NCBI RefSeq assembly: GCF_009746125.1
Contig: NZ_CP041352.1
Coordinates: 4,138,436 to 4,202,435, forward strand
Direction: 5' to 3'
DNA: 64,000 bases
Source: Casimicrobium huifangae
GTDB taxonomy: Bacteria; Pseudomonadota; Gammaproteobacteria; Burkholderiales; Casimicrobiaceae
The notes below the pieces were generated by a model. That model did not search any database. It was given only the letters and a program-made list of their open reading frames with translations, and was not told the DNA's origin. Below, one piece after another: positions 1-64,000 of this stretch. The position numbers and the translations under genes are program-made. Numbering within the stretch: position 1 is the stretch's first letter; every line of letters begins with the position of its first letter.

Positions 1-1
1 G

Positions 2-172
2 CTGTCAGTCGAGATCGGCAAGGCGCTCTCAGCACCGGACCTGCGCGAGAAGTGGCTGGCCAGCGGCGCCGAACCGGCAGCCAGCACGCCGGAGGAGTTT
101 CGGACCTTCATCGGCAAGGAACTGCCGAAATACGCCCGCATCGTGAAGGAAAGCGGCGCCCGGGTCGACTGA
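2..172 (+). CDS. Bug/TctC-family tricarboxylate-type solute-binding protein, C-terminal fragment
   Basis: This frame is open from the window edge and ends at a TGA at 170-172, giving the last 56 residues of a protein whose start lies outside the window. The tail (…EFRTFIGKELPKYARIVKESGARVD) matches the usual ending of Bug/TctC periplasmic receptors, which close with a K/W-x-x-x-V-K-x-S-G-A-x-x-D helix. Such proteins bind small organic acids in the periplasm, with or without a tripartite TctAB partner. The call rests on this tail only. Confidence 0.7.
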   Translation: MSVEIGKALSAPDLREKWLASGAEPAASTPEEFRTFIGKELPKYARIVKESGARVD

Positions 173-318
173 TCCCTGGGTCGGAGAGCCGCACCGGCGC
201 TGGGATACAGGCAAGTCCGCAAGGCGTGGCGCCGGCGCAACGCTGACGGCGCAGATTTTGCAGAGTGGTATTTCATTGCTTACGGCGTGGCCAATACCCC
301 GTAAAATTGATGTGCCCT

Positions 319-1251
319 ATGAAAAATATGACCGGTCGCCTTGTTTTTGTTCGCTTTTTTGCCATTGCTGCGCTGTCAGCAGTGTCTGCGCTGACGTCCG
401 CCGTCCACGCGCAGGGGCCGAATCTGCTGTCACAGGCTGCGCTGATCGTTGACGCCCGCACCGGCGACCCGATCTTTGCCAAGAACGCCAACAACGTCAC
501 CCCGATCGCCAGCATCACCAAGCTGATGACCGCGATGGTGGTACTCGACGCGCAGCAAAACCTCGATCAAACGCTGACAGTTGACCTCGACGACCTCGAT
601 TTCCTGAAGGCCAGTCGCTCACGGCTGTCGATCGGCAGTGAGCTCACCCGCCGCGAAATGTTGCGGCTGGCGCTGATGTCTTCCGAGAACCGCGCAGCCA
701 GCTCGCTGGGCCGTTTTTATCCGGGCGGCCTCAGCGCGGCGGTCGCGGCCATGAATGCCAAGGCGAAGGCGCTGGGCATGAACAACACCCGCTATGTCGA
801 TACCACCGGCCTGTCGCCGGAAAACGTATCGACCGCGCGTGATCTGGCGGTGATGGTGCAGGCCGCGCAGCGTTATCCGCTGATCCGCGAATTCAGCACC
901 CAGCCTGAGGAATACGTGCAGATTCCGGCGACCGGCAAGACCCTGCACTTCAACAATTCGAATGCGCTGGTGAAATCCGGCGGTTGGGACATCTCACTGC
1001 AAAAGACTGGCTTCATCCGTGAGGCTGGCCGCTGCGTGGTGATGCTGGCGCAGATCGCGCAGCGCCCGGTGGTGCTGGTGCTGCTCGATTCGGTCGGCAA
1101 GTTCTCGCGCATCGGCGATGCCCAGCGCGTAAAGACCTGGATGGAAACCGGCGAAGTGCTCGCGATTCCAAAGCCGCAAGCGGCCCGCAAGGGGGCCAAA
1201 GCCGGCAAGAACAAGGCCGGCAAAGCGGTCAGCAAGAAGAAGCGGCGCTAG
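319..1251 (+). CDS. pbpG: D-alanyl-D-alanine endopeptidase (PBP7-like, peptidase S11)
   Basis: A low-molecular-weight penicillin-binding protein that cleaves cross-links in periplasmic peptidoglycan. All three active-site motifs of family S11 are visible: S-I-T-K at residues 65-68 (nucleophile Ser65), S-E-N at 122-124 and K-T-G at 229-231. Residues 1-31 form a signal peptide that would be cut after VHA. The C-terminus is a Lys-rich tail (AGKNKAGKAVSKKKRR), common in betaproteobacterial members. In-frame ATGs also occur at 265, 310 and 328; 319 is chosen because it gives a compact signal peptide, though no strong ribosome binding site marks any of them. The gene converges on the small membrane-protein gene and overlaps its end by 23 bp. 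Confidence 0.9.
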   Translation: MKNMTGRLVFVRFFAIAALSAVSALTSAVHAQGPNLLSQAALIVDARTGDPIFAKNANNVTPIASITKLMTAMVVLDAQQNLDQTLTVDLDDLDFLKASRSRLSIGSELTRREMLRLALMSSENRAASSLGRFYPGGLSAAVAAMNAKAKALGMNNTRYVDTTGLSPENVSTARDLAVMVQAAQRYPLIREFSTQPEEYVQIPATGKTLHFNNSNALVKSGGWDISLQKTGFIREAGRCVVMLAQIAQRPVVLVLLDSVGKFSRIGDAQRVKTWMETGEVLAIPKPQAARKGAKAGKNKAGKAVSKKKRR

Positions 1252-1462
1252 TCTTCGTTTTGCGATCTTTCCAAAACCGCTGGAGCCTACCGATTACCTT
1301 CCACGCGACCGCAGCGAACAACAAGTAGAACGGCACGACTAAGCTGACGGCTCGCAGTGGCACCGCTTCCAACGCATGGGCCAATCGTTCGAGACCAAGC
1401 AACAAGAGTGTTCCGACACTACCCGTCGCGAGAATCGTCAAAGCAAGCTGCTTCGCTTTCAC
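1229..1462 (-). CDS. Small membrane protein translationally coupled to recN
   Basis: A 77-residue protein with two hydrophobic segments (about residues 6-25 and 37-60) separated by a short loop, and a basic, Ser/Thr-rich C-terminus (RFWKDRKTKTSAASSC). Its ATG overlaps the TGA stop of recN in an ATGA arrangement, so it is probably translated by coupling with recN. The 3' end overlaps the convergent pbpG gene by 23 bp. I do not recognise a family. The coupling and the clear two-helix pattern are the reasons for treating it as a gene rather than a chance frame. Confidence 0.6.
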   Translation of the reverse strand: MKAKQLALTILATGSVGTLLLLGLERLAHALEAVPLRAVSLVVPFYLLFAAVAWKVIGRLQRFWKDRKTKTSAASSC

Positions 1463-3123
1463 GTGCGGACACGTTGCGAAGTGTCTAACAGTTCCTTCGC
1501 CATTTTCTCGGTGGCGGTACCGACCTCATGGCCAGCCAGCATGCGTGCGATCTCAGCTTGACGGGCCTTGCGGTCGAGGATCGTAATGCGCGTGGTCGGG
1601 CTGTCGCTGTTGTCGCGCAGCACCGTGCAGTGGTGATCGGCGTGCGCGGCCACCTGTGGCATGTGGGTCACGCATAGCACCTGCCGCGCAGTCGCCAGCG
1701 TCTGCAGCTTGCGACCGACCTGCGCCGCCACCCGGCCGCCGACCCCGACGTCGACTTCATCAAACACCAGCGTCGGCATCGCCGCAGCGTCGCCGCAGAT
1801 GACGAGAATCGCCAACGACAATCGGGCCAGCTCGCCACCAGACGCCACTTTCGCGAGCGGGGCAAAGGGCAGGCTGGTGTGCGAGCGGAAGGCGAACTCG
1901 ACGCCCTCTGCGCCGGTCGATTCAACGGCGGGCAGCGGTATCAGGTTGATGGCGAAAGCGGCGTTGGCGAGCGCCAGATCCGGCAATTCGGCGGTCGCTG
2001 CATCTGCCAGGCGACGCGCAGCAGCGGCGCGCTTCTGCGTGAGCGTCGCCGCCGCGGCAGTCAAAGCGCCGTCTGCGGCCAGCGCGGCGCGTTCGAGTGC
2101 GGCGATATCCTGCGCCGCGGCCAGCTGCTCAAACTTCGACTCGATCGCCTGCCAGTGCGCCTGCAGCTCATCGGGGCGTACCCGCAGCTTGCGCGCAAGA
2201 TTGAACAGCGCTGACAACCGTGTCTCGATCTCCTGCAAGCGATCGGGGTCAAGGTTCAGCTTTCCGGCGTAATGTCGTAGCGACTGCGCCGCTTCATCAA
2301 GCTGCACACTGGCCGACTCGACCAATTGCCGGGCCTCGCCGAGCGTCGGGTCGATGCGTTCGGCACCAGCGAGGGCGACCGCCAGCGACGCCAGCGTCTC
2401 CGCCACGCCATCGTCGTCGGCAATCGCGGCGCGGGTGGATTCGACCGTCTGCAGCAATTCCTTGCTGTGGCTCAGGCGTGACTGCTCCTGCGTCAACGCC
2501 GCCCATTCCTCGGCGTTTGGCCGGGCCGCACGCAAGTCCTGCAGATCGGTTTCGAGCGCCGCGCGCTCGCGGGCGATGGCATCGGCGGCGCTTTTTGCGT
2601 GCGTCAGCGCTTCCCGCGCATCACGGGCGTTGCGCCATGCCGCCTGCACCGCGCGAAACTCGCTACCGGCATCAGCAAAGCGGTCCAGCAGCTCCCGTTG
2701 CGTCGTGCTGCGCAGCAGTGCCTGATGTTCATGCTGCGCGTGCAACTCGAGCAGTGTGGCACCCAGTTCACGCAACTCGGTCACCGAGGCGGGCCGGCCG
2801 TTGATCTGGGCGCGGCTCTTGCCAGCCGCATCAACGATCCGGCGCAGCACCACGTGATCACTGTCGCTTTCCGCCTGCGCCGCCAGCCATTCGCGTGCAG
2901 CGGCATTGGCCGAGAGATCAAACTCTGCGGTGATGTCGGCCTGCTTCTCACCGCTGCGCACCATCGCACTCTCTGCACGGGCGCCGAGCGCCAGGCCGAG
3001 CGCATCAAGCACGATTGATTTGCCGGCGCCGGTTTCGCCGGTCAGCGCGGTCATGCCGCTCTCGAATTCAACGTCGAGGCGGTCAATCAGGACAAAGTTG
3101 CGGATGGAGAGCTGCTTGAGCAC
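1459..3123 (-). CDS. recN: DNA repair protein RecN
   Basis: An SMC-like ATPase that acts early in double-strand-break repair. The 554-residue length is typical. The Walker A motif is near the N-terminus (TGETGAGKS, about residues 28-36), followed by long Ala/Glu/Arg-rich coiled-coil stretches. The C-terminal half carries the ABC signature region (ASGGELARLSLAI) and Walker B (TLVFDEVDVGVGG), then the VTHMPQVAAHADHH segment. The start lies 5 bp downstream of the nadK stop, so nadK-recN-small membrane protein read as one operon, a common betaproteobacterial order. No SOS box was recognised directly upstream, which is inside nadK. Confidence 0.96.
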   Translation of the reverse strand: MLKQLSIRNFVLIDRLDVEFESGMTALTGETGAGKSIVLDALGLALGARAESAMVRSGEKQADITAEFDLSANAAAREWLAAQAESDSDHVVLRRIVDAAGKSRAQINGRPASVTELRELGATLLELHAQHEHQALLRSTTQRELLDRFADAGSEFRAVQAAWRNARDAREALTHAKSAADAIARERAALETDLQDLRAARPNAEEWAALTQEQSRLSHSKELLQTVESTRAAIADDDGVAETLASLAVALAGAERIDPTLGEARQLVESASVQLDEAAQSLRHYAGKLNLDPDRLQEIETRLSALFNLARKLRVRPDELQAHWQAIESKFEQLAAAQDIAALERAALAADGALTAAAATLTQKRAAAARRLADAATAELPDLALANAAFAINLIPLPAVESTGAEGVEFAFRSHTSLPFAPLAKVASGGELARLSLAILVICGDAAAMPTLVFDEVDVGVGGRVAAQVGRKLQTLATARQVLCVTHMPQVAAHADHHCTVLRDNSDSPTTRITILDRKARQAEIARMLAGHEVGTATEKMAKELLDTSQRVRT

Positions 3124-3128
3124 GGCAA

Positions 3129-4049
3129 CTAACGCTTGCGCGGCGACAGACCCTCGGGCGTTTCTGTCCAGCCCAGTTTGTGACGCAGCGTGTGGTAATA
3201 GTCGTATTCCAGCGGGTGCCAGAGCCGCACGTTGGTTGTGGCACGGCGCAACAGCACTGAATCACCTTCGGCGAGCGGCATGCTGTGGTGACCATCGATA
3301 CTGGCCACCGCCTCGCGGGCGCGCGCCACCGTGATGCGGATCACCGAATCGTCGGCGACCACAATCGGGCGCATGGTCAGCGCGTGCGGCGCGATCGGTG
3401 CCAGGGTGAAGGCGTTGACTGTGGGCGCCAGAATCGGGCCACCCGCGGAAAGCGCGTAGGCGGTGGAGCCGGTAGGCGTTGCCACGATCACGCCATCGGC
3501 GCGAAAACCGTAGGCGAAACGTTCATTGAGCGAGATCTCCAGGTCCACCAGTGACGCCGTGGTACCACGATTAACCACCACATCGTTCATGGCAAAGTGT
3601 TCAACACCGGCGTCGGTGGAAATTTCGGCACTGATCAGCGCCCGCGCCTCCTCGTGATACTCACCGGCGAGCAGTCGCGGCAACAGATCATGCACGGTGC
3701 CTTCACTCAGATCGGTCAGGAAGCCCAGGCGGCCATGATTGATGCCGACGATAGGCACGCCATACGGCGCCAGTTGACGCGCCACCGAAATGAGCGTGCC
3801 GTCACCGCCGAGCACAATGGCCAAGCCACACTGCGCGCCGATTTCCGTAGCAGTCAACACCGGCAGGCCGGTACCGCCGATTTCGTCGGCACTGCGCCGC
3901 TCCACCACCGGGTGATAGCCGCTATCCGCCAGCAGATCGGCAATCGAATCCACCCAGGTGCGCAGCTCGTGATTGGTCTCGCGCGTGCCGTCACGCTGCG
4001 ACGGCCGTACGGCGATCGCAACAGAGCATGGGGCAAGGGCGGCAGGCAT
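3129..4049 (-). CDS. nadK: NAD kinase
   Basis: Cytosolic enzyme that phosphorylates NAD to NADP. The family hallmark GGDGT is at residues 81-85, and the second conserved block (NDVVVNRG followed by the [22 protein letters not shown] segment) is intact. The C-terminus ends in a short basic tail. It is the first gene of the nadK-recN-small membrane protein operon and is divergent from hrcA, whose start is 67 bp away. An ATG at 4049 is used. An internal start would remove about 10 residues before the AIAVRPS strand, so the exact N-terminus is uncertain. Confidence 0.94.
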
Positions 4050-4116
4050 GCGCCGATTTAATCACAGGGTGTTGACGGCACTGGTGACGCGCAGCGCACT
4101 GCTTACAATCGGCAAT

Positions 4117-5148
4117 ATGCTGGACCCTCGCTCCCGAATCCTGCTGAAAGCGCTCGTCGAGCGCTATATCGCCGACGGCGAGCCCGTAGGCTCGCGCACG
4201 CTGTCGAAGCAGAGTGGTCTTGAGCTGTCGCCGGCGACCATCCGCAATGTGATGGCCGATCTCGAAGAGCTCGGTTTCATCGCCAGTCCACACACTTCGG
4301 CCGGGCGGGTGCCAACACCGCGCGGCTACCGCTTCTTTGTTGATACGCTGCTGGTGACCCAGCCGCTGCAGCAGATTGAGCTGCGCGACGCGGAAGCACA
4401 GATTCAGGGGCAGCAACCGCAGGAGCTGATCAGCGCTGCGGCGCGCATGCTGTCCGACCTGTCGTCGTTCGCCGGCGTGGTGGCCGCACCGCACAAGACA
4501 CCCGGCTTTCGCCATATCGAGTTCGTCCGCCTCGGCGAGCGGCGGTTGCTCATGGTGCTGGTGGCACCCGATGGCGACGTGCAGAACCGCATCCTCAATA
4601 CTGATCGCCCTTACTCACCAGCGCAACTGGTCGAGGCGGCGAATTTTTTCAACGAGCACTTCGCCGGCCTGCCGCTGGATCAGGTCCGGGTGCGGCTCAC
4701 CGATGAGCTGAAGCGCCTGCGCGAAGACATCGTGGTGCTGATGACGACGGCGGTCGAAACCGGCACCGAGGTGGCACAGCAGTCCAGCGACAGCCTGATC
4801 GTATCGGGAGAGCGGCGCCTGCTGCACTCGCAGGATCTCGCTGGCAATGTTGGCAGTTTGCGGCAACTGTTCGATCTTTTCGAGCAACGCACCCAACTGC
4901 TGCATCTGTTCGACCAGGCCAACAAGGCGGACGGCGTGCAGATTTTCATTGGTGGCGAATCGCAAGTGGTGCCGCTTGACGAGTTCTCGCTGGTGACGGC
5001 ACCGTATCAGGTCAACGGCCAGGTGATCGGCACCCTCGGTGTGATCGGACCAACGCGCATGGCCTACGATCGGGTGATCCCGATTGTTGACCTCACCGCC
5101 AAGCTGCTGTCGTCAGCCATGCAGCGCGAGATGGGCGACGCCGGCTGA
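4117..5148 (+). CDS. hrcA: Heat-inducible transcription repressor HrcA
   Basis: A 343-residue repressor of heat-shock genes that binds the CIRCE operator and needs GroEL for activity in studied bacteria. The N-terminal winged helix ([26 protein letters not shown] and following) and the conserved [18 protein letters not shown] segment are clear, as is the GYRFFVD block. The frame is open further upstream, but the ATG at 4117 starts exactly where the family begins. A TACAAT -10-like hexamer lies about 10 bp before the ATG, so the leader is very short. No CIRCE element was found near this gene or before grpE or dnaK. Confidence 0.95.
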
Positions 5149-5191
5149 TACTGCGCCACCGCTCGCCGGCCAATGCAGGCCTGATGCGGCC

Positions 5192-5541
5192 CTAGAAGTG
5201 ACAGGTCATCTCTTTGTTGACGCGTGCATTGACCCACTTCATGTCGATCGTGCTAAGGAAGTTGTGCCACGACTTGGGGCCGTAGTAGCGAACGCGGTTA
5301 TTGGCGTCATTAACGATCACCACCGTCCCCGCCAGCTTGACGCTGCGCACGCAGGCTGTATGTCGGTGTACCAGCGCTCCTGTTGATTGAGCGATGCGTC
5401 AAAGAAGCGCGGGTGAATCTTGACGATCACCATATTGGCATCGCGACGACGGGTATGCGCCACAGCGTAGCGGTTCACGGTTTCCGCCATCAATGGCCCG
5501 GCAAGTAACGCGCTGGCAAGCGCAACAGACAAGAATTTCAA
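5192..5541 (-). pseudogene. Small secreted protein interrupted by a frameshift
   Basis: The reading frame starts at 5541 with a signal peptide (MKFLSVALASALLAGPLMA, cut before ETVNRY) and runs to about 5340 (…NQQERWYTDIQPA). It then meets a premature TGA at 5317. From about 5355 a second frame continues in sensible sequence (ACVRSVKLAGTVVIVNDANN…MKWVNARVNKEMTCHF) to a TAG at 5192-5194. Joined, the two give a secreted protein of about 115 residues with a likely Cys-Cys pair. No homologue is recognised. Either one base was gained or lost in the genome, or there is a sequencing error. The two halves share codon character, which favours a recent event. Confidence 0.65.
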
Positions 5542-5661
5542 AGCAACCCCCTCCTGTAAATAATGTTTTCGCGAATCCAGTCGATAACGGCCGATCCCGG
5601 TTGAAAATCGTGGAGTCGGGGCGGTCGCGCCGCAGGCGCGGCACTCCTACAATCGCCGGTC

Positions 5662-6762
5662 ATGGCAAACAGTCAATTTACACACGGGCAACCGCCGCGA
5701 ATCGGCATCCTGCTGGTCAATCTCGGCACACCGGATGCGCCCACGCCGGCCGCGGTACGCCGCTATCTCGCCGAATTCCTGAGTGATCGCCGTGTGGTCG
5801 AAATACCGCCCATGCTGTGGAAGCTGATCCTGCACGGCATCATCCTGCGTACCCGTCCGGCAAAGAGCGCGAAGAAATACGCGAGTATCTGGACGCCAGA
5901 TGGCTCTCCGCTTATGGTGTGGACACAACGGCAGGCACAGTACCTGCGCGGATCGCTGGGCGAACGCCTGAAGGGGCAAGGCTTGCCACCAGATCTGGTG
6001 CAAGTTGAGGTGGGCATGCGCTACGGCAATCCGTCGATCGCCAGCGCACTGGCCAAGCTCAAGGCCGCCCGTTGTGATCGCATCCTGCTGCTGCCGATGT
6101 ATCCGCAATACGCTGCGAGCACCACAGCAACGGCCTGCGACGCCGTGTTCAAGGCGTTGATGCAGGACCGATCGATGCCGGCGCTGCGCACTATTGCAAG
6201 CTGGCACGACGATCCTGCCTACATCAAGGCGCTGGCGGCCCGTGTCAATGGCTTCTGGAAGCAGCACGGCCGGCCGGACAAGCTGATCATGAGCTTTCAC
6301 GGCGTCCCAAAATTTACTTTGACCAAGGGCGATCCATACCACTGCCTTTGCCACAAGACGGCGCGTCTGTTGGCCCGCGAGCTCGGCTTGACCGACGGAC
6401 AGTGGCAACTCACCTTCCAGTCGCGCTTCGGCCGCGCCGAGTGGTTGCAGCCGTACACCGACGCGACCTTGCAGGCGCTGCCGGCGCAAGGCATCAAGCG
6501 GGTCCATGTCGTCTGCCCCGGCTTCCCGTCCGACTGTCTGGAAACGCTGGAAGAAATCGCGATTGAGGGCAAGGAAACTTTCCTGCACGCCGGCGGCCAA
6601 TCCTACGACTACATCCCGGCGCTCAACGACCATCCGGCTCTGATTCAGATGCTGACCGATCTGGCGATCAACCACATGCAAGGCTGGTGGCAGGCGCCGC
6701 CCGATACCACCGAGCTCGTGGCGCAGACGGCTCGCGCGAGGGCGCTGGGAGCCACCGCCTGA
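5662..6762 (+). CDS. hemH: Ferrochelatase
   Basis: Inserts ferrous iron into protoporphyrin IX, the last step of haem synthesis. The 366-residue protein starts with the family opening ([29 protein letters not shown]). It contains the metal-site segment [10 protein letters not shown] (catalytic His) and the C-terminal [20 protein letters not shown] block with its conserved Glu residues. It lies downstream of hrcA and the broken secreted-protein gene. A TACAAT hexamer about 10 bp before the start is a plausible -10 element. The stop codon shares its last base with the ATG of the patatin-like gene, so the two are translationally coupled. Confidence 0.96.
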
Positions 6763-7688
6763 TGGACCGGCGCGGCGCGCTGCAGCGGATATTGCAGGTG
6801 ATGCCATCGGTGCTTGGAGCAACGGCGGTATTGCCTGCGACGGCGCTGCTTTCCGGTTGCGCGGAAGTCGGCACTGGCTACGACGAAATTGCCACGCCGG
6901 GCACCGGCCCGATCGCGTGGCCGGATGACCGGCCCCGCACCGCGCTGGTGCTGGGTAGCGGTGGTCCGCGTGGCTTTGCACACATTGGCGTACTGAAGGT
7001 GCTGGAGGCAGCCGGCATCGAGCCGGCACTGGTGGTGGGCTCAAGCGCGGGCGCCATCGCCGGGTCGCTTTACGCTGCGCGGATAGCCGCCGTCGAGATC
7101 GAGCGACGCGCCCTCTCACTCGGCGTCACCGACATCGCCGACCCGGCGTTTCTGCGACCCAATCGCTTCATTGGCCGCGCGCTGCAGAACTTCATCAACG
7201 TCGCTGTGGGCGACCGTGTCATCGAACGGCTGCCGCGCCGCTTCTGCGCTGTTGCGGCACCCGTTGGCCGCAAAGAACTGGTGGCGTTCACCCGCGGCAA
7301 TACTGGCGCTGCCGTGCGTGCCTCGGCAGCTCTGCCATCGATGTTCCTGCCAACCACGATCGGCAATGTCGAGTATGAAGACGGCGACATGGTCTCACCG
7401 GTACCAATCCGGATAGCGCGGCAACTTGGCGCCACTCGTGTCGTCGCAGTCGATGTGTCAGCATTCCTCGATGACACACCGGAGCGTGCACCTGAGTCCT
7501 GGCGGCAGCGCGACGCCGAGCGCCGCGCCATCATCGACGCGGAAGCCGTCGATGCCGACTATCTGTTCCGGGTGCGGCTGCCTTACTACGCTGGCGCTTC
7601 GCGCGAATACCGTGAGAATCTGATCCAGCTCGCCACGGCGCAAACGACCGACGCACTGGGACGCATCGCGTCATTGCTGCGCGGCTGA
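6762..7688 (+). CDS. Patatin-like phospholipase, predicted lipoprotein (RssA-like)
   Basis: A 308-residue serine acyl hydrolase of the bacterial patatin family. The N-terminus is a lipoprotein signal with lipobox L-S-G-C (…ATALLSGCAEV), so it should be anchored by Cys in an envelope membrane. The oxyanion-hole motif GSGGPRGFAHIG, the nucleophile elbow GSSAG and the partner Asp in YEDGDMVSP are all present, so the Ser-Asp dyad looks intact. The ATG at 6762 overlaps the hemH stop by one base, showing coupling. The natural lipid substrate cannot be read from the sequence. Confidence 0.88.
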   Translation: MDRRGALQRILQVMPSVLGATAVLPATALLSGCAEVGTGYDEIATPGTGPIAWPDDRPRTALVLGSGGPRGFAHIGVLKVLEAAGIEPALVVGSSAGAIAGSLYAARIAAVEIERRALSLGVTDIADPAFLRPNRFIGRALQNFINVAVGDRVIERLPRRFCAVAAPVGRKELVAFTRGNTGAAVRASAALPSMFLPTTIGNVEYEDGDMVSPVPIRIARQLGATRVVAVDVSAFLDDTPERAPESWRQRDAERRAIIDAEAVDADYLFRVRLPYYAGASREYRENLIQLATAQTTDALGRIASLLRG

Positions 7689-7692
7689 ACGC

Positions 7693-8709
7693 TCACTTCG
7701 CGCTCCATTCGCCGGTGGCACCTATAGCCGCAGCGGCGTCGGTCTGAAGCCATCGCCGCGCTGCAGCATCCTCTTTGAGCCAGGCATCGAGAAATTTGAG
7801 TGTGACCAGTCGCGTCTTGTCGTGAATGATTCGGGCAACGGCCGGCGGGGTGGCATCGTTGGCTTGCCCAGTTACCCGATCAAGCCACATCGCGTCGCGC
7901 AGATCGCCGCCACCAAACACCGAATGGTCGCCCTCTGCAAAGACGACACGATATTTGTTACCCGCCGGTTGCGCATCAAATACTGCTGCGCGGTTGCTGG
8001 CCGTGCTGCCAGTGCCCATCACATCACCGTCAATGCTGCCGGTCACACTCAGGAATGGCTCTGCCATACTGCCGTAGCGTTCCGGCCAGGTGCGCTTGAG
8101 GCCTTGCGTGGTCGGGCTAAAGGCGATGAAGGCCGAGATGCGGGGTTCAGCGAGTGAACGGATCGGCCCCGGGAAGCGCTCGCCTGCCAGTGCCATTGTC
8201 GTCCGGGCGCCAAAGCTGTGGCCGGTCATGGCGACCCGGGCAAGATTGATCCGTTTGGTCCACGCTGGCGCGTCAGCCTTCGCCTGCTGGCGGGTGATTT
8301 CATCGAGCACGAATCGGATGTCGTCAACGCGGCCGAGCATCTGCTCCGCCGTCGCGCCGCGCGCCAGCCGCTGCTTCGGTGTACCGCTGCCTGCGCCCTT
8401 CCAGAGCGAATCGTCGCTGCCCGGATGCTGCACATGAATGACCAGATAGCCGTGCTGCGCCCAGTGCTCACCCCAGGCTTTGCCGCCTTCACGCGAGCCG
8501 CCCAAGCCGTGCGAGAAGATCACCAGCGGTACCTTGTCGGCCCCGTCGGGGACGCGTACCTTAAGTGGCAGACTGCGACCGCGCGCGGTGTCGTTCCAGT
8601 CGAGGTCGATCACTTGCGGCGCCCCGTGCGCGATGACGGCAACCAGCAGCGCGGTGGCGGACAACAGCCGGCGCATCAGTCGATACGGGTAATGGTTCAG
8701 CATTTTCAT
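7693..8709 (-). CDS. Secreted alpha/beta hydrolase (dienelactone-hydrolase-like)
   Basis: A 338-residue protein with an N-terminal signal peptide (MLNHYPYRLMRRLLSATALLVAVIAHGA). The hydrolase fold is shown by the HGLGGSREGG oxyanion segment, the nucleophile elbow GHSFGA and a likely terminal His in AEGDHSVFGG. The pattern resembles secreted platelet-activating-factor acetylhydrolase/cutinase-like esterases. The frame is open far upstream over the amidase gene, but that part is a shadow; the ATG at 8709 gives the signal peptide. The stop is 4 bp from the convergent patatin gene. Substrate is unknown. Confidence 0.82.
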   Translation of the reverse strand: MKMLNHYPYRLMRRLLSATALLVAVIAHGAPQVIDLDWNDTARGRSLPLKVRVPDGADKVPLVIFSHGLGGSREGGKAWGEHWAQHGYLVIHVQHPGSDDSLWKGAGSGTPKQRLARGATAEQMLGRVDDIRFVLDEITRQQAKADAPAWTKRINLARVAMTGHSFGARTTMALAGERFPGPIRSLAEPRISAFIAFSPTTQGLKRTWPERYGSMAEPFLSVTGSIDGDVMGTGSTASNRAAVFDAQPAGNKYRVVFAEGDHSVFGGGDLRDAMWLDRVTGQANDATPPAVARIIHDKTRLVTLKFLDAWLKEDAAARRWLQTDAAAAIGATGEWSAK

Positions 8710-8779
8710 GGGCGCAATGTAGCGGTATCGGTACGGCGACCGCAACGCATAATGCAAGCAAACGTTACCGCGCTCAATC

Positions 8780-10150
8780 ATGACCACTATCGCCAACTTG
8801 CAGCAAGCCTTTACCGCTGGCACCGACCAACCGTCCGCTCTCGCCAGCCGGCAGCTCAAACTCGCCCTTGACCCGGCTGGCGAAGGTGTGCGCGTATTTC
8901 TGGCACTGAGCGACGAAGCGATCCGTGTCGCAGCCACGCACGCAGACGAGCGCTTTCTGGCCGGCGGCGCTGCCGGGCCACGCGCGCTGGAAGGCATCAC
9001 GATTTCGATCAAGGATCTGTTCGATGTCGCCGGAGAAGTGACCACCGCCGGCTCCACGGTGTTGCGATCGCGCGCGCCGGCCACCGCCGATGCGCCCGCA
9101 GTGGCTCGCCTGCGTGCCGCGGGCGCGGTGCTCTTCGGTCGCACCAACATGGTCGAGTTCGCGTTTTCTGGCGTCGGCATCAATCCGCACTATGGCACCC
9201 CGCGCAACCGCTGGCAGCGCGAAGACGCGGGCGGCCACGTGCCAGGTGGTTCTTCCAGCGGCGCGGGCGTCAGTGTCGCCGACGGCATGTGCGTTGCGGC
9301 ACTCGGCACCGACACCGGCGGCAGCGTGCGCATCCCTGCCGCCTTCAATGGTTTGGTCGGCTTCAAACCCACCGCGTTCCGGGTGCCAGTGAATGGGGCT
9401 GTACCGCTGTCGTTCCTGCACGATTCAGTCGGTCCGCTGGCCAATTCAGTCGATTGCTGCGCAAGGATTGACGCAGTGCTGGCCGGTGAGTTCTTCAACC
9501 CGATGCCGGAAAAACCTGCGCAGCAGTTACGGCTGCTGTGTCCGTCAGGTACCTTGTGGAATGGTCTTGACGCCGAAGTCAGCGCAGCTTGTCAGCGGGC
9601 GATGCAAAAGCTGCGTGACGCTGGCGTCACCATCGTCGAAGCAAGGTGTGACGCGCTGGAGGATCTGTTCGCTGCCGGCAATCTGCCTCCAGACAAGCGA
9701 GTAATGGGTCGGCTGGCAGAAACCTTCGACTGGCATGCGGCCAACATCGGCGTGGATGGCGCGGGCTACGATCCGCGCGTCTGGCACCGCATCCAGCTTG
9801 GCGCCGACGTCACCCGCGCCGAGGTGTCGCAGGCAATTGCCTGGCTGCGCCTGTGGAAGCATCGCATGCACGAGGCGCTGTCGGGCTTCGACGCGATGAT
9901 CGCCCCCACGGTTGCCTGCGTACCGCCGCCGATTGCGCCGCTGCTCGCTGACGACGCCTTGTTCTTCGCCCGCAACCAGCTCATCCTGCGCAACACGGCC
10001 TGGGTGAACATGATGGACGGCTGTGCGCTGACCCTGCCCTGCCACGCGCACGGTCCCGCGCCGGTGGGCCTGCAATTGATCGGTCGTCACGCAGCAGATC
10101 ACCAGCTGCTCGCCACCGGACGAACTGTCGAGGCCATCCTGCGCGGATAA
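8780..10150 (+). CDS. Amidase (amidase-signature family)
   Basis: A 456-residue amidase-signature hydrolase with the Ser-cisSer-Lys triad: Lys in GITISIKDLFDVAG, the Gly/Ser-rich stretch GGSSSGAG, and the nucleophile Ser in TDTGGSVRIPAAFNGLVGFKPT. It resembles GatA in fold but lacks gatB/gatC neighbours, so it is more likely a free-standing amidase acting on a small amide. There is no signal peptide, so it is cytoplasmic. It is divergent from the alpha/beta hydrolase across a 70-bp gap. A hairpin that works as terminator for the opposite strand follows directly. Confidence 0.88.
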   Translation: MTTIANLQQAFTAGTDQPSALASRQLKLALDPAGEGVRVFLALSDEAIRVAATHADERFLAGGAAGPRALEGITISIKDLFDVAGEVTTAGSTVLRSRAPATADAPAVARLRAAGAVLFGRTNMVEFAFSGVGINPHYGTPRNRWQREDAGGHVPGGSSSGAGVSVADGMCVAALGTDTGGSVRIPAAFNGLVGFKPTAFRVPVNGAVPLSFLHDSVGPLANSVDCCARIDAVLAGEFFNPMPEKPAQQLRLLCPSGTLWNGLDAEVSAACQRAMQKLRDAGVTIVEARCDALEDLFAAGNLPPDKRVMGRLAETFDWHAANIGVDGAGYDPRVWHRIQLGADVTRAEVSQAIAWLRLWKHRMHEALSGFDAMIAPTVACVPPPIAPLLADDALFFARNQLILRNTAWVNMMDGCALTLPCHAHGPAPVGLQLIGRHAADHQLLATGRTVEAILRG

Positions 10151-10195
10151 AAAAAGCCGCAGCCATCGCGTTCTTTGGCGAACGCCGGCTGCGGC
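10149..10195 (-). terminator. Rho-independent terminator of the S9 peptidase gene
   Basis: Read on the minus strand, a 9-bp stem GCCGCAGCC/GGCTGCGGC with an inner GCGTTC/GAACGC stem is followed by a run of T (the A-run at 10149-10155 on the plus strand). It lies about 60 bp after the stop of the peptidase gene. It also overlaps the end of the amidase stop region and may limit read-through both ways. Confidence 0.8.
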
Positions 10196-10253
10196 TACAA
10201 GCCGGGCGAGCCGCCCGGCGAGGATTGGCAATACGGTTGTGCGGGCCGCGCGC

Positions 10254-12164
10254 CTACTTCGCGGCTTTCAGATGCTTGCCGAGGAATTTCTCCATCGCTT
10301 CGTAGAATTCGAACTGGTTCTCCTGCAGACGGAAGCCGTGGCCTTCGTTGTCCTTGACCATGTATTCGACGGCAACGCCGCGCTTCTTGAGCGCCTCGAC
10401 CATCTGGTCACTCTCGGCTTTCACCACGCGCGGGTCTTTCGCACCTTGGGCAATGAACAGCGGCGTCTTGATGCGCTCCGCGTTGAGCGCGGGTGACGTG
10501 GTGGTGAGTTGCGCCTTGTCCTTCTCGGCGTCGCCCACCATTTCGGTCATCATTTCGAGGAACGGCTTCCAGTAGGGCGGGATCGACTTCATGAAAGTGA
10601 ACATGTTCGAGACGCCCACATAGTCCACCGCTGCAGCGTACAGATCAGGCGTTTTGGTAACGCCCATCAGCGTGGCGTAGCCACCGTAGCTGGCGCCGTA
10701 GATGGCGATGCGCTTCGGGTCGGCAATGCCTTCCTTGATCAGCCAGTTGACGCCGTCGGTGATGTCGTCCTGCATGGCCAGGCCCCATTGCTTGAACGAG
10801 GCTTCCCAGAATTTGCGGCCATAGCCCACCGAGCCACGGAAGTTCATCTGCAGCACAGCGTAACCACGATTGGCGAGGAACTGGATTTCACCGTTGTAGC
10901 CCCAGCTGTCGCGATACCACGGGCCGCCGTGCGGGTTGACGATCACCGGCAGGTTCTTGGCCGGCACGCCTTTCGGCAGCGTCAGGTAGCCGCGGATGGT
11001 GAGGCCGTCGCGTGCCGTGTAGCTGATCGGCTTCACTTCGGCCATATCGGCTTCGGCGAGGGCCGGGTTGATCTCCGCCAGCTTGGTCAGCTTGTCGGCC
11101 TTCACGTCGTACACGTAGCGCGTGCCCGGCGTGCGATCGTTGCTGGCGGCCACGATCAGCAGGTTTTCATCCTTGGTCATGCTTTGCACGCCGATCTGGT
11201 AACCCGGCCGCTTCGCCTTCAGCGCCTTGTAGACGCGCTCGGATTCCTTGTCGAAGAACACGGGTTCGGCTTTTTCAAAGTTCACCATCGTCTGCGTGAT
11301 GACCTTGCGCGCACGCGACCAGCCGAGCGAATCAACGTCCACATTCGGGTTTTCGTAGATCAGCTTGCCTTCTTTCGCCGTCTTCGGGTCGAACTCGAAC
11401 AGCGCCGCCTTGTCGCGGCCACGGTTGGAGGCCACGTACATCAGCTTGCTGTCCGGCGTCCAGCCCACGATATCCACCGCTTCGCGGAAGTTGGTGGTCA
11501 GCAGCGGCTTGAACGGCTCCGCTTCGGTCTCACGGTAGAGCAGCGTCTTGTTGACGCCGTCGGTCGCGCCAGCGGCGCGCACCTTGCCGGCGTGGTCGGT
11601 ATTCCACGCGGTAATGTTGCCGGGGTTCTGGGCAACCAGCGTTTCAGCGCCGGTCTTGATGTTGATGCGGTAGACGTCGAACAGGCGCTTGTCGCGCTTG
11701 TTGTGGGTGACGAGGATGTGATCGTCGTCATCCGGAAGCGCGTCGAGGATGCTGGCCTGGGTGCCCTCATGCGGCGTCAGGTCCTGCACCTTGCCGGTGG
11801 TGATGTCGGCCATCACCACATGGAAGTTCTCGTCGCCACCGAAATCCTTGGTGTAGAGGACGTGCTGCGGCCCCTTGAAGAAATAGTTCGAGATGTCACG
11901 CGCCGTCTCGGCGGTGATGCGCTTGACGCCTTCCTTGCTGCCCGCCTTGTCGATCGGCTGCACAAAGATGTTCATGCGCGACTCATACGGCTGCATGAAA
12001 CCAAGCATCTTGCCATCGGGCGAGAGGCGGAAATAGCCCTGCTCGGGGTTCTTGAAAAAGTCACGCAGGGGGTACTGCCTGGCGGGCTGTGCCTGGGCAG
12101 ATACCGCCGTTGCCGCGATCAGGCTGGCGCTGGTAAGCGTCGTAAGCCAGTGGCGAAAGTTCAT
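10254..12164 (-). CDS. S9-family prolyl-oligopeptidase-like peptidase
   Basis: A 636-residue exported serine peptidase with a signal peptide (…ATAVSAQA) and an N-terminal beta-propeller of repeated WD-like blades (LSPDGKMLGFM, WTPDSKLMYVASNRG and similar). The C-terminal hydrolase domain has the nucleophile in GASYGGYATLMG (about residue 491), an Asp in QGAKDPRV (about 575) and a His in NEGHGF (about 609). Family members cut short peptides in the periplasm or outside the cell. It is monocistronic, with a good SD (AGGAG) before the ATG and a terminator behind it. Confidence 0.92.
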   Translation of the reverse strand: MNFRHWLTTLTSASLIAATAVSAQAQPARQYPLRDFFKNPEQGYFRLSPDGKMLGFMQPYESRMNIFVQPIDKAGSKEGVKRITAETARDISNYFFKGPQHVLYTKDFGGDENFHVVMADITTGKVQDLTPHEGTQASILDALPDDDDHILVTHNKRDKRLFDVYRINIKTGAETLVAQNPGNITAWNTDHAGKVRAAGATDGVNKTLLYRETEAEPFKPLLTTNFREAVDIVGWTPDSKLMYVASNRGRDKAALFEFDPKTAKEGKLIYENPNVDVDSLGWSRARKVITQTMVNFEKAEPVFFDKESERVYKALKAKRPGYQIGVQSMTKDENLLIVAASNDRTPGTRYVYDVKADKLTKLAEINPALAEADMAEVKPISYTARDGLTIRGYLTLPKGVPAKNLPVIVNPHGGPWYRDSWGYNGEIQFLANRGYAVLQMNFRGSVGYGRKFWEASFKQWGLAMQDDITDGVNWLIKEGIADPKRIAIYGASYGGYATLMGVTKTPDLYAAAVDYVGVSNMFTFMKSIPPYWKPFLEMMTEMVGDAEKDKAQLTTTSPALNAERIKTPLFIAQGAKDPRVVKAESDQMVEALKKRGVAVEYMVKDNEGHGFRLQENQFEFYEAMEKFLGKHLKAAK

Positions 12165-12352
12165 GAATGCTCCTGGTAAGGAAAGAATGTCGCGAGCGAC
12201 GGGAAAACAGGGCGCGATTCTGCGTTGCGCGACCGCCGTTGGCTAGCCCACCGCGACCAAGACGGAAATTTCTGGCGCGAGTCGCGGAAACGGGCGGCGA
12301 CGCGCGGGCTGCGGTATCGGTAGCCAGCAGCATTCTGTCACTCACGTCGGCT

Positions 12353-12472
12353 ATCAACTTTTCTGGCAAATGGCGTCGGCAATGGGCTAAGTAGGCAGAA
12401 TTGCATAATGTCGACTTTATGCGAAATCGGCCCTCATGCCCTTTGCAAATGGGCTTTGTGCAAAAAGTTGAT
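12353..12472. repeat. 120-bp palindromic element, copy A
   Basis: The ends ATCAACTTTT and AAAAGTTGAT are perfect inverted repeats. The centre (about 12403-12422, around GTCGAC) is a near-perfect palindrome with a GCATAA/TTATGC stem, and most of the two 60-base arms pair with each other. It belongs with copies at 25835-25957, 39293-39411 and 49308-49427. It lies in the gap between the peptidase and grpE and ends 17 bp before the grpE promoter. The rest of that gap (12165-12352) holds only the peptidase leader and nothing else I recognise. Confidence 0.75.
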
Positions 12473-12489
12473 GTTTTGCGATACCCGCA

Positions 12490-12515
12490 CTTGAAATAGG
12501 GAAACCGCCCCCTAA
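12490..12515 (+). promoter_or_regulatory. Sigma-32-type heat-shock promoter of grpE
   Basis: CTTGAAA at 12490-12496, an 11-bp spacer, and CCCCCTAA at 12508-12515 closely match the RpoH consensus CTTGAAA-N11-16-CCCCATnT. It lies 49 bp before the grpE ATG. No CIRCE (TTAGCACTC-N9-GAGTGCTAA) is present in the region, so sigma-32 rather than HrcA appears to drive this operon. Confidence 0.75.
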
Positions 12516-12563
12516 CTGCTGCTTGTTAATCGACCAACAGTCATTCGAAGTTACGACCACATC

Positions 12564-13154
12564 ATGGCTACGCCAGACGAACAACAATCCACCGCCCCGG
12601 AACAATCCGCCGACGCCTCGGTGGCGCAGGAAGCGCCCGCCTGGGCGTCTCCCGAAGAAAAGCTCGCCGCCGCCGAGAACGAAATCGCTGCCCTCAAAGA
12701 GCAGCTCAAAGACCAGCAATTGCGCAATCTTGCCGAGATGGAGAACCTGCGCAAGCGCAACGCGCAGGAAATCGCCAATGCCCGCGACTTTGCGGCCAAG
12801 GATTTCGCCTTCTCGCTGCTGGCGGTGAAGGACACGCTGGAAATGGTGCTGAAAGACCAGCAAAGCACCACCGAACAGATCAAGATGGGCGTGGACATGA
12901 CGCTCAAGAACCTCGTCAGCGCCTTCGAACGCGCCAAGGTGAAAGAGGTCAAGGCCGAAAAAGCCAAGTTTGACCCGAACGTACATCAGGCGATGACCCA
13001 GATCGAATCGACCACCGAAGCACCGGGCACTGTGCTGCAGGTCTTCCAGAAGGGTTACACGATCGCCGATCGCGTGCTGCGGCCGGCGATGGTGGCTGTT
13101 GCGACGGCGCCCGCACCCAAGGACGACGGCGCTGCGCCTGCGGCGCAGGCCTAG
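12564..13154 (+). CDS. grpE: Nucleotide exchange factor GrpE
   Basis: A 196-residue co-chaperone that speeds ADP release from DnaK. It has a disordered Glu/Ala/Gln-rich start (residues 1-30), a long coiled coil (about 30-80) and the C-terminal beta-domain with the family signature (NVHQAMTQIESTTEAPGTVLQVFQKGY and DRVLRPAMVAV). It sits behind a sigma-32-type promoter and ahead of dnaK. An inserted S23-type element separates the two by about 600 bp. The TAG stop falls within the first CTAGGACG unit of that element. Confidence 0.96.
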   Translation: MATPDEQQSTAPEQSADASVAQEAPAWASPEEKLAAAENEIAALKEQLKDQQLRNLAEMENLRKRNAQEIANARDFAAKDFAFSLLAVKDTLEMVLKDQQSTTEQIKMGVDMTLKNLVSAFERAKVKEVKAEKAKFDPNVHQAMTQIESTTEAPGTVLQVFQKGYTIADRVLRPAMVAVATAPAPKDDGAAPAAQA

Positions 13155-13219
13155 GACGACGATGCTCGCTTCGCTTGCATCTAGGACGACGCGGCTCGCG
13201 TTGCTCGCTGCTAGGACGC
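13151..13219. repeat. Left inverted-repeat arm of the S23 element (three 30-bp units)
   Basis: The motif CTAGGACG recurs at 13151, 13181 and 13211, an exact 30-bp period. The segment 13181-13219 matches the reverse complement of 13606-13644 at 36 of 39 positions, and the outer unit 13151-13180 pairs less perfectly with 13641-13675. With the right arm it could form a stem of about 70 bp enclosing the S23 gene. Confidence 0.85.
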
Positions 13220-13232
13220 GAGGGGTTGCCGC

Positions 13233-13601
13233 GTGAACTCTGCTGATGCGCCGCGTCGCTCCCATCGGGACTTTCCGGTCTGGAAGGCGGCGATGGATTT
13301 GGCCGAATCCGTTTATGACTTGAGTGCCGGCTTCCCGGCGGACGAGCGTTTTGGTCTGACGTCACAGATTCGCCGTGCCGCCGTGTCCGTGCCGTCCAAC
13401 ATCGCCGAGGGCGCAGGCCGTTCGAGCACTGGCGAGTTGGCGCATTTTCTGGGCATCGCGTTGGGATCGCTCGCCGAACTGGAAACACAAATTGACCTGT
13501 CAATCCGGCTGAACATGACCGGTGACGCTACTGAAATCAACAATCAGATCGAAAACGTACGCAAACAACTGATCCTGTTTAGAAGATCGCTCACAACCTA
13601 G
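13233..13601 (+). CDS. S23-type four-helix-bundle protein (23S rRNA intervening-sequence family)
   Basis: A 122-residue protein of the four-helix-bundle family first known from intervening sequences of bacterial 23S rRNA. The hallmarks are the start F-P-V-W-K-A-A-M-D-L-A, the block LTSQIRRAAVSVPSNIAEGAGR and the Glu-rich helix LAELETQIDLSIRL. It starts with GTG behind an AGGGG site. It lies between grpE and dnaK and is bracketed by long inverted repeats, just as rRNA-borne family members sit in the loop of a long stem. Its biochemical role is unknown. It may simply travel with the repeat element. No reverse transcriptase is nearby, so it is not an obvious DGR Avd protein. Confidence 0.88.
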   Translation: MNSADAPRRSHRDFPVWKAAMDLAESVYDLSAGFPADERFGLTSQIRRAAVSVPSNIAEGAGRSSTGELAHFLGIALGSLAELETQIDLSIRLNMTGDATEINNQIENVRKQLILFRRSLTT

Positions 13602-13605
13602 CCTT

Positions 13606-13675
13606 GCGTCCTAGCGACGAGCAACGCGAGTCGCGTCGTCCTAGCCGCAAGCGAAGCGACGCGGCGGCGTCTTAG
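13606..13675. repeat. Right inverted-repeat arm of the S23 element
   Basis: Carries GTCCTAG at 13608 and 13638 and a variant GTCTTAG at 13669, the inverted counterparts of the three left-hand units and again spaced about 30 bp. A small GGGGCGAAGCCCC hairpin (13675-13687) and one more GTCCTCG follow. The dnaK leader begins downstream, with an SD (GGAG) about 10 bp before the ATG. Confidence 0.85.
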
Positions 13676-13771
13676 GGGCGAAGCCCCGTCGTCCTCGGTA
13701 ACGCCACTTGAACGTCAACGAACCGCAACAAACTTTACATAACAACAACACTCTCCACGGAGAAACACATC

Positions 13772-15742
13772 ATGGGCAAGATCATTGGTATCGACCTCGG
13801 CACCACCAACTCGTGCGTTGCCGTCATTGAAGGCGGGCAGCCGAAAGTCATCGAGAACAGCGAGGGCGCGCGCACCACGCCGTCCATCGTCGCCTACATG
13901 GAAGACGGCGAGATCACCGTCGGCGCGCCGGCCAAACGGCAAGCCGTGACCAATCCCAAGGCCACGATCTACGCGGTAAAGCGCCTGATTGGTCGTCGCT
14001 TTGAAGAAAAGGAAGTGCAGAAGGACATCGGCCTGATGCCCTACGCCATCGTCAAAAACGACAACGGCGACGCCTGGGTCGAAGTTCGCGGCAAGAAGAT
14101 CTCGCCGCCGGCCGTTTCTGCCGAGACGCTGCGCAAAATGAAGAAGACCGCTGAGGACTACCTCGGCCATGAAGTGACCGAGGCCGTGATCACGGTGCCG
14201 GCCTACTTCAATGACTCGCAGCGTCAAGCGACCAAGGACGCCGGCCGCATCGCAGGCCTCGAGGTCAAGCGCATCATCAACGAGCCGACGGCAGCCGCAC
14301 TCGCATTCGGTATCGACAAGGTCAAGAAAGACGGCAAGTTCGCCGTGTATGACCTTGGCGGCGGCACCTTCGACGTGTCGATCATCGAGATCGCCGACGT
14401 GGATGGCGAAAAGCAGTTTGAAGTGCTCGCCACCAACGGCGACACCTTCCTGGGCGGCGAAGACTTCGATCAACGCCTGGTTGATTACCTCTGCGACGAG
14501 TTCAAGAAGCAGAGCGGCATCGACCTGACCAAGGACCCGATCGCGCTGCAACGCATCAAGGCCGCAGCAGAACGCACCAAGATCGAACTGTCGTCGAGCC
14601 AGCAATCGGAGATCAACGAGCCCTACATCGCTATGGACGCGACTGGCCCGAAGCATCTCACGATGAAGGTGACGCGCGCCAAGCTTGAATCGCTGGTGGA
14701 AGACCTGATCAACAAGACGATCGAGCCGTGCCGTATCGCGCTCAAGGATGCGGGCGTCAGCGTCGACAAGATCGACGACGTGATCCTGGTCGGCGGCCAG
14801 ACGCGCATGCCGAAGGTAATCGAAGCGGTGAAGGCGTTCTTCGGCAAGGAGCCGCGCAAGGACGTGAACCCGGACGAAGCCGTGGCCGTGGGCGCCGCCA
14901 TTCAGGGCAGCGTGCTGGCCGGTGACCGCACCGACGTGCTGCTGCTCGACGTGACCCCGCTGTCGCTCGGCATCGAGACGCTGGGCGGCGTGATGACCAA
15001 GCTGATCCAGAAGAACACCACGATCCCGACCAAGGCATCGCAGGTCTTCTCGACCGCCGACGACAATCAGGGCGCGGTGACGATTCACGTTCTGCAGGGC
15101 GAGCGCGAAGTGTCCTCGGGCAACAAGAGCCTGGGCCAGTTCAACCTCGAAGGCATTCCGCCGGCACCGCGCGGCATGCCGCAGATTGAAGTGCAGTTCG
15201 ACATCGACGCCAACGGCATCCTGCATGTGTCCGCCAAGGACAAGGGCACCGGCAAGGAAAACAAGATCACCATCAAGGCCAACAGCGGCCTGAGCGAAGA
15301 AGAAATTCAACGCATGGTCAACGACGCCAAGGCCAACGAGGCCGAGGACAAGAAGCGTCTGGAGCTCGTGCAGTCGCGCAACAACCTCGACACGCTCGCC
15401 CACAGCGTGAAGAAATCGCTCGGCGAGTACGGCGACAAGATCGAAGCCGACGAAAAGTCGAAGATCGAAGCGGCACTCAAGGAAGCGGAGGAACTGCTCA
15501 AGGATCAGAACGCAACGAAAGAAGCGCTCGACGCCAAACTCGAATCGCTGTCCACCGTCTCGCAGAAACTCGGCGAGAAGATGTACGCAGCGGCGCAGGC
15601 TGAACAGGCAGCGGCGGGTGCAGCGGCTGGCGGCGGCGCGGAAGCGGCAGGTGCTTCAGGCGGCGGAGGCGGCAAGCCCGGCGACGATGCGAAGGTCGTC
15701 GATGCGGACTTCACTGAAGTCAAGGACGACAAGAAGAAATAA
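13772..15742 (+). CDS. dnaK: Chaperone protein DnaK (Hsp70)
   Basis: A 656-residue ATP-dependent chaperone. The three Hsp70 signatures are intact: [14 protein letters not shown] at the start, [16 protein letters not shown] near residue 192 and [17 protein letters not shown] near residue 337. The substrate-binding domain and helical lid follow, with a Gly/Ala-rich linker ([22 protein letters not shown]) and the tail [14 protein letters not shown]. It follows grpE and the S23 element and is closed by a strong terminator, so dnaJ is not in this operon, unlike the usual betaproteobacterial grpE-dnaK-dnaJ order. Confidence 0.98.
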
Positions 15743-15748
15743 CCAAGA

Positions 15749-15777
15749 TCGGGCTCCTGCGGGAGCCCGAGTTTTTT
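15749..15777 (+). terminator. Rho-independent terminator after dnaK
   Basis: TCGGGCTCC, loop TGCG, GGAGCCCGA, then G and six T. The stem begins 7 bp after the dnaK stop. The T-run touches the first possible start codon of the next gene. Confidence 0.93.
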
Positions 15778-15796
15778 GGCAGCATTGGAGGGCTTC

Positions 15797-16240
15797 TTGA
15801 AACAGCTGATCGTTAATGCATTTGTGTCGCTCGTATCCGGTATTTTTCTGGTCGTTGGCGTCGCCGGCACAGCTTGGGTCGTTGAGAAAGCGTTTCGTGA
15901 AGAGTCAAAAAGACCGCATCGCCCGATGAGTTTTTCCAAACCACTCCCTGACGGAGCCGTTGTAGAGACTTCCGTGGTCCCTAACGTGCCTAACTTCGCC
16001 GTTCGCGGTTCGGTACGAAACACAGACACGAAAGACTGGGACGTCACCGAGATACGAGTGGATCTCTTGTCGAAGGGGGTCGTTGTAAACAAGTGCTCGG
16101 ACGTGGTCGACTATCGAACGGTCAAACCGGGTCAGACTGTCAACTTTCTCGTGGTGTGCCGTGACATCGCCTCTCCAGCCTCCGGTGAACCGTTCGAGCA
16201 CAGAGTGATTGCGCTGCAATTTCACAGGGATCCCGAGTAG
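15797..16240 (+). CDS. Membrane-anchored protein with FxLYD-like beta-sandwich domain
   Basis: A 147-residue protein with one N-terminal membrane helix (VSLVSGIFLVVGVAGTAWVV) and a periplasmic domain. The VRGSVRNTDTKDWDVTEIRVDLL…VKPGQTVNFLVVC pattern resembles FxLYD/DUF3426-type beta-sandwiches. The start is taken as TTG at 15797 because a GGAGG sequence lies 5 bp upstream; an earlier in-frame TTG at 15776 would overlap the dnaK terminator. It is alone between the dnaK terminator and a REP element. The function is unknown. Confidence 0.6.
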   Translation: MKQLIVNAFVSLVSGIFLVVGVAGTAWVVEKAFREESKRPHRPMSFSKPLPDGAVVETSVVPNVPNFAVRGSVRNTDTKDWDVTEIRVDLLSKGVVVNKCSDVVDYRTVKPGQTVNFLVVCRDIASPASGEPFEHRVIALQFHRDPE

Positions 16241-16251
16241 CGCGTTAGCAA

Positions 16252-16304
16252 GTAGCCCGGAGAAGCGAAGCGCGTCCGGGTTCCCGTGATCTCCGCCGAA
16301 GGCA
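16252..16304 (+). repeat. REP-type repeat, upstream of the RAYT gene
   Basis: A GTAG tetranucleotide followed by the palindrome CCCGG-agaagcgaagcgcgt-CCGGG, then a conserved tail ending in GCCGAAGGCA. The same sequence recurs at 16902 and 53456. GTAG-headed palindromes are the known substrates of REP-associated tyrosine transposases. Confidence 0.85.
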
Positions 16305-16317
16305 CTTCACCACCACG

Positions 16318-16362
16318 GTTCGATGAACAAATGCCTTGACGCGCTTCGCTTCTCAAGGCTAC
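16318..16362 (-). repeat. Inverted, divergent REP copy
   Basis: The sequence ending in GACGCGCTTCGCTTCTCAAG-GCTAC is the reverse complement of a REP variant (GTAGCCTTGAGAAGCGAAGC-GCGTC). With the copy at 16252 it makes an inverted pair, and its leader CGATGAACAAATGCC recurs at 53385-53400. Confidence 0.8.
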
Positions 16363-16386
16363 CGCATCACGGGATAGGATTGCGGC

Positions 16387-16905
16387 ATGGTCATGTATCG
16401 GCGCAATTACGTTCCTGGCGGTACATTCTTCTTCACGGTGACGTTGGCGGATCGGCGTTCTGCGGTGCTGGTGGATCGCGTTGACCTTTTGCGTGCCGCT
16501 TACCGGTCCGTGGTCGCCGAACGGGAGATTGAAACCGTTGCCATTTGTGTCATGCCAGACCATCTGCATGCAATCTGGACGATGCCCGCTGGCGATGCCG
16601 ACTATTCATTGGCATGGGCATTGATCAAGGCACGATTCTCGCGATCTCTCGCACTGAGTGACCGGCATCTCGCCGCGAACAATCACGGTGAATTGCCCGT
16701 CTGGCAACGTCGCTTCTGGGAACACACGATCCGCGATGAACGTGATCTTGAAAATCACGTCAATTACATCCACTACAACCCGGTGAAACATGGACACGCC
16801 GCACGACCGGCCGACTGGCCGCATTCGTCGTTTCACCGTTTCGTGCGCGACGGTCTGCTCACGATTGATTGGGCGTCGTCCGTGGACCTGGGAATACCGG
16901 AGTAG
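16387..16905 (+). CDS. REP-associated tyrosine transposase (RAYT, TnpA_REP)
   Basis: A 172-residue single-strand nuclease/transposase of the Y1/HUH type, thought to move REP/BIME repeats. The metal motif H-L-H is at residues 59-61 (VMPDHLHAIW). The helix with the catalytic Tyr is NYIHYNPVKHG (Tyr127 is the likely nucleophile). The gene is framed by REP copies at 16252/16318 and 16902, the arrangement called a REPtron. Its stop codon is the TAG of the GTAG head of the downstream REP. The reading frame is intact, so the protein could be active. Confidence 0.93.
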   Translation: MVMYRRNYVPGGTFFFTVTLADRRSAVLVDRVDLLRAAYRSVVAEREIETVAICVMPDHLHAIWTMPAGDADYSLAWALIKARFSRSLALSDRHLAANNHGELPVWQRRFWEHTIRDERDLENHVNYIHYNPVKHGHAARPADWPHSSFHRFVRDGLLTIDWASSVDLGIPE

Positions 16906-16954
16906 CCCGGAGAAGCGAAGCGCGTCCGGGTTCCCGTGACTTCCGCCGAAGGCA
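16902..16954 (+). repeat. REP-type repeat at the 3' end of the RAYT gene
   Basis: Nearly identical over about 53 bp to the copy at 16252. The GTAG head supplies the stop codon (16903-16905) of the transposase gene. Confidence 0.88.
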
Positions 16955-17083
16955 ATTCGCGCCTCCGGATCACACCCCGTAGTTCCCAATCCGGCCCTCC
17001 ACAAAACCAATCACCGCCCCGCCGCGTATGGCCGAGTCTGCACATTTGTGCAATTCATCCATCACACTCAGGGAGGCATTTTC

Positions 17084-17488
17084 ATGGCTACAGACAAGAC
17101 CCCGGTTCAACTGATTCAGGAGCTCTATGCTGCGTTCGGGCGCGGCGATGTGCCCTGCATCCTTGACGCGTGCAGCGACGACGTGGAGTGGACGCAGGTC
17201 GGACCGCAAGGCATGGACTACGCCGGCACGTTCAAGGGCAAGGAGGGCGTGGGGCGCTGGTTCGGCATGATCGCCGCCAACGACGTGATCCGCGAGTTCG
17301 AGCCGCGCGAATTTTTCGGCGGCGATGATCACTGCACGGTGATTGGCTGGGAACGCACCGCTGACGCGAAGACCGGCAAGGAATTCACGTCAGACTGGCT
17401 GCACAACTTCCAGGTGAAGAATGGCAAAGTCACGCGCTGGATCGGCGCATTCGACAGCGACGCCCGCGCACGGGTGGCACAGGCCTGA
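17084..17488 (+). CDS. NTF2-like / SnoaL-like domain protein
   Basis: A 134-residue single-domain protein of the NTF2/SnoaL cone-shaped fold. The N-terminal helix (VQLIQELYAAFGRGDVPCILDACSDDVEW) and the beta-strand W-x-F-x-V-x-N-G-K-V-T-R near the end (WLHNFQVKNGKVTRWIGAFDS) are typical. Such proteins act as small isomerases or hydrolases, or bind a ligand; nothing here fixes the substrate. A strong SD (GGGAGG) lies 7 bp before the ATG at 17084, which decides the start. It converges on the LivK-like gene. Confidence 0.8.
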   Translation: MATDKTPVQLIQELYAAFGRGDVPCILDACSDDVEWTQVGPQGMDYAGTFKGKEGVGRWFGMIAANDVIREFEPREFFGGDDHCTVIGWERTADAKTGKEFTSDWLHNFQVKNGKVTRWIGAFDSDARARVAQA

Positions 17489-17521
17489 CCGCCAGCGTTG
17501 CCGGCTTGCGCTGCGCCCTCG

Positions 17522-18673
17522 TCAGTAGACGAAGCCGCCGCCCTTGCCGACCACCTGCAGTTCGATGCGGCTCGGGCTTGCGCCCTGCCGCTGCCTGTTC
17601 GGGCCGTAGGCGATGGTGTAGTTGCCGATGTCCAGCTCGCCGAAGCTCTCCAGCGCGGCGACCACCGCTTCGCGATTGACATTGCGGCCCGCGCGCTTGA
17701 GTGCCTCAACCGTGATCTTGCCCACCACGAAGGCGGAGAAGTGGCCGGGCTGCTGATCCGCCTTGCCCGCTTCTTTCATCACTTTCATGAATTCAGCGGC
17801 CAGCAGGTTGGTCGAGTCATTCGGACGCGGCAATACGCGTGGCACCGCGAGTCCACGGCTCTTGTCACCGATGCCCTTGATCACCGCCGGAATGCCGTTG
17901 ATCGAGAGCGACGCTACGGCGCCGGTGTAGCCTGATTCCTTCAGTGTCCTGATGAATTTGGTCGCCGGCCCCGGTGGCAGAAACACCATCACCACACTCG
18001 GCCGCGCCTTGTTGACAGCAGCGACAGCGGCGCCGAGGTCGGGCGCGGCGCGGTCGACCGGGATGGTGGCGATCACGTTGGCGCGCTCCCTCGCTGCGCC
18101 GACCTGCAGGCCGGCCAGCGCATCCTTGCCGAAGGCGTCATCCTGGAACACCGCCGCATAGGTTTCCCAGCCGATCTTGGCGCCAATGGCCACCATGCGG
18201 TTCACCTCATCGCTGTAGCTTGGCCACACCGGAAATACATAGCGGCGAGCGGGCTCGCGGAAGGCGACGGCACCGGTGGTAGTGCCGACCAGCGCTGCCT
18301 TGTTCGCCTCCGAGACGGCGGCAATGGCCAGGCCATTCGCCGTACCCAATCCTCCAATCATCATCAATACCTGATCGGATTCAAGCGCAGTTTTAGCTGC
18401 CACGGCAGCCTTGTCGGGCGCGTAGGCGTCGTCGTAGTCCTTGACCACGATCTTGCGCCCGTTGATGCCACCGGCCTTGTTGATGCGCTCGAACAGCACA
18501 TCCATGCCTTCGGCGTAGATTTTTGATTCACCGGCGAGCACGCCAGTGCGCGGCAACACGCGGCCAAGCACCAGTGCGTCTGCGGTTACACCGGGCGACT
18601 GCGCGGCAGCAACTGCCAGCAACCCAACCCCCGACAGCGCGCCGAATGCGCACCGAAGCGTACGTGACAACAT
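17522..18673 (-). CDS. Branched-chain amino acid type ABC transporter substrate-binding protein (LivK/J-like)
   Basis: A 383-residue periplasmic receptor of the type I Leu/Ile/Val-binding family. It has a signal peptide (…GVGLLAVAAAQ), then the characteristic YAEGMDVLFERINKAGGINGRKIVVKDYDDAYAPDKAAVAAKTAL segment and a MMIGGLGTANGLAIAAVSEANKAALVG lobe. The ATG at 18673 is chosen because AGGAG lies just upstream; the open frame runs further but adds no family sequence. No livHMGF genes are near, so its transporter partner is elsewhere or absent. The real ligand could be an aromatic or other small acid. Confidence 0.9.
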   Translation of the reverse strand: MLSRTLRCAFGALSGVGLLAVAAAQSPGVTADALVLGRVLPRTGVLAGESKIYAEGMDVLFERINKAGGINGRKIVVKDYDDAYAPDKAAVAAKTALESDQVLMMIGGLGTANGLAIAAVSEANKAALVGTTTGAVAFREPARRYVFPVWPSYSDEVNRMVAIGAKIGWETYAAVFQDDAFGKDALAGLQVGAARERANVIATIPVDRAAPDLGAAVAAVNKARPSVVMVFLPPGPATKFIRTLKESGYTGAVASLSINGIPAVIKGIGDKSRGLAVPRVLPRPNDSTNLLAAEFMKVMKEAGKADQQPGHFSAFVVGKITVEALKRAGRNVNREAVVAALESFGELDIGNYTIAYGPNRQRQGASPSRIELQVVGKGGGFVY

Positions 18674-18976
18674 GACTTCTCTCCTCGCTTTTTCCGATAC
18701 ATCCTGGCCCCTGAAACCGCCAGCGGTCGAGCACGATTGATCGTTGTTCTGGTTATCTGCGGCTCGCGCCGATTTCAACGCAAATCACGTGAGATGTACA
18801 TACCTTTTTTTCTAAAACGGAAGTTTCTGTCGCATGAAAATGCCACCGCAGCGCAGCAAAGCGCATGCGTAATGCTGTCGGCATGAATTGCTGTGCAACT
18901 ATGCCAACAGCACACCGCGTGCGCGTCACCTGACCGACATCAACGCCCGTGCGACACCGCCGCATAAACTGCGACG
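18674..18976. other. Intergenic gap without recognised gene
   Basis: A divergent gap of about 300 bp between the LivK-like gene and the CbiM-like gene. It holds the leader of the former, a T-rich stretch near 18805 and some loosely repeated GCATG/CATGCG words. No palindrome, promoter pair or small gene stands out. Confidence 0.5.
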
Positions 18977-19642
18977 ATGGATTTGAGCGCGCTGGACCTG
19001 CCTGACACTTGGGCCGTACTCGCATGGCCACTGGCGCTGGTGCTGCTGCTGTTGCATGCGCGACGCGTGGAATGGACACAGCTGACCGAACGATTCCCGA
19101 CCCACGTGTGGCACGGCGGCATCGCTACCGCTGTCGTGCTGTGGAGCATGCAGGCAACGGTGTCCGGCAACTTTACCTTCCATCTGCTGGGAATGGCCGG
19201 CCTGACGTTGACGCTCGGTGTGCCGCTGGCAATGATCAGCGCCGCGCTGGTGGTGGCCGTGCATATCGGCATTCATGGCGGCCAGTGGGCCAATCTGGCG
19301 GTGGTGTGGCTGACCCTGTGCGCAAGCGCGATTCTGACGACTGGTGCCGTGTTGCGGGCTGCGGAGCGCTGGTTGCCGCCGAACTTTTTTATCTACATCT
19401 TCGTAGTGGCGTTCCTTGGCACTGCCCTGTCGCTTGTTTGTGCCGGCCTGCTTGCACTGCTCGCGTTCGCCGCAGTGAGCGACGTCCCTGTCGGCAAGGC
19501 ACTCGGGCAGTACGGCCCGTACCTGATCCAGCTTGGCTTTGGCGAGGCCATGCTGACCGGGATGATCGTGACGCTTGGCGTGGTCTATCGGCCGCAGTGG
19601 GTGTCGACGTTTGACGACGCCCGATATCTGAAACCGCGCTGA
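18977..19642 (+). CDS. CbiM-like energy-coupling-factor type membrane protein
   Basis: A 221-residue protein with about seven hydrophobic segments. The arrangement and the segment FTFHLLGMAGLTLTLGVPLAMISAALVVAVH resemble the CbiM/NikM family, whose members are S-components of Co/Ni ECF transporters. The metal-binding N-terminus of true CbiM (MHIxDG) is missing; the protein starts MDLSALDLPDTW instead. No cbiN, cbiQ or cbiO lies nearby. It may be a divergent membrane protein of this fold with another role. No clear SD precedes the ATG. Confidence 0.6.
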   Translation: MDLSALDLPDTWAVLAWPLALVLLLLHARRVEWTQLTERFPTHVWHGGIATAVVLWSMQATVSGNFTFHLLGMAGLTLTLGVPLAMISAALVVAVHIGIHGGQWANLAVVWLTLCASAILTTGAVLRAAERWLPPNFFIYIFVVAFLGTALSLVCAGLLALLAFAAVSDVPVGKALGQYGPYLIQLGFGEAMLTGMIVTLGVVYRPQWVSTFDDARYLKPR

Positions 19643-19768
19643 GTGCGTGCCCCCCGCTTGCGGCACGTCAATATCACGGCAACGACGACTGCTACGATTG
19701 GGTTGCGGTTTACTCCACCGCTCGCGCTGGCAATGGCAAGCGCGATCACTTACTGAGGTATGTTTTTC

Positions 19769-20017
19769 ATGCGTTCCGACTTGCTACCGCACGCACTCAA
19801 CCGCGAATTTCCCGAGCTTGCTGATGCCATCGCGAAGCTCAAAGCCACCGATCACCACTTCGCCAACCTGCTCGGCCAGCACGACGCCGTGGATACCGAG
19901 ATCACCAAGAGCGAAACCGGGGTTACCCCGATCAGCGATGACGCGCTGGAAACGCTCAAGAAACAGCGGCTGCATCTGAAAGACCAACTGTACGCGATCG
20001 CGAGCCGGGGGTCATAG
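19769..20017 (+). CDS. YdcH/DUF465 family small protein
   Basis: An 82-residue helical-hairpin protein. The DUF465 pattern is clear: LNREFPELADAIAKLKATDHHFANLLGQHDAVDTEI in the first half and ALETLKKQRLHLKDQLYAI in the second. The function is not known; the fold is a two-helix coiled coil. The ATG at 19769 is preferred over 19760 because the GAGG site is then 10 bp away instead of 2. It is followed by a bidirectional terminator. Confidence 0.85.
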   Translation: MRSDLLPHALNREFPELADAIAKLKATDHHFANLLGQHDAVDTEITKSETGVTPISDDALETLKKQRLHLKDQLYAIASRGS

Positions 20018-20070
20018 GCGCAGCTGAGTCCGACCGGCACCGCCTGGCTGCAACGCCAGCGTCGGGGCCG

Positions 20071-20106
20071 AAAATAAAAAACGGGGCAATGCCCCGTTTT
20101 TTATTT
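20071..20106. terminator. Bidirectional Rho-independent terminator
   Basis: AAAATAAAAAACGGGGC, loop AAT, GCCCCGTTTTTTATTT. The stem has a T-run on both strands, so it can end both the DUF465 gene (plus) and the M36 protease gene (minus), whose stop is 38 bp away. Confidence 0.95.
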
Positions 20107-20143
20107 GGCCGGCACCGCGTGGGCGCCGGCAATCAGCGACTCA

Positions 20144-23100
20144 CTAACCGCGACGCTGACGCACCACCGTGCCGACACCGAACAGGCCCAGCGCCAGTGC
20201 AATCAGCAGCAGCATCGAGTCGTTCACCGTCGGTACCATCGGTAGCGCTTCCGCGAGGAACACGGTAGCGTTCGCGCTGCCAGCCACTCGCGGGTCGTCG
20301 CTCAAACCGGTGGTCTCATTGGTGCCATTGAGGTCGGCGTCATAAGCAAACGTCGCCTGATTGGAGACCGCGAGGTTGGCCGCCGTCGGCAGGATCCACG
20401 CCTGGATGGTGATGGTCACCGAGCCACCTGCCGCGATCGCACCGTTCCAGGTGACCGTGTTGGTCGCCACCGTTGCCGTTGCGATCCCAGCCGTCGCAGT
20501 CGCACTTTGCAAGCCCAGCGTTGAAGGCAGGACATCGGTCATTTCATTGCCCGGGTTGTCCGTGGTAGCCGCGTTGCCGGTATTGGTCAGCGTGATGGTG
20601 TAGGTCAAGGTCGAGCCCGGCTTGTAGGGGCCGCTGCTGACAGTCTTGGTCGCCGCCACCACGGCACCACGAACGGTGAACGTCGTCGGATTCGCCGCCC
20701 CAGCAACAGACGGGTCGTCGGTCTGAACCGTCGACTCATTGCTGCCGTTCAGATCGGCGTCGAAAGACACGGTCCCCTGATTGGAGATGACCGCGCCCAC
20801 GGCGCCGGTGACAGTCGCCGTGATGGTGACGGTGACCGAGCCGCCAGCGGCGATGCCGCCGTTCCAGGTCACGGTATTGGTGACAACGGTTGCCACTGCC
20901 GTGCCGCTCGATGCGGTGGCGCTGACCAGCGTCAGGCCGGCGGGCAGCACATCGGTGAACTCATTGCCCGGGTTATCCGCCGTTGCACCGCTGCCGGTAT
21001 TGCTGATCGTCACCGTATAGGTCACAGTCGAGCCCGGCGCGAAGGTTCCGGCGACCGTCTTGGTCGCTGTCACTGCGGCGTTTTGCACAACAAACTGGGT
21101 CGGATTGGCCGCACCCGCCACACCCGGATCATCGGTCTGAAGCGTCGACTCGTTGCTGCCATTGACGTCAGCATCAAACGACACCGTACCCTGATTGCTG
21201 ACCGTGGTGCCCTGGGCACCGGCATTCACCGTGGCGGTGATGGTGATCGTCACGCTGCCACCCAGCGGTGCCAGCGAGCCGTTCCAGTTCGCCGTGTTGC
21301 CAGCAGTAGTAGCCGTTCCACTGGTCGCACTGGCGCTGACCAGAGTCAGGCTCGACGGCAAGGTGTCGGTGAATTCGTTGCCCGCGTTGTCAGCCTGAAC
21401 GCCGTTGCCGCTGTTGGTCAGCGTGACCGTGTAGGTAACGGTGCCACCAACACGGAAGGTGCCGCTGACCGTTTTGGTCGCCGCCATGACAACCGACGGT
21501 ATGACTGCAGCTGTCACGAAGCGAACCGGCGTCACCAGCATTGACCACCCGGCCATGGTGCCGGTGTCACCGGCAGCCCCGTCAGATACAAGTGTCGTCC
21601 AGGTGCCCTTGGTGCTGCGCCCATTGAAGCGCGACAGGCTGCCAATCGAATCCGGCGGAACACCCAGGCCCGGCACGGTCCACGGCGCGTTGTACACCGG
21701 TAGCCACGTTTTCGTGAACGGTGCAGCAGCTGCGGTTGCCTGCACCATGTCGTTGGCAGCTGTCGCCGCGACGCTGTCATCGATCACCATATTCACGATG
21801 TTGTCGCCGTTGCCCCGATCGGCAGCCAATGCGCCGATCAAACCGATCAGATCAGTTCCGGTGCCGTCCGGCGAACGCAGCATCACGGTCACGTCGCCCG
21901 TCCAGGTATGCGTGATCTGGTCAACCCGGAAGTCCAGATCAGCGATTTCGTAGTCATCAGTAACCGTCAGCGTATTGGTCACGCCACGCGGACGGTTGTC
22001 GGGAATGGCCAGTGCCGGCGCAATCGTGGACTGGTAGGTGACGACGGGCAGCGTTCCCGACCGGGTACCGACGCGCATACGGAAAGTCGTCGTCGTGGTG
22101 CCGAGGCTGGACGTTGTGGTCAGCGTGAAGTCGAGCGGTGCACCCGCTGCAACCGACGGCAACACCGAAATGACAAACGGTGTGGTGTTTGCGGCAGAGC
22201 CCTGAGCCGCGATATTCGGGTAGGCCGATGTCGCGGCATGAATGGTGACACCTGGTGTCGCGGTCGTCAGGGTCGAGGTGATCGCGCTGGCTGCCTGCGA
22301 GGCCCTGCGCCACGGATTGAACAGCGTGACCGACAGGCGCACCGCTTCGCCCGGATCGACAACGCCATTGACAGCGTTGCCCGGCGCGCTGTCATTCACG
22401 ACAACATCAACGGTCTCGTCGTTGACCGAGAGGTAGGGCATCGCGAAAGACTCGGCAACGGCCGTGTGCGATGACGCCGGGTATCCAAACGCCTTGTTGT
22501 ACGGCGTGCGCGCACCCCAGCCCAAGCCGCGCTTGGAAAATGCCAGCCAGATCGACCGTTCATTGGCGCACGCGTTGGTCGCGCAGTCAGCGTCGATCAG
22601 TGCATCGCGGGCGTCAGTAAACGATGGATCAATCGGCGTCGCCTTCAGTCCATCAGTCACCAGTTGCAGTGCCGTGCGATTGCCCGTGGGTACGTCGCCG
22701 TTGGCTCCCGCCGGGTCGGCGATGATATTGGCGCGCATCTGCCACAGGGTATTGGCCCAGATTTCACCGATGTTGTGCACCTCCATCGCGCCATTGAGCT
22801 CGAAGCCCAGTGGCGACGCTGCGATGCCACCGCTCTGGTTGTAGGTGACATCGTCGACATCACCCCAGGTCAGCGGATTGACCGAGATGTCGGTCGAGTA
22901 GGGGAAGCGGCGGATGCCATAAAGATAGTTGTCGAGCAGGCCGCCGAGTTTGTAGGTGGCGTAGGCGCCCGATGCGTACTTGCCATTTGGATCATCGGTG
23001 CTGGTGTTGTTGAGCAGCGAGAGTGCATAGAAATCGCTCCAGCCCTCACCCATGCCACCGGCCGGATCCCAGTTAAGGCCGGCCGCATTGCCCACGAGGC

Positions 23101-24841
23101 GGTTGGACAGGCCGTGCGTCAGTTCGTGCAGAACGATTTCGGCATCGAGACTGCCGTCACGATCGATGGTCGGCCCGGTAAAGCGATACATCTGCATGCG
23201 CCCTGATTGACCATCCGGCGGCGTCGCGAAGTTGGCGTTGTTGGTGCCGCCGCCATCCTGAGCGTCGGCCAGCACACGGTCTCCACCGACGCCGTTTCCG
23301 GAGAAATTGGTCTGCTGGAAGTTGGCGGATGCTTCGTCGAAGCCCAGACGGAAAGTCTGATCGTGGTACCAGTTGGTCAGGTAGAACAGGTGGGTGACGA
23401 CACCGCGGCGATACTGGTCGATGGCCAGCGTGCCGTTGTTGCCGCTGCCGGTAGCCGTCTGTCCAGCCTCCGGATTGCCGCCCTGCGGCGGCGGCAGGAA
23501 GTTGGTCTGAAAGTCCCGCGGCGCAGTACCAAGGAAATCGCGATTGCGGCCATTGGCGTCGGGATTACCGGTGGGGCGCCCGTTGCCGTCAAGAACGCTG
23601 GCCGCGTCGGTATCGCAAACGTTCACGTCGGCGCCGCCAGTTCGGTCCAGGCATGCCAGCACGTTATTGCCCAGCGTCTGGGTCTGGTTCGCCGTACAGC
23701 CGCCGGCCGGGCAGTCGTCGATCCAGCCATTGGGGCTCGCGAGCAGATCCTGCACGGCAGACATGTTGACGATGGTCGGCGCGATGCCGGTGGCCTGCAA
23801 GCCGGAGCCAGGCGTGGCAGTGGTCGGCGACAGCGGCGCCGGACTGTCAGCCGGCGTCTTGCCATCGGCCTGCACGTACACGCGGAAACGCGCCTCATGC
23901 GTCGATGCGTAGGCACGAATATTCTTGCGCCAGAGCACATCACCCGTTTGCGCATCAACAATCGAGTACCAGTCCTCCTTGCCCGAGGTAAATGCCACCA
24001 GCGACCACGCCGGCACCAGCACGCCAGGAGCCAGCGGGAAGTAAACCTCACGCGCGCTGACCGGGCCGGCCACGAAGCTGTCGCTGGCGGTCAACTCAAC
24101 GCGATCATTCACCGTGGCGCCAGCAACGAAGCCGGCATCGGGAATGCTCTTGCCAAGACTGGCGAACAGGCGCGATGCCGCCGCCGGTGCGCTCAGTTTG
24201 CCAACTGGGTCAGCCGGCGTGATGGCGCGAGCCTGCGGCACGATCAGGCCAACATATTTGCTGAGGCGGCCATCACGATCCACCAGGAAGCGCGATTCGC
24301 TCTGGAATACGGGCCGGCCATTGACGCGCTGCTCGACACGCAACATGCGCATGCCGCTGTAGCCGCCCGCACTGTCGCCCAGCACGTGCAGATCATCAAC
24401 GTCTGCGGACGACAAGCCAAGCATGGCGCCAGCCGGGCCACGCAGATAGTCACGGACGACATTCTCCGTGGCTTTGCCGGCGACTGCGGTGGTCAGCGCC
24501 CCCGCGGTATTGACGATTGACGAAGGCGCTCCGGTAACGCCGGACACCTTGATCGACAGGCCCGGCGTACTGCGTCGCTGGTCAGCGATCGCCGCAGCGA
24601 TGCTGGTCGCGCTACCGCGCGCCGCCTGCAGTGCCGCCGCCGCGCCAGGGCGGGCAGCGATTGAGCGCTGCCACGCATCCTTGGCGTTGACCCGTGCATC
24701 CAGCATGCGCATGGGCGCGCCAGATCCCTTGGCACCGGCATCTGGCTCTGGCGCCATCACCGCATGGGCCGCGCCGCCCATCCATAGCGCGGCGACTGAA
24801 ATGCCAGCCACCACCGCGCCGCGCGCGAACTTTTCAAACAT
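20144..24841 (-). CDS. Large secreted M36-family metallopeptidase with P-domain, DUF11 repeats and IPTL-type tail
   Basis: A 1565-residue exported protease. In order: signal peptide (1-28); an FTP-like propeptide (about 60-300); the M36 fungalysin domain with zinc motif HELTH at about residue 572 and GEGWSDFYAL downstream; a proprotein-convertase-type P-domain (about 945-1090, DLDFRVDQITHTWTGDVTV). Three DUF11 repeats start near 1118, 1255 and 1394, each opening ATKTVxG. The end (VPTVNDSMLLLIALALGLFGVGTVVRQRRG) is an IPTL/PEP-CTERM-like sorting tail: P-T motif, membrane helix, Arg cluster. It is monocistronic. The ATG at 24841 is used; an upstream TTG adds six residues. It probably degrades extracellular protein while tethered at the surface. 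Confidence 0.92.
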   Translation of the reverse strand: MFEKFARGAVVAGISVAALWMGGAAHAVMAPEPDAGAKGSGAPMRMLDARVNAKDAWQRSIAARPGAAAALQAARGSATSIAAAIADQRRSTPGLSIKVSGVTGAPSSIVNTAGALTTAVAGKATENVVRDYLRGPAGAMLGLSSADVDDLHVLGDSAGGYSGMRMLRVEQRVNGRPVFQSESRFLVDRDGRLSKYVGLIVPQARAITPADPVGKLSAPAAASRLFASLGKSIPDAGFVAGATVNDRVELTASDSFVAGPVSAREVYFPLAPGVLVPAWSLVAFTSGKEDWYSIVDAQTGDVLWRKNIRAYASTHEARFRVYVQADGKTPADSPAPLSPTTATPGSGLQATGIAPTIVNMSAVQDLLASPNGWIDDCPAGGCTANQTQTLGNNVLACLDRTGGADVNVCDTDAASVLDGNGRPTGNPDANGRNRDFLGTAPRDFQTNFLPPPQGGNPEAGQTATGSGNNGTLAIDQYRRGVVTHLFYLTNWYHDQTFRLGFDEASANFQQTNFSGNGVGGDRVLADAQDGGGTNNANFATPPDGQSGRMQMYRFTGPTIDRDGSLDAEIVLHELTHGLSNRLVGNAAGLNWDPAGGMGEGWSDFYALSLLNNTSTDDPNGKYASGAYATYKLGGLLDNYLYGIRRFPYSTDISVNPLTWGDVDDVTYNQSGGIAASPLGFELNGAMEVHNIGEIWANTLWQMRANIIADPAGANGDVPTGNRTALQLVTDGLKATPIDPSFTDARDALIDADCATNACANERSIWLAFSKRGLGWGARTPYNKAFGYPASSHTAVAESFAMPYLSVNDETVDVVVNDSAPGNAVNGVVDPGEAVRLSVTLFNPWRRASQAASAITSTLTTATPGVTIHAATSAYPNIAAQGSAANTTPFVISVLPSVAAGAPLDFTLTTTSSLGTTTTTFRMRVGTRSGTLPVVTYQSTIAPALAIPDNRPRGVTNTLTVTDDYEIADLDFRVDQITHTWTGDVTVMLRSPDGTGTDLIGLIGALAADRGNGDNIVNMVIDDSVAATAANDMVQATAAAAPFTKTWLPVYNAPWTVPGLGVPPDSIGSLSRFNGRSTKGTWTTLVSDGAAGDTGTMAGWSMLVTPVRFVTAAVIPSVVMAATKTVSGTFRVGGTVTYTVTLTNSGNGVQADNAGNEFTDTLPSSLTLVSASATSGTATTAGNTANWNGSLAPLGGSVTITITATVNAGAQGTTVSNQGTVSFDADVNGSNESTLQTDDPGVAGAANPTQFVVQNAAVTATKTVAGTFAPGSTVTYTVTISNTGSGATADNPGNEFTDVLPAGLTLVSATASSGTAVATVVTNTVTWNGGIAAGGSVTVTITATVTGAVGAVISNQGTVSFDADLNGSNESTVQTDDPSVAGAANPTTFTVRGAVVAATKTVSSGPYKPGSTLTYTITLTNTGNAATTDNPGNEMTDVLPSTLGLQSATATAGIATATVATNTVTWNGAIAAGGSVTITIQAWILPTAANLAVSNQATFAYDADLNGTNETTGLSDDPRVAGSANATVFLAEALPMVPTVNDSMLLLIALALGLFGVGTVVRQRRG

Positions 24842-25029
24842 CCTGATTACCCCCGGCAAAAAGAAAAATCGCGTCAGGCGAAACGCCGTGCAACGCGACC
24901 ATGGATGTTTTATATATCAACTTCCCGCCGCTTTTGACGTTGTTCACAAAATATTCAGCTTGACCGCGTAGGCGGCGCCAGTGCAGCGTTGAACCGTCGA
25001 AGTCGCTCCGTCAACCACCAGAGACAGGC

Positions 25030-25830
25030 ATGTCATTCACCAACCAGACCATCGTGATTACCGGCGCCTCTGACGGCATTGGCGCCGAGCTGGCACGCCA
25101 ATTGGCACGCGAAAAACCAAAGTTGGTGCTTGCTGCGCGCCGACGTGAAGCGCTACAGGCAGTGGCCAGTCAATGTGAGGCACTCGGCGCGACCACGCTG
25201 ATCGTGCCGACGGACGTATCGATCGAGGCCGACTGCCGGGCGCTGATCGCGGCGGCCGTCGCAAAGTTCGGGCGCATCGACGCGCTGGTAAACAACGCTG
25301 GCGTCTCCATGCACGCCAACTTCGACGAGATCAGCGACACCGCTGTCTACGAGAACCTGATGCGCATCAACCTGATGGGCAGTGTGTGGCCAACGCATGC
25401 TGCGCTGCCGCATCTGAAGGCGAGCAAAGGGCTGATCGTCGCGGTGGCCAGTCTGGCCGGGCTGGTGGGCGTGCCGGGCCGCACCACCTATTGCGCCACC
25501 AAGTTCGCGCAGACCGGCTTTTTCGAGGCGCTGCGAACCGAGCTGCAGCCGCAGGGCGTGGATGTCACCATCGTCTACCCGGGTGTGGTCGCGACCGAAA
25601 TCCGGCGCAACGGCTGGAATGCCGCCGGTGAGCGGGCCGGCAGTTCCGGTCTGAGTGAGGACAAGGCGATGAGCGTGGAGGAATGCGCCGGCCTGATCGT
25701 GGCGGCGATGCGTTCACGCAAGCGCGACGAGGTGATGAGCTTCAAGGGCAAGCTCGGGCGCTGGTTGAAGCTGATCGCGCCAGCGCGGGTGGACGCGATG
25801 GCGCGGGCGGCGCTCAACAAGAAGCAGTAG
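25030..25830 (+). CDS. Short-chain dehydrogenase/reductase (SDR)
   Basis: A 266-residue classical SDR oxidoreductase. The Rossmann cofactor motif TGASDGIG is at residues 11-18, the NNAG motif follows (LVNNAGVSM), and the catalytic Ser (VASLAG) and Y-x-x-x-K (YCATK) are in place. Near the C-terminus the protein carries an amphipathic, basic stretch (KLGRWLKLIAPARVDAMARAALNKK), as in membrane-associated 3-ketosphinganine or dehydrogenase/reductase SDR family member 7-like enzymes. Substrate cannot be assigned. It is monocistronic, followed by copy B of the 120-bp palindrome. Confidence 0.9.
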   Translation: MSFTNQTIVITGASDGIGAELARQLAREKPKLVLAARRREALQAVASQCEALGATTLIVPTDVSIEADCRALIAAAVAKFGRIDALVNNAGVSMHANFDEISDTAVYENLMRINLMGSVWPTHAALPHLKASKGLIVAVASLAGLVGVPGRTTYCATKFAQTGFFEALRTELQPQGVDVTIVYPGVVATEIRRNGWNAAGERAGSSGLSEDKAMSVEECAGLIVAAMRSRKRDEVMSFKGKLGRWLKLIAPARVDAMARAALNKKQ

Positions 25831-25834
25831 GCTT

Positions 25835-25957
25835 CATCAGCTTTTCGCTCAAACCCTCATTTGTAATGGGCTTACGCGGTCAAAACGCGGAAACCCGACT
25901 TTTGACACTTTCTGGCGCTAATCCCTTATTGAATAAGGCTTTCGATAAAAAGAGGGT
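25835..25957. repeat. 120-bp palindromic element, copy B
   Basis: The left end CATCAGCTTTTCG pairs imperfectly with the right end CGATAAAAAGAGGG. Internal arms with ATTTGTAATGGGCTTA and CCCTTATTGAATAAGG mirror each other, around a centre CCGACTTTT. It lies between the stop codons of the SDR and nitronate monooxygenase genes and may also act as a bidirectional terminator-like structure. Confidence 0.7.
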
Positions 25958-25977
25958 CAGGCGCGCGGATGCTTCCG

Positions 25978-26949
25978 CTACGCAAACGCCGCCGTCTTCT
26001 GCTGCGTAGCGGCAACGGCGTCGCGGTACTCCGCTTTCAGTCGCTCAACGAGCACAGCCGTCGCCGGCACGTCGTCCATCTGGCCCACGCCCTGCCCTGA
26101 GCCCCAGATGTCCTTCCATGCCTTCACGGCGCCCTGCCCGAAGTTCATCGCCGTCTTGTCAGCGCTGGGCAGATTGTCGGGGTCGAGCCCGGCCTTGCGG
26201 ACGGACTCTTTCAGGTAATTGCCGTGAATGCCGGTGAACAAGGATGAGTAGACGATGTCCTGCGCCGTGGAATCGACGATCATCTGCTTGTAGCCCTCAA
26301 CAGCGCGCGCCTCTTCGGTCGCGATGAAGCGGGTGCCCATGTAGGCGAAGTCCGCGCCCATCGCCTGCGCCGCCAGGATGCTGGCGCCGTGGGCGATTGC
26401 GCCCGAGAGCGCGATCGGGCCATCGTAGAAGCGCCGCACTTCACGCACCAGCGCAAATGGCGACAGCATGCCCGCATGACCGCCGGCGCCAGCGCACACG
26501 AGAATCAGCCCGTCAACGCCCGCCTCCAGCGCCTTTTCGGCGTGGCGAATCGAGATCACATCGTGGAACACCACACCGCCCCAGGCATGCGCCTGCTTCA
26601 CCACGTCGCCGGGCGCGCGCAATGAAGTAATCAGCATCGGTGCCTTGTACTTTTCGCAAAGCTGCATGTCGTGATCAAGCCGGTCATTGCTCGAATGCAC
26701 GATCTGGTTCACCGCGTAGGGCGCGATACGACGCTTCGGCTCGGCCGCCTGCGCGGCGGCGAGCTTCTCGGTCAGCTCGGCCAGCCAGTCATCAAGCTGC
26801 TCCTTCGGGCGCGCGTTCAGCGCGGGAAAGGCGCCGATGACGCCGGCGAGGCATTGCGCCAGCGTCAGCGGTGGATGCGAGATGATGAACAGCGGTGCCG
26901 CGATCACCGGCAAACTGAGTTTGTTCTCTAAAAAAGCGGGTATTGACAT
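25978..26949 (-). CDS. Nitronate monooxygenase (2-nitropropane dioxygenase family)
   Basis: A 323-residue FMN-dependent TIM-barrel enzyme that oxidises alkyl nitronates and propionate 3-nitronate. Conserved features are the PVIAAPLFIISHPPLTLAQCLAGVIGAFPALNARP opening, the GGVVFHDVISIRHAEKALEAGVDGLILVCAGAGGHAG flavin/catalytic His stretch, and AAQAMGADFAYMGTRFIATEEA near the phosphate site. It is divergent from the acyl-CoA dehydrogenase pair across 90 bp. A TTGACA hexamer overlapping its start codon on the other strand may be part of that operon's promoter. Confidence 0.9.
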   Translation of the reverse strand: MSIPAFLENKLSLPVIAAPLFIISHPPLTLAQCLAGVIGAFPALNARPKEQLDDWLAELTEKLAAAQAAEPKRRIAPYAVNQIVHSSNDRLDHDMQLCEKYKAPMLITSLRAPGDVVKQAHAWGGVVFHDVISIRHAEKALEAGVDGLILVCAGAGGHAGMLSPFALVREVRRFYDGPIALSGAIAHGASILAAQAMGADFAYMGTRFIATEEARAVEGYKQMIVDSTAQDIVYSSLFTGIHGNYLKESVRKAGLDPDNLPSADKTAMNFGQGAVKAWKDIWGSGQGVGQMDDVPATAVLVERLKAEYRDAVAATQQKTAAFA

Positions 26950-27039
26950 GGTGGAGATTGCTTACACTAGCCTGCAAGCCAAAGGACACGGACAGATCAT
27001 AGAGAAGCCGCACAGCGGCCCATCATTTTTGAGGCAAGT

Positions 27040-28236
<1,197 letters not shown>

Positions 28237-28260
28237 GGCAAAGGCGACAGGAGAAAACAC

Positions 28261-29394
28261 ATGGACTTCAATCTCTCCGACGAGCAAAACGCGCTCAAGG
28301 ATTCACTCGCCAAATTCATCGACCGCGACTACACGTTCGACGATCGCTGGAAGATCATCAAGACCGCCGAAGGATGGTCACGCAAACACTGGAACCAGCT
28401 TGCCGAAATCGGCCTGATGGCACTGCCGGTCGCTGAGGCGGACGGTGGCCTCGGCGGCACTGGCGTCGACACCATGCTGGTGATGGAAGAGCTCGGGCGC
28501 GGTCTCGTTGTCGAGCCCTATCTCGGCTGCGTCGTCCTGCCCGCTGCACTGATCAAGGCTGCGGGCAACGAATCGCAACGCGCCACGTTGAGTGAAGGGC
28601 TCGCCAGCGGCGAAACACGGTACGCCTTTGCACACACCGAGCCGGGCCAGCGCTATGAGCGCAACGCCGTCGCGTTCGCGGCGACGACCAAAGGTGACGG
28701 TTACGTACTGAACGGCAAGAAGGTCTCGGTGCTCGGTGGCGATGCAGCGGATCAGTTGCTGGTGTCGGCGACGGTGGCCGGTGATGCCGGACCGTCATTG
28801 TTCGTGGTGCCGGCAGGCGCAAGCGGCATCAAGCGCTTCGCTTACCCGATGCAGGATGCGCAGCGGGGTGCCGATATTGAATTTGCGAACGTCGAAGTGG
28901 GTGCAGACGCGCTGATCGGCGAACGCGGCCAGGCAGCCGCCGCGATTGACTACGCGCTCGACGTCGCCTGCGCTGCGCTCTGCGCAGAAGCCGTGGGCGC
29001 GATGGCAGAGCTGCACAAGATCACCGTCGAATACCTGAAGACGCGCAAGCAATTCGGGCGCGTGATCGGCATGAACCAGGCGCTGCAGCACCGCGCGGTG
29101 GACATGCTGATGCACGTCGAAATGTCGCGCTCGATGGCAATGGAAGCAGCGGTAGCCTGTGACAACACAAATGCCGCCGCGCGGGCCAAAGCGATCTCAG
29201 CGGCAAAGACGCTGATCAGCCAGGGCTGCCGCTACGTCGGGCAGAACGCCGTGCAATTGCATGGCGGTATCGGTGTGACGCACGAACTGAACACGTCACA
29301 CTACTTCAAGCGCCTGACCATGATCAGCGTCACTTTTGGTGATGCCGACTGGCATCTGGGTCGCTATGGGGATGCGCTGCTCGCAGCGGCCTGA
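28261..29394 (+). CDS. Acyl-CoA dehydrogenase (pimeloyl-CoA dehydrogenase small-subunit-like)
   Basis: A 377-residue acyl-CoA dehydrogenase and second partner of the upstream gene. The N-terminal helical domain opens MDFNLSDEQNALKDSLAKFIDRDY. The C-terminal domain holds LKTRKQFGRVIGMNQALQHRAVDM and VQLHGGIGVTHELNTSHYFKRLTMI. The usual catalytic Glu/GSDLA-type loop is weaker than in the partner (FAHTEPGQRYERNAVAF), as in PimD-type subunits. The pair probably forms a heteromer that oxidises a dicarboxyl- or branched acyl-CoA; the exact acyl chain is not readable. Confidence 0.9.
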   Translation: MDFNLSDEQNALKDSLAKFIDRDYTFDDRWKIIKTAEGWSRKHWNQLAEIGLMALPVAEADGGLGGTGVDTMLVMEELGRGLVVEPYLGCVVLPAALIKAAGNESQRATLSEGLASGETRYAFAHTEPGQRYERNAVAFAATTKGDGYVLNGKKVSVLGGDAADQLLVSATVAGDAGPSLFVVPAGASGIKRFAYPMQDAQRGADIEFANVEVGADALIGERGQAAAAIDYALDVACAALCAEAVGAMAELHKITVEYLKTRKQFGRVIGMNQALQHRAVDMLMHVEMSRSMAMEAAVACDNTNAAARAKAISAAKTLISQGCRYVGQNAVQLHGGIGVTHELNTSHYFKRLTMISVTFGDADWHLGRYGDALLAAA

Positions 29395-29409
29395 TTGGCC
29401 GTGAAAGTC

Positions 29410-29495
29410 GTAGCCTCGATGGAGCGCAGCGCAATCGAGGCATTTGTGGGTCGCTGACGGCGGCCCTCGATTCCACTTCGTTGCATCGAGTCTAC
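29410..29495. repeat. Inverted pair of GTAG-headed REP-like palindromes
   Basis: GTAGCCTCGATGGAGCGCAG-CGCAATCGAGG at 29410-29441 and its inverted counterpart at 29464-29495 (CCTCGATTCC…CGAGTCTAC). Both have the GTAG head and a stem CCTCGAT/ATCGAGG. They lie between the acyl-CoA dehydrogenase gene and the TPR gene. Confidence 0.75.
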
Positions 29496-29522
29496 GGGCG
29501 GTCGCAAGGCCACCACGTCAGA

Positions 29523-30401
29523 TCAGGGCTTCCGCTTCAAGCTGTTCTGCTTTTCGGCGTACTTCGCCGCTTCATCGGGTCGCTTCAGGGCCGTGTTCAA
29601 CGCGGCCAGCTCTTCGTAAACGTATTCGTCCGGCTCCTTCGCGGCGAGCATTTCCTGCTCCAGCCGCAGCTGGATGGCGAGCGCGTCATCGAGCTTGCCT
29701 TGCAAACGCTTCACATTGGCCACCTGCCACCACGCCATGCGCACTTGCAGCGGCGTGCCGTTGGCCTGATGTGCCTTTAGCGCCGCGTCGAAGTGTCGGG
29801 CAGCAGCGTCTAGATTGCCGCGATCCCGCTCAGTCGAGCCCATGTTGTTGGCGATCGACGCGCGCCAGCGGATCGCGCGCGGCAGCTCGCTCGCGAGCGC
29901 GAGGCGCATCGCGACCTGGTTCCATGACATCGCTTCGTCAAGGTTCTTCGAGAAGCCAAACATATGCGCCGCATCAATGGCGAGCAACACCTCGTTCTCG
30001 CGCTGCGCCAACTGAAAGGCATCCGAAAACAGCGGCTTCGCCTTCTCGAACTGACCGGATGAGTTGAGCGTGCGGCCACGCTCCAGCAGGTAGCGGATAC
30101 GCACGCGCGGCGCCGTGTTGCCCGAGGTTCGGGCGGCGACGGCATCCAGCGTCGAATTGGCACGCACAAAATCGCGCCGCATGCTAAAGGTGCGCGCGAT
30201 CTGCGTTTCGATCTCCAGCGCAGCGTCGCCCGTCTCGGTCTTCAGCGCCTCACGAAAGCGCGCTTCGCTTTCAGCTGGTTTGGCGTAGTCCCACAGCGCA
30301 TCAATATCGGCTGCCACACTGACTCCACTCAACGTGAAAATTGCACCGGCCGCCAGCGCGCGGGCAGCACACAAAACACTACGTGCCACGCTGCCCTCCA
30401 T
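29523..30401 (-). CDS. Exported TPR-repeat protein
   Basis: A 292-residue protein with a signal peptide (…AAGAIFTLSGVSVAADI) and at least four tetratricopeptide-like helical pairs, for example RGRTLNSSGQFEKAKPLFSDAFQLA and GNLDAAARHFDAALKAHQANG. TPRs act as protein-binding scaffolds, here in the periplasm. The ATG at 30401 lies 23 bp inside the flavin reductase gene, so the two are probably co-transcribed. No enzymatic motif is visible. The specific partner is unknown. Confidence 0.72.
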   Translation of the reverse strand: MEGSVARSVLCAARALAAGAIFTLSGVSVAADIDALWDYAKPAESEARFREALKTETGDAALEIETQIARTFSMRRDFVRANSTLDAVAARTSGNTAPRVRIRYLLERGRTLNSSGQFEKAKPLFSDAFQLAQRENEVLLAIDAAHMFGFSKNLDEAMSWNQVAMRLALASELPRAIRWRASIANNMGSTERDRGNLDAAARHFDAALKAHQANGTPLQVRMAWWQVANVKRLQGKLDDALAIQLRLEQEMLAAKEPDEYVYEELAALNTALKRPDEAAKYAEKQNSLKRKP

Positions 30402-31065
30402 CGCGTCGCTGCAGCGTCTCGATCTCGCGGAGACGTGCGTAGAAATTGCTGCCCAGCCGGGCGTACGGTCGCATATCAACCTGCGACAGCACATCCACGC
30501 GATGCTTGAAGCCACGCTTCTCGCCCGCGTAGCAGCGCGCATCAATATGCACCTGCACCACGTCGCCCATCACCCAGGTGCTACGCCCAAGGGCGATGCC
30601 TTCGCGCAGCACGCATTCGTAGGCAACCGGCACACCCGCCACGCGCGGCGGCTTCACCTTCGTGGAGGCGACAGGGATCAGACCGGCATGCGCGAATTCG
30701 CTGGCGCCGGGCGGCAATGGGTCGCTGGTGCGCACCATCTCGTCGGCCATTGATTCCGGCACCAGATTGATGACGAACTCGCGCGTCTCGCGGATGTTGG
30801 CCCAAGTGTCTTTCAGCGCCCACGCATCATTACTGCGATCCTCGCCACGCGGTCCGCAACTGAAGCCCAGCACGGGTGGCGTCGGCGAGCAGACGTTGAA
30901 AAACGAAAACGGAGCGATGTTGGTGTTGCCCTGCGCGTCGATGCTCGACACCCAGGCAATCGGGCGCGGGATGATGGCGTCGCGCAACACAAAGTACATC
31001 TCGTCCGCCGTGAAGTCGGTCGGTGCGAGTGAGATGACGCTCGGAGTGTCGGGCGCAGCACTCAT
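30379..31065 (-). CDS. Flavin reductase family protein
   Basis: A 228-residue protein of the flavin-reductase/FMN-binding split-barrel family. The blocks RPIAWVSSIDAQGNTNIAPFSFFNVCSPTPPVLGFSCG and WANIRETREFVINLVPESMADEMVRTSDPLP are typical. Members reduce FMN with NAD(P)H for a partner oxygenase or act as stand-alone reductases. Its ATG overlaps the stop of the alpha/beta hydrolase gene (ATGA), so it is the third gene of the rraA-like operon. The stretch upstream of 31065 in the same frame is a shadow of the hydrolase gene. Confidence 0.88.
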   Translation of the reverse strand: MSAAPDTPSVISLAPTDFTADEMYFVLRDAIIPRPIAWVSSIDAQGNTNIAPFSFFNVCSPTPPVLGFSCGPRGEDRSNDAWALKDTWANIRETREFVINLVPESMADEMVRTSDPLPPGASEFAHAGLIPVASTKVKPPRVAGVPVAYECVLREGIALGRSTWVMGDVVQVHIDARCYAGEKRGFKHRVDVLSQVDMRPYARLGSNFYARLREIETLQRRDGGQRGT

Positions 31066-31952
31066 GCGGCCTCCCACGGCGACGCATGCAAAAAGCGCTT
31101 GACCGCGGCAATCGTCGGATCGTCCATGATCATTGGCGCGTGACCGGTGTCGGCAATGGTCAATGCCTCGGCGATGCGACCGGCGCCGTGATGCGCAGCC
31201 AGCATCTTCTCGACGGTCGCCGCGCTCAACAAGTCTGACTCGGCGCCGCGCAACACCAGCACCGGCTGCGTGACCGCGGCCCACAGCGGCCACATGTCCA
31301 TCGCCGTCTGCTTGAGCCCATCGCGGAAGGCATCGCCAATCTTCGGGTCGGTCTTGAATTCCCACTGGCCATCAGCGCGCTGGTGTACAGCCGTCTTCAC
31401 CATGTGATGCTTCTGCTCGTCGCTGAGCGGGCCGAAGCTGGAATTGATCGGTTGCACCGCCTCGAATAGCGCCATGTAGCTTGGGAAGGTGGGCACCCGG
31501 CCGACGTAGGAGGCGATGCGGTCGAGCGCTGCCTTCTCGATCACCGGGCCGATGTCGTTGATGACGAAGCGGCGCATCTTCGAGCGGGGGGTGGCAGCCA
31601 TCACCATGCCGATCAGCCCGCCCATCGAGGTGCCGATCCAGTCGTAGCGCGACACCCCCAACTGCGTGAACATTGCGTTGATCGCCGCGATGTAGTTCGG
31701 GATCGTGTAATCCGCCGCGCTGGCGTACCAGTCGCTCTCGCCACGACCGGGAATGTCGGGGCACAGCACGCGATAGCCGTCCGCCAGTGCCGGGGCGACC
31801 ACATCGAAATCGCGACCGTTGCGCGACAGGCCATGCACGCAGACCACGACGCGCGGATTGCGCTCGTCGCCCCAGTCGTGCACCACCATGTTGCGCGTGG
31901 CGTCACCAATGGGCACCACCACATTGGCGCGACGATCAGGGGTGGGAATCAT
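31062..31952 (-). CDS. Alpha/beta hydrolase
   Basis: A 296-residue cytosolic hydrolase. The oxyanion segment [12 protein letters not shown], the nucleophile elbow GTSMGG and a C-terminal His in [10 protein letters not shown] complete the Ser-Asp-His pattern. It resembles 3-oxoadipate enol-lactonase or meta-cleavage hydrolases. Four-base ATGA overlaps join it to the RraA-like gene upstream and to the flavin reductase gene downstream, so the three products are made in fixed proportion. The neighbours suggest breakdown of a small organic acid. Confidence 0.88.
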
Positions 31953-32440
31953 GCCAGCTCCACATCAGAAAACAGTACGCCGTCGCGGTCGGCGTAGCAC
32001 CAGTCGCCGGGCTTGACGGTCACGCCACCAAACGCCAGCGGCACATCGAATGAACCGGCGCCAGTCTTTTTGCTCTTCACCGGGCAGGTGCCAAGCGCAC
32101 GCACGCCAATCGCGCAGGCATCAATCTCGTCGGCATCGCGGATCGGTGCGTTGAGCACCACACCCGCCCAGTCATTTTTCTCGGCCAGCTTGCCCAGATT
32201 GCCGCCGAGCAACGCGCAGCGCAGCGACGCCGCACCGTCCACCACCAACACCTGCCCGTGGCCCGCAGTCTCCACCGCAGTGCGCACCAGCGAGTTGTCC
32301 TCAAACACCTTCAAGGTCTTCACCCGGCCAGCAAACATCGTGTGCTTGCCGTAGCGGTGAAAGTTGGGCGCCAGCACACGCAGCGTGCCGTCGGCAAGCT
32401 TGGCTTCGTTGGCATCACAGAGGTCGGTAGTGGCAGGCAT
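31949..32440 (-). CDS. RraA-family protein (4-hydroxy-4-methyl-2-oxoglutarate aldolase / RNase E inhibitor family)
   Basis: A 163-residue protein of the RraA fold. The conserved stretch [47 protein letters not shown] is clear. In pseudomonads and relatives this family includes HMG/CHA aldolases, which need the Asp in the G-x-x-R-D motif; the R-D pair here is in IRDADE. E. coli RraA binds RNase E, a different role. The operon context (hydrolase, reductase) hints at metabolism. It is the first gene of that operon. Confidence 0.88.
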
Positions 32441-32512
32441 GGGGCGGCGCGGGAAGTGTTTTGTGAAGCATAGCGCGGCGCGTCACTGTTCGTGGTGATC
32501 ACGCTGTACGCC

Positions 32513-32590
32513 GTTCGTGGTGAGCCTGTCGAACCACGAATCCGTGCCGAACGTAGGGTGCGCTTTCAGCGCACCCAAATTGATACCAGC
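32513..32590. repeat. Composite repeat, left boundary of the exonuclease/VOC segment
   Basis: Two units: GTTCGTGGTGAGCCTGTCGA-ACCACGAA, then after 12 bp GTAGGGTG-hairpin-CACCC followed by AAATTGATACCAGC. The same two units occur in reverse order and orientation at 35015-35092, so they form a composite inverted repeat around the intervening genes. Confidence 0.8.
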
Positions 32591-32731
32591 CACTCTACCG
32601 TACGTGCGCTCCACCACCGTACTGCTCAGGGCGACCCCACCGCGAACCCATCGGCCCGATTTCTGATCGTTCGGCGTTGCCGGCTACGAACCCCCCCGTG
32701 GGCATACGCGGACTTGATGGATGTGCGCGTT

Positions 32732-32758
32732 GTTATACCGATCACGCGGAGGTATAAC
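32732..32758. promoter_or_regulatory. Inverted repeat GTTATACC-N11-GGTATAAC
   Basis: A perfect 8-bp inverted repeat about 150 bp before the exonuclease gene. Its size and spacing suit a dimeric repressor operator or a small hairpin. Its role is inferred only from the symmetry. Confidence 0.4.
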
Positions 32759-32905
32759 TTGCAACACCACAGACAATCAATGACTTGACGCATGAACGTG
32801 CAAATCGCGAGATGCACTATTAAAAAGTTATACGCGCGATGCGCGCATAAAGCGCGTTATGCGTCGAATCGAATGCATTCGCGAATTTGAGGAGATGCAG
32901 CCGGT

Positions 32906-34330
32906 ATGGGCCTGTTCGACAAGCTGTTTTCAAAGCTCACCGGTGGCCCAACGCCTACTCCCGTGACTGTTCCCGCAGCAGTGGTTCAGTCACGAATGGA
33001 TGCGGGCATCACTGTCACGATTACAGGCCCGGCCGGCCCGTCAGTTCAGGTATCGGATGCCGAGGTCGCGGAGCGCGTCCTCGAGTACGCCTTCGTACTA
33101 ACCACCGACCCACCTGTGCTCGAAGCCGCCGATCAGTGGTGGAATGAAGACACACATAGACGCCGACGACGCGAGAGCCCGGAAAAGGCTTATGCGTGGG
33201 TGCTTCCCTTCGTCTCGGTCGAAATCGCCAAGCTTGAACAGTTGCAAGCCGCGCAGGAGTGGGGGCCGCACAGCGCAGGTGCGATAGCAAAGGAATTGCG
33301 CGTGCTCATCCGGGAACGCCGCAAAGCCAAAGAGCCATGCCCAGAACTGTTAAAGGCACTTTACTGTATGTGCGTCGTTGCGGATCTCTCGGCATCACTG
33401 AAGTTTGAAGGTGCCCAGCCGCATTACATGGCTCGCTTCGTCGATATCAATGAACTTCGTCCGATCAAGCTTGACTTCGTGGCCATGGGTTACCAATGCA
33501 TCGAATCGCTGTCCAAGACCGACGTAAAGTGGCTTGTCGAGGCCTTCGGCGAACCTGCCGAACATGAGTCATTCGATGCACGGTGGCCGCACATACGGCG
33601 CAATGCCGTGGCCCGCTACTGCTGGAGTGAACTGCGCAGTTCCAACAACAACGCGAAATCTCTGGGCCTGCGTCAGAGGACAATGCAGGAGTGGCTGAAC
33701 GAGCTAGTCAGACGAAACATCGGTTACTTCAAGGAATCGCAAGAGCGTGTTGCCAAACGTCAGGCCTACGTGACCGAACTCGCCACGATGCTAGACGGGG
33801 CTTGGGCTGCAACACGCCAGCCGTTTATCGTGGCCGACCTCGAAACCACCGGATTAAGCGCCAATACCGATGAGGTGATCGAGTTCGCCGCCATACTCGT
33901 GACACCAGAAGGCGGCATAGCCGACGAGTTCTCGACACTAGTGCGTGCATCACGGCTCGTTCCAGCCGAAATTACTCGGTTAACGGGAATCACGCAGGAT
34001 GCCATTGACCGCGAAGGTCAGCGACCAGCTGATGCGATGAAGGCGTTCGCAGCGTTTGTAGGTACGCATCCGGTCTTTTTCCACAACGCACCGTTCGATC
34101 AAGTGTTCATCAAGAAGGCGGCGGGTCAGACCGGGGTGAAGTTCGTCAACCCAGTCCACGACACGCTGCCGTTGGCGAGGCAGGCCTGGCCATCGCTTGC
34201 CTCGTACAAACTGGCTACGCTGGCGCAGCACGTAGGGGCAGCGGTGCCGACACACCGAGCGCTTGACGACGCCAAGGCTACGTTGGCTGTTCTGCTGGCA
34301 GCCCGGCATAGAGTTGCGTCTGATAGGTAG
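32906..34330 (+). CDS. DEDDh exonuclease (DnaQ-like) fused to an unrecognised N-terminal region
   Basis: A 474-residue protein. The C-terminal third (about 305-470) is a DnaQ/epsilon-type 3'-5' exonuclease with all acidic residues: VADLETTG (Asp and Glu), FFHNAPFDQVF (Asp) and HRALDDAKAT (His and Asp). The N-terminal 300 residues (MGLFDKLFSKLTGG onward) are predicted mainly helical, contain a basic run (EDTHRRRRRES), and match no family I recognise. Stand-alone DnaQ-like proteins act in repair or RNA trimming. The gene sits inside a segment bordered by composite inverted repeats, and its upstream region is less GC-rich than its neighbours, which suggests transfer. Confidence 0.82.
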   Translation: MGLFDKLFSKLTGGPTPTPVTVPAAVVQSRMDAGITVTITGPAGPSVQVSDAEVAERVLEYAFVLTTDPPVLEAADQWWNEDTHRRRRRESPEKAYAWVLPFVSVEIAKLEQLQAAQEWGPHSAGAIAKELRVLIRERRKAKEPCPELLKALYCMCVVADLSASLKFEGAQPHYMARFVDINELRPIKLDFVAMGYQCIESLSKTDVKWLVEAFGEPAEHESFDARWPHIRRNAVARYCWSELRSSNNNAKSLGLRQRTMQEWLNELVRRNIGYFKESQERVAKRQAYVTELATMLDGAWAATRQPFIVADLETTGLSANTDEVIEFAAILVTPEGGIADEFSTLVRASRLVPAEITRLTGITQDAIDREGQRPADAMKAFAAFVGTHPVFFHNAPFDQVFIKKAAGQTGVKFVNPVHDTLPLARQAWPSLASYKLATLAQHVGAAVPTHRALDDAKATLAVLLAARHRVASDR

Positions 34331-34443
34331 GTGCACAAGCGACGCATAACCCTGCGGTCCACCCGACGCTGCGCGATAAAGCCGCACAGCGCCGGTGACC
34401 TCCACACTAGCGCAATCGTCGCATGTACAGAGAAAAAACCCCC

Positions 34444-34905
34444 ATGAACAAAGTAACCCCCTTCCTGATGTTCAACGATCAGCTGGAAGCGGCGATCAAG
34501 TTCTACACGGCGACGTTTCCGGGCTCGGCGGTGCTCAACGTCGCCCGCACGGGTGCGGATGGCCCGATCAGTTCTGCTGAGTTCGTCGTCGGCGGTCAGC
34601 GCTTCATGGGCTACAACGGCGGTTCGTACTTCAGCTTCTCGGAGGGTGTATCGCTCTACGTGGACTGCGTGGATCAGGCGGAAGTGGATGACTACTGGGA
34701 CAAGCTGCTGAAGGCAGGCGCAACGCCCACGGCGTGCGGCTGGATCAAGGACCCGTTTGGCCTCTCGTGGCAAATTGTGCCGAGGCGATTTACCGAGCTG
34801 ATCCGCGATAACGACCCCAAGAAGGTGAAGGCCGTGATGGACGCCATGATGACGATGGTGAAGCTGGATGTGGCGGCGCTGGAGCGGGCTTACAACGGGG
34901 CTTAG
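34444..34905 (+). CDS. VOC-family protein (PhnB / 3-demethylubiquinone methyltransferase-like)
   Basis: A 153-residue vicinal-oxygen-chelate fold protein. The repeat pattern is typical of the PhnB-like subgroup: PFLMFNDQLEAAIKFYTATFPGSAVLNVAR at the start, VVGGQRFMGYNGGSYFSFSEGVSLYVDC in the middle, and WIKDPFGLSWQIVPRRF at the end of the first module. The reaction of this subgroup is not settled. The ATG at 34444 is chosen because the family starts there; an upstream in-frame ATG at 34423 is possible. It lies with the exonuclease gene inside the repeat-bordered segment. Confidence 0.85.
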   Translation: MNKVTPFLMFNDQLEAAIKFYTATFPGSAVLNVARTGADGPISSAEFVVGGQRFMGYNGGSYFSFSEGVSLYVDCVDQAEVDDYWDKLLKAGATPTACGWIKDPFGLSWQIVPRRFTELIRDNDPKKVKAVMDAMMTMVKLDVAALERAYNGA

Positions 34906-35014
34906 TCGAGATCGCTTGATGGCGCGTCACGAGTTTGTCGTAAGAAGTGGTTGGCCGAGACTATGGCTGTCGGCGCGTGGTGGGGATCAGCCAACGTTGC
35001 CACGAGCACTCTTC

Positions 35015-35092
35015 GCTGGTATCAATTTGGGTGGGTTGAAACCCACCCTACGACTTCTTATGGGTTCATGGTTTGACGGGCTCACCACGAAC
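35015..35092. repeat. Composite repeat, right boundary of the exonuclease/VOC segment
   Basis: GCTGGTATCAATTT, then the hairpin GGGTGGGTTGAAACCCACCC ending in TAC (35015-35051), then after 13 bp the inverted GTTCGTGG unit (35065-35092). This is the mirror image of 32513-32590; the loop stems differ in sequence while the flanks are conserved. Confidence 0.8.
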
Positions 35093-35127
35093 GGGCTGGG
35101 TTGGGTTGGGCGCTACTGCGCCCTCGC

Positions 35128-36621
35128 CTACTGGAAAGCCACCTCAGCAAAGCTCCGCAGCTTGCGGCTGTGCAGGTGATCGGCGCCGGCCTGGCGCATC
35201 AGCTCGATGGCGCGAATGCCGATCAGCAGGTGCTGGTTGACGCGTTCGCGGTAGAAGTGGTTGGCCATGCCGGGCAGCTTGATTTCGCCGTGCAGCGGCT
35301 TGTCGCTGACGCAGAGCAGCGTGCCGTAGGGCACCCGGAAGCGGAAGCCGTTGGCGGCGATGGTGGCGCTCTCCATGTCAAGCGCGATGGCACGGCTTTG
35401 CGAGAAGCGCAACTCGGGTGAGGTAGCGGCGCCGCGCGAGGGCAGCAGCTCCCAGTTGCGGTTGTCGGTGCTGGCGACGGTACCGGTGCGCAGCACACGC
35501 TTCAGCTCGTAGCCCTTGAGCTTGGTGACATCGGCGACCGCGGTTTCGAGCGCAACCTGCACTTCGGCGAGCGCCGGGATCGGCACCCAGAGCGGCAGCT
35601 CTTCGTCGAGCACGTGATCCTCGCGCACGTAGCCGTGGGCGAGCACGTAGTCGCCCAGCGACTGCGAATTGCGCAGGCCGGCGCAGTGACCGAGCATCAG
35701 CCAGGCGTGCGGGCGCAGCACGGCGATGTGATCGGTGATGGTCTTGGCGTTGGCCGGGCCGACGCCGATGTTGACCATCGTAATGCCGGAGTGATCGGCT
35801 CGCAGCAGGTGATAGCCGGGCATCTGCGGCAGACGCGGCGGTGGCGCACCCAGTGCGTCAATCGCTTCCGGCGGCAGGCCCTTGCGGCGGGTGACCACGT
35901 TGCCCGGCTCGACGAAGGCGATGTATTCGCTGTTCGGGTCGTTCATCAACTCATGGCCGATGCGCACGAATTCGTCGATGTAGAACTGGTAGTTGGTGAA
36001 CAGCACAAAGTTCTGGAACCACTCGGGCAGGGTGCCGGTGTAGTGGCGCAGCCGGTGCAGCGAGTAATCCACACGCGGGCCGGTGAACAGCGACAGCGGC
36101 TGGTGGGCGCCGTGCGGTGGCTCATAAGTGCCGTTGGCGATGCCGTCGTCCATCACCGAGAGGTCGGGCAGGTCGAACACGTCGCGCATCAGTTGCCGGC
36201 GCTCGGCACTGAGATTGCCCTCAACGTGATCGTTCTCGGCGAACGAAAAGTGCACCGGGATTGGCTGCGCGCTGGTTCCAACTTCCAGCGTGGTGCCGTG
36301 GTTTTTCAGCAGCAGGCGGAATTGCTCAAGGTAGTAGTGGCTGTAGAGATCGGGCCGCGTCAGCGTCGTTTCGTAGACGCCGGGGCCATGCACGAAGCCG
36401 TAGGAGAGCCGTGAATCAGCGCGGGCCACCGTGCGCGTGTGCACGCGGACAAACGGGTAGCAGGCGCGGACGTGATTGCCGATGTCTTCGCCGGCGACGA
36501 ATGCCTGCAACGATTCGCGCAGGTGCGCGATGGAGGCGTTGTAGATAAGTTTGACCTGGGCCAGGGCGGCGTCGGCGTTGTCGAATTGTGCGGGAGCGAT
36601 GAATATTGATTTTTTTGTCAT
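35128..36621 (-). CDS. amn: AMP nucleosidase
   Basis: A 497-residue enzyme that splits AMP into adenine and ribose 5-phosphate. The N-terminal regulatory domain (DNADAALAQVKLIYNASIAHLRESLQ) and the C-terminal phosphorylase-like domain are both present. Conserved C-terminal blocks are SGITMVNIGVGPANAKTITDHIAVLRPHAWLMLGHCAGLRNSQSLGDYVLAH and ALDMESATIAANGFRFRVPYGTLLCVSDKPLHGE. The start is uncertain: the ATG at 36621 touches a GGAGG sequence, while an ATG at 36648 has no good SD. It is divergent from dbpA across about 70 bp. Confidence 0.93.
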   Translation of the reverse strand: MTKKSIFIAPAQFDNADAALAQVKLIYNASIAHLRESLQAFVAGEDIGNHVRACYPFVRVHTRTVARADSRLSYGFVHGPGVYETTLTRPDLYSHYYLEQFRLLLKNHGTTLEVGTSAQPIPVHFSFAENDHVEGNLSAERRQLMRDVFDLPDLSVMDDGIANGTYEPPHGAHQPLSLFTGPRVDYSLHRLRHYTGTLPEWFQNFVLFTNYQFYIDEFVRIGHELMNDPNSEYIAFVEPGNVVTRRKGLPPEAIDALGAPPPRLPQMPGYHLLRADHSGITMVNIGVGPANAKTITDHIAVLRPHAWLMLGHCAGLRNSQSLGDYVLAHGYVREDHVLDEELPLWVPIPALAEVQVALETAVADVTKLKGYELKRVLRTGTVASTDNRNWELLPSRGAATSPELRFSQSRAIALDMESATIAANGFRFRVPYGTLLCVSDKPLHGEIKLPGMANHFYRERVNQHLLIGIRAIELMRQAGADHLHSRKLRSFAEVAFQ

Positions 36622-36690
36622 CCTCCATTTTGTACTGTGTCGCGGCATGTAGGAAGTGGGCTCTCGTCATATCAGACATAACATTCATCA

Positions 36691-38106
36691 ATGAAGCAAA
36701 TATCAGCAGACGGCGCGGCCACCGGCGCCGACGATCAGGGCTTTGCCGCGTTGCCGCTGTCAGCGGCGATGCTCGCCAATCTCGACCGCCTGGGCTATCG
36801 CACCATGACGCCCATCCAGCGGGCGGCACTGCCGCTTGCACTGGCCGGCAAAGACCTCATCGCGCAGGCAAAAACCGGCAGCGGCAAGACGGCCGCCTTC
36901 GCCATCCCGTTGCTGGCGAAACTGGACGTCGCGCGCCTCGATGTGCAGGCGCTGGTGCTCTGCCCTACCCGTGAACTGGCTGAACAGGTGACGCAGGAAC
37001 TGCGGCGCCTGGCCCGTGCCGAGGACAACGTCAAGATCCTGACGCTGGCGGGAGGCGTGATGATGCGCGGCCAGCGCACAAGCCTTGAGCATGGCGCGCA
37101 TATCGCCGTGGGCACGCCGGGCCGCATCATGGACTTGCTGGATCGCGGCAATCTGGAGCTGGGCGCCGTGAAGACGCTGGTGCTCGATGAGGCGGACCGC
37201 ATGCTGGACATGGGCTTTCACGATGACATCGCCTATGTCGCCAGACGGGTGCCGACGCAGCGGCAAACGCTGCTGTTTTCGGCGACCTACCCCGACGGCA
37301 TTGCGAAGCTGGCGGCGCAGTTCATGAAAAATCCGCAGCGGGTGACTGTTCAGGCGCAGCACGAGCACAACAAGATTCGCCAGCGGTTTTACGAGATTAC
37401 CGATGCCGAGCGGCTCGACACCGTAAGCAAATTGCTGCGGCACTATCGGCCGGTGAGCACGCTGGCGTTCTGCAATACGAAGCAGCGCTGTCGTGATCTG
37501 GTGGAGGCGCTGCAAGCGCAAGGGTTCAGCGCGCTGGCACTGCACGGCGAGCTTGAACAGCGGGATCGCGATCAGGTGCTGGTGCAGTTCGCCAACCGCT
37601 CATGCTCGGTGCTGGTGGCGACCGATGTGGCGGCACGCGGGCTGGATATCGCGCAGCTCGAAGCGGTGATCAATGTTGACGTGACACAGGAGCCGGAGCA
37701 GCACATTCACCGCATCGGCCGCACCGGCCGCGGGGAGCACGAAGGCTGGGCGCTGAGCCTGGCCAGCGCGAAGGAGATGCTGCGCGTGACCCGCATCGAG
37801 GACGAGCAGGGGCGCGAGATGGAGTGGGCCGACGTGGCGACGCTCACCCCCGCGGGCAGTGAACCGCTGGTGCCGCCGATGGCGACGCTGCAGATTCAGG
37901 TGGAGCGCAAGGAGAAGATTCGCGCTGGCGACGTGCTGGGCGCACTCACCGGCGACGGGGGTATCAGCGGCGACAAGGTCGGCAAGATCACGATTGCCGA
38001 ATTTTCAACCTATGTCGCCGTTCAGCGTGATGTGGCGAAAGCCGCGCTGCGCCACCTGTCCTCGACCAAAATCAAGGGCAAGACGGTGCGCGTGCGGCTG
38101 CTGTAA
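36691..38106 (+). CDS. dbpA: ATP-dependent RNA helicase DbpA
   Basis: A 471-residue DEAD-box helicase that helps 50S ribosome assembly by acting on 23S rRNA helix 92. Motifs in order: Q-motif with TPIQRAALPLAL, AKTGSGKT, PTRELAEQ, GTPGRIMD, DEAD, SAT, then VATDVAARGLD and HRIGRTGR. The C-terminal 80 residues (KEKIRAGDVLGALTGDGGISGDKVGKITIAEFSTYVAV…KGKTVRVRLL) form the DbpA RNA-binding domain that separates it from other DEAD proteins. It is monocistronic. Confidence 0.94.
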   Translation: MKQISADGAATGADDQGFAALPLSAAMLANLDRLGYRTMTPIQRAALPLALAGKDLIAQAKTGSGKTAAFAIPLLAKLDVARLDVQALVLCPTRELAEQVTQELRRLARAEDNVKILTLAGGVMMRGQRTSLEHGAHIAVGTPGRIMDLLDRGNLELGAVKTLVLDEADRMLDMGFHDDIAYVARRVPTQRQTLLFSATYPDGIAKLAAQFMKNPQRVTVQAQHEHNKIRQRFYEITDAERLDTVSKLLRHYRPVSTLAFCNTKQRCRDLVEALQAQGFSALALHGELEQRDRDQVLVQFANRSCSVLVATDVAARGLDIAQLEAVINVDVTQEPEQHIHRIGRTGRGEHEGWALSLASAKEMLRVTRIEDEQGREMEWADVATLTPAGSEPLVPPMATLQIQVERKEKIRAGDVLGALTGDGGISGDKVGKITIAEFSTYVAVQRDVAKAALRHLSSTKIKGKTVRVRLL

Positions 38107-38132
38107 CGATTGACGACAGGCCGGGCGGAGGT

Positions 38133-38981
38133 TCAGAGCCCTAGCCAGGCGGCGATGGCCACGTAGTTGTTCTGGTCGTAGGTGATGAAGCCCTGCTTGA
38201 GGCCGATCTTTTCGAGCTTGGCCTGGCCATCGGCGCTGTTGGCCATATCGACAAAGTAGTTGCGAATGGTGTCGAGCTGCTCCTTACCGAGCGAGTTGGC
38301 GACGATCAGGTTCTTGATCGGCACGGCGCGCGACGAGGCGATGACCTTGCCACCCGCCGCCGTCCAGTCCCTGATGATCGCTTCGGACGCAGTGGCCCCG
38401 ACATCGACGAAGCCGTTTTCGACCATATAGGGGATGGATTCCTGATAGCGGGTGTACTTCAGCGGCGGCGTGGTGGTCTTGGCGGCAGCTGCGGCGTCGC
38501 GCAGCGTCGCGCGGATCAGCCACGCGGTGATCGAGTTGGCATCCGGTGAGGCAACCGGTTTACTGCCGCTGGCCAGTGTCTTGCCGAGATCGGCGGGCGT
38601 GGCTGCCGGGGCATTCACCTTCGACAGGAACGAGGCCTTGTAGCCGGTGTGCGCCTTCGACACCGCCGCCAGCGTGTACTCACCACGCTTGACTGGCGCC
38701 AGCGCGATGTGGGTGGGATGGACAAAGGCGAGGTCATACGCCCGGGCAGCGAGACCCTTCTCCAGCGCGGCGTAGTCAGTGACGATCTCGACGTTGACTT
38801 TCACCTTGAGCTGCTTGGCCAGGTCGTCGGCAATCAGCTTGTAGTTCTGGCGGGCGTTGTCATTGCCGCGATAAGTCACGCCCTCGTTGACGGCGAAGGT
38901 GAGCGTTTGCTGTGCACTAGCGACGCCAGTGAGCACCAGGCCGGTGGCAGCGAGCGCCGCAGTGAGGGTTCGTTTGAGCAT
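38133..38981 (-). CDS. Phosphonate/phosphite ABC-type substrate-binding protein (PhnD-like)
   Basis: A 282-residue periplasmic receptor with a clear signal peptide (…ATGLVLTGVASAQ). Family markers are NYKLIADDLAKQLKVKVNVEIVTDYAALEKGLAARAYDLAFVHPTHIA, SPDANSITAWLI and the mobile lobe with NGFVDVGATASEAII. PhnD-type proteins bind phosphonate, phosphite or similar small oxyanions. No phnC or phnE gene lies beside it, so it may serve a distant transporter or a sensor. The upstream region has a strong hairpin at 39029-39052, possibly in its leader. Confidence 0.87.
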   Translation of the reverse strand: MLKRTLTAALAATGLVLTGVASAQQTLTFAVNEGVTYRGNDNARQNYKLIADDLAKQLKVKVNVEIVTDYAALEKGLAARAYDLAFVHPTHIALAPVKRGEYTLAAVSKAHTGYKASFLSKVNAPAATPADLGKTLASGSKPVASPDANSITAWLIRATLRDAAAAAKTTTPPLKYTRYQESIPYMVENGFVDVGATASEAIIRDWTAAGGKVIASSRAVPIKNLIVANSLGKEQLDTIRNYFVDMANSADGQAKLEKIGLKQGFITYDQNNYVAIAAWLGL

Positions 38982-39028
38982 GATGGATACCTCGATCGTG
39001 TGCTTTGCGCGACGGTCCGCGCTTGTTT

Positions 39029-39052
39029 CCCCGACGCCAGCAGGCGTCGGGG
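39029..39052. other. Perfect GC-rich hairpin upstream of the PhnD-like gene
   Basis: CCCCGACGCC, loop AGCA, GGCGTCGGGG: a 10-bp perfect stem with no T-run on either strand. It lies about 50 bp before the start codon and could be in the 5' leader, where it would affect mRNA stability or translation. Confidence 0.55.
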
Positions 39053-39292
39053 CTCCGGTTCTTATGGATTTATCTTACCCCGCCGCATTGTCATTCATCA
39101 AATCAAATTTTTGCCCTTACCGACCTAAGAATGTTGGAAGCATGGCTTTGGCATAAGGCACCAGCGGATAGTGATCGCCAACTTGAATTGCCATGACGTT
39201 GGCAATTTTCTTGCAGAAAACAAGGTGCGCCAGCGTTGCGTTGTCGCCACAGGACAGCGTCTGACTGGCCCGGCGCCGGGGTGGCGCGCATT

Positions 39293-39411
39293 GGCTTTTT
39301 CGTTAAACGCTTATTTGAATTGGGCTTAAAGGCTTGTTTTACTGATAGTCGACTTTGGTGCTTTGTGCCCGTTGAGCCCTTATGGAATAAGGGTTATGAC
39401 GAAAAGATGAA
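39293..39411. repeat. 120-bp palindromic element, copy C
   Basis: The ends CTTTTTCGTTAAACGCTTAT and ATAAGGG…GACGAAAAG pair with each other. CCCTTATGGAATAAGGG is a local hairpin, and the centre is AGTCGACTTT. The rest of the gap 38982-39551 holds the hairpin at 39029, a leader for the DUF3455 gene and no convincing gene. Confidence 0.72.
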
Positions 39412-39551
39412 TGAACAGAAAAATTCCCTCGATTGCTGCATCCATTCGCTGGTCTCGGGCGTAGTGAAGGCAGGAACCTCCGCGCCGGCACGAATGCGGC
39501 GCGAGGCCCGCAATCTGCAATTCACTGAACACTGATCCAAGGAGTCCTGTC

Positions 39552-40106
39552 ATGTCCCGCAAATCGCCCGTATTGCTTTTGTCCGCCGTTGCCGCTGCGC
39601 TGTTCGCTGCCGGGGCGCCGTCCGCAATGGCGCAAGCCGCGTTCGACCAGTCCATGCTGCCCGATGCCGTGAAGGTGCCCGCTGGTAACAAGGTGGCAAT
39701 GGAGACCGTCGGCGTCGGCGAGATCACCTACGAATGCCGCGACAAGAAAGACGCCGCCGGTCAGTTTGAGTGGGTGTTCGTCGGTCCCGATGCGGTGCTG
39801 AATGATCGCAGCGGCAAGGCTGTCGGCAAATACTTCGGCCCGCCGGCCACCTGGCAAAGCTCAGACGGCTCGAAAGTCACGGCGACGCAGGTTGCGGTTT
39901 CCCCCACCAGCGCCGGCAACATCCCGCTGCAGCTGGTCAAGGCCAATCCGGCCACCGGCAACGGCGCCATGACTGGCGTGACCTTCATCCAGCGCGTGGC
40001 CACCAAAGGCGGCGTGGCGCCGGCAACCGCTTGTGACGCCACCAGCAAGGGCAAAAAAGAGATCGTGAAGTACCAGGCGGACTACATCATCTACAAGGCG
40101 ATGTAA
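39552..40106 (+). CDS. DUF3455 domain protein, secreted
   Basis: A 184-residue protein with a signal peptide (…APSAMAQ). The body contains VPAGNKVAMETVGVGEITYECRDKKDAAGQFEWVFVGPDAVLNDRSGKAVGKYFGPPATWQSSDGSKV. This matches DUF3455, a family of unknown function common in Burkholderiales and fungi. A Cys pair (YEC… and TACDAT) could form a disulfide. A good SD (AAGGAG) precedes the ATG. Copy C of the palindrome lies 140 bp upstream. A hairpin follows the stop at 40129-40150. The role is unknown. Confidence 0.88.
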   Translation: MSRKSPVLLLSAVAAALFAAGAPSAMAQAAFDQSMLPDAVKVPAGNKVAMETVGVGEITYECRDKKDAAGQFEWVFVGPDAVLNDRSGKAVGKYFGPPATWQSSDGSKVTATQVAVSPTSAGNIPLQLVKANPATGNGAMTGVTFIQRVATKGGVAPATACDATSKGKKEIVKYQADYIIYKAM

Positions 40107-40128
40107 GCCGCGCTGACCAGCCGCATCA

Positions 40129-40150
40129 CTCACCCGTTCGCGCGGGTGAG
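40129..40150 (+). terminator. Hairpin after the DUF3455 gene
   Basis: CTCACCCG, loop TTCGCG, CGGGTGAG. The stem starts 23 bp after the stop. It has no T-run, so termination is only a possibility. Confidence 0.45.
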
Positions 40151-40321
40151 CATGGCCACCCGCCGGTCGTGCTGCCACCAAAGGCAGGCTCGGCGGTGCG
40201 CGATCCGGGAAGAGCGCGGGTAACATCGTCTTTGCTTGCCGCTGCCTGCCGTCTCTCCTCCGCGACGGGCGGCGCGATCCGCTGACGAACGTCTGCTCCG
40301 ATTTTCTGGACCACGCCCGCC

Positions 40322-40885
40322 TTGCCTGCCGCCTCCTCCACGTTTGATTACGAAGCCGCCCTCGCGGACTGCGCGAAGGGTGATCGCGCGGCCCTGCATC
40401 GCATCTACCAACATGAAAGCCGCCGTCTGCTCGGTGTGGCGTTGCGCATCGTGCGTGACCGCGCCCGCGCCGAGGACGTGCTGCACGACGCCTTCATGAA
40501 CCTCTGGACCAAAGCCGCCAGTTTTGACGCCACGCGTGGCGAAGGGCGCGGCTGGATCCACAGCATCGTGCGCAATCAGGCGCTCTCGGCCGTGCGTACC
40601 AGCGGCCGCGAAGTGTCAGCCGACGAAGACGCCATCGCGGCCATTGAAGCCGAAGCGGTAGCCAACGCAGCACCGATGGCTGAGGCCTTTGAGATCAATG
40701 CCGATCTCGGCCGCCTTGACGAATGCCTGGAACGGCTTGACACGGCAAAGCGCAACAGCATCCTGCTCGCCTATGTTGACGGCTGCTCACATGGCGAAAT
40801 CGCGCAACGGCTCAATGCGCCGCTGGGCAGTGTGAAAGCCTGGGTGCGCCGCGGCCTGCTCTCGCTCCGGGAGTGCATGGCATGA
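40322..40885 (+). CDS. ECF-type RNA polymerase sigma factor (SigK-like)
   Basis: A 187-residue sigma factor. Region 2 is RIVRDRARAEDVLHDAFMNLWTKAASFD with GRGWIHSIVRNQALSAVR. Region 4 is LDTAKRNSILLAYVDGCSHGEIAQRLNAPLGSVKAWVRRGLLSLRECM, the promoter-recognising helix-turn-helix. The start is a TTG at 40322, as no ATG or GTG with family sequence precedes region 2. The stop overlaps the anti-sigma start (ATGA), so the pair is coupled. The pairing is typical of SigK/RskA-type stress or redox systems. The target promoter is unknown. Confidence 0.88.
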   Translation: MPAASSTFDYEAALADCAKGDRAALHRIYQHESRRLLGVALRIVRDRARAEDVLHDAFMNLWTKAASFDATRGEGRGWIHSIVRNQALSAVRTSGREVSADEDAIAAIEAEAVANAAPMAEAFEINADLGRLDECLERLDTAKRNSILLAYVDGCSHGEIAQRLNAPLGSVKAWVRRGLLSLRECMA

Positions 40886-41610
40886 ACGCCGACGACCTGC
40901 ACGTCCTCGCCGGCGAATACGTGCTCGGCACGCTCCCGGCTGCGCGCCGCGCCGAGGTGGAGGCGCGCATGAGCAACGACGCTGCGCTGCGCACTGCGGT
41001 GGAGCAGTGGCAACACAAGCTCCTGCCACTTAACGCGCTGGCAGCGCCGGTGGAGCCGTCGCCTGCCTTGTGGTCGCGCATTGAAACATCCGTTGCCGCA
41101 CAGGTGGCAGCGGACAAAGGCGTGCGCCCTGCGGCGGCGATGCCCACCGCAGCGGCGAGTAGCTGGTGGAACAGTCTGCGCCTGTGGCGTGGCCTCGCGG
41201 CGACCGGTTTCGCGGCCACCGCCTTCATGGGCATCGTGGTGGTCGGCAAGCTGGCGCAACCACCGGGGCCAGGCTACATGGTGGTACTGGTCGGACCGCA
41301 GGACAAGTCGCCGGGCTGGGTGGTGCAGGCCGGGACGAACTCGCAACAGGCGCGGCTGATTCCGCTCGGCAAGGTGGACGTGCCCGCCGACAAGTCGCTG
41401 CAGTTCTGGACCAAGGGCAACGACTGGAAAGGCCCCGTCTCGCTGGGTCTGGTGCGCCCCGGCGAATCGAAAGAAGTGTCGCTAGACAAGCTGCCGCCGC
41501 TGGAACCCAACCAACTCTTCGAGATCACGCTGGAACCGTACAACGGCTCGCCACTGGATCGCCCCACCGGCCCGATTTTGTTCATCGGGCGGGCGGTGAA
41601 GATTATCTGA
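40882..41610 (+). CDS. Anti-sigma factor, RskA-like
   Basis: A 242-residue membrane protein. The cytosolic N-terminus (LHVLAGEYVLGTLPAARRAEVEARMSNDAALRTAVEQWQ) is the anti-sigma helical part. A single membrane helix (LAATGFAATAFMGIVVVGKLA) leads to a periplasmic RskA C-terminal domain (MVVLVGPQDKSPGWVVQAG…). It would hold the upstream ECF factor inactive until a periplasmic signal. The ATG overlaps the sigma stop by four bases, giving balanced synthesis. Confidence 0.88.
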   Translation: MNADDLHVLAGEYVLGTLPAARRAEVEARMSNDAALRTAVEQWQHKLLPLNALAAPVEPSPALWSRIETSVAAQVAADKGVRPAAAMPTAAASSWWNSLRLWRGLAATGFAATAFMGIVVVGKLAQPPGPGYMVVLVGPQDKSPGWVVQAGTNSQQARLIPLGKVDVPADKSLQFWTKGNDWKGPVSLGLVRPGESKEVSLDKLPPLEPNQLFEITLEPYNGSPLDRPTGPILFIGRAVKII

Positions 41611-41617
41611 GCGGAAG

Positions 41618-41746
41618 CCTCCCCTGCGCAGTAGGGGAGGTGGTGCGCAGCGCCGGAGGGGTTTGCCACCGAACTAACCATCGCTGCCGCTGCCACCAAC
41701 CCCTCTGTCGGCGAGGCGCCGACATCTCCCCTGCGATGCAGGAGAG
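41618..41746. repeat. Palindromic repeat with CTCCCCTGC…GCAGGGGAG-type arms
   Basis: CCTCCCCTGCGCAGTAGGGG-AGG at 41618-41640 is a hairpin, followed by GGAGGGGTTT. The inverted side ACCCCTCTGTCGGCGAGGCG-CCGACATCTCCCCTGC mirrors it at 41697-41746. It fills the gap between the anti-sigma gene and gcvP. Confidence 0.7.
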
Positions 41747-41764
41747 ACTTTCTTTACATCCCCC

Positions 41765-44584
<2,820 letters not shown>

Positions 44585-44607
44585 GAGGAATCGCGCTTAT
44601 CCATGCC

Positions 44608-44682
44608 GTTGGTGGTGAGCCTGTCGAACCACAACGACCGTTCAGTTAAATGCGTTCATGGTTCGACAGGCTCACCACGAAC
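44608..44682. repeat. Inverted pair of GTTCGTGG palindromic repeats
   Basis: Forward copy 44608-44635 (GTTGGTGGTGAGCCTGTCGA-ACC) and inverted copy 44655-44682 (GGTTCGACAGGCTCACCACG-AAC), 19 bp apart. The same family occurs at 32513 and 35065. It fills the GNAT-gcvP gap. Confidence 0.8.
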
Positions 44683-44715
44683 GGGAAAGTCATAAAGTCG
44701 CCGCCAACGGCTTGA

Positions 44716-45159
44716 TCACAAAACTTTTCGATACTGCAGGAAGCCACTGCGATCAGCGACATCGTTGTAGAGGACCATCGCGCGCGCGTTGGTCTCGTGC
44801 GTCAGCCAATGCACACGTGCTGCACCCTCGGCTTTCGCGGCCGCGTACACCGCCTCGATCAGCGCACGGCCGACGCCCTTGCCGCGCGCATCGCTGCTGG
44901 TGAACAGGTCTTGCAGATAAACGTACGGACCGGCCGTCCAGCACGACCGATGAAAGATGTAGTGCACGATGCCGAGCATCGTCTCGCCCTCGAACGCGCC
45001 CAGCACAAACATCGGCTCCGCCGGATCATGGAAGCGCGACCACGTCAGGTCGTACTGCTCGGGCGGCACTGACGTCTTGTAGAAATCGAGATAACCCTTC
45101 CACAGCGGCTGCCACTGGGTGCGGTCGGTGGGAGTGAGGGGGCGAACGGAGATGGTCAT
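44716..45159 (-). CDS. GNAT-family N-acetyltransferase within the gcv operon
   Basis: A 147-residue acetyltransferase. The acetyl-CoA motif is GKGVGRALIEAVYAAAKAEGAARVHWLTHETNARAMVLY, preceded by the strand YVYLQDLFTSSDARG. It sits between gcvH and gcvP on the same strand. A GNAT inside a glycine-cleavage operon is not standard, so it may act on a product or regulator of one-carbon metabolism. The target is unknown. Confidence 0.88.
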   Translation of the reverse strand: MTISVRPLTPTDRTQWQPLWKGYLDFYKTSVPPEQYDLTWSRFHDPAEPMFVLGAFEGETMLGIVHYIFHRSCWTAGPYVYLQDLFTSSDARGKGVGRALIEAVYAAAKAEGAARVHWLTHETNARAMVLYNDVADRSGFLQYRKVL

Positions 45160-45168
45160 CTTGTTTTT

Positions 45169-45237
45169 GCAGGAGCGGCTCGGCCGCGACCAGCGTCAAT
45201 TGGTGTAGACACCGGGTCGCGGCGGAGCCGCTCCTGC
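45169..45237. repeat. Inverted repeat GCAGGAGCGGCTC…GAGCCGCTCCTGC
   Basis: Arms 45169-45191 and 45215-45237 match at 22 of 23 positions. No T-run follows on the strand that carries gcvH, so it is a repeat rather than a clear terminator. It fills the gcvH-GNAT gap. Confidence 0.75.
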
Positions 45238-45243
45238 AGGTAA

Positions 45244-45609
45244 TCAGGCAATCATTGCCTTGTAGGCGGCTTCGTCGTGCAGCTTGGCCACGGCGTCGGC
45301 GTTGCTGACCTTGATTTTGAAGAACCAGCCAGCGCCTTCCGGATCGGTGTTGACCAGCGACGGATCGGCGACGACGGCCTCGTTCACTTCAATGACTTCA
45401 CCATCGACCGGGGACTTCACTTCGGCCGCCGCCTTGACTGACTCGATGATCGCGGCGTCTTCCTTCGCGGCGAGTTTGCGGCCGACTTTCGGCTGCTCAA
45501 CGTAAACGAGATCGCCCAGCTTGTCCTGCGCGAAATGGGTGATGCCGACGGTGCCGATATCGCCGTCCATCTTGATGTATTCGTGGTCTTCGGTGTAGCG
45601 GGTGGTCAT
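45244..45609 (-). CDS. gcvH: Glycine cleavage system H protein
   Basis: A 121-residue lipoyl carrier that shuttles the aminomethyl intermediate between the P, T and L proteins. The lipoylated Lys is in AIIESVKAAAE (Lys59). The surrounding blocks DLVYVEQPKVGRKLAAKEDAAIIESVKAAAEVKSPVDGEV and GWFFKIKVS are typical. It follows gcvT with a repeat-filled gap of 139 bp and precedes the GNAT gene. Confidence 0.97.
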   Translation of the reverse strand: MTTRYTEDHEYIKMDGDIGTVGITHFAQDKLGDLVYVEQPKVGRKLAAKEDAAIIESVKAAAEVKSPVDGEVIEVNEAVVADPSLVNTDPEGAGWFFKIKVSNADAVAKLHDEAAYKAMIA

Positions 45610-45627
45610 GGTTTTTCTTTCAGAAAA

Positions 45628-45740
45628 AGGACGAAAGACGAAGGACGAGTGACGAAACGCAAGCGCACGCCTCTCAAATACCTTCGAATCGTCGCTGGGT
45701 TATCTCTGGTTATCGTCATTCGTCATTGGTCATTCGTCCT
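45628..45740. repeat. Inverted GACGAA-rich repeats in the gcvT-gcvH gap
   Basis: AGGACGAAAGACGAAGGACG-AGTGACGAA at 45628-45656 mirrors TCGTCATTCGTCATTGGTCA-TTCGTCCT at 45713-45740. The arms are made of short GACGAA/TGACGAA words. It lies in the gap of about 140 bp between gcvT and gcvH. Confidence 0.7.
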
Positions 45741-45748
45741 CAAGCGCG

Positions 45749-46879
45749 TCAGCGCTTGTACCCATGCGGCGCAAAAGGCATCGCCACCACCGTCACCGGC
45801 GTCGGCGTGCCGCGCAGCATCGCGTTGATCTTGCTGCCGACTGCGGCGTGTGCGGCATCGACATAGGCCATGATGACCGGCCCGTTCACCGTGGGGCCGA
45901 AGCCGCCGCTGGTGACAACGCCTATCTTGTTGCCCGCAGCATCCTGCAGCTCCACGCCTTCACGGATCGGCGCGCGGCCTTCGGGTTTGAGGCCCACTCG
46001 CTTGCGCTTGACCTTTGTCGCGTCGTCGAGTTGACCGAGGATCACGCCCGCGCCCGGGAATCCGCCGGCGCGCTCGCCGCCGGTGCGACGCACCTTCTGC
46101 ATTGCCCAGGTGAGCGAGGCTTCGACCGGCGTGGTCGTGGTGTCGAGGTCGTGGCCATAGAGGCAGAGGCCCGCTTCAAGGCGCAGCGAATCGCGGGCGC
46201 CGAGGCCGATTGGTTGCACATTTGGTTGCGCGAGCAAGGCCTTCGCCAGCGCTTCACACTGTGCCGCCGGCACGCTGATTTCAAAGCCGTCCTCACCGGT
46301 ATAGCCCGAGCGCGTGACGAGGCAATCGATGCCAGCCAGATTCAAACGGCCACCGGCCATGAACGTCTGCGGCACTTCGCCGGCAGCGATGCCTTTCAAC
46401 GCAGCCTCCGCGCCTGGCCCCTGCAGCGCCAGCAGCGCAAGGTCATCACGCACGCGGATGTCGCAGCGATTGCCAATATGCTTTTGCAGATGCGCAATAT
46501 CCTGCGCCTTGCAGGCGGCATTCACCACCACGTGCAGATAGCTGCCGGTGTTGAAGATCATCAGATCATCAAGGATGCCGCCCTGCTCGTTGGTGAACAG
46601 CGCGTAACGCTGCTTGCCGGCCGCTATCCCGAGCACGTCCACCGGCACCAGTGTTTCCAGCGCTTTCGCGGCGTCCGGCCCGTGCAGCTCCACCTGCCCC
46701 ATGTGCGAGACGTCGAACAACCCGGCGTGGGCGCGGGTGTGCAGATGCTCCTTGAGTACGCCAAGCAGATATTGCACCGGCATGTCGTAGCCAGCGAAGG
46801 GCACCATGCGGGCGCCGAGGCTCACATGCAGGTCGTACAGCGGGGTGCGGAGAAGTTTCTCTGAAACGGGCTCAGACAT
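45749..46879 (-). CDS. gcvT: Aminomethyltransferase (glycine cleavage T protein)
   Basis: A 376-residue enzyme that releases ammonia and makes methylene-tetrahydrofolate from the aminomethyl-lipoyl H protein. Typical blocks are LYDLHVSLGARMVPFAGYDMPVQY, GLFDVSHMGQVELHGPDAAKALE and RSGYTGEDGFEISVPAAQCEALAKALL. The GxxARDSLRLEAGLCLYGHDLD stretch binds folate. It is the first gene of the operon. Upstream a tandem glycine riboswitch ends in a hairpin that holds the SD. Confidence 0.96.
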   Translation of the reverse strand: MSEPVSEKLLRTPLYDLHVSLGARMVPFAGYDMPVQYLLGVLKEHLHTRAHAGLFDVSHMGQVELHGPDAAKALETLVPVDVLGIAAGKQRYALFTNEQGGILDDLMIFNTGSYLHVVVNAACKAQDIAHLQKHIGNRCDIRVRDDLALLALQGPGAEAALKGIAAGEVPQTFMAGGRLNLAGIDCLVTRSGYTGEDGFEISVPAAQCEALAKALLAQPNVQPIGLGARDSLRLEAGLCLYGHDLDTTTTPVEASLTWAMQKVRRTGGERAGGFPGAGVILGQLDDATKVKRKRVGLKPEGRAPIREGVELQDAAGNKIGVVTSGGFGPTVNGPVIMAYVDAAHAAVGSKINAMLRGTPTPVTVVAMPFAPHGYKR

Positions 46880-46880
46880 C

Positions 46881-46913
46881 GGGACGTGGCTCCTGAGTGG
46901 AAGGTAACGTCCC
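46881..46913 (-). promoter_or_regulatory. Expression-platform hairpin over the gcvT ribosome binding site
   Basis: On the minus strand GGGACGT (46913-46907) pairs with ACGTCCC (46887-46881), one base before the ATG. The SD AGGAG (46894-46890) lies in the 19-base loop. Because this stem directly abuts the 3' side of aptamer-2 P1, glycine binding could switch SD access. This is inferred from the pairing only. Confidence 0.55.
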
Positions 46914-46914
46914 G

Positions 46915-47133
46915 GATCTGTCCTTTAGCCTGAGAGTTTCAACCGCCGGTTTTGCGGCGGTTTTGCCCCTTCGGCGGAGGCTCTCGCCAGTGTGTTGGCT
47001 GCCTCGCTCTCCAGATGTGCGGCAGCGATTCCTGCGAACCGACGCCGTGAATCAGTACGGTACCTGAGCGATCTTCCGGGGATTACGCCTACGGTAGCGC
47101 GAGAGCGGGTAGCCCGCGCGCTTCTCCTGATTC
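46915..47133 (-). ncRNA. Tandem glycine riboswitch upstream of gcvT
   Basis: Two aptamers on the minus strand. Distal aptamer 47133-47049: P1 GAATCAG/CTGATTC (perfect), GGAGAA at its start, CGTAGGCG, then GATCGCTCAGGTA. Proximal aptamer 47016-46916: P1 ATCTG/CAGAT, GGAGAGCGAGG, CGCCGAAGGGGCAAAACCGC, and AAACTCTCAGGCTAAAGGAC. These match the known glycine-riboswitch conserved words (CGCCGAAGG, CTCTCAGG, AAAGGACAG). The distal aptamer departs from consensus in several places. It switches on gcv genes when glycine is high in known cases. Confidence 0.92.
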
Positions 47134-47146
47134 AAAACGCAGTTTA

Positions 47147-48241
47147 TCAGCCTTCCGCGCGCCAGTTGCCGAGGAAATTGGTCATCGCCGCCTCGGCCGT
47201 CTTGTGCCATTCGTTGATCTCGCTGCGGAACCGTTTCCACGGGTCGTAAATCTTCTTGAATGCCGGGTTGCCAGCGGCCTCGGCGTCGTAGATGGCAAAG
47301 GCGCCGCGATAGGCGGCAATCATGAAGTTGTTGGGGAACAATTGCACGCGTGTGCCGCTGCCGATCATGCGCTTGTAGGCGGCCGGGTTGCGGGTGTCGT
47401 AGGCAGCCATCATCCACTGATTGACCCAGCCGCTGGCGACGTTGACGGCCTCCTTGTAGGCGGCCGGCAGCCCGTCATAGGCGGCCTTGTTGACATACAG
47501 GCTCAGTGCCGCGGACGGCTCCCACCAGGCCGGGTAGTAATAAAAACGCGCCACCGCCGGCAAGCCGAGCTTGTCATCGTCGTACGGCCCGACCCACTCG
47601 CCGGCATCGATTTTTTTGTCCTTCAATGCGCCGGCGATTTCGCCGCCTGGCAGGGCCATGGGCTCGGCGCCGAGCCGCTTCCAGATTTCGCCACCGAAGC
47701 CGGGGATGCGAATCTTCAGGCCCTTGACGTCGTCAAGCGTGCGGATTTCCTTGTTGTACCAGCCACCCATCTGGGCGCCGGTGTTGCCCATCGGGAAGTT
47801 GACCATGTTGTACTGGGCGAAGAGTTCGCGCAGCAGCTCGAGCCCGCCGCCCTGATAGACCCAGGCGTTGTGCTGCCGCTGATTGAGGCCGAACGGCAGG
47901 GTGGTGTCGAAGGCGAGCGCCTTGTTGACGCTCAGGAAGTAGTAGCCCGCCGTATGCGCACATTCGACATTGGCGTTCTGCACGGCCTCGAACACCGTTT
48001 TTGCCGGCGCAATCGAGGCGTTGTCGACGATCGATACCTTGAACTTGCCGCCCGTCACCGCATCAACAATGCGGGCGAACTGTTCGGCGCCACCGTAGAT
48101 GGTGTCGAGTGACTTCGGAAAGCTCGACGCCAGGCGCCAGTTGACGGCCGGCAGGTTCTGCGCTGCGGCGGTGACCGATGCCAGGCCAGCCAGCGCGCCG
48201 GCGGCACCAATGCCCCCGGACAGGAAATCGCGACGCTCCAT
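47147..48241 (-). CDS. TRAP transporter substrate-binding protein (DctP-like)
   Basis: A 364-residue periplasmic receptor. The N-terminus MERRDFLSGGIGAAGALAGLA has a twin-arginine motif (RRDFL), so Tat export is likely. Family blocks are WRLASSFPKSLDTIYGGAEQFARIVDAVTGGKFKVSIVDNASIAPAKTVFEAVQNANVECAHTAGYYFLSVNKALAF and AMALPGGEIAGALKDKKIDAGEWVGPYDD. The closest class handles mannitol/chloroaromatic-type substrates. GGAGGAG before the ATG fixes the start. No DctQ/DctM permease is near, so it is another receptor without visible partners. The downstream end touches the gcv riboswitch leader. Confidence 0.9.
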   Translation of the reverse strand: MERRDFLSGGIGAAGALAGLASVTAAAQNLPAVNWRLASSFPKSLDTIYGGAEQFARIVDAVTGGKFKVSIVDNASIAPAKTVFEAVQNANVECAHTAGYYFLSVNKALAFDTTLPFGLNQRQHNAWVYQGGGLELLRELFAQYNMVNFPMGNTGAQMGGWYNKEIRTLDDVKGLKIRIPGFGGEIWKRLGAEPMALPGGEIAGALKDKKIDAGEWVGPYDDDKLGLPAVARFYYYPAWWEPSAALSLYVNKAAYDGLPAAYKEAVNVASGWVNQWMMAAYDTRNPAAYKRMIGSGTRVQLFPNNFMIAAYRGAFAIYDAEAAGNPAFKKIYDPWKRFRSEINEWHKTAEAAMTNFLGNWRAEG

Positions 48242-48352
48242 GATTGCTCCTCCATGCCCCGTGCGCAACATCGCGTTCGAAACGGTTGCGGAGCGCGGAT
48301 GCGCACCTACAATCGCTGACGCTTTACCCCCTCGTTGCGCAAAGGATTTGTT

Positions 48353-48856
48353 GTGACTATTTCGATGTACGCCCTCTCGGTGCCGGTGTTTGATCGCTAT
48401 CTCGGCAACCTGATCAACATTCTCGACAAGGGCGCGGCCTATGCTGCAGAGCGGAAGATAGACGACACGGTGCTCACCGGCATGCGGATTTACCCCGACA
48501 TGTTTCCGATGTTGCGCCAGATCATGATCGCGGCAGATTTCGCCAAGGGCGCGTCGGCGCGACTGGCCGGCGTCGAAGTGCCGAAATACGAAGATTCCGA
48601 GAAGACCTTTGCCGAGCTCAAGGCGCGTTGCCAGAAGACGCGCGACTTCCTCGCCACACTCAAGCCGGAGCAGTTTGATGGCGCCGAGAACCGCACCATC
48701 AACATCACCATTGCCGGCGCGCCGGCCGAATTCGTCGGGCTGCCGTACCTGACCGGTTTTGCGTTGCCCAACTTCTACTTCCACGCCACTACGGCGTACA
48801 ACCTGCTGCGCCAGGCCGGCGTGCCGCTGGGCAAGCGCGACTTCATCGGCGGCTAA
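48353..48856 (+). CDS. DUF1993 family protein
   Basis: A 167-residue helical protein of DUF1993, related in fold to DinB-type four-helix bundles. Clear family sequence: MYALSVPVFDRYLGNLINILDKGAAYAAERKIDDTVLTGMRIYPDMFPMLRQIMIAADFAKGASARLAG and LPYLTGFALPNFYFHATTAYNLLRQAGVPLGKRDFIG. The role is unknown. The GTG at 48353 is preferred because AAAGGA lies 6 bp upstream. It is divergent from the TRAP receptor gene, with a TACAAT -10-like hexamer at about 48308. Confidence 0.88.
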   Translation: MTISMYALSVPVFDRYLGNLINILDKGAAYAAERKIDDTVLTGMRIYPDMFPMLRQIMIAADFAKGASARLAGVEVPKYEDSEKTFAELKARCQKTRDFLATLKPEQFDGAENRTINITIAGAPAEFVGLPYLTGFALPNFYFHATTAYNLLRQAGVPLGKRDFIGG

Positions 48857-48881
48857 GCCCGCCCCGGATCAAGGAGGACGC

Positions 48882-49307
48882 ATGAAACTGTTTTTCGCAC
48901 TGATTGGTCTGCTCGCCGCGGCAACTGTGGCAGCCCAGACGCCCACCGGCGCCTGGAAGACCGTGGACGATGCCACCGGCAAGGAGAAGGCGGTGATCCG
49001 CATCACCGAGGCCAATGGCGTATTCACCGGCAAGATCGAAAAATTGCTCGACCCGGCCAAGCAGGACTCGAAGTGCGACGAGTGCACGGACGACCGCAAG
49101 GGCAAGCCGGTAGTCGGGCTCACCATCATGCGTAACGTCAAGAAAGGCGAAGGCCACTGGGAGGGCGGCGACATCCTCGACGCCGCCAACGGCAAGGTGT
49201 ACCGGGTTCGCCTCAGTCTCAGCGCCGACAACAAAAAGCTGGAAGTGCGGGGCTACATGGGCACGCCACTGTTCGGGCGGACGCAAACGTGGACGCGAAT
49301 GGAGTAG
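48882..49307 (+). CDS. DUF2147 family secreted protein
   Basis: A 141-residue protein with a signal peptide (MKLFFALIGLLAAATVAA). The DUF2147 pattern is evident: GAWKTVDDATGKEKAVIRITEANGVFTGKIEKLLDPAKQDSKCDECTDDRKGKPVVGLTIMRNVKK and the end RGYMGTPLFGRTQTWTRME. The CDEC pair may form a disulfide. The lipocalin-like family is of unknown function. AAGGAGG lies 5 bp before the ATG, which fixes the start, and the gene follows the DUF1993 gene by 25 bp. Confidence 0.88.
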   Translation: MKLFFALIGLLAAATVAAQTPTGAWKTVDDATGKEKAVIRITEANGVFTGKIEKLLDPAKQDSKCDECTDDRKGKPVVGLTIMRNVKKGEGHWEGGDILDAANGKVYRVRLSLSADNKKLEVRGYMGTPLFGRTQTWTRME

Positions 49308-49427
49308 CAGCTTTTTGGGCGAATCCGCAACTGCGTTGGGCTAAGGCGGTCATTTCATCAAATGTCGATAATTGGTCTTTTTGCCATCTGCGCCCGCACC
49401 GAATGGGCATTTCAGCGAAAAGCTGAT
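49308..49427. repeat. 120-bp palindromic element, copy D
   Basis: CAGCTTTT at 49308 and AAAAGCTG at 49418 are perfect inverted ends. The centre is AATGTCGATAATT, and the arms include CGTTGGGCTAAGGCGG and GAATGGGCATTTCAG. It fills the whole gap between the DUF2147 stop (49307) and the ATG of the next gene (49430). Confidence 0.75.
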
Positions 49428-49429
49428 CA

Positions 49430-50029
49430 ATGCTGAAGCAACTCGCCAACTGGTGGAAGCGGCGCGGCGGTAGCGAAAAAGCGACCGCCGAAGACACGCC
49501 AGACCCAGCCCAGATCGCCGCCATCGAGCAGGCGCGTGCCGCCATGCGCGACCGCCCGGCGCTCGACGGGACCATCCGCATCGTCGAAATTGACGATCCG
49601 GCCATCGCCGCCCAACTGTTCCGCCGCAAATTCGGCCAGGAGATTCCGCAGTTCCCGCGCCATTTCGTCGCTTTGGCCGGTGACGTCTGCGCTGGCTACG
49701 TGCACTACACCGCATGGCAGGGTGACTATCTCTGCGGCGGGCTCTGCACCGACGATCGCGTGTATCGCGCGCTGTCGCCGCTGCAGCGTGCGTGGGTGCG
49801 CGAGCGTGGCGGTATCGCCGAGATCATGATGCGCCACGCTCACGCTGCGCTCGCCGATGGCGCCACCATCTGGGGCTACATCGGTGACAAGCAGGCGGAG
49901 GCGGTGGATCGCCGCGTCGGCTTTGAGAAAGTCGCTGAGCCCTATCTGTTCGCCATCTGGCAAAAGCCGATCAGTGCAGAAGGCAAGCAGCGCCGCATTG
50001 CCGAGGCGATGAAGCTCGGGCCCTTCTGA
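49430..50029 (+). CDS. Hypothetical GNAT-like protein
   Basis: A 199-residue protein. The first 45 residues are a charged linker (MLKQLANWWKRRGGSEKATAED…). The rest resembles a GNAT fold (FVALAGDVCAGYVHYTAWQGDYLCGGLCTDDRVYRAL and GATIWGYIGDKQAEAVDRRVGFEKV), but the acetyl-CoA loop Q/R-x-x-G-x-G/A is not clear. No SD precedes the ATG; instead the palindrome D ends 3 bp upstream. The start may therefore be internal. The activity is unknown. Confidence 0.7.
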   Translation: MLKQLANWWKRRGGSEKATAEDTPDPAQIAAIEQARAAMRDRPALDGTIRIVEIDDPAIAAQLFRRKFGQEIPQFPRHFVALAGDVCAGYVHYTAWQGDYLCGGLCTDDRVYRALSPLQRAWVRERGGIAEIMMRHAHAALADGATIWGYIGDKQAEAVDRRVGFEKVAEPYLFAIWQKPISAEGKQRRIAEAMKLGPF

Positions 50030-50054
50030 GCCGAGCTGCGCCGAGGCCCTGTAG

Positions 50055-50915
50055 TCAGCAGGCGCCGTCAAGCAACGCCAGCAGGCTGTCGCGGCTGTTC
50101 CAGTCTGGCCCGAAGACAAATCGCGGCAAATACCAGCGATCGCTGTCGCGCGTGAGGTAGTCGCTCTGGCCGCCGAACGCGGCGATGGTGCCGAGCGGCT
50201 CGGCGACGGTGGGCATGTAGCGATAGCGCATGTACCCCGACGCCTGCGTCCACGGGTAGGCAAACAGCGACGGCCGCCGGCCCGCGCGCGAATCGATGTA
50301 ATTCGCTGCGGCCCGCACATGCATGTCGCACTCGGCGAAGGTATCAATCGCAAAAAAATCGCCGCTGCGCTGCTCGCGCTGCACCACCGGCGACACGGTG
50401 GGGTGATTGTGGTCCCAGCCGTGGCTTTCGATCGGCATCAGGCCGCTGGCGTTCGCCGCCTGCCACCAGTCATCGTTCAGCGCGCCCTGCCCGGCCATCG
50501 CACCGAGGTCGATCTGGCGCCGCGCGGACGGACTGGCGATGACAAAACTGGTGAGCGAAAGCGCCGGCTGCTGCCCTGGCCGTTCGCGCTGAAAGCTGCG
50601 TATCGATTCGGCAAAACTGGTCTGCGCGCCGTGCTCGGGATGGATGACATTGCGCCAGTCGTAGTCGGTGCCGTCGTCACACGACAGCGCCACTACGGGT
50701 CGCGCACCACCGGCGAGATCAGCGAAGTCATTGCGCTCGCCGCGCACCCAGCGCGCCACCTCGACCAGCGGCACCACCGCAAAACCGGCGTCATCGATCA
50801 CGCGCAGATCAGCGGCGAATGCGATCAGGTCGTTGTTGTCATAGCGGTCGCCGAAGACGTTGTAGCCGTGCCAGGTGAGCACCGGAATGCGCTGTTGCGG
50901 GCGGGAGCTGGGCAT
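50055..50915 (-). CDS. Polysaccharide deacetylase family protein
   Basis: A 286-residue NodB-type carbohydrate esterase-like protein. The strand with the catalytic acid is VVALSCDDGTDYDW. The metal-site His residues are in PIESHGWDHNHPTVSPVV, and RPSLFAYPWTQASGYM is the typical late motif. There is no evident signal peptide, which is unusual for a wall or exopolysaccharide deacetylase. It is divergent from the MBOAT gene with only 26 bp between starts, so they may share a regulatory region. Start taken as the ATG at 50915. Confidence 0.82.
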   Translation of the reverse strand: MPSSRPQQRIPVLTWHGYNVFGDRYDNNDLIAFAADLRVIDDAGFAVVPLVEVARWVRGERNDFADLAGGARPVVALSCDDGTDYDWRNVIHPEHGAQTSFAESIRSFQRERPGQQPALSLTSFVIASPSARRQIDLGAMAGQGALNDDWWQAANASGLMPIESHGWDHNHPTVSPVVQREQRSGDFFAIDTFAECDMHVRAAANYIDSRAGRRPSLFAYPWTQASGYMRYRYMPTVAEPLGTIAAFGGQSDYLTRDSDRWYLPRFVFGPDWNSRDSLLALLDGAC

Positions 50916-50941
50916 GCGCTCTACATTAGCATTGAGTCGCA

Positions 50942-52366
50942 ATGACCTTCGACTCCCTCACCTTCGCCGTCTTTCTGGCGATCGTCTTCCCCGTCTATGT
51001 TCTGCTGCGTTCGTGGAACGGACGCAAGAACCTGCTGCTCGCCGCGAGCTGCGTGTTCTACGGCTCGTGGAACCCGTTTTTCCTGATTCTGCTGGCCTTC
51101 ACCACGGTGTTCGACTGGTGGGCGGCGCAACGCATCCATGCGGCGACAAGCGACACCACGCGGCGACGCTGGTTCTGGGCATCGATCATCGCGAGCCTGT
51201 CGCTGCTCGGCTATTTCAAGTACGCGCAATTCTTTGCCAACACCGCAATCGAGTGGCTGGCGCTCATCGGCGTTACCTACAAGCCCATCGACCTCGGCAT
51301 CGTGCTGCCGCTCGGCATCTCGTTCTATACGTTTGAGTCGATCTCCTACATCGTCGACGTTTACAAGAAGCGCATCACGCCCACCAAAAATCTGCGTGAC
51401 TATGGGCTGTTCATGACCTTCTTCCCGCATCTGGTGGCGGGGCCGATCATGCGTTTTGGCGACTTTAACGCGCAGACGACGACGCCGAGAACGGTCACCG
51501 CCGATGCCGTGGCCACCGGGGCCTTCATGCTGGTGGGTGGCCTGTTCCTGAAGATCGTCGGCGCGGATCAGGTGTTCGCGCCGGTGTCCGACATCGTCTT
51601 TGCGCCGGACTACAAGGCTGGCTTCGTCGCCGCATGGGCAGGTGCCTTCTCGTTCTCGATGCAGGTGTATTGCGATTTCGCCGGCTACTCACTGGCGGCG
51701 CTCGGCATCGCCAAAATGTTCGGCTTTCACCTGCCGCCGAACTTCGAGGCACCGTTTGCCTCGGTCGGCATTGCCGAGCTGTGGACGCGCTGGCACATTT
51801 CGCTCTCGAACTGGCTGCGCGACTATGTGTTCAACCCGCTCGGGCATTACCGCAAGGGCCGATTGCGGGGCTACCTGAACGTGATGATCACCTTCACCGC
51901 CTGCGGCTTCTGGCACGGCGCCGCGTGGCACTTTGTGGTGTGGGGCGCAATGCACGGCGCATTCCTCGTCGGCGAACGCATCCTGAAGGATTCCATTGGC
52001 GACTGGAAGTTGTGGGACGCAAAGCCGGTGCGCTGGCTGCTGGCGCTGCTCACCTTCGCGCTCTTCTCTTGGGCGGTGGTCTACTTCCGCGCGCCGACGA
52101 TCGCACTGGCGTGGGATCGCACCCTCGCGATGTTCGGTTTCGCCGCGAAGGACGCTGCCACGCTCGCCTGGAATGGCGAGGTGTGGGTATTCGTCGTCGC
52201 CCTCGTCGTGGGTCTCGCGGTGCAAGCCTGGCTGAAGCCGCGCAAGGGTTGGGACTGGCTGCCCGCGCTGGCATGGCCCTGGCGCGTAGCGTTGCTGTCG
52301 CTGATGTCGCTGGCGATCATCCTGTCGCCGGGCAAGACCAATGCCTTCATCTACTTTCAGTTTTAG
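50942..52366 (+). CDS. MBOAT-family O-acyltransferase (DltB/AlgI-like)
   Basis: A 474-residue polytopic membrane protein with about ten hydrophobic segments. The MBOAT signature is complete: LGISFYTFESISYIVDVYKK, MTFFPHLVAGPIMRF, RWHISLSNWLRDYVFNPLG and GFWHGAAWHFVVWGAMHG with the catalytic His (about residue 323). It transfers acetyl or other acyl groups across the membrane to a polysaccharide. The next gene, 9 bp downstream, has an SGNH-like partner, as in AlgI/AlgJ and PatA/PatB-type pairs. Confidence 0.93.
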   Translation: MTFDSLTFAVFLAIVFPVYVLLRSWNGRKNLLLAASCVFYGSWNPFFLILLAFTTVFDWWAAQRIHAATSDTTRRRWFWASIIASLSLLGYFKYAQFFANTAIEWLALIGVTYKPIDLGIVLPLGISFYTFESISYIVDVYKKRITPTKNLRDYGLFMTFFPHLVAGPIMRFGDFNAQTTTPRTVTADAVATGAFMLVGGLFLKIVGADQVFAPVSDIVFAPDYKAGFVAAWAGAFSFSMQVYCDFAGYSLAALGIAKMFGFHLPPNFEAPFASVGIAELWTRWHISLSNWLRDYVFNPLGHYRKGRLRGYLNVMITFTACGFWHGAAWHFVVWGAMHGAFLVGERILKDSIGDWKLWDAKPVRWLLALLTFALFSWAVVYFRAPTIALAWDRTLAMFGFAAKDAATLAWNGEVWVFVVALVVGLAVQAWLKPRKGWDWLPALAWPWRVALLSLMSLAIILSPGKTNAFIYFQF

Positions 52367-52375
52367 GAGAGCGCC

Positions 52376-53374
52376 GTGAGCAACCCACGCTGGCTCCTGA
52401 CCTGGCTGTTGGCCGCAGCAATCACGCTTGGCGGCTGGTTCGCGTTTGAGAAGTACTGGCGCACGCAGGGCTACGCGCCGACAGTGATGGACAGTCTCGA
52501 CCTCTGGTCGCAGCATCGCGCCCGCGCCGTGAAACCGGCGCCACCGCAACGCATCGCGCTGCTGGGTGCGTCGCGCATCCAGTACGGTTTTTCGCCGGCA
52601 GTGTTCCGCGACGAGGCGTTCAAGATGGGGCTCAACGTGGACCCCATCATGCTCGCCGTCAACGGGCATTACCCGCTCGCCGCGCTGCGTGATCTGGCTG
52701 ACGACCCGAAGTTCACCGGCACCGTCATCATCGGCTGCGATTCGCGCGGCATGGACCGCAAGGTGTGGGAGATGCAGGCAAAGCAGATCGCGCACTACCA
52801 CCACGACTGGAGCCCCTCGCGCGAGGTGCACCGGCGCCTGCTCACCCGCGTGCAGGAGCACGCGATTGCGGCGCGACCGGACTTCGCCTTCGTCACGTTG
52901 ATCAAGCGCTATATCGACGGCCACGGTGCGCCGTACAAGGAATACGTGACCTTCGAGCGCGACCGCGCCGGTGGCACCGATTACGTGAAGAGCGACATCA
53001 ATGCCATCCGCAACGCCCGCGTGGCGGACCTGCGCAAGTACTACCCCATGTACACGCCACCGACGCCGGATGTCTGGCTGAACGAAATGCGTGAGGTGGC
53101 GCGCTGGGTGGAACGCATCAACGCGCGTGGCGGCAAGGTGGTGTTCTACCGAGAGCCGGTCTCGGGCGAACACATCGAGCTCGACGAGCAGAATTTTCCG
53201 CGCGGGAAGTATTGGGACAAACTGGTCGCCATCATGCCGGCCACGATGATCGACTTCCGCGACTATCCGCCGCTCAACATCGACACGCCGGACACATCGC
53301 ACATTGACATCAAGGACATCGACCGTCACACCCGTGCCTTCGTGCAGGTGCTGCGGCAGTTGAAGGTTCTGTAG
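52376..53374 (+). CDS. SGNH-like protein paired with MBOAT acyltransferase
   Basis: A 332-residue membrane-anchored protein with an N-terminal helix (LLTWLLAAAITLGGWFAF). The strand IALLGASRIQYGFSP resembles the Gly-Ala-Ser block of SGNH hydrolases. A later stretch with D-x-x-H (DTSHIDIKD) could supply the Asp-His pair. Such proteins finish polysaccharide O-acetylation by taking an acyl group from the MBOAT partner. Full catalytic motifs are not conclusive. The start is a GTG with AGGAG upstream, and the gap to the MBOAT stop is 9 bp. Confidence 0.72.
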   Translation: MSNPRWLLTWLLAAAITLGGWFAFEKYWRTQGYAPTVMDSLDLWSQHRARAVKPAPPQRIALLGASRIQYGFSPAVFRDEAFKMGLNVDPIMLAVNGHYPLAALRDLADDPKFTGTVIIGCDSRGMDRKVWEMQAKQIAHYHHDWSPSREVHRRLLTRVQEHAIAARPDFAFVTLIKRYIDGHGAPYKEYVTFERDRAGGTDYVKSDINAIRNARVADLRKYYPMYTPPTPDVWLNEMREVARWVERINARGGKVVFYREPVSGEHIELDEQNFPRGKYWDKLVAIMPATMIDFRDYPPLNIDTPDTSHIDIKDIDRHTRAFVQVLRQLKVL

Positions 53375-53384
53375 CCAACGGTGC

Positions 53385-53427
53385 TCGATGGACAAATGCC
53401 TTGACGCGCTTCGCTTCTCACGGCTAC
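53385..53427 (-). repeat. Distant inverted REP copy
   Basis: CTCGATGGACAAATGCCTTG-ACGCGCTTCGCTTCTCACGG-CTAC matches the 16318-16362 copy. It is the distal member of the RAYT-linked family. Confidence 0.8.
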
Positions 53428-53455
53428 AAGCCTGAACGATGCGCGGCGCCGCGAC

Positions 53456-53490
53456 GTAGCCCGGAGAAGCGAAGCGCGTCCGGGTTCCCG
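53456..53490 (+). repeat. Distant forward REP copy
   Basis: GTAGCCCGGAGAAGCGAAGC-GCGTCCGGGTTCCCG is identical in its first 35 bp to the REPs flanking the RAYT gene, 37 kb away. With 53385-53427 it forms an inverted pair in the opposite order from the 16-kb locus. Confidence 0.88.
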
Positions 53491-53508
53491 CTCGTACGGC
53501 TTCGGCGG

Positions 53509-54255
53509 CTACGTCAGGCTGGCCGGCAACAACGCCACGCCCTGCGCCAGCGCCTTCGCAATCGCCTCACGCCCTGAAACGACAACGAACTGGCCATCGG
53601 TCGCCTGCAACGTGACTGGCGCAGCATCGCCTCGCCCGCCCGCGCCAGCCAACGCATCCGCCATCGCCGCCAGTCGCTGCGGGCACATCCACACCTGCGC
53701 ATGTGCCTGCCCGCGATTGCGCGCGGCGAACGCCTGTTCGATGGTGGCGGCCACTGTCTCCGGCGCCACGTAAGACGTATCAACAATCAGATCGTAGTTG
53801 CGATAGTCGCGCAGCTCAATGCCATACAGCGCACGGAAGCGCGTCGTCTCCAGCTGCGTGCGGCTGCGGTTGTTCTCCACCGCATGCTCCAGCGAATGAT
53901 GGTGCTCCTCGCTGCGCGACGCGCCGAACACGCGCTCGGCGCCGACCAGCGGGTCCACTGATAGGAACACTTTGAACGCCGGTGGGATGAAATGCCACGC
54001 CAGGCGCGAGTCGACAATGATGTGATCGCGCGTTTCGCCCAGCATCTTGGTGTAAGCGTCGATGCGGTCGTCCACGCTGCGGTCCTTCGCCGACTGCTCG
54101 TTCAGCTGCAACGTGGTCAGCCCCATGCTCGTCGCGATCTCGCGTTGCATGCCACCGGCCGAAATGATCGGATAACCCAGCGAAGCGGAAAGAATACGCG
54201 CCACCGACGACTTGCCGCCGCCGATATCCCCCGACAATGTGACGATTTCCTTCAC
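53509..54255 (-). CDS. Cytidylate-kinase-like P-loop protein
   Basis: A 248-residue nucleotide-binding protein. The P-loop is LSGDIGGGKSSVARILSASLGYPIIS near the N-terminus, followed by MQREIATSMGLTTLQLNEQS and DDRIDAYTKMLGETRDHIIVDSRLAWHFIPPAFKVFLSV. The N-terminal 180 residues resemble small CMP/cytidylate kinases or the dephospho-CoA-kinase-like group. The C-terminal 70 residues are of unknown type. The GTG at 54255 is preferred over the upstream TTG at 54288, because it puts the P-loop strand at the start. The substrate nucleoside is not clear. Confidence 0.72.
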   Translation of the reverse strand: MKEIVTLSGDIGGGKSSVARILSASLGYPIISAGGMQREIATSMGLTTLQLNEQSAKDRSVDDRIDAYTKMLGETRDHIIVDSRLAWHFIPPAFKVFLSVDPLVGAERVFGASRSEEHHHSLEHAVENNRSRTQLETTRFRALYGIELRDYRNYDLIVDTSYVAPETVAATIEQAFAARNRGQAHAQVWMCPQRLAAMADALAGAGGRGDAAPVTLQATDGQFVVVSGREAIAKALAQGVALLPASLT

Positions 54256-54337
54256 GTAAGCAGGCGCACCTTGGCGCGAGAAAGGCAATCCGGGATTTTA
54301 GGGGGTGGCGATTGCCGCGCTGGCCTACCCGATCGCC

Positions 54338-54403
54338 GTAGGCTGGGTTGAAAACCCAGCGCTCATATCGAATCAGCCGACGCTGGGTCATGACCCAGCC
54401 TAC
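54338..54403. repeat. Inverted pair of GTAGGCTGGGTT…AACCCAGC hairpins
   Basis: GTAGGCTGGGTTGAAAACCC-AGCG at 54338-54361 and CGCTGGGTCATGACCCAGCC-TAC at 54381-54403. Each unit is a hairpin, and the two are inverted relative to each other. It is the GTAGG-type family, as at 32553, 35051 and 56780. Confidence 0.8.
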
Positions 54404-54407
54404 CGAC

Positions 54408-55292
54408 CTAGCGCTCGGTCCTGCGCAGCGACAGAGCAATGAGTCTGAGCGCACTGAAGGCAGCAGACATCGCCAGAGTAAATCGCCCATCACTATCGCA
54501 TCCGTGTTCAAAGTAGAAACGAAAGCCTGGTAGCAAGCGATCAAATGTCGTGTTAACTACAACACTACGATTGCTGACCTGTACACTCGTCTGAGCCTGT
54601 TTGATCACCGGCCGGAGTAATAGGGGCAGATCCCCGCTCGATGAAAAAGTGTATGGATCATCCCAGTGAACTTGCAAGGCGAAATCATCGCTGATGGCCA
54701 ACTCAACAACGAAGCAAGCCCGTCGCCCCTTTGTAGTTGACACCTGCAACTCGGGGAAATAGCTCGCCAACCGCTCTAAACGACGCAACATTGCTGCAGG
54801 AGTCAGCTTCGCGTCGCGATTACAACTACGGCACTCACAGATCAGGTCGACCTCCGCATCGCGCTGACGCCGAACATCAGCCAGATGACGCCGCCACGCG
54901 TTCGTGTCCTTCACCGGCTGTGCTAGGTAGATGGCGGCATTTGGATCTACTGTTTCACTAATCCGCGAGAAATCGCCGGTTGTGGACGCGCTTAATTGGC
55001 CGAATTCACGGACAAGGCGGTCTACATAGTCAGACCGTTGATCATCGGGAAGGTCGTTTCGCCCTGTGGGCCAGTGTGAACCACTGTTTGAGCGAAGGGC
55101 GAACCATTCGCGTTCGCGCAGGGAAGCAAACTCTATGTAGCACCGCTCCCACTCCTTGTTTCGAGGCCTCAGCGAATCAACATACGCAGCCGTCATTGTG
55201 TGCAGCTTGAAGCCGGCGTGGTCCAGCATCTTGCTTGCGACAGGCATTACTTCTGCAAGGGCGAACAAATTCTGCAAGTAGCTTGTAGTCAT
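54408..55292 (-). CDS. Hypothetical protein with a C-x-C-x-x-C motif
   Basis: A 294-residue protein that I do not recognise. It has a charged, mixed alpha/beta character with no signal peptide or membrane segment. The only noticeable motif is CECRSCNRD near residue 150, a possible metal site. Codon use includes rarer triplets (AAC/ACA/CTA clusters), and GC is lower than its neighbours, which fits a gene brought in by transfer. It stands alone between a repeat pair and mnmE. The function is unknown. Confidence 0.65.
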   Translation of the reverse strand: MTTSYLQNLFALAEVMPVASKMLDHAGFKLHTMTAAYVDSLRPRNKEWERCYIEFASLREREWFALRSNSGSHWPTGRNDLPDDQRSDYVDRLVREFGQLSASTTGDFSRISETVDPNAAIYLAQPVKDTNAWRRHLADVRRQRDAEVDLICECRSCNRDAKLTPAAMLRRLERLASYFPELQVSTTKGRRACFVVELAISDDFALQVHWDDPYTFSSSGDLPLLLRPVIKQAQTSVQVSNRSVVVNTTFDRLLPGFRFYFEHGCDSDGRFTLAMSAAFSALRLIALSLRRTER

Positions 55293-55434
55293 CTCGCTTG
55301 CGCAGCCTATTCACAGAAAGTCTTTAGTTGAAATCTGCCGTCGAACCTTCGGCAACTGGCCATCTGCATCATGCCATCACCGCTACGCTTGGTGCAACGA
55401 TGTCCGCAGCAAAGGCCGCAGACAACTTCCCCGC

Positions 55435-56754
55435 TCACTTGCCAATACAAAACCGACTAAAGATTTCACCAAGCAAGTCATCCGCTGTGAATTCGCCCGT
55501 GATGGCGCCCAGCGCTTCATGCGCAAGGCGAAGCTCTTCGGCGAACAGTTCCAGCGCAACGTGATCGAGGTGCTGGGCAGCAGCGTCAATATGGGTGAGT
55601 GCTTTGCGCAGCGCGTCGACATGCCGCTCGCGGGCCATGAAGTGGCCTTCCTCACGGTAGTTGAAGCCGACAGCGTCGGCGATGGCATCGGTCAGCAGAT
55701 CAAGCCCGGTGCCGGTTTTGGCGGAGACCCAGAGGCCTTGCTCGTCGCTGCGCGCGCCCTCACCCGCGAGGTCCACCTTGTTGTGCACGATCAGGCGCGG
55801 CAGCGTGGCGGGCAGCTCGGCGAGCAGCGTGGATGACACGGCTTGCGAGGCCTGCACCAGCACCAGCGCCAGGTCGGCGTCGCGGATCGCGGCGCGGGTG
55901 CGCTCAATGCCCATGGCCTCCACCGGGTCAGTGGTGTCGCGCAGCCCTGCGGTGTCGATCACTTCGGCTGGCAGGCCGTTGATGCTGATGCGCGAGCGCA
56001 CGGTGTCGCGCGTGGTGCCGGCGATGGGGGTGACGATGGCGATGTCGTCGCCGGCCAGTGCGTTGAGCAGGCTGGATTTGCCGACGTTGGGCTCGCCCGC
56101 GAGCACGATGCGGATGCCGTCATGCAGCAGTTGCCCGCGTGTAGCCTCGCTGATCACCTGCAGTAGTGCTTCGCGCGTGGCGGCGAGCTTGTCGCGTGCA
56201 CGCTCGGCTTCGATGAATTCGACGTCTTCTTCGGGGAAGTCGAGCGTGGCCTCGACGAACATGCGCAGGTGGATCAGCCGATCCTGCAGCGTGCGGATGC
56301 GGCTGGAGAATTCACCGGTGAGGGAGCGCACGGCGGCGCGGGCGGCGCTCTCAGTGGCGGCGTCGATCACGTCGGCCACGGCCTCGGCCTGCGCGAGATC
56401 GAGTTTTCCGTTCAGGTAGGCGCGTCTGGTGAACTCGCCCGGCCCGGCGTGCCGTGCGCCGAGCTCAACGCAGCGGCGCACCAGCGCCTGCAACACGATG
56501 GGCGAGCCGTGGGCGTGCAGTTCGAGTACGTCCTCACCGGTGAACGATGCGGGCGCAGCGAAGAAGAGCGCGATGCCATCGTCGATGACCTCGTCAGCTG
56601 CGTCGCGGAAGCGTGTGTGTTGTGCGAGGCGCGGCGTGAGTGACTTGCCGCAGATGACCGCCGCCATCGCGGTGAGCGACTTGCCTGACACCCGCACGAT
56701 GCCCACGCCACCGCGACCGGGCGGGGTGGCGATGGCGACGATGGTGTCTTGCAT
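55435..56754 (-). CDS. mnmE: tRNA modification GTPase MnmE (TrmE)
   Basis: A 439-residue GTPase that with MnmG makes the 5-(carboxy)aminomethyl group at wobble U34. The N-terminal tetrahydrofolate-binding domain is IVAIATPPGRGGVGIVRVSG. The GTPase domain has G1 GEPNVGKSS, G2 region TPIAGTTRDT, G3 DTAGLRDT and G4 NKVD. The C-terminus ends with the conserved Cys in FCIGK. It is the last gene of the rpmH-rnpA-yidD-yidC-mnmE order, separated from yidC by a 138-bp gap of repeats. Confidence 0.97.
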   Translation of the reverse strand: MQDTIVAIATPPGRGGVGIVRVSGKSLTAMAAVICGKSLTPRLAQHTRFRDAADEVIDDGIALFFAAPASFTGEDVLELHAHGSPIVLQALVRRCVELGARHAGPGEFTRRAYLNGKLDLAQAEAVADVIDAATESAARAAVRSLTGEFSSRIRTLQDRLIHLRMFVEATLDFPEEDVEFIEAERARDKLAATREALLQVISEATRGQLLHDGIRIVLAGEPNVGKSSLLNALAGDDIAIVTPIAGTTRDTVRSRISINGLPAEVIDTAGLRDTTDPVEAMGIERTRAAIRDADLALVLVQASQAVSSTLLAELPATLPRLIVHNKVDLAGEGARSDEQGLWVSAKTGTGLDLLTDAIADAVGFNYREEGHFMARERHVDALRKALTHIDAAAQHLDHVALELFAEELRLAHEALGAITGEFTADDLLGEIFSRFCIGK

Positions 56755-56779
56755 AAATGCCGCTTATGTCCTTATGCAC

Positions 56780-56873
56780 GTAGGGCGGGCATTGCCCGCC
56801 TTGTCCACTCTCATGCCGCAGTCAGGAAGACAGCGCTTCGCCCGTGGCGCAAGGCGGGCAGTGCCCGCCCTAC
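56780..56873. repeat. Inverted pair of GTAGGGCGGGC…GCCCGCC palindromes
   Basis: GTAGGGCGGGCATTGCCCGC-CTT at 56780-56802 and AAGGCGGGCAGTGCCCGCCC-TAC at 56851-56873 are inverted relative to each other. They fill the yidC-mnmE gap. Confidence 0.8.
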
Positions 56874-56892
56874 CCCCGAAGCGAGGATGTCG

Positions 56893-58602
56893 CTAGCGCT
56901 TGGCGGCCGCCGCAGCGGCGGCGTTGTCACGCTCCAGCATGCGGTTGATCTGCCACTGTTGCGCGATCTGCAGCAGGTTCGAGACTGTCCAGTAGAGCAC
57001 CAGACCGGCCGGGAAGAACACGAACATCACGGCAAAGGCAACCGGCATGTACTGCAATACTTTTTGCTGGATCGGGTCCATGCCCGGTGCCGGCGGTTGC
57101 AGCTTGGATTGCGCGAATGCGGTGATGGCGTAGAGTGCCGGCAGCACAAAGAAGGGATCCGGTCCGGAGAGATCCTTGATCCAGCCGATCCACGGTGCGT
57201 GACGCAATTCAACCGCCGCAATCAGCACCCAGTAGAGGGCAATGAATACCGGGATTTGGATCACGATCGGCAGGCAGCCGCCGAGCGGGTTGATCTTCTC
57301 TTTCTTGTAGAGCTCCATCATCGCCTGATTGAGCTTGACGCGATCATCGGCGTAGCGGGTCTGCAGCTCTTTCATCTTGGGGCCGACCAGCTTCATCTTG
57401 CCCATGCTGCGCCCCGCAGCGGCATTGAGCGGGTAGAACACGGCCTTGATCAGGATGGTGAGCAACACAATCGCCCAGCCCCAGTTGGCCACCATGCTGT
57501 GGAACCAGCGCAGCAGCCAGAACATCGGCGCGGCGATGAAGGTGAACATGCCGTAGTCGACCACCAGATCGAGCCCGGTGGCGGCAGCCTTCAGGCGGTC
57601 CTGCTCCTGCGGCCCCATGTAGATGGGCACGCTGATCTTTCCGGTGGCGCCTGCGGCGATGTCGCCGACTGGCGTTTTCAGGCCAGCGCGATAGAGATCA
57701 CCGTCTTCCTTGGTGGTGTAGTACTCGCGCTTGCTGCCAGCCTTGGGCAGCCAGGCGTTGACGAAATAGTGCTCGACCATGCCCACCCAGCCGTTGTCGG
57801 CGGCGGCGGTGTAAAGGCCTTTCTTGCCCTTTTCGATGTCCTTGAAGTCGATCTTTTTGTACTTGTCCTGCTCGGTATAAACCGCCGGCCCGTGGAAGAT
57901 GCCGACCATGCCGTTTTCGCTGCCGGTGATCTTGGTGTCGCGATGCAGGTGGAAGTAGGCCGTCGGGCTCAGCGCAGCGCTGCCGCCATTGGTGATGTCG
58001 TAGGTCACGTCCACCACGTAGCTGCCACGCTTGAAGGTGTAGACCAGATCGGCCTTGCCGCCGCTGGCAACCGGCGCCGACAGACGCACTTCGAGCGACT
58101 CGGCGCTGCCAAGATCAGTACTGCTGCTGACCTTGCTGTAAACCGTGGTGTGATTGGGCAGACCGGCGCCGATCAGCCCGGATTGCGCAACATGGGTGCG
58201 GTCCTTGTTCTTTTGCAGCACCAGATACGGTTTCGACTTGTCGGCCGCGTCGCGATGCTCTTTCAGCGCAACTTCCTCAATCACGCCGCCCAGCGTGTTG
58301 ATCTTCGCTTCAAACAGATCGGTCTTGACGGTGAACACTTCGCCTGCCGTCGCCGCCGGTGCGGCTGCGTTGGCAGCAGACGGTACAGCGCCGCTGGCGG
58401 CGGCTGCCGGCGCGGCGGTGGGCACTGACCCGTTGGTGCTGGTGGCTGCAGCCGGCGCGGCCGGCACATCGCTCTTGGCGTCGGCCGGTGCGGTGATCGG
58501 CGCTACCGGCTTCGGCGGTGCGTTCTCTTTCTGCCAGGCCTGGAACAGGAAGACGCCGGACATGGCGAAGATGACGAACAGGATCAGACGCTGGAAGTCC
58601 AT
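56893..58602 (-). CDS. yidC: Membrane protein insertase YidC
   Basis: A 569-residue inner-membrane insertase. The first helix (LILFVIFAMSGVFLFQAW) is followed by a Pro/Ala-rich linker and a large periplasmic beta-domain. The conserved C-terminal 5-helix core has GWAIVLLTILIKAVFYPLNAAAGRSMGKMKLVGPKMKELQTRY, then KEKINPLGGCLPIVIQIPVFIALYWVLIAAVELR. The tail is RMLERDNAAAAAAAKR. The start is 13 bp after the yidD stop, and rnpA, yidD and yidC form one operon. Confidence 0.97.
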   Translation of the reverse strand: MDFQRLILFVIFAMSGVFLFQAWQKENAPPKPVAPITAPADAKSDVPAAPAAATSTNGSVPTAAPAAAASGAVPSAANAAAPAATAGEVFTVKTDLFEAKINTLGGVIEEVALKEHRDAADKSKPYLVLQKNKDRTHVAQSGLIGAGLPNHTTVYSKVSSSTDLGSAESLEVRLSAPVASGGKADLVYTFKRGSYVVDVTYDITNGGSAALSPTAYFHLHRDTKITGSENGMVGIFHGPAVYTEQDKYKKIDFKDIEKGKKGLYTAAADNGWVGMVEHYFVNAWLPKAGSKREYYTTKEDGDLYRAGLKTPVGDIAAGATGKISVPIYMGPQEQDRLKAAATGLDLVVDYGMFTFIAAPMFWLLRWFHSMVANWGWAIVLLTILIKAVFYPLNAAAGRSMGKMKLVGPKMKELQTRYADDRVKLNQAMMELYKKEKINPLGGCLPIVIQIPVFIALYWVLIAAVELRHAPWIGWIKDLSGPDPFFVLPALYAITAFAQSKLQPPAPGMDPIQQKVLQYMPVAFAVMFVFFPAGLVLYWTVSNLLQIAQQWQINRMLERDNAAAAAAAKR

Positions 58603-58615
58603 CGTGGGCTTTCAG

Positions 58616-58927
58616 TTAGGGGTTGGAATTCGGTAAAGGGGAGGCATCGCCGACTACCGCAGTGGCAGTGGCAAATTTGCCATCGCGCGGCGGCACCGGG
58701 TCATACCCGCCTGCGTGCCACGGGTGGCACTTCGCGAGCCGGCGAGCGCCGAGGGCGCTGCCGCGAAGCACGCCGTATTCGGCAATCGCCTCGGCGGTGT
58801 ATTCGGAGCAACTGGGAAAGAAGCGGCAGCGCGGGCCCAGCATGGGGCGCACGCCGTACTGGTAGGCCTTGATCAGGCCGAGCGCAAGCACACGACCGGG
58901 GCTGCGGTTGCTGGCGTCCTCAGTCAC
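58616..58927 (-). CDS. yidD: Membrane protein insertion efficiency factor YidD
   Basis: A 103-residue peripheral membrane protein that helps YidC-dependent insertion. The family motif is nearly complete: [35 protein letters not shown]…[20 protein letters not shown] with its Cys residues. The C-terminal tail beyond residue 85 is unstructured. Its start overlaps the rnpA stop by four bases. Confidence 0.95.
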
Positions 58928-59379
58928 GGGCGCACCTCTGCAGGCGCGTTGCCAGCGGGCGCCTGGGTGCGGGCATGCTTACGGATGTCGTGATCAAGTG
59001 CCGCCGTCCACTCTGCAATGATTGCCTGTACATCTTTGGCCGAAACTGATGCACTCAAGCGGACAACGTATTGCGACGGCGGCAAACCGGACTGACGCTG
59101 GCGAAACTGCTCGCGGATGCGGCGCTTGACGGCATTGCGCAGCACGGCCGTGCGCGCGTTCTTCTTGCCGATCATCATGCCGAGACGCGGCCGCACGGGC
59201 GGCGGCGCTATGCTGGTCGCAGCGGCAATAGCTTCGCCACCGGGGCTTGCGCCGTCGGTTCGCCGGTAGACCCAGAGATAGCGCCCGCGCTGGGCGCGTG
59301 TTTTCAGCGCGCGAACGAAATCATCCGGCTCAAGAAGCCGGGCTGCACGCGGAAAGGCTGCTCCCGCGAGCGCGTCCAC
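58924..59379 (-). CDS. rnpA: Ribonuclease P protein component
   Basis: A 151-residue protein subunit of RNase P. The family core is [24 protein letters not shown]…[47 protein letters not shown], including the RNxxKR-type RNA-binding motif. The usual length is about 120, so there are extra residues at the N-terminus (a GTG at 59379 is proposed) and the C-terminus. The long open frame beyond 59379 runs antisense to other genes and is not credible. It lies 38 bp after rpmH. Confidence 0.92.
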
Positions 59380-59417
59380 AACGGAACTTGCAATGAGGGC
59401 TTGCTGTGGCTGCGGTC

Positions 59418-59552
59418 TTAGGCCGACAGGACAGCGCGGCCCTTGGCGCGACGCGCGGAGATCACGCGGCGACCGCCCTTGGTGCTCATGCGGGCGCGGA
59501 AGCCGTGGTTGCGCTTGCGGCGGATAACGGAAGGCTGGAATGTACGTTTCAT
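59418..59552 (-). CDS. rpmH: 50S ribosomal protein L34
   Basis: A 44-residue ribosomal protein. The full family sequence [44 protein letters not shown] (shown in parts) is present. It lies in the rpmH-rnpA-yidD-yidC-mnmE order, where dnaA usually sits on the other side in most bacteria. It was missed by longer-ORF calling because of its size. Its promoter overlaps the eamA stop codon (59654-59681). Confidence 0.98.
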
Positions 59553-59653
59553 AGTGGTATGGGCGATTTCTGTGACGGCTCACCGCTGCCGGCCGGAAAA
59601 CCGGGCCGAAACAGCACGTCGCCACTACGCATGAATTTGCGAAAAAGCCTTGA

Positions 59654-59681
59654 ATTATAGCTTTTGTGCGGCTTTTCCCAA
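59654..59681 (-). promoter_or_regulatory. Sigma-70 promoter of rpmH
   Basis: On the minus strand TTGGGA (59681-59676), a 16-bp spacer and a perfect TATAAT (59659-59654). The -10 hexamer contains the TAA stop of eamA. It would give an mRNA leader of about 95 nt before rpmH. Confidence 0.7.
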
Positions 59682-60572
59682 ATCTTCCCGGTTTGTCCCC
59701 GGCAAACGCAGGATACCCAGCGTTAGCGCGGTTCCCAGCAACACAACGGCGCCGCCCGCCAGCATTGGGCCGGTCACGCCCTCGCCCAGCAGTGCTGCGC
59801 CCCAGCCAATGGCGAACACCGGGATCAGGAAGGTGACCGTCGAAGCTTTCTGCCCACCAACTCGGGAAATGAGCCTGAAATAAAGGATCAGCGCGAAAGC
59901 AGTCGCCAGCACCGCGAGCAGGATAGCGGCGATCCACGCCTTGAGTGATGGCGAAGCGGCAGGCCAATAGATCACGGCCAGGGGTAGCAACATCAGTGCG
60001 CCAGTCGTCTGGCTGCCAGCGGCGACGCCCAACGGAGAGACGGCGGCCAGCTTGCGCTTGGTGTAATGGGTGGAAATTCCGTACGCCAGCGTGGCGATCA
60101 GGCCGGCAACGACGGCGAGGCCGGAGCCACCGGGTTTGAAATCCACCTTGCCCCAGGTCAGGATCACCATGCCGAGCACACCCAGTGCCAGCCCGCACCA
60201 TTGCGCGCGGCTCAGCCCGGACCGCAACCACAACACGCCGACCAGCGCCGTCCACAGCGGTGTGGAGGCGTTGATCAGCGCAGTAAACCCCGCCGTCAGT
60301 GACAGCGCGGCATAGGCAAACAGCGTAAACGGAATCAACGCATTGACAACACCAACGACCGTCAGCTCGCGCAGATGCGTGCGCACCGGACCCCACCCGG
60401 TTTCGCGACCGCGCGCAAGCAGCAGCGGCCACAGGCATAGGGCCGCGAGTCCCGAGCGCAAACCGATCAGCGCGAACGGCCCGAACTCCGGCACGGCCAC
60501 CCGCATGAACAGGAACGATGCACCCCAGATGGCCGAGAGCAGCAGAAAGTCGATGGCGTCGCTGCGACTCAC
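59655..60572 (-). CDS. DMT-superfamily permease (EamA)
   Basis: A 305-residue membrane transporter with ten predicted helices, organised as two EamA repeats (MSRSDAIDFLLLSAIWGASFLFMRVAVPEF and SGLAVVAGLIATLAYGISTHYTKRKL). Such permeases export metabolites or amino acids. It starts with GTG, whose GTGA overlaps the ogt stop, so it is cotranscribed with the alkylation-repair genes. The substrate is unknown; it may be chance that it is in this operon. Confidence 0.9.
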   Translation of the reverse strand: MSRSDAIDFLLLSAIWGASFLFMRVAVPEFGPFALIGLRSGLAALCLWPLLLARGRETGWGPVRTHLRELTVVGVVNALIPFTLFAYAALSLTAGFTALINASTPLWTALVGVLWLRSGLSRAQWCGLALGVLGMVILTWGKVDFKPGGSGLAVVAGLIATLAYGISTHYTKRKLAAVSPLGVAAGSQTTGALMLLPLAVIYWPAASPSLKAWIAAILLAVLATAFALILYFRLISRVGGQKASTVTFLIPVFAIGWGAALLGEGVTGPMLAGGAVVLLGTALTLGILRLPGTNREDLGKAAQKL

Positions 60573-61051
60573 AGAATGCCTTCCAGCTTGAGCAGCAGCT
60601 CCTTGTTGTGCAGTCCGCCCGCGTACCCAGTGAGCGTGCCATTCGCACCGATCACACGGTGGCAGGGCACGATGATGCCGATCGGGTTTTTGCCATTCGC
60701 CGCGCCGACCGCGCGCACGGCGGCGGGCTGGCCGATCATCGCAGCCTGCTGGCCATAGGTACGCGTTTCACCGAACGGTATTTTGGTCAGCGCTGTCCAC
60801 ACGCGCTTCTGGAAATCAGTGCCTTTCGGCGCCAGCGGCACCGTGAATGCACGCAGGGTGCCGGCGAAGTAGGCATCAAGTTCCTTCCGCGCCAGCGCGA
60901 ACACCGGCAGCGCGTCATCGCGTACCCAATCCTTGTGGGCCTCGGGCACGTATTTGCCCGCCGTCATGTGCAGGTCGGTCAGTGCTTTGCCGTCGGACAT
61001 CATGAGCAGTTCGCCAGTCGGCGAGTTGTGCAGCGAGTAGTAGGTCGTCAT
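60569..61051 (-). CDS. ogt: Methylated-DNA-[protein]-cysteine S-methyltransferase
   Basis: A 160-residue suicide repair protein that takes methyl groups from O6-methylguanine onto its active-site Cys. The motif PCHRV with nucleophile Cys130 and the preceding AANGKNPIGIIVP are typical. Its start and stop overlap the AlkA-fusion gene (ATGA) and the permease gene (GTGA), so all three are coupled. Confidence 0.94.
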   Translation of the reverse strand: MTTYYSLHNSPTGELLMMSDGKALTDLHMTAGKYVPEAHKDWVRDDALPVFALARKELDAYFAGTLRAFTVPLAPKGTDFQKRVWTALTKIPFGETRTYGQQAAMIGQPAAVRAVGAANGKNPIGIIVPCHRVIGANGTLTGYAGGLHNKELLLKLEGIL

Positions 61052-62571
61052 GATTGGGGTTCCTTTGATGTTTCAGCGGAAGGCTTTTCCAGCCGCCGCC
61101 AGGTGTGCAGCACCGCGTAGCTGCGCCACGGTCGCCATGCTTCGGCAATGGCGTCGGCCTCGCGCTGGCCCTTTGCGGTGTTGGGCAAATTCATGGCGTT
61201 GAGCAGCGCCACGTCCTGCGGCGGCCAGGCGTCCGGCCAGGCCAGCGCCCGCATTGCGATGTAGTGCGCTGTCCACGGGCCGATACCCTTGATCGCGCAC
61301 AGTGCCGCGATGGTTTGCGCCGGATCGGCGCCGCCGCCAAGCTGCAACTCACCATTGCTGACGGCGCGAGCAATTGCGATCATCGCTTCAGCACGAGCGC
61401 CGACGATGCCGAGACGACCGATGTCATCACGCGTGAGTTGCGCCACACGTGACGGCAGCGGGAACGCACGCGTCAACGAAGCAAACGGGCTGGTCACCGG
61501 TTCCCCAAAGGCATCAACGAAGCGCGTGGCCAGCGTGCGGGCCGCCTTCACCGTGACCTGCTGGCCGAGGATCGCACGCATCGCCAGCTCAAAACCGTCG
61601 AACGCGCCCGGTAGTCGCAGGCCATCCGCGCCATCGGCCAGCGCACCGAGCGCGACGGCGATCTCCGCCGGATCAGCCGCCACGTCGAACACCTGCTTGG
61701 TGCGCGACAGCACTTGCTGCGAGGACTTCGCCAGTACCGCCGAAAAGCGCAGCTGCAGCGCATTGCGGCGCGGCAGGTGCGTCACTTCCAGCCAGCCCGA
61801 AGTGACCGCATCGTCATCACTATCGGCATGCTGGCGATTGACGCGAATGACGCGCCGATAGGCGCCACCACCGTCCCCGTCAATCGACTCGACGCCAGGG
61901 ATCGCGCGCATCGCAAAAAAAGCCAGCAGCCGCGACCAGTCATACGGCGGGCGATACGGCAGCACAAAGGTGAGGGCGTCGCTATCTACCATGTCCTCGC
62001 TGCGGCCTTCCTTGCGCAGGCGCGTCGGGCTGAAGCCGTAGCGCTCGGCGAACAAAGTGTTCATGCGTCGCACGCTGGAGAAGCCGCTGGCGAAGGCCAC
62101 ATCAACCACCGGCAGTGCGGTATCGGTCAGCAGGCGCTTGGCCAGCAGCAGGCGATGCGTCTGCGCGTATTGCACGGGTGACACACCAAACTCGTCGGAA
62201 AAAATGCGGCGCAGATGACGGTCTGTTACGCCGATGCGGTGCGCGATCTGTCTGAGATCAATGTCGTTCGCTACACCATCCTCGATCAGGCGCGCTGCGG
62301 TCCTTGCCAGCTTCGCGCTCGCCTCGGTCGCTGCGAACCCCGGTGCCAGTTCGGGACGGCACTTCAGGCAGGGCCGGAAGCCTGCTGCCTCCGCTGCCGC
62401 AGCACTCGGATGAAACGTGCAATTCTTCTGCTGCGGCATGCGCACGCGGCAGATCGGCCGGCAATAAATGCGGGTCGACGAAACGCCAACAAAAAAGCGC
62501 CCGTCGAAACGCGCGTCATGCGCCTTCATCGCCTGATAGCAGGCCTGTGCGGTGAGATGTCCGAATTGCAT
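61048..62571 (-). CDS. Ada-like regulator fused to AlkA DNA-3-methyladenine glycosylase
   Basis: A 507-residue protein. N-terminal Ada Zn domain with cysteines at 37, 41, 68 and 71 (the first receives methyl groups from phosphotriesters). An AraC-type HTH pair (residues 85-190, RIGVTDRHLRRIFSDEFG). Then the AlkA glycosylase domain with helix-hairpin-helix AIKGIGPWTAHYIAMRALAWPDAWPPQDVAL including the catalytic Asp. It would sense methylation and remove 3-methyladenine, and activate its own operon. This is the adaptive-response fusion common in proteobacteria. It is the first gene of the operon with ogt and eamA. Confidence 0.94.
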   Translation of the reverse strand: MQFGHLTAQACYQAMKAHDARFDGRFFVGVSSTRIYCRPICRVRMPQQKNCTFHPSAAAAEAAGFRPCLKCRPELAPGFAATEASAKLARTAARLIEDGVANDIDLRQIAHRIGVTDRHLRRIFSDEFGVSPVQYAQTHRLLLAKRLLTDTALPVVDVAFASGFSSVRRMNTLFAERYGFSPTRLRKEGRSEDMVDSDALTFVLPYRPPYDWSRLLAFFAMRAIPGVESIDGDGGGAYRRVIRVNRQHADSDDDAVTSGWLEVTHLPRRNALQLRFSAVLAKSSQQVLSRTKQVFDVAADPAEIAVALGALADGADGLRLPGAFDGFELAMRAILGQQVTVKAARTLATRFVDAFGEPVTSPFASLTRAFPLPSRVAQLTRDDIGRLGIVGARAEAMIAIARAVSNGELQLGGGADPAQTIAALCAIKGIGPWTAHYIAMRALAWPDAWPPQDVALLNAMNLPNTAKGQREADAIAEAWRPWRSYAVLHTWRRLEKPSAETSKEPQS

Positions 62572-62706
62572 GGTGGCAGTTTAGCGCCGCGACCTTGCCA
62601 TCATTCGCCGTTTTCGGACATCAAGATCGTGCAGTCGTAGTGCACGATTCATGCCGTTTTTGCCTGACCCGTAGCGCGCGATTACTCGCCACCGCAGAAT
62701 CACAGA

Positions 62707-63327
62707 ATGAACATCGCCATCCTCACCTTCGACGGCTTCAACGAGCTGGATTCGCTGATAGCGCTCGGCATCCTCAACCGCGTCAAGCGCGCCGGCTGGA
62801 ACGTCCGCCTCGCCTGCCCGGCGCCGGAGGTCACCTCGATGAACGGCGTCACGGTACGTGCCCAGACGACGCTGGAAGACGCGGCGAACGCCGATGCAGT
62901 CATCATCGGCAGCGGCATGAAGACACGTGACGTCGCAGCCGATCCGGCGCTGATGGCGCGCATCCGCCTCGATCCAGCGCGGCAACTGATCGCCGCCCAA
63001 TGCTCCGGCACCCTGCTACTGGCCAAGCTCGGGTTGCTCGGCGCCGTGCCCGCGTGCACCGATCTCACCACCAAACCGTGGGTGATCGAAGCAGGCGTTG
63101 AGGTGCTAAACCAGCCGTTCTTCGCGCAAGGCAATGTCGCCACGGCGGGCGGCTGCCTTGCGTCGTCCTATCTCGCCGCGTGGATCATTGCCCGCAGCGA
63201 AGGTGTGGAAGCCGCGCGTGCGGCGATCCACTACGTCGCCCCGGTCGGCGAAAAGGACGACTACGTTGATCGCACGATGGCCAACATCGAACCCTACCTG
63301 TTTGCGGAGACCGCGCTGACGGCTTGA
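62707..63327 (+). CDS. DJ-1/PfpI family protein
   Basis: A 206-residue class-I glutamine-amidotransferase-like protein. The nucleophile elbow has Cys99 (IAAQCSGTLLLA), preceded by a typical IIGSG strand. It begins MNIAILTFDGFNELDSLIALGILNR. It is similar to AraC-linked DJ-1 proteins without the HTH part, so isomerase, glyoxalase or hydratase activity is possible. It is divergent from the Ada/AlkA gene. Confidence 0.88.
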   Translation: MNIAILTFDGFNELDSLIALGILNRVKRAGWNVRLACPAPEVTSMNGVTVRAQTTLEDAANADAVIIGSGMKTRDVAADPALMARIRLDPARQLIAAQCSGTLLLAKLGLLGAVPACTDLTTKPWVIEAGVEVLNQPFFAQGNVATAGGCLASSYLAAWIIARSEGVEAARAAIHYVAPVGEKDDYVDRTMANIEPYLFAETALTA

Positions 63328-63349
63328 TCCGCCGCCTCGCAGGTGACCG

Positions 63350-64000
63350 TTACGCGCGCGTGAACTGCACGCTGGTGCTGCGTGCCTGCGGCGCGTAGCA
63401 ACTGCCCAGCTCGCCGGTGTTCGGCGTCATGCCGGCCAGCGCCGTGAGCATGTAGTTGTAGCCGGCGTGGCTGTGATAGCACCCGGCCGCTTTGACCGGA
63501 TCCCAGCCGTGATAGATCGGGTATTGCCACGAGTCCAGCTCCGGCTGCGGCAGGGCAGTGTTCACATGCACGTAGCCCAGGTCTTCCGGCGGCAGTGTGG
63601 GCACGTAATCGCGGATGTTGTAGATGCGGAAGTTGTTGATCACCTTCGCGTTGAAGGCGTTCACGAAGCTCTGGTCGCCAACGCGCGGCGAGGCGATGCT
63701 GTAAATCTGCAGGTTCGCAGCGGCCGGTGGCGTGGGCAGCAAGGCAATGTCTGCCGCAGTGTAGGTGGTCAACGCACCGCCCAGACTGTGGCCGGTGAGC
63801 ATGATCGGCTTCGAGGTATCGAGCGTGGCGAGGAATTTGCTGAACGGCACCCGCGCCGGTTGCGTGGGTGTCGTCATGCTCAGTGAGCCATACATGTCGT
63901 ACATGCCCGCCTCAACGTTACCGCCGAGCGGATGCGGGGTCATGAACGCGTCACCATCGTAGAACCATTCGAGGTCTTCGGTGCCGAGGTAGACGATGGC
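63350..64000 (-). CDS. Class-3 lipase family protein, N-terminus outside the window
   Basis: A partial frame of 216 residues, open to the window edge. The nucleophile elbow is MLTGHSLGGALTTYTA; ASPRVGDQSFVNAF and a later His near the HGWDP segment complete the lipase-3 pattern. Such enzymes act on triglycerides. The start and signal sequence are not visible. It converges on the DJ-1 gene. Confidence 0.85.
   Translation of the reverse strand, partial: AIVYLGTEDLEWFYDGDAFMTPHPLGGNVEAGMYDMYGSLSMTTPTQPARVPFSKFLATLDTSKPIMLTGHSLGGALTTYTAADIALLPTPPAAANLQIYSIASPRVGDQSFVNAFNAKVINNFRIYNIRDYVPTLPPEDLGYVHVNTALPQPELDSWQYPIYHGWDPVKAAGCYHSHAGYNYMLTALAGMTPNTGELGSCYAPQARSTSVQFTRA

Follow-up and report, generated by a model that had tools for sequence, protein, structure and literature searches.

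A family of evenly spaced, two-fold symmetric intergenic DNA sites in Casimicrobium huifangae, with arm sequences that differ between species

Four near-palindromes of about 120 bp lie in a 64,000-nucleotide stretch of the Casimicrobium huifangae chromosome (the window), and they raise the question of whether such a repeat is a folded nucleic acid, a mobile element, or a site read by a protein. The sequence-only reading, which did not recognise the family, had described CTTTT-rich inverted ends, a GGGCTTA/CCCTTAT arm and a GTCGAC-like centre. All four places do have ends of CTTTT/AAAAG, blocks of GGGC/GCCC and such a centre, altered in copies B and D, and the covariance model coordinates are slightly wider than those first given (Table 1). 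All four copies are full length and were matched on both strands, as expected for a near-palindrome. They are intergenic, as had been proposed, with copy D starting inside the preceding gene's stop codon, and the covariance model found no fifth site in the 64-kb window at E up to 10. A tandem glycine riboswitch and other short REP-like inverted repeats, one of which is common to two places, were also seen in the window.

Table 1. Positions of the four element copies and of other repeats and RNA features in the window
Feature	Coordinates	Strand	Covariance model score (bits)	Sequence blocks	Setting
Copy A	12349-12474	+	102.3	centre GTCGAC 12410-12415	grpE on one side, divergent S9 peptidase gene on the other; immediately downstream, a motif that we take to be a sigma32-like promoter
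Copy B	25833-25959	+	95.7	centre CCCGAC 25894-25899	gap between convergent SDR and nitronate-monooxygenase genes
Copy C	39287-39413	+	103.9	GTCGAC 39348-39353, dyad 39350/39351; CTTTTT 39295-39300; GGGC 39322-39325; GCCC 39376-39379; AAAAG 39402-39406	upstream of DUF3455 gene
Copy D	49303-49429	+	91	centre GTCGAT 49364-49369	5' edge inside the DUF2147 gene stop codon; 3' edge abuts the ATG of the next ORF (49430)
Tandem glycine riboswitch	46908-47139				upstream of gcvT
REP-like inverted repeat	16252-16362				
REP-like inverted repeat	44606-44684				
REP-like inverted repeat	45168-45238				
REP-like inverted repeat	53403-53480				
REP-like inverted repeat	56780-56873				

Single-copy searches of the organism's own genome (G000, 4.47 Mb) returned 8 matches at E 0.001 and 15 at E 0.1, and a covariance model built from 25 copies returned at least 150 (the best 150 of 1067 candidates), down to E 5e-10. 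Many sites were matched on both strands, and 113 unique sites were gathered, a biased sample in that these are the best-scoring ones. An unbiased count was obtained from 464 kb, comprising the window and the adjoining 400 kb, which held 42 matches scoring 25 bits or more; below these the best match reached 8 bits, and the reversed sequence gave a single match of 5 bits. Two of the matches (3806158 and 3807029) come from a single element in two halves, leaving 41 elements, or one per 11 kb. This split element (G000:C1 3806096-3807100) is interrupted by an insertion carrying, by eye, a lipoprotein-like ORF and is intact in the relative G011; judged by the range of the model that they cover, a small number of elements are incomplete, such as those at 3815491 and 3980910. 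The pattern GGGC-N23-TCGA-N23-GCCC matched 169 times across G000 and 0 times in a reversed control, and its 19 matches in the 464 kb each fell at an element, which gives a second estimate of 169 x 42/19, or about 370 elements. The four copies belong to a large family, with about 400 sites in the 4.47-Mb genome by the unbiased count.

The 113 copies align nearly without gaps (206-207 nt with flanks, over 207 columns), and length is strongly, if not absolutely, kept, some copies with indels scoring low in ungapped comparison. Conservation is two-fold symmetric around GTCGAC, with outer CTTTT/AAAAG, AAA/TTT, GGGC/GCCC and AAGTCGACTT blocks and A/T-only positions 13 bp from the dyad, and columns 77, 130, 131 and 159 are invariant in all 113 copies. 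The weight matrices of the left half and of the reverse-complemented right half correlate at 0.91, compared with 0.64 for a flank control. Per-column conservation runs from 0 to 2 bits, with some inner columns carrying zero information, and the total over 113 copies is 96 bits, whereas addressing 113 sites would need about 16. Constraint so uneven and so large is not explained by uniform decay of a neutral repeat, and the early view of these near-palindromes as an unrecognised family under selection and outside genes holds.

Does the symmetry reflect base pairing? Paired base changes on both arms had been read as covariation pointing to a folded RNA or a DNA cruciform, and neither the changes nor the covariation exceed chance in 25 or in 113 copies. 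RNAalifold predicted four pairs from 25 copies, none of them changed on both sides. Over the 58-pair dyad of the same copies, covariation was 0.180 against 0.177 in shuffled data (194 of 500 shuffles as high) and pairing was 58.3% against 58.0% (198 of 500); the count of double-changed pairs, 43 against 39.2 (21 of 500), was the sole upward-leaning measure of five. Within-copy arm complementarity over the dyad in all 113 copies was 0.500, with 0.501 expected from column frequencies, and 0.515 with 0.516 expected when the range was altered slightly. Hairpins local to the arms or the ends lay within about 1.5 permutation sd of expectation, excepting the left end, where complementarity was below expectation (0.23 vs 0.28). 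Ranked by z value for complementarity, the top of 7,021 column pairs were 46/63 (5.8), 102/161 (5.1, at a frequency of 0.01) and 49/66 (5.1), followed by 49/63 (4.7) and 97/113 (3.7). These pairs are not nested, and those at columns 46-66 fit an arm variant shifted by 1 nt, AAATGGCGTC, which occurs on either arm and is the visible substructure in a set with no clear subfamilies. The arms of one copy therefore match no better than column frequencies predict, and the symmetry is of the binding-site type rather than a kept fold. The tests on both samples, covering the global dyad and the local hairpins, led us to reject an RNA structure; on this alignment evidence the palindrome is a symmetric consensus, presumably read as double-stranded DNA, and not a fold held by compensation. 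Single-strand folding is uneven, with z values of −3.9, −2.4, −4.4 and −0.7 for copies A to D, the last no better than shuffles, and Rfam gave no match in the four copies at the gathering threshold, nor, with E allowed up to 1, in the region 39200-39500 that holds copy C.

The placement of the sites was examined with genes called by a simple purpose-made gene caller. None of the 113 sites lies inside a gene, and within the 464 kb 1 of the 42 centres falls inside a putative gene of this caller. Among gaps of at least 40 nt, 16 elements, the split one counted twice, lie in 39 convergent gaps, 18 in 148 tandem gaps and 7 in 62 divergent gaps; the convergent excess also fits plain promoter avoidance. 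Spacing in G000 is even, with a coefficient of variation (CV) of 0.50 against 0.93 (sd 0.13) for random intergenic gaps, and 0 of 20,000 random placements were as even, likewise 0 of 20,000 under a length-weighted null. Gaps shorter than 4 kb number 4 where 12.9 are expected, and gaps longer than 23.5 kb number 0 where 4.4 are expected. The CV in G006 is 0.52 (0 of 10,000 random placements), and evenness is weaker in the smaller samples from G011 (p 0.035), G012 (0.048), G013 (0.11) and G002 (0.15). Mean gaps span 4.5-12.9 kb across these six genomes. An informal tally of strand by chromosome position, made together with locus GC skew, revealed no clear bias. One 134-kb stretch (G000:C1, about 81.2-215.4 kb) has no element in either genome-wide list, both of which are incomplete, the pattern list recovering 19 of 42 elements in the 464-kb test stretch. 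It holds an integrase-family ORF (677 aa) at 120355, one of seven in G000, and is possibly an acquired island.

At E 0.001 the first model, built on the G000 dialect, detected the element in 14 of 17 genomes of the genus (missing G002, G009 and G016) and in 0 of 43 genomes of other genera; at E 1e-4 it detected it in 14 of 64 genomes of the family, all of the same genus. A dialect-independent skeleton pattern, applied to an order-wide draw of 399 genomes, matched 40 times in G000, 2 times each in G008 and G010, once in G002, once in G006 (where the control also gave 1) and 0 times in G016. The remaining 393 genomes yielded 1 match each in 3, and the reversed control likewise in 3. Across 84,980 species genomes the G000-type pattern occurred in 69 stretches, 68 of them in four uncultured Burkholderiales MAGs and the other on a Prevotellaceae contig, taken as chance. 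In the searches run, the element was thus detected in one genus only.

Orthologous junctions were identified through reciprocal best hits of the flanking genes, a junction being testable where it was conserved. All 13 testable junctions (of 16 elements) were shared with G011, as were 12 of 12 in the reverse direction, and 0 of 47 control junctions without a G000 element carried one. The corresponding figures are 4 of 4 (14 elements), 4 of 5 and 0 of 9 for G013; 2 of 2 (9 elements), 2 of 2 and 0 of 5 for G012; 1 of 9 (44 elements), 1 of 2 and 1 of 13 for G006; and 1 of 3 (13 elements), 1 of 2 and 0 of 6 for G002. Positions are common to the closer species and mostly different in G006 and G002. 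For the window copies, 8 of the 15 relatives that have grpE carry an equivalent of copy A upstream of it at 15 bits or more, the weakest (15.4 bits) being partial, and an equivalent of copy C exceeds 20 bits upstream of the DUF3455 gene in 8 of 10 loci including its own, with 2 weak, in a comparison that left out 3 further matches of at most 41% identity. Site D exceeds 20 bits about 17 nt or less from the stop codon of the same gene in 12 of 16 genomes including its own, in several dialects, and was not found in G004, G008, G009 and G016; it was scored with the best of six models, the training sets of which included its own and the G013 copies. The junction of copy B, compared by eye, is without an element in G001, G003, G005, G007 and G015, which indicates that sites are gained or lost by lineage.

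Sequence within shared sites has drifted further than position. Ungapped identity over 12 orthologous G000/G011 pairs is 0.549, against 0.475 for non-orthologous pairs; high-information columns give 0.78 against 0.72 and low-information columns 0.38 against 0.30. In 5 G000/G013 pairs the difference is slight, with 0.495 for orthologues and 0.478 for non-orthologues. A gapped comparison was discarded because random 130-mers score 0.584 under gapping. The ungapped figures imply that free positions are nearly randomised and constrained ones retained.

Models made per genome (G000, G011, G013, G006, G002 and G012) share one architecture with different arm words. G000 and G011 use CCCAT...TGGGC(TT), G013 GCATCCATAACGGGCTTGG, G006 GCCCAATT..AATTGGGCGA with the centre ATCGAT, G002 GGGGCTA, and G012 AACGACC...GGTCGTT; reversed controls stayed below 9 bits. 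Since the G012 and G002 models were grown iteratively from only 9 and 13 copies, site D, placed by synteny alone, served as a check on the dialects. There CGACC occurs 3 times each in G012 and G007 and twice in G003, none of which has TGGGC, and no more than once in any of the other 13 genomes. The word does not separate dialects at grpE (1 each in G012, G007, G005 and G008, 2 in G013), and GACCGCCTGGCGGT is visible at the grpE site of G012 and G007. Upstream of grpE in G013 (G013:C44, L160:1200-1330) lies a perfect 23-bp arm pair, both arms of the AAATGACGTC-type variant. The dialect is consistent inside a genome and differs between species, a property shared with DNA uptake sequences.

One copy lies on a phage contig. 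The G000-type pattern occurred in 0 stretches of viral contigs, a relaxed skeleton pattern in at least 120, a fixed-gap pattern in 5 and a GGGCT pattern in 2. When 122 viral stretches were scored with eight models, the sole element was on L447 (IMGVR_UViG_3300049488_000082, IMG/VR, 12.5 kb), a G000-like site at 8837-8962 with 47 bits; the others scored at most 10.3 bits, and reversed controls up to 9.5. The genes of L447 match repressor, primosomal, DNA-ligase and minor-tail genes, and the outer arms of its element are nearly perfect inverted repeats.

Our tentative preference is that the element is a double-stranded DNA site of about 122 bp for a putative two-fold symmetric protein complex, and that the roughly 400 sites form an intergenic lattice with a role in chromosome organisation. 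Five sub-sites would make up the site: the TCGA centre and, to either side, one palindromic arm block and one outer CAGCTTTT block. Its reader would be a putative fast-evolving, genus-specific DNA-binding complex, with arm dialects tracking changes in the DNA-binding specificity of that complex, and one site per ~10-11 kb may supply an anchor or boundary for each ~10-kb domain, self-recognition being a close alternative. The preference draws on the number of sites, their symmetry without covariation, position-specific constraint and even spacing, together with orthologous positions in close species, the dialects and detection in one genus. Against it stand the impermanence of positions, seen in the loss or lack of copy B in five relatives and in the few junctions shared with G006 and G002, the phage contig carrying one site, and the CGACC count that separates dialects at site D and fails at grpE. 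Genes 69 and 70 of G000, a fast-evolving pair between two sites, were considered as the reader and dropped for their TPM-type look; by eye we take the proteins to be a TPM-type pair with Gly/Ser-rich tails. A bolder version, in which the lattice is an identity or anchor system of the genus, with each genome shifting its dialect together while the sites stay and a phage carrying the site, as though DNA had to present the valid "password" once per 10 kb, is possible but rather doubtful.

The main rival is an ancient mobile element. Here the sites would be minimal transposon-end pairs, dispersed in the distant past by a transposase with target immunity, which produced the even spacing, and later kept or re-seeded by newer versions of the same dialect. 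The sequence-only reading had considered a MITE-like element, and the MITE-type traits are present: terminal inverted repeats, short length, intergenic dispersal and many copies. In addition, copy B is lineage-specific, partial and split copies exist, one copy is on a phage contig, and species differ in density, the mean gap being 4.5 kb in G006 and 10.6 kb in G000, at a similar CV. The copies themselves, however, show no near-identical recent members. Pairwise identity has a mean of 0.54, a maximum of 0.68 and an sd of 0.045, close to and slightly above the spread of column-shuffled data (sd 0.039, mean maximum 0.68), in a comparison that covers the 113 best-scoring sites, with about 290 other G000 sites outside it. 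By these statistics the copies appear to resemble independent draws from one ~96-bit weight matrix rather than recent duplicates. Gene conversion, as a source of the concerted dialects, was likewise unsupported, with no close pair among the 113. No target site duplication was seen in the 113 copies, the scan giving no diagonal signal beyond chance and one 5-nt window at z 4.0 among very many tried. Copy C had no match to ERIC or other repeats in 5,426 E. coli genomes (blastn, E up to 1) and none in plasmids, and copy A and the L447 element had none in phages. These results, with positions common to close species and constraint far from uniform, speak against recent mobility; an ancient mobile origin is unlikely, though it is the strongest of the alternatives.

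ERIC repeats, at about 120-130 bp, have the length of the element. ERIC and MITE-like repeats are further alike in being imperfect palindromes with tens to hundreds of intergenic copies and a limited taxon range (PMC10969869). A MITE reading accounts for the anatomy of the element; it does not account for the dialects, for the absence of close copies or for positions common to related species. The element has no sequence match to ERIC, no close copies and no compensatory arm changes, and its even spacing and genome-wide dialects may set it further apart.

Less probable again, and quite unlikely, is a self-DNA mark for an uptake, repair or defence machine, present once per ~10 kb, with dialects separating species and phages copying the mark. 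It would account for the dialects consistent within a genome, the even spacing and the phage contig with a G000-like site, and the 134-kb stretch without listed sites holds one of the seven integrase-family matches. Yet that stretch rests on incomplete lists (pattern recovery 19 of 42), the phage contigs with a site number 1, and a motif of 122 bp and ~96 bits would not easily arise through point mutations favoured by an uptake bias. Uptake and Chi-type marks are far shorter than this; uptake sequences are about 10-12 nt and occur about once per kb, about tenfold more densely than the element, and Chi is an 8-nt directional octamer, species-specific, found every few kb and on some phages. Chi is alike in its species-specific sequence, recurrence on the kb scale and phage carriage, but the element is long and symmetric. 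The nearest precedent for the dialects, though not for the anatomy, is the DNA uptake sequences of the Neisseriaceae, which have very many sites per genome and species-conserved dialects differing between relatives (PMC3630211). The 122-bp length, five sub-sites and gaps of 4.5-12.9 kb set the element apart from such short, dense motifs.

Strong DNA gyrase sites, wrapping about 130 bp, are very improbable. Supercoil domains measure ~10 kb, and the spacing of the element is similar. The E. coli gyrase motif resembles the element in being symmetric, about 130 bp long and phased in A+T, and the G+C of its flanks recurs with a period of 10.75 bp (PMC6379681). A+T in the element has its strongest period at 9.5 bp in 5 of 6 genomes and at 21 bp in G002; this top peak is weak in G006 and exceeds the amplitude at 10.75 bp in each of the six, a ranking made without a significance test. 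Letter-specific blocks, dialects and detection in one genus only also separate the element from the sites of a universal enzyme. Least credible of all is a structured RNA, cruciform or two-way terminator held by base pairing, for although folding is much stronger than in shuffles for two of the four copies and moderately stronger for a third, there is no covariation beyond chance, copy D folds at shuffle level, divergent gaps also hold sites, and Rfam has no match.

REP sequences are hairpins of 20-40 nt associated with RAYT transposases. REP and BIME sequences are extragenic palindromes found in over 100 copies and bound by proteins (PMC2817692). The element shares the first two features and, putatively, the third; it differs in being 122 bp long and in having no hairpin covariation. 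A search of mainly open-access literature found no description of this element family.

We return to the preferred reading, a lattice of sites bound by a symmetric complex. Domains on the scale of ~10 kb receive much discussion in work on bacterial chromosomes, and we know of no boundary element for them that is both sequence-specific and evenly spaced. If the reading is true, hundreds of sites in one genome would shift together with their reader, and a phage would copy its host's mark. A lattice conserved more in place than in sequence would then offer a handle on such domains: a protein to purify, sites to move and dialects to swap.
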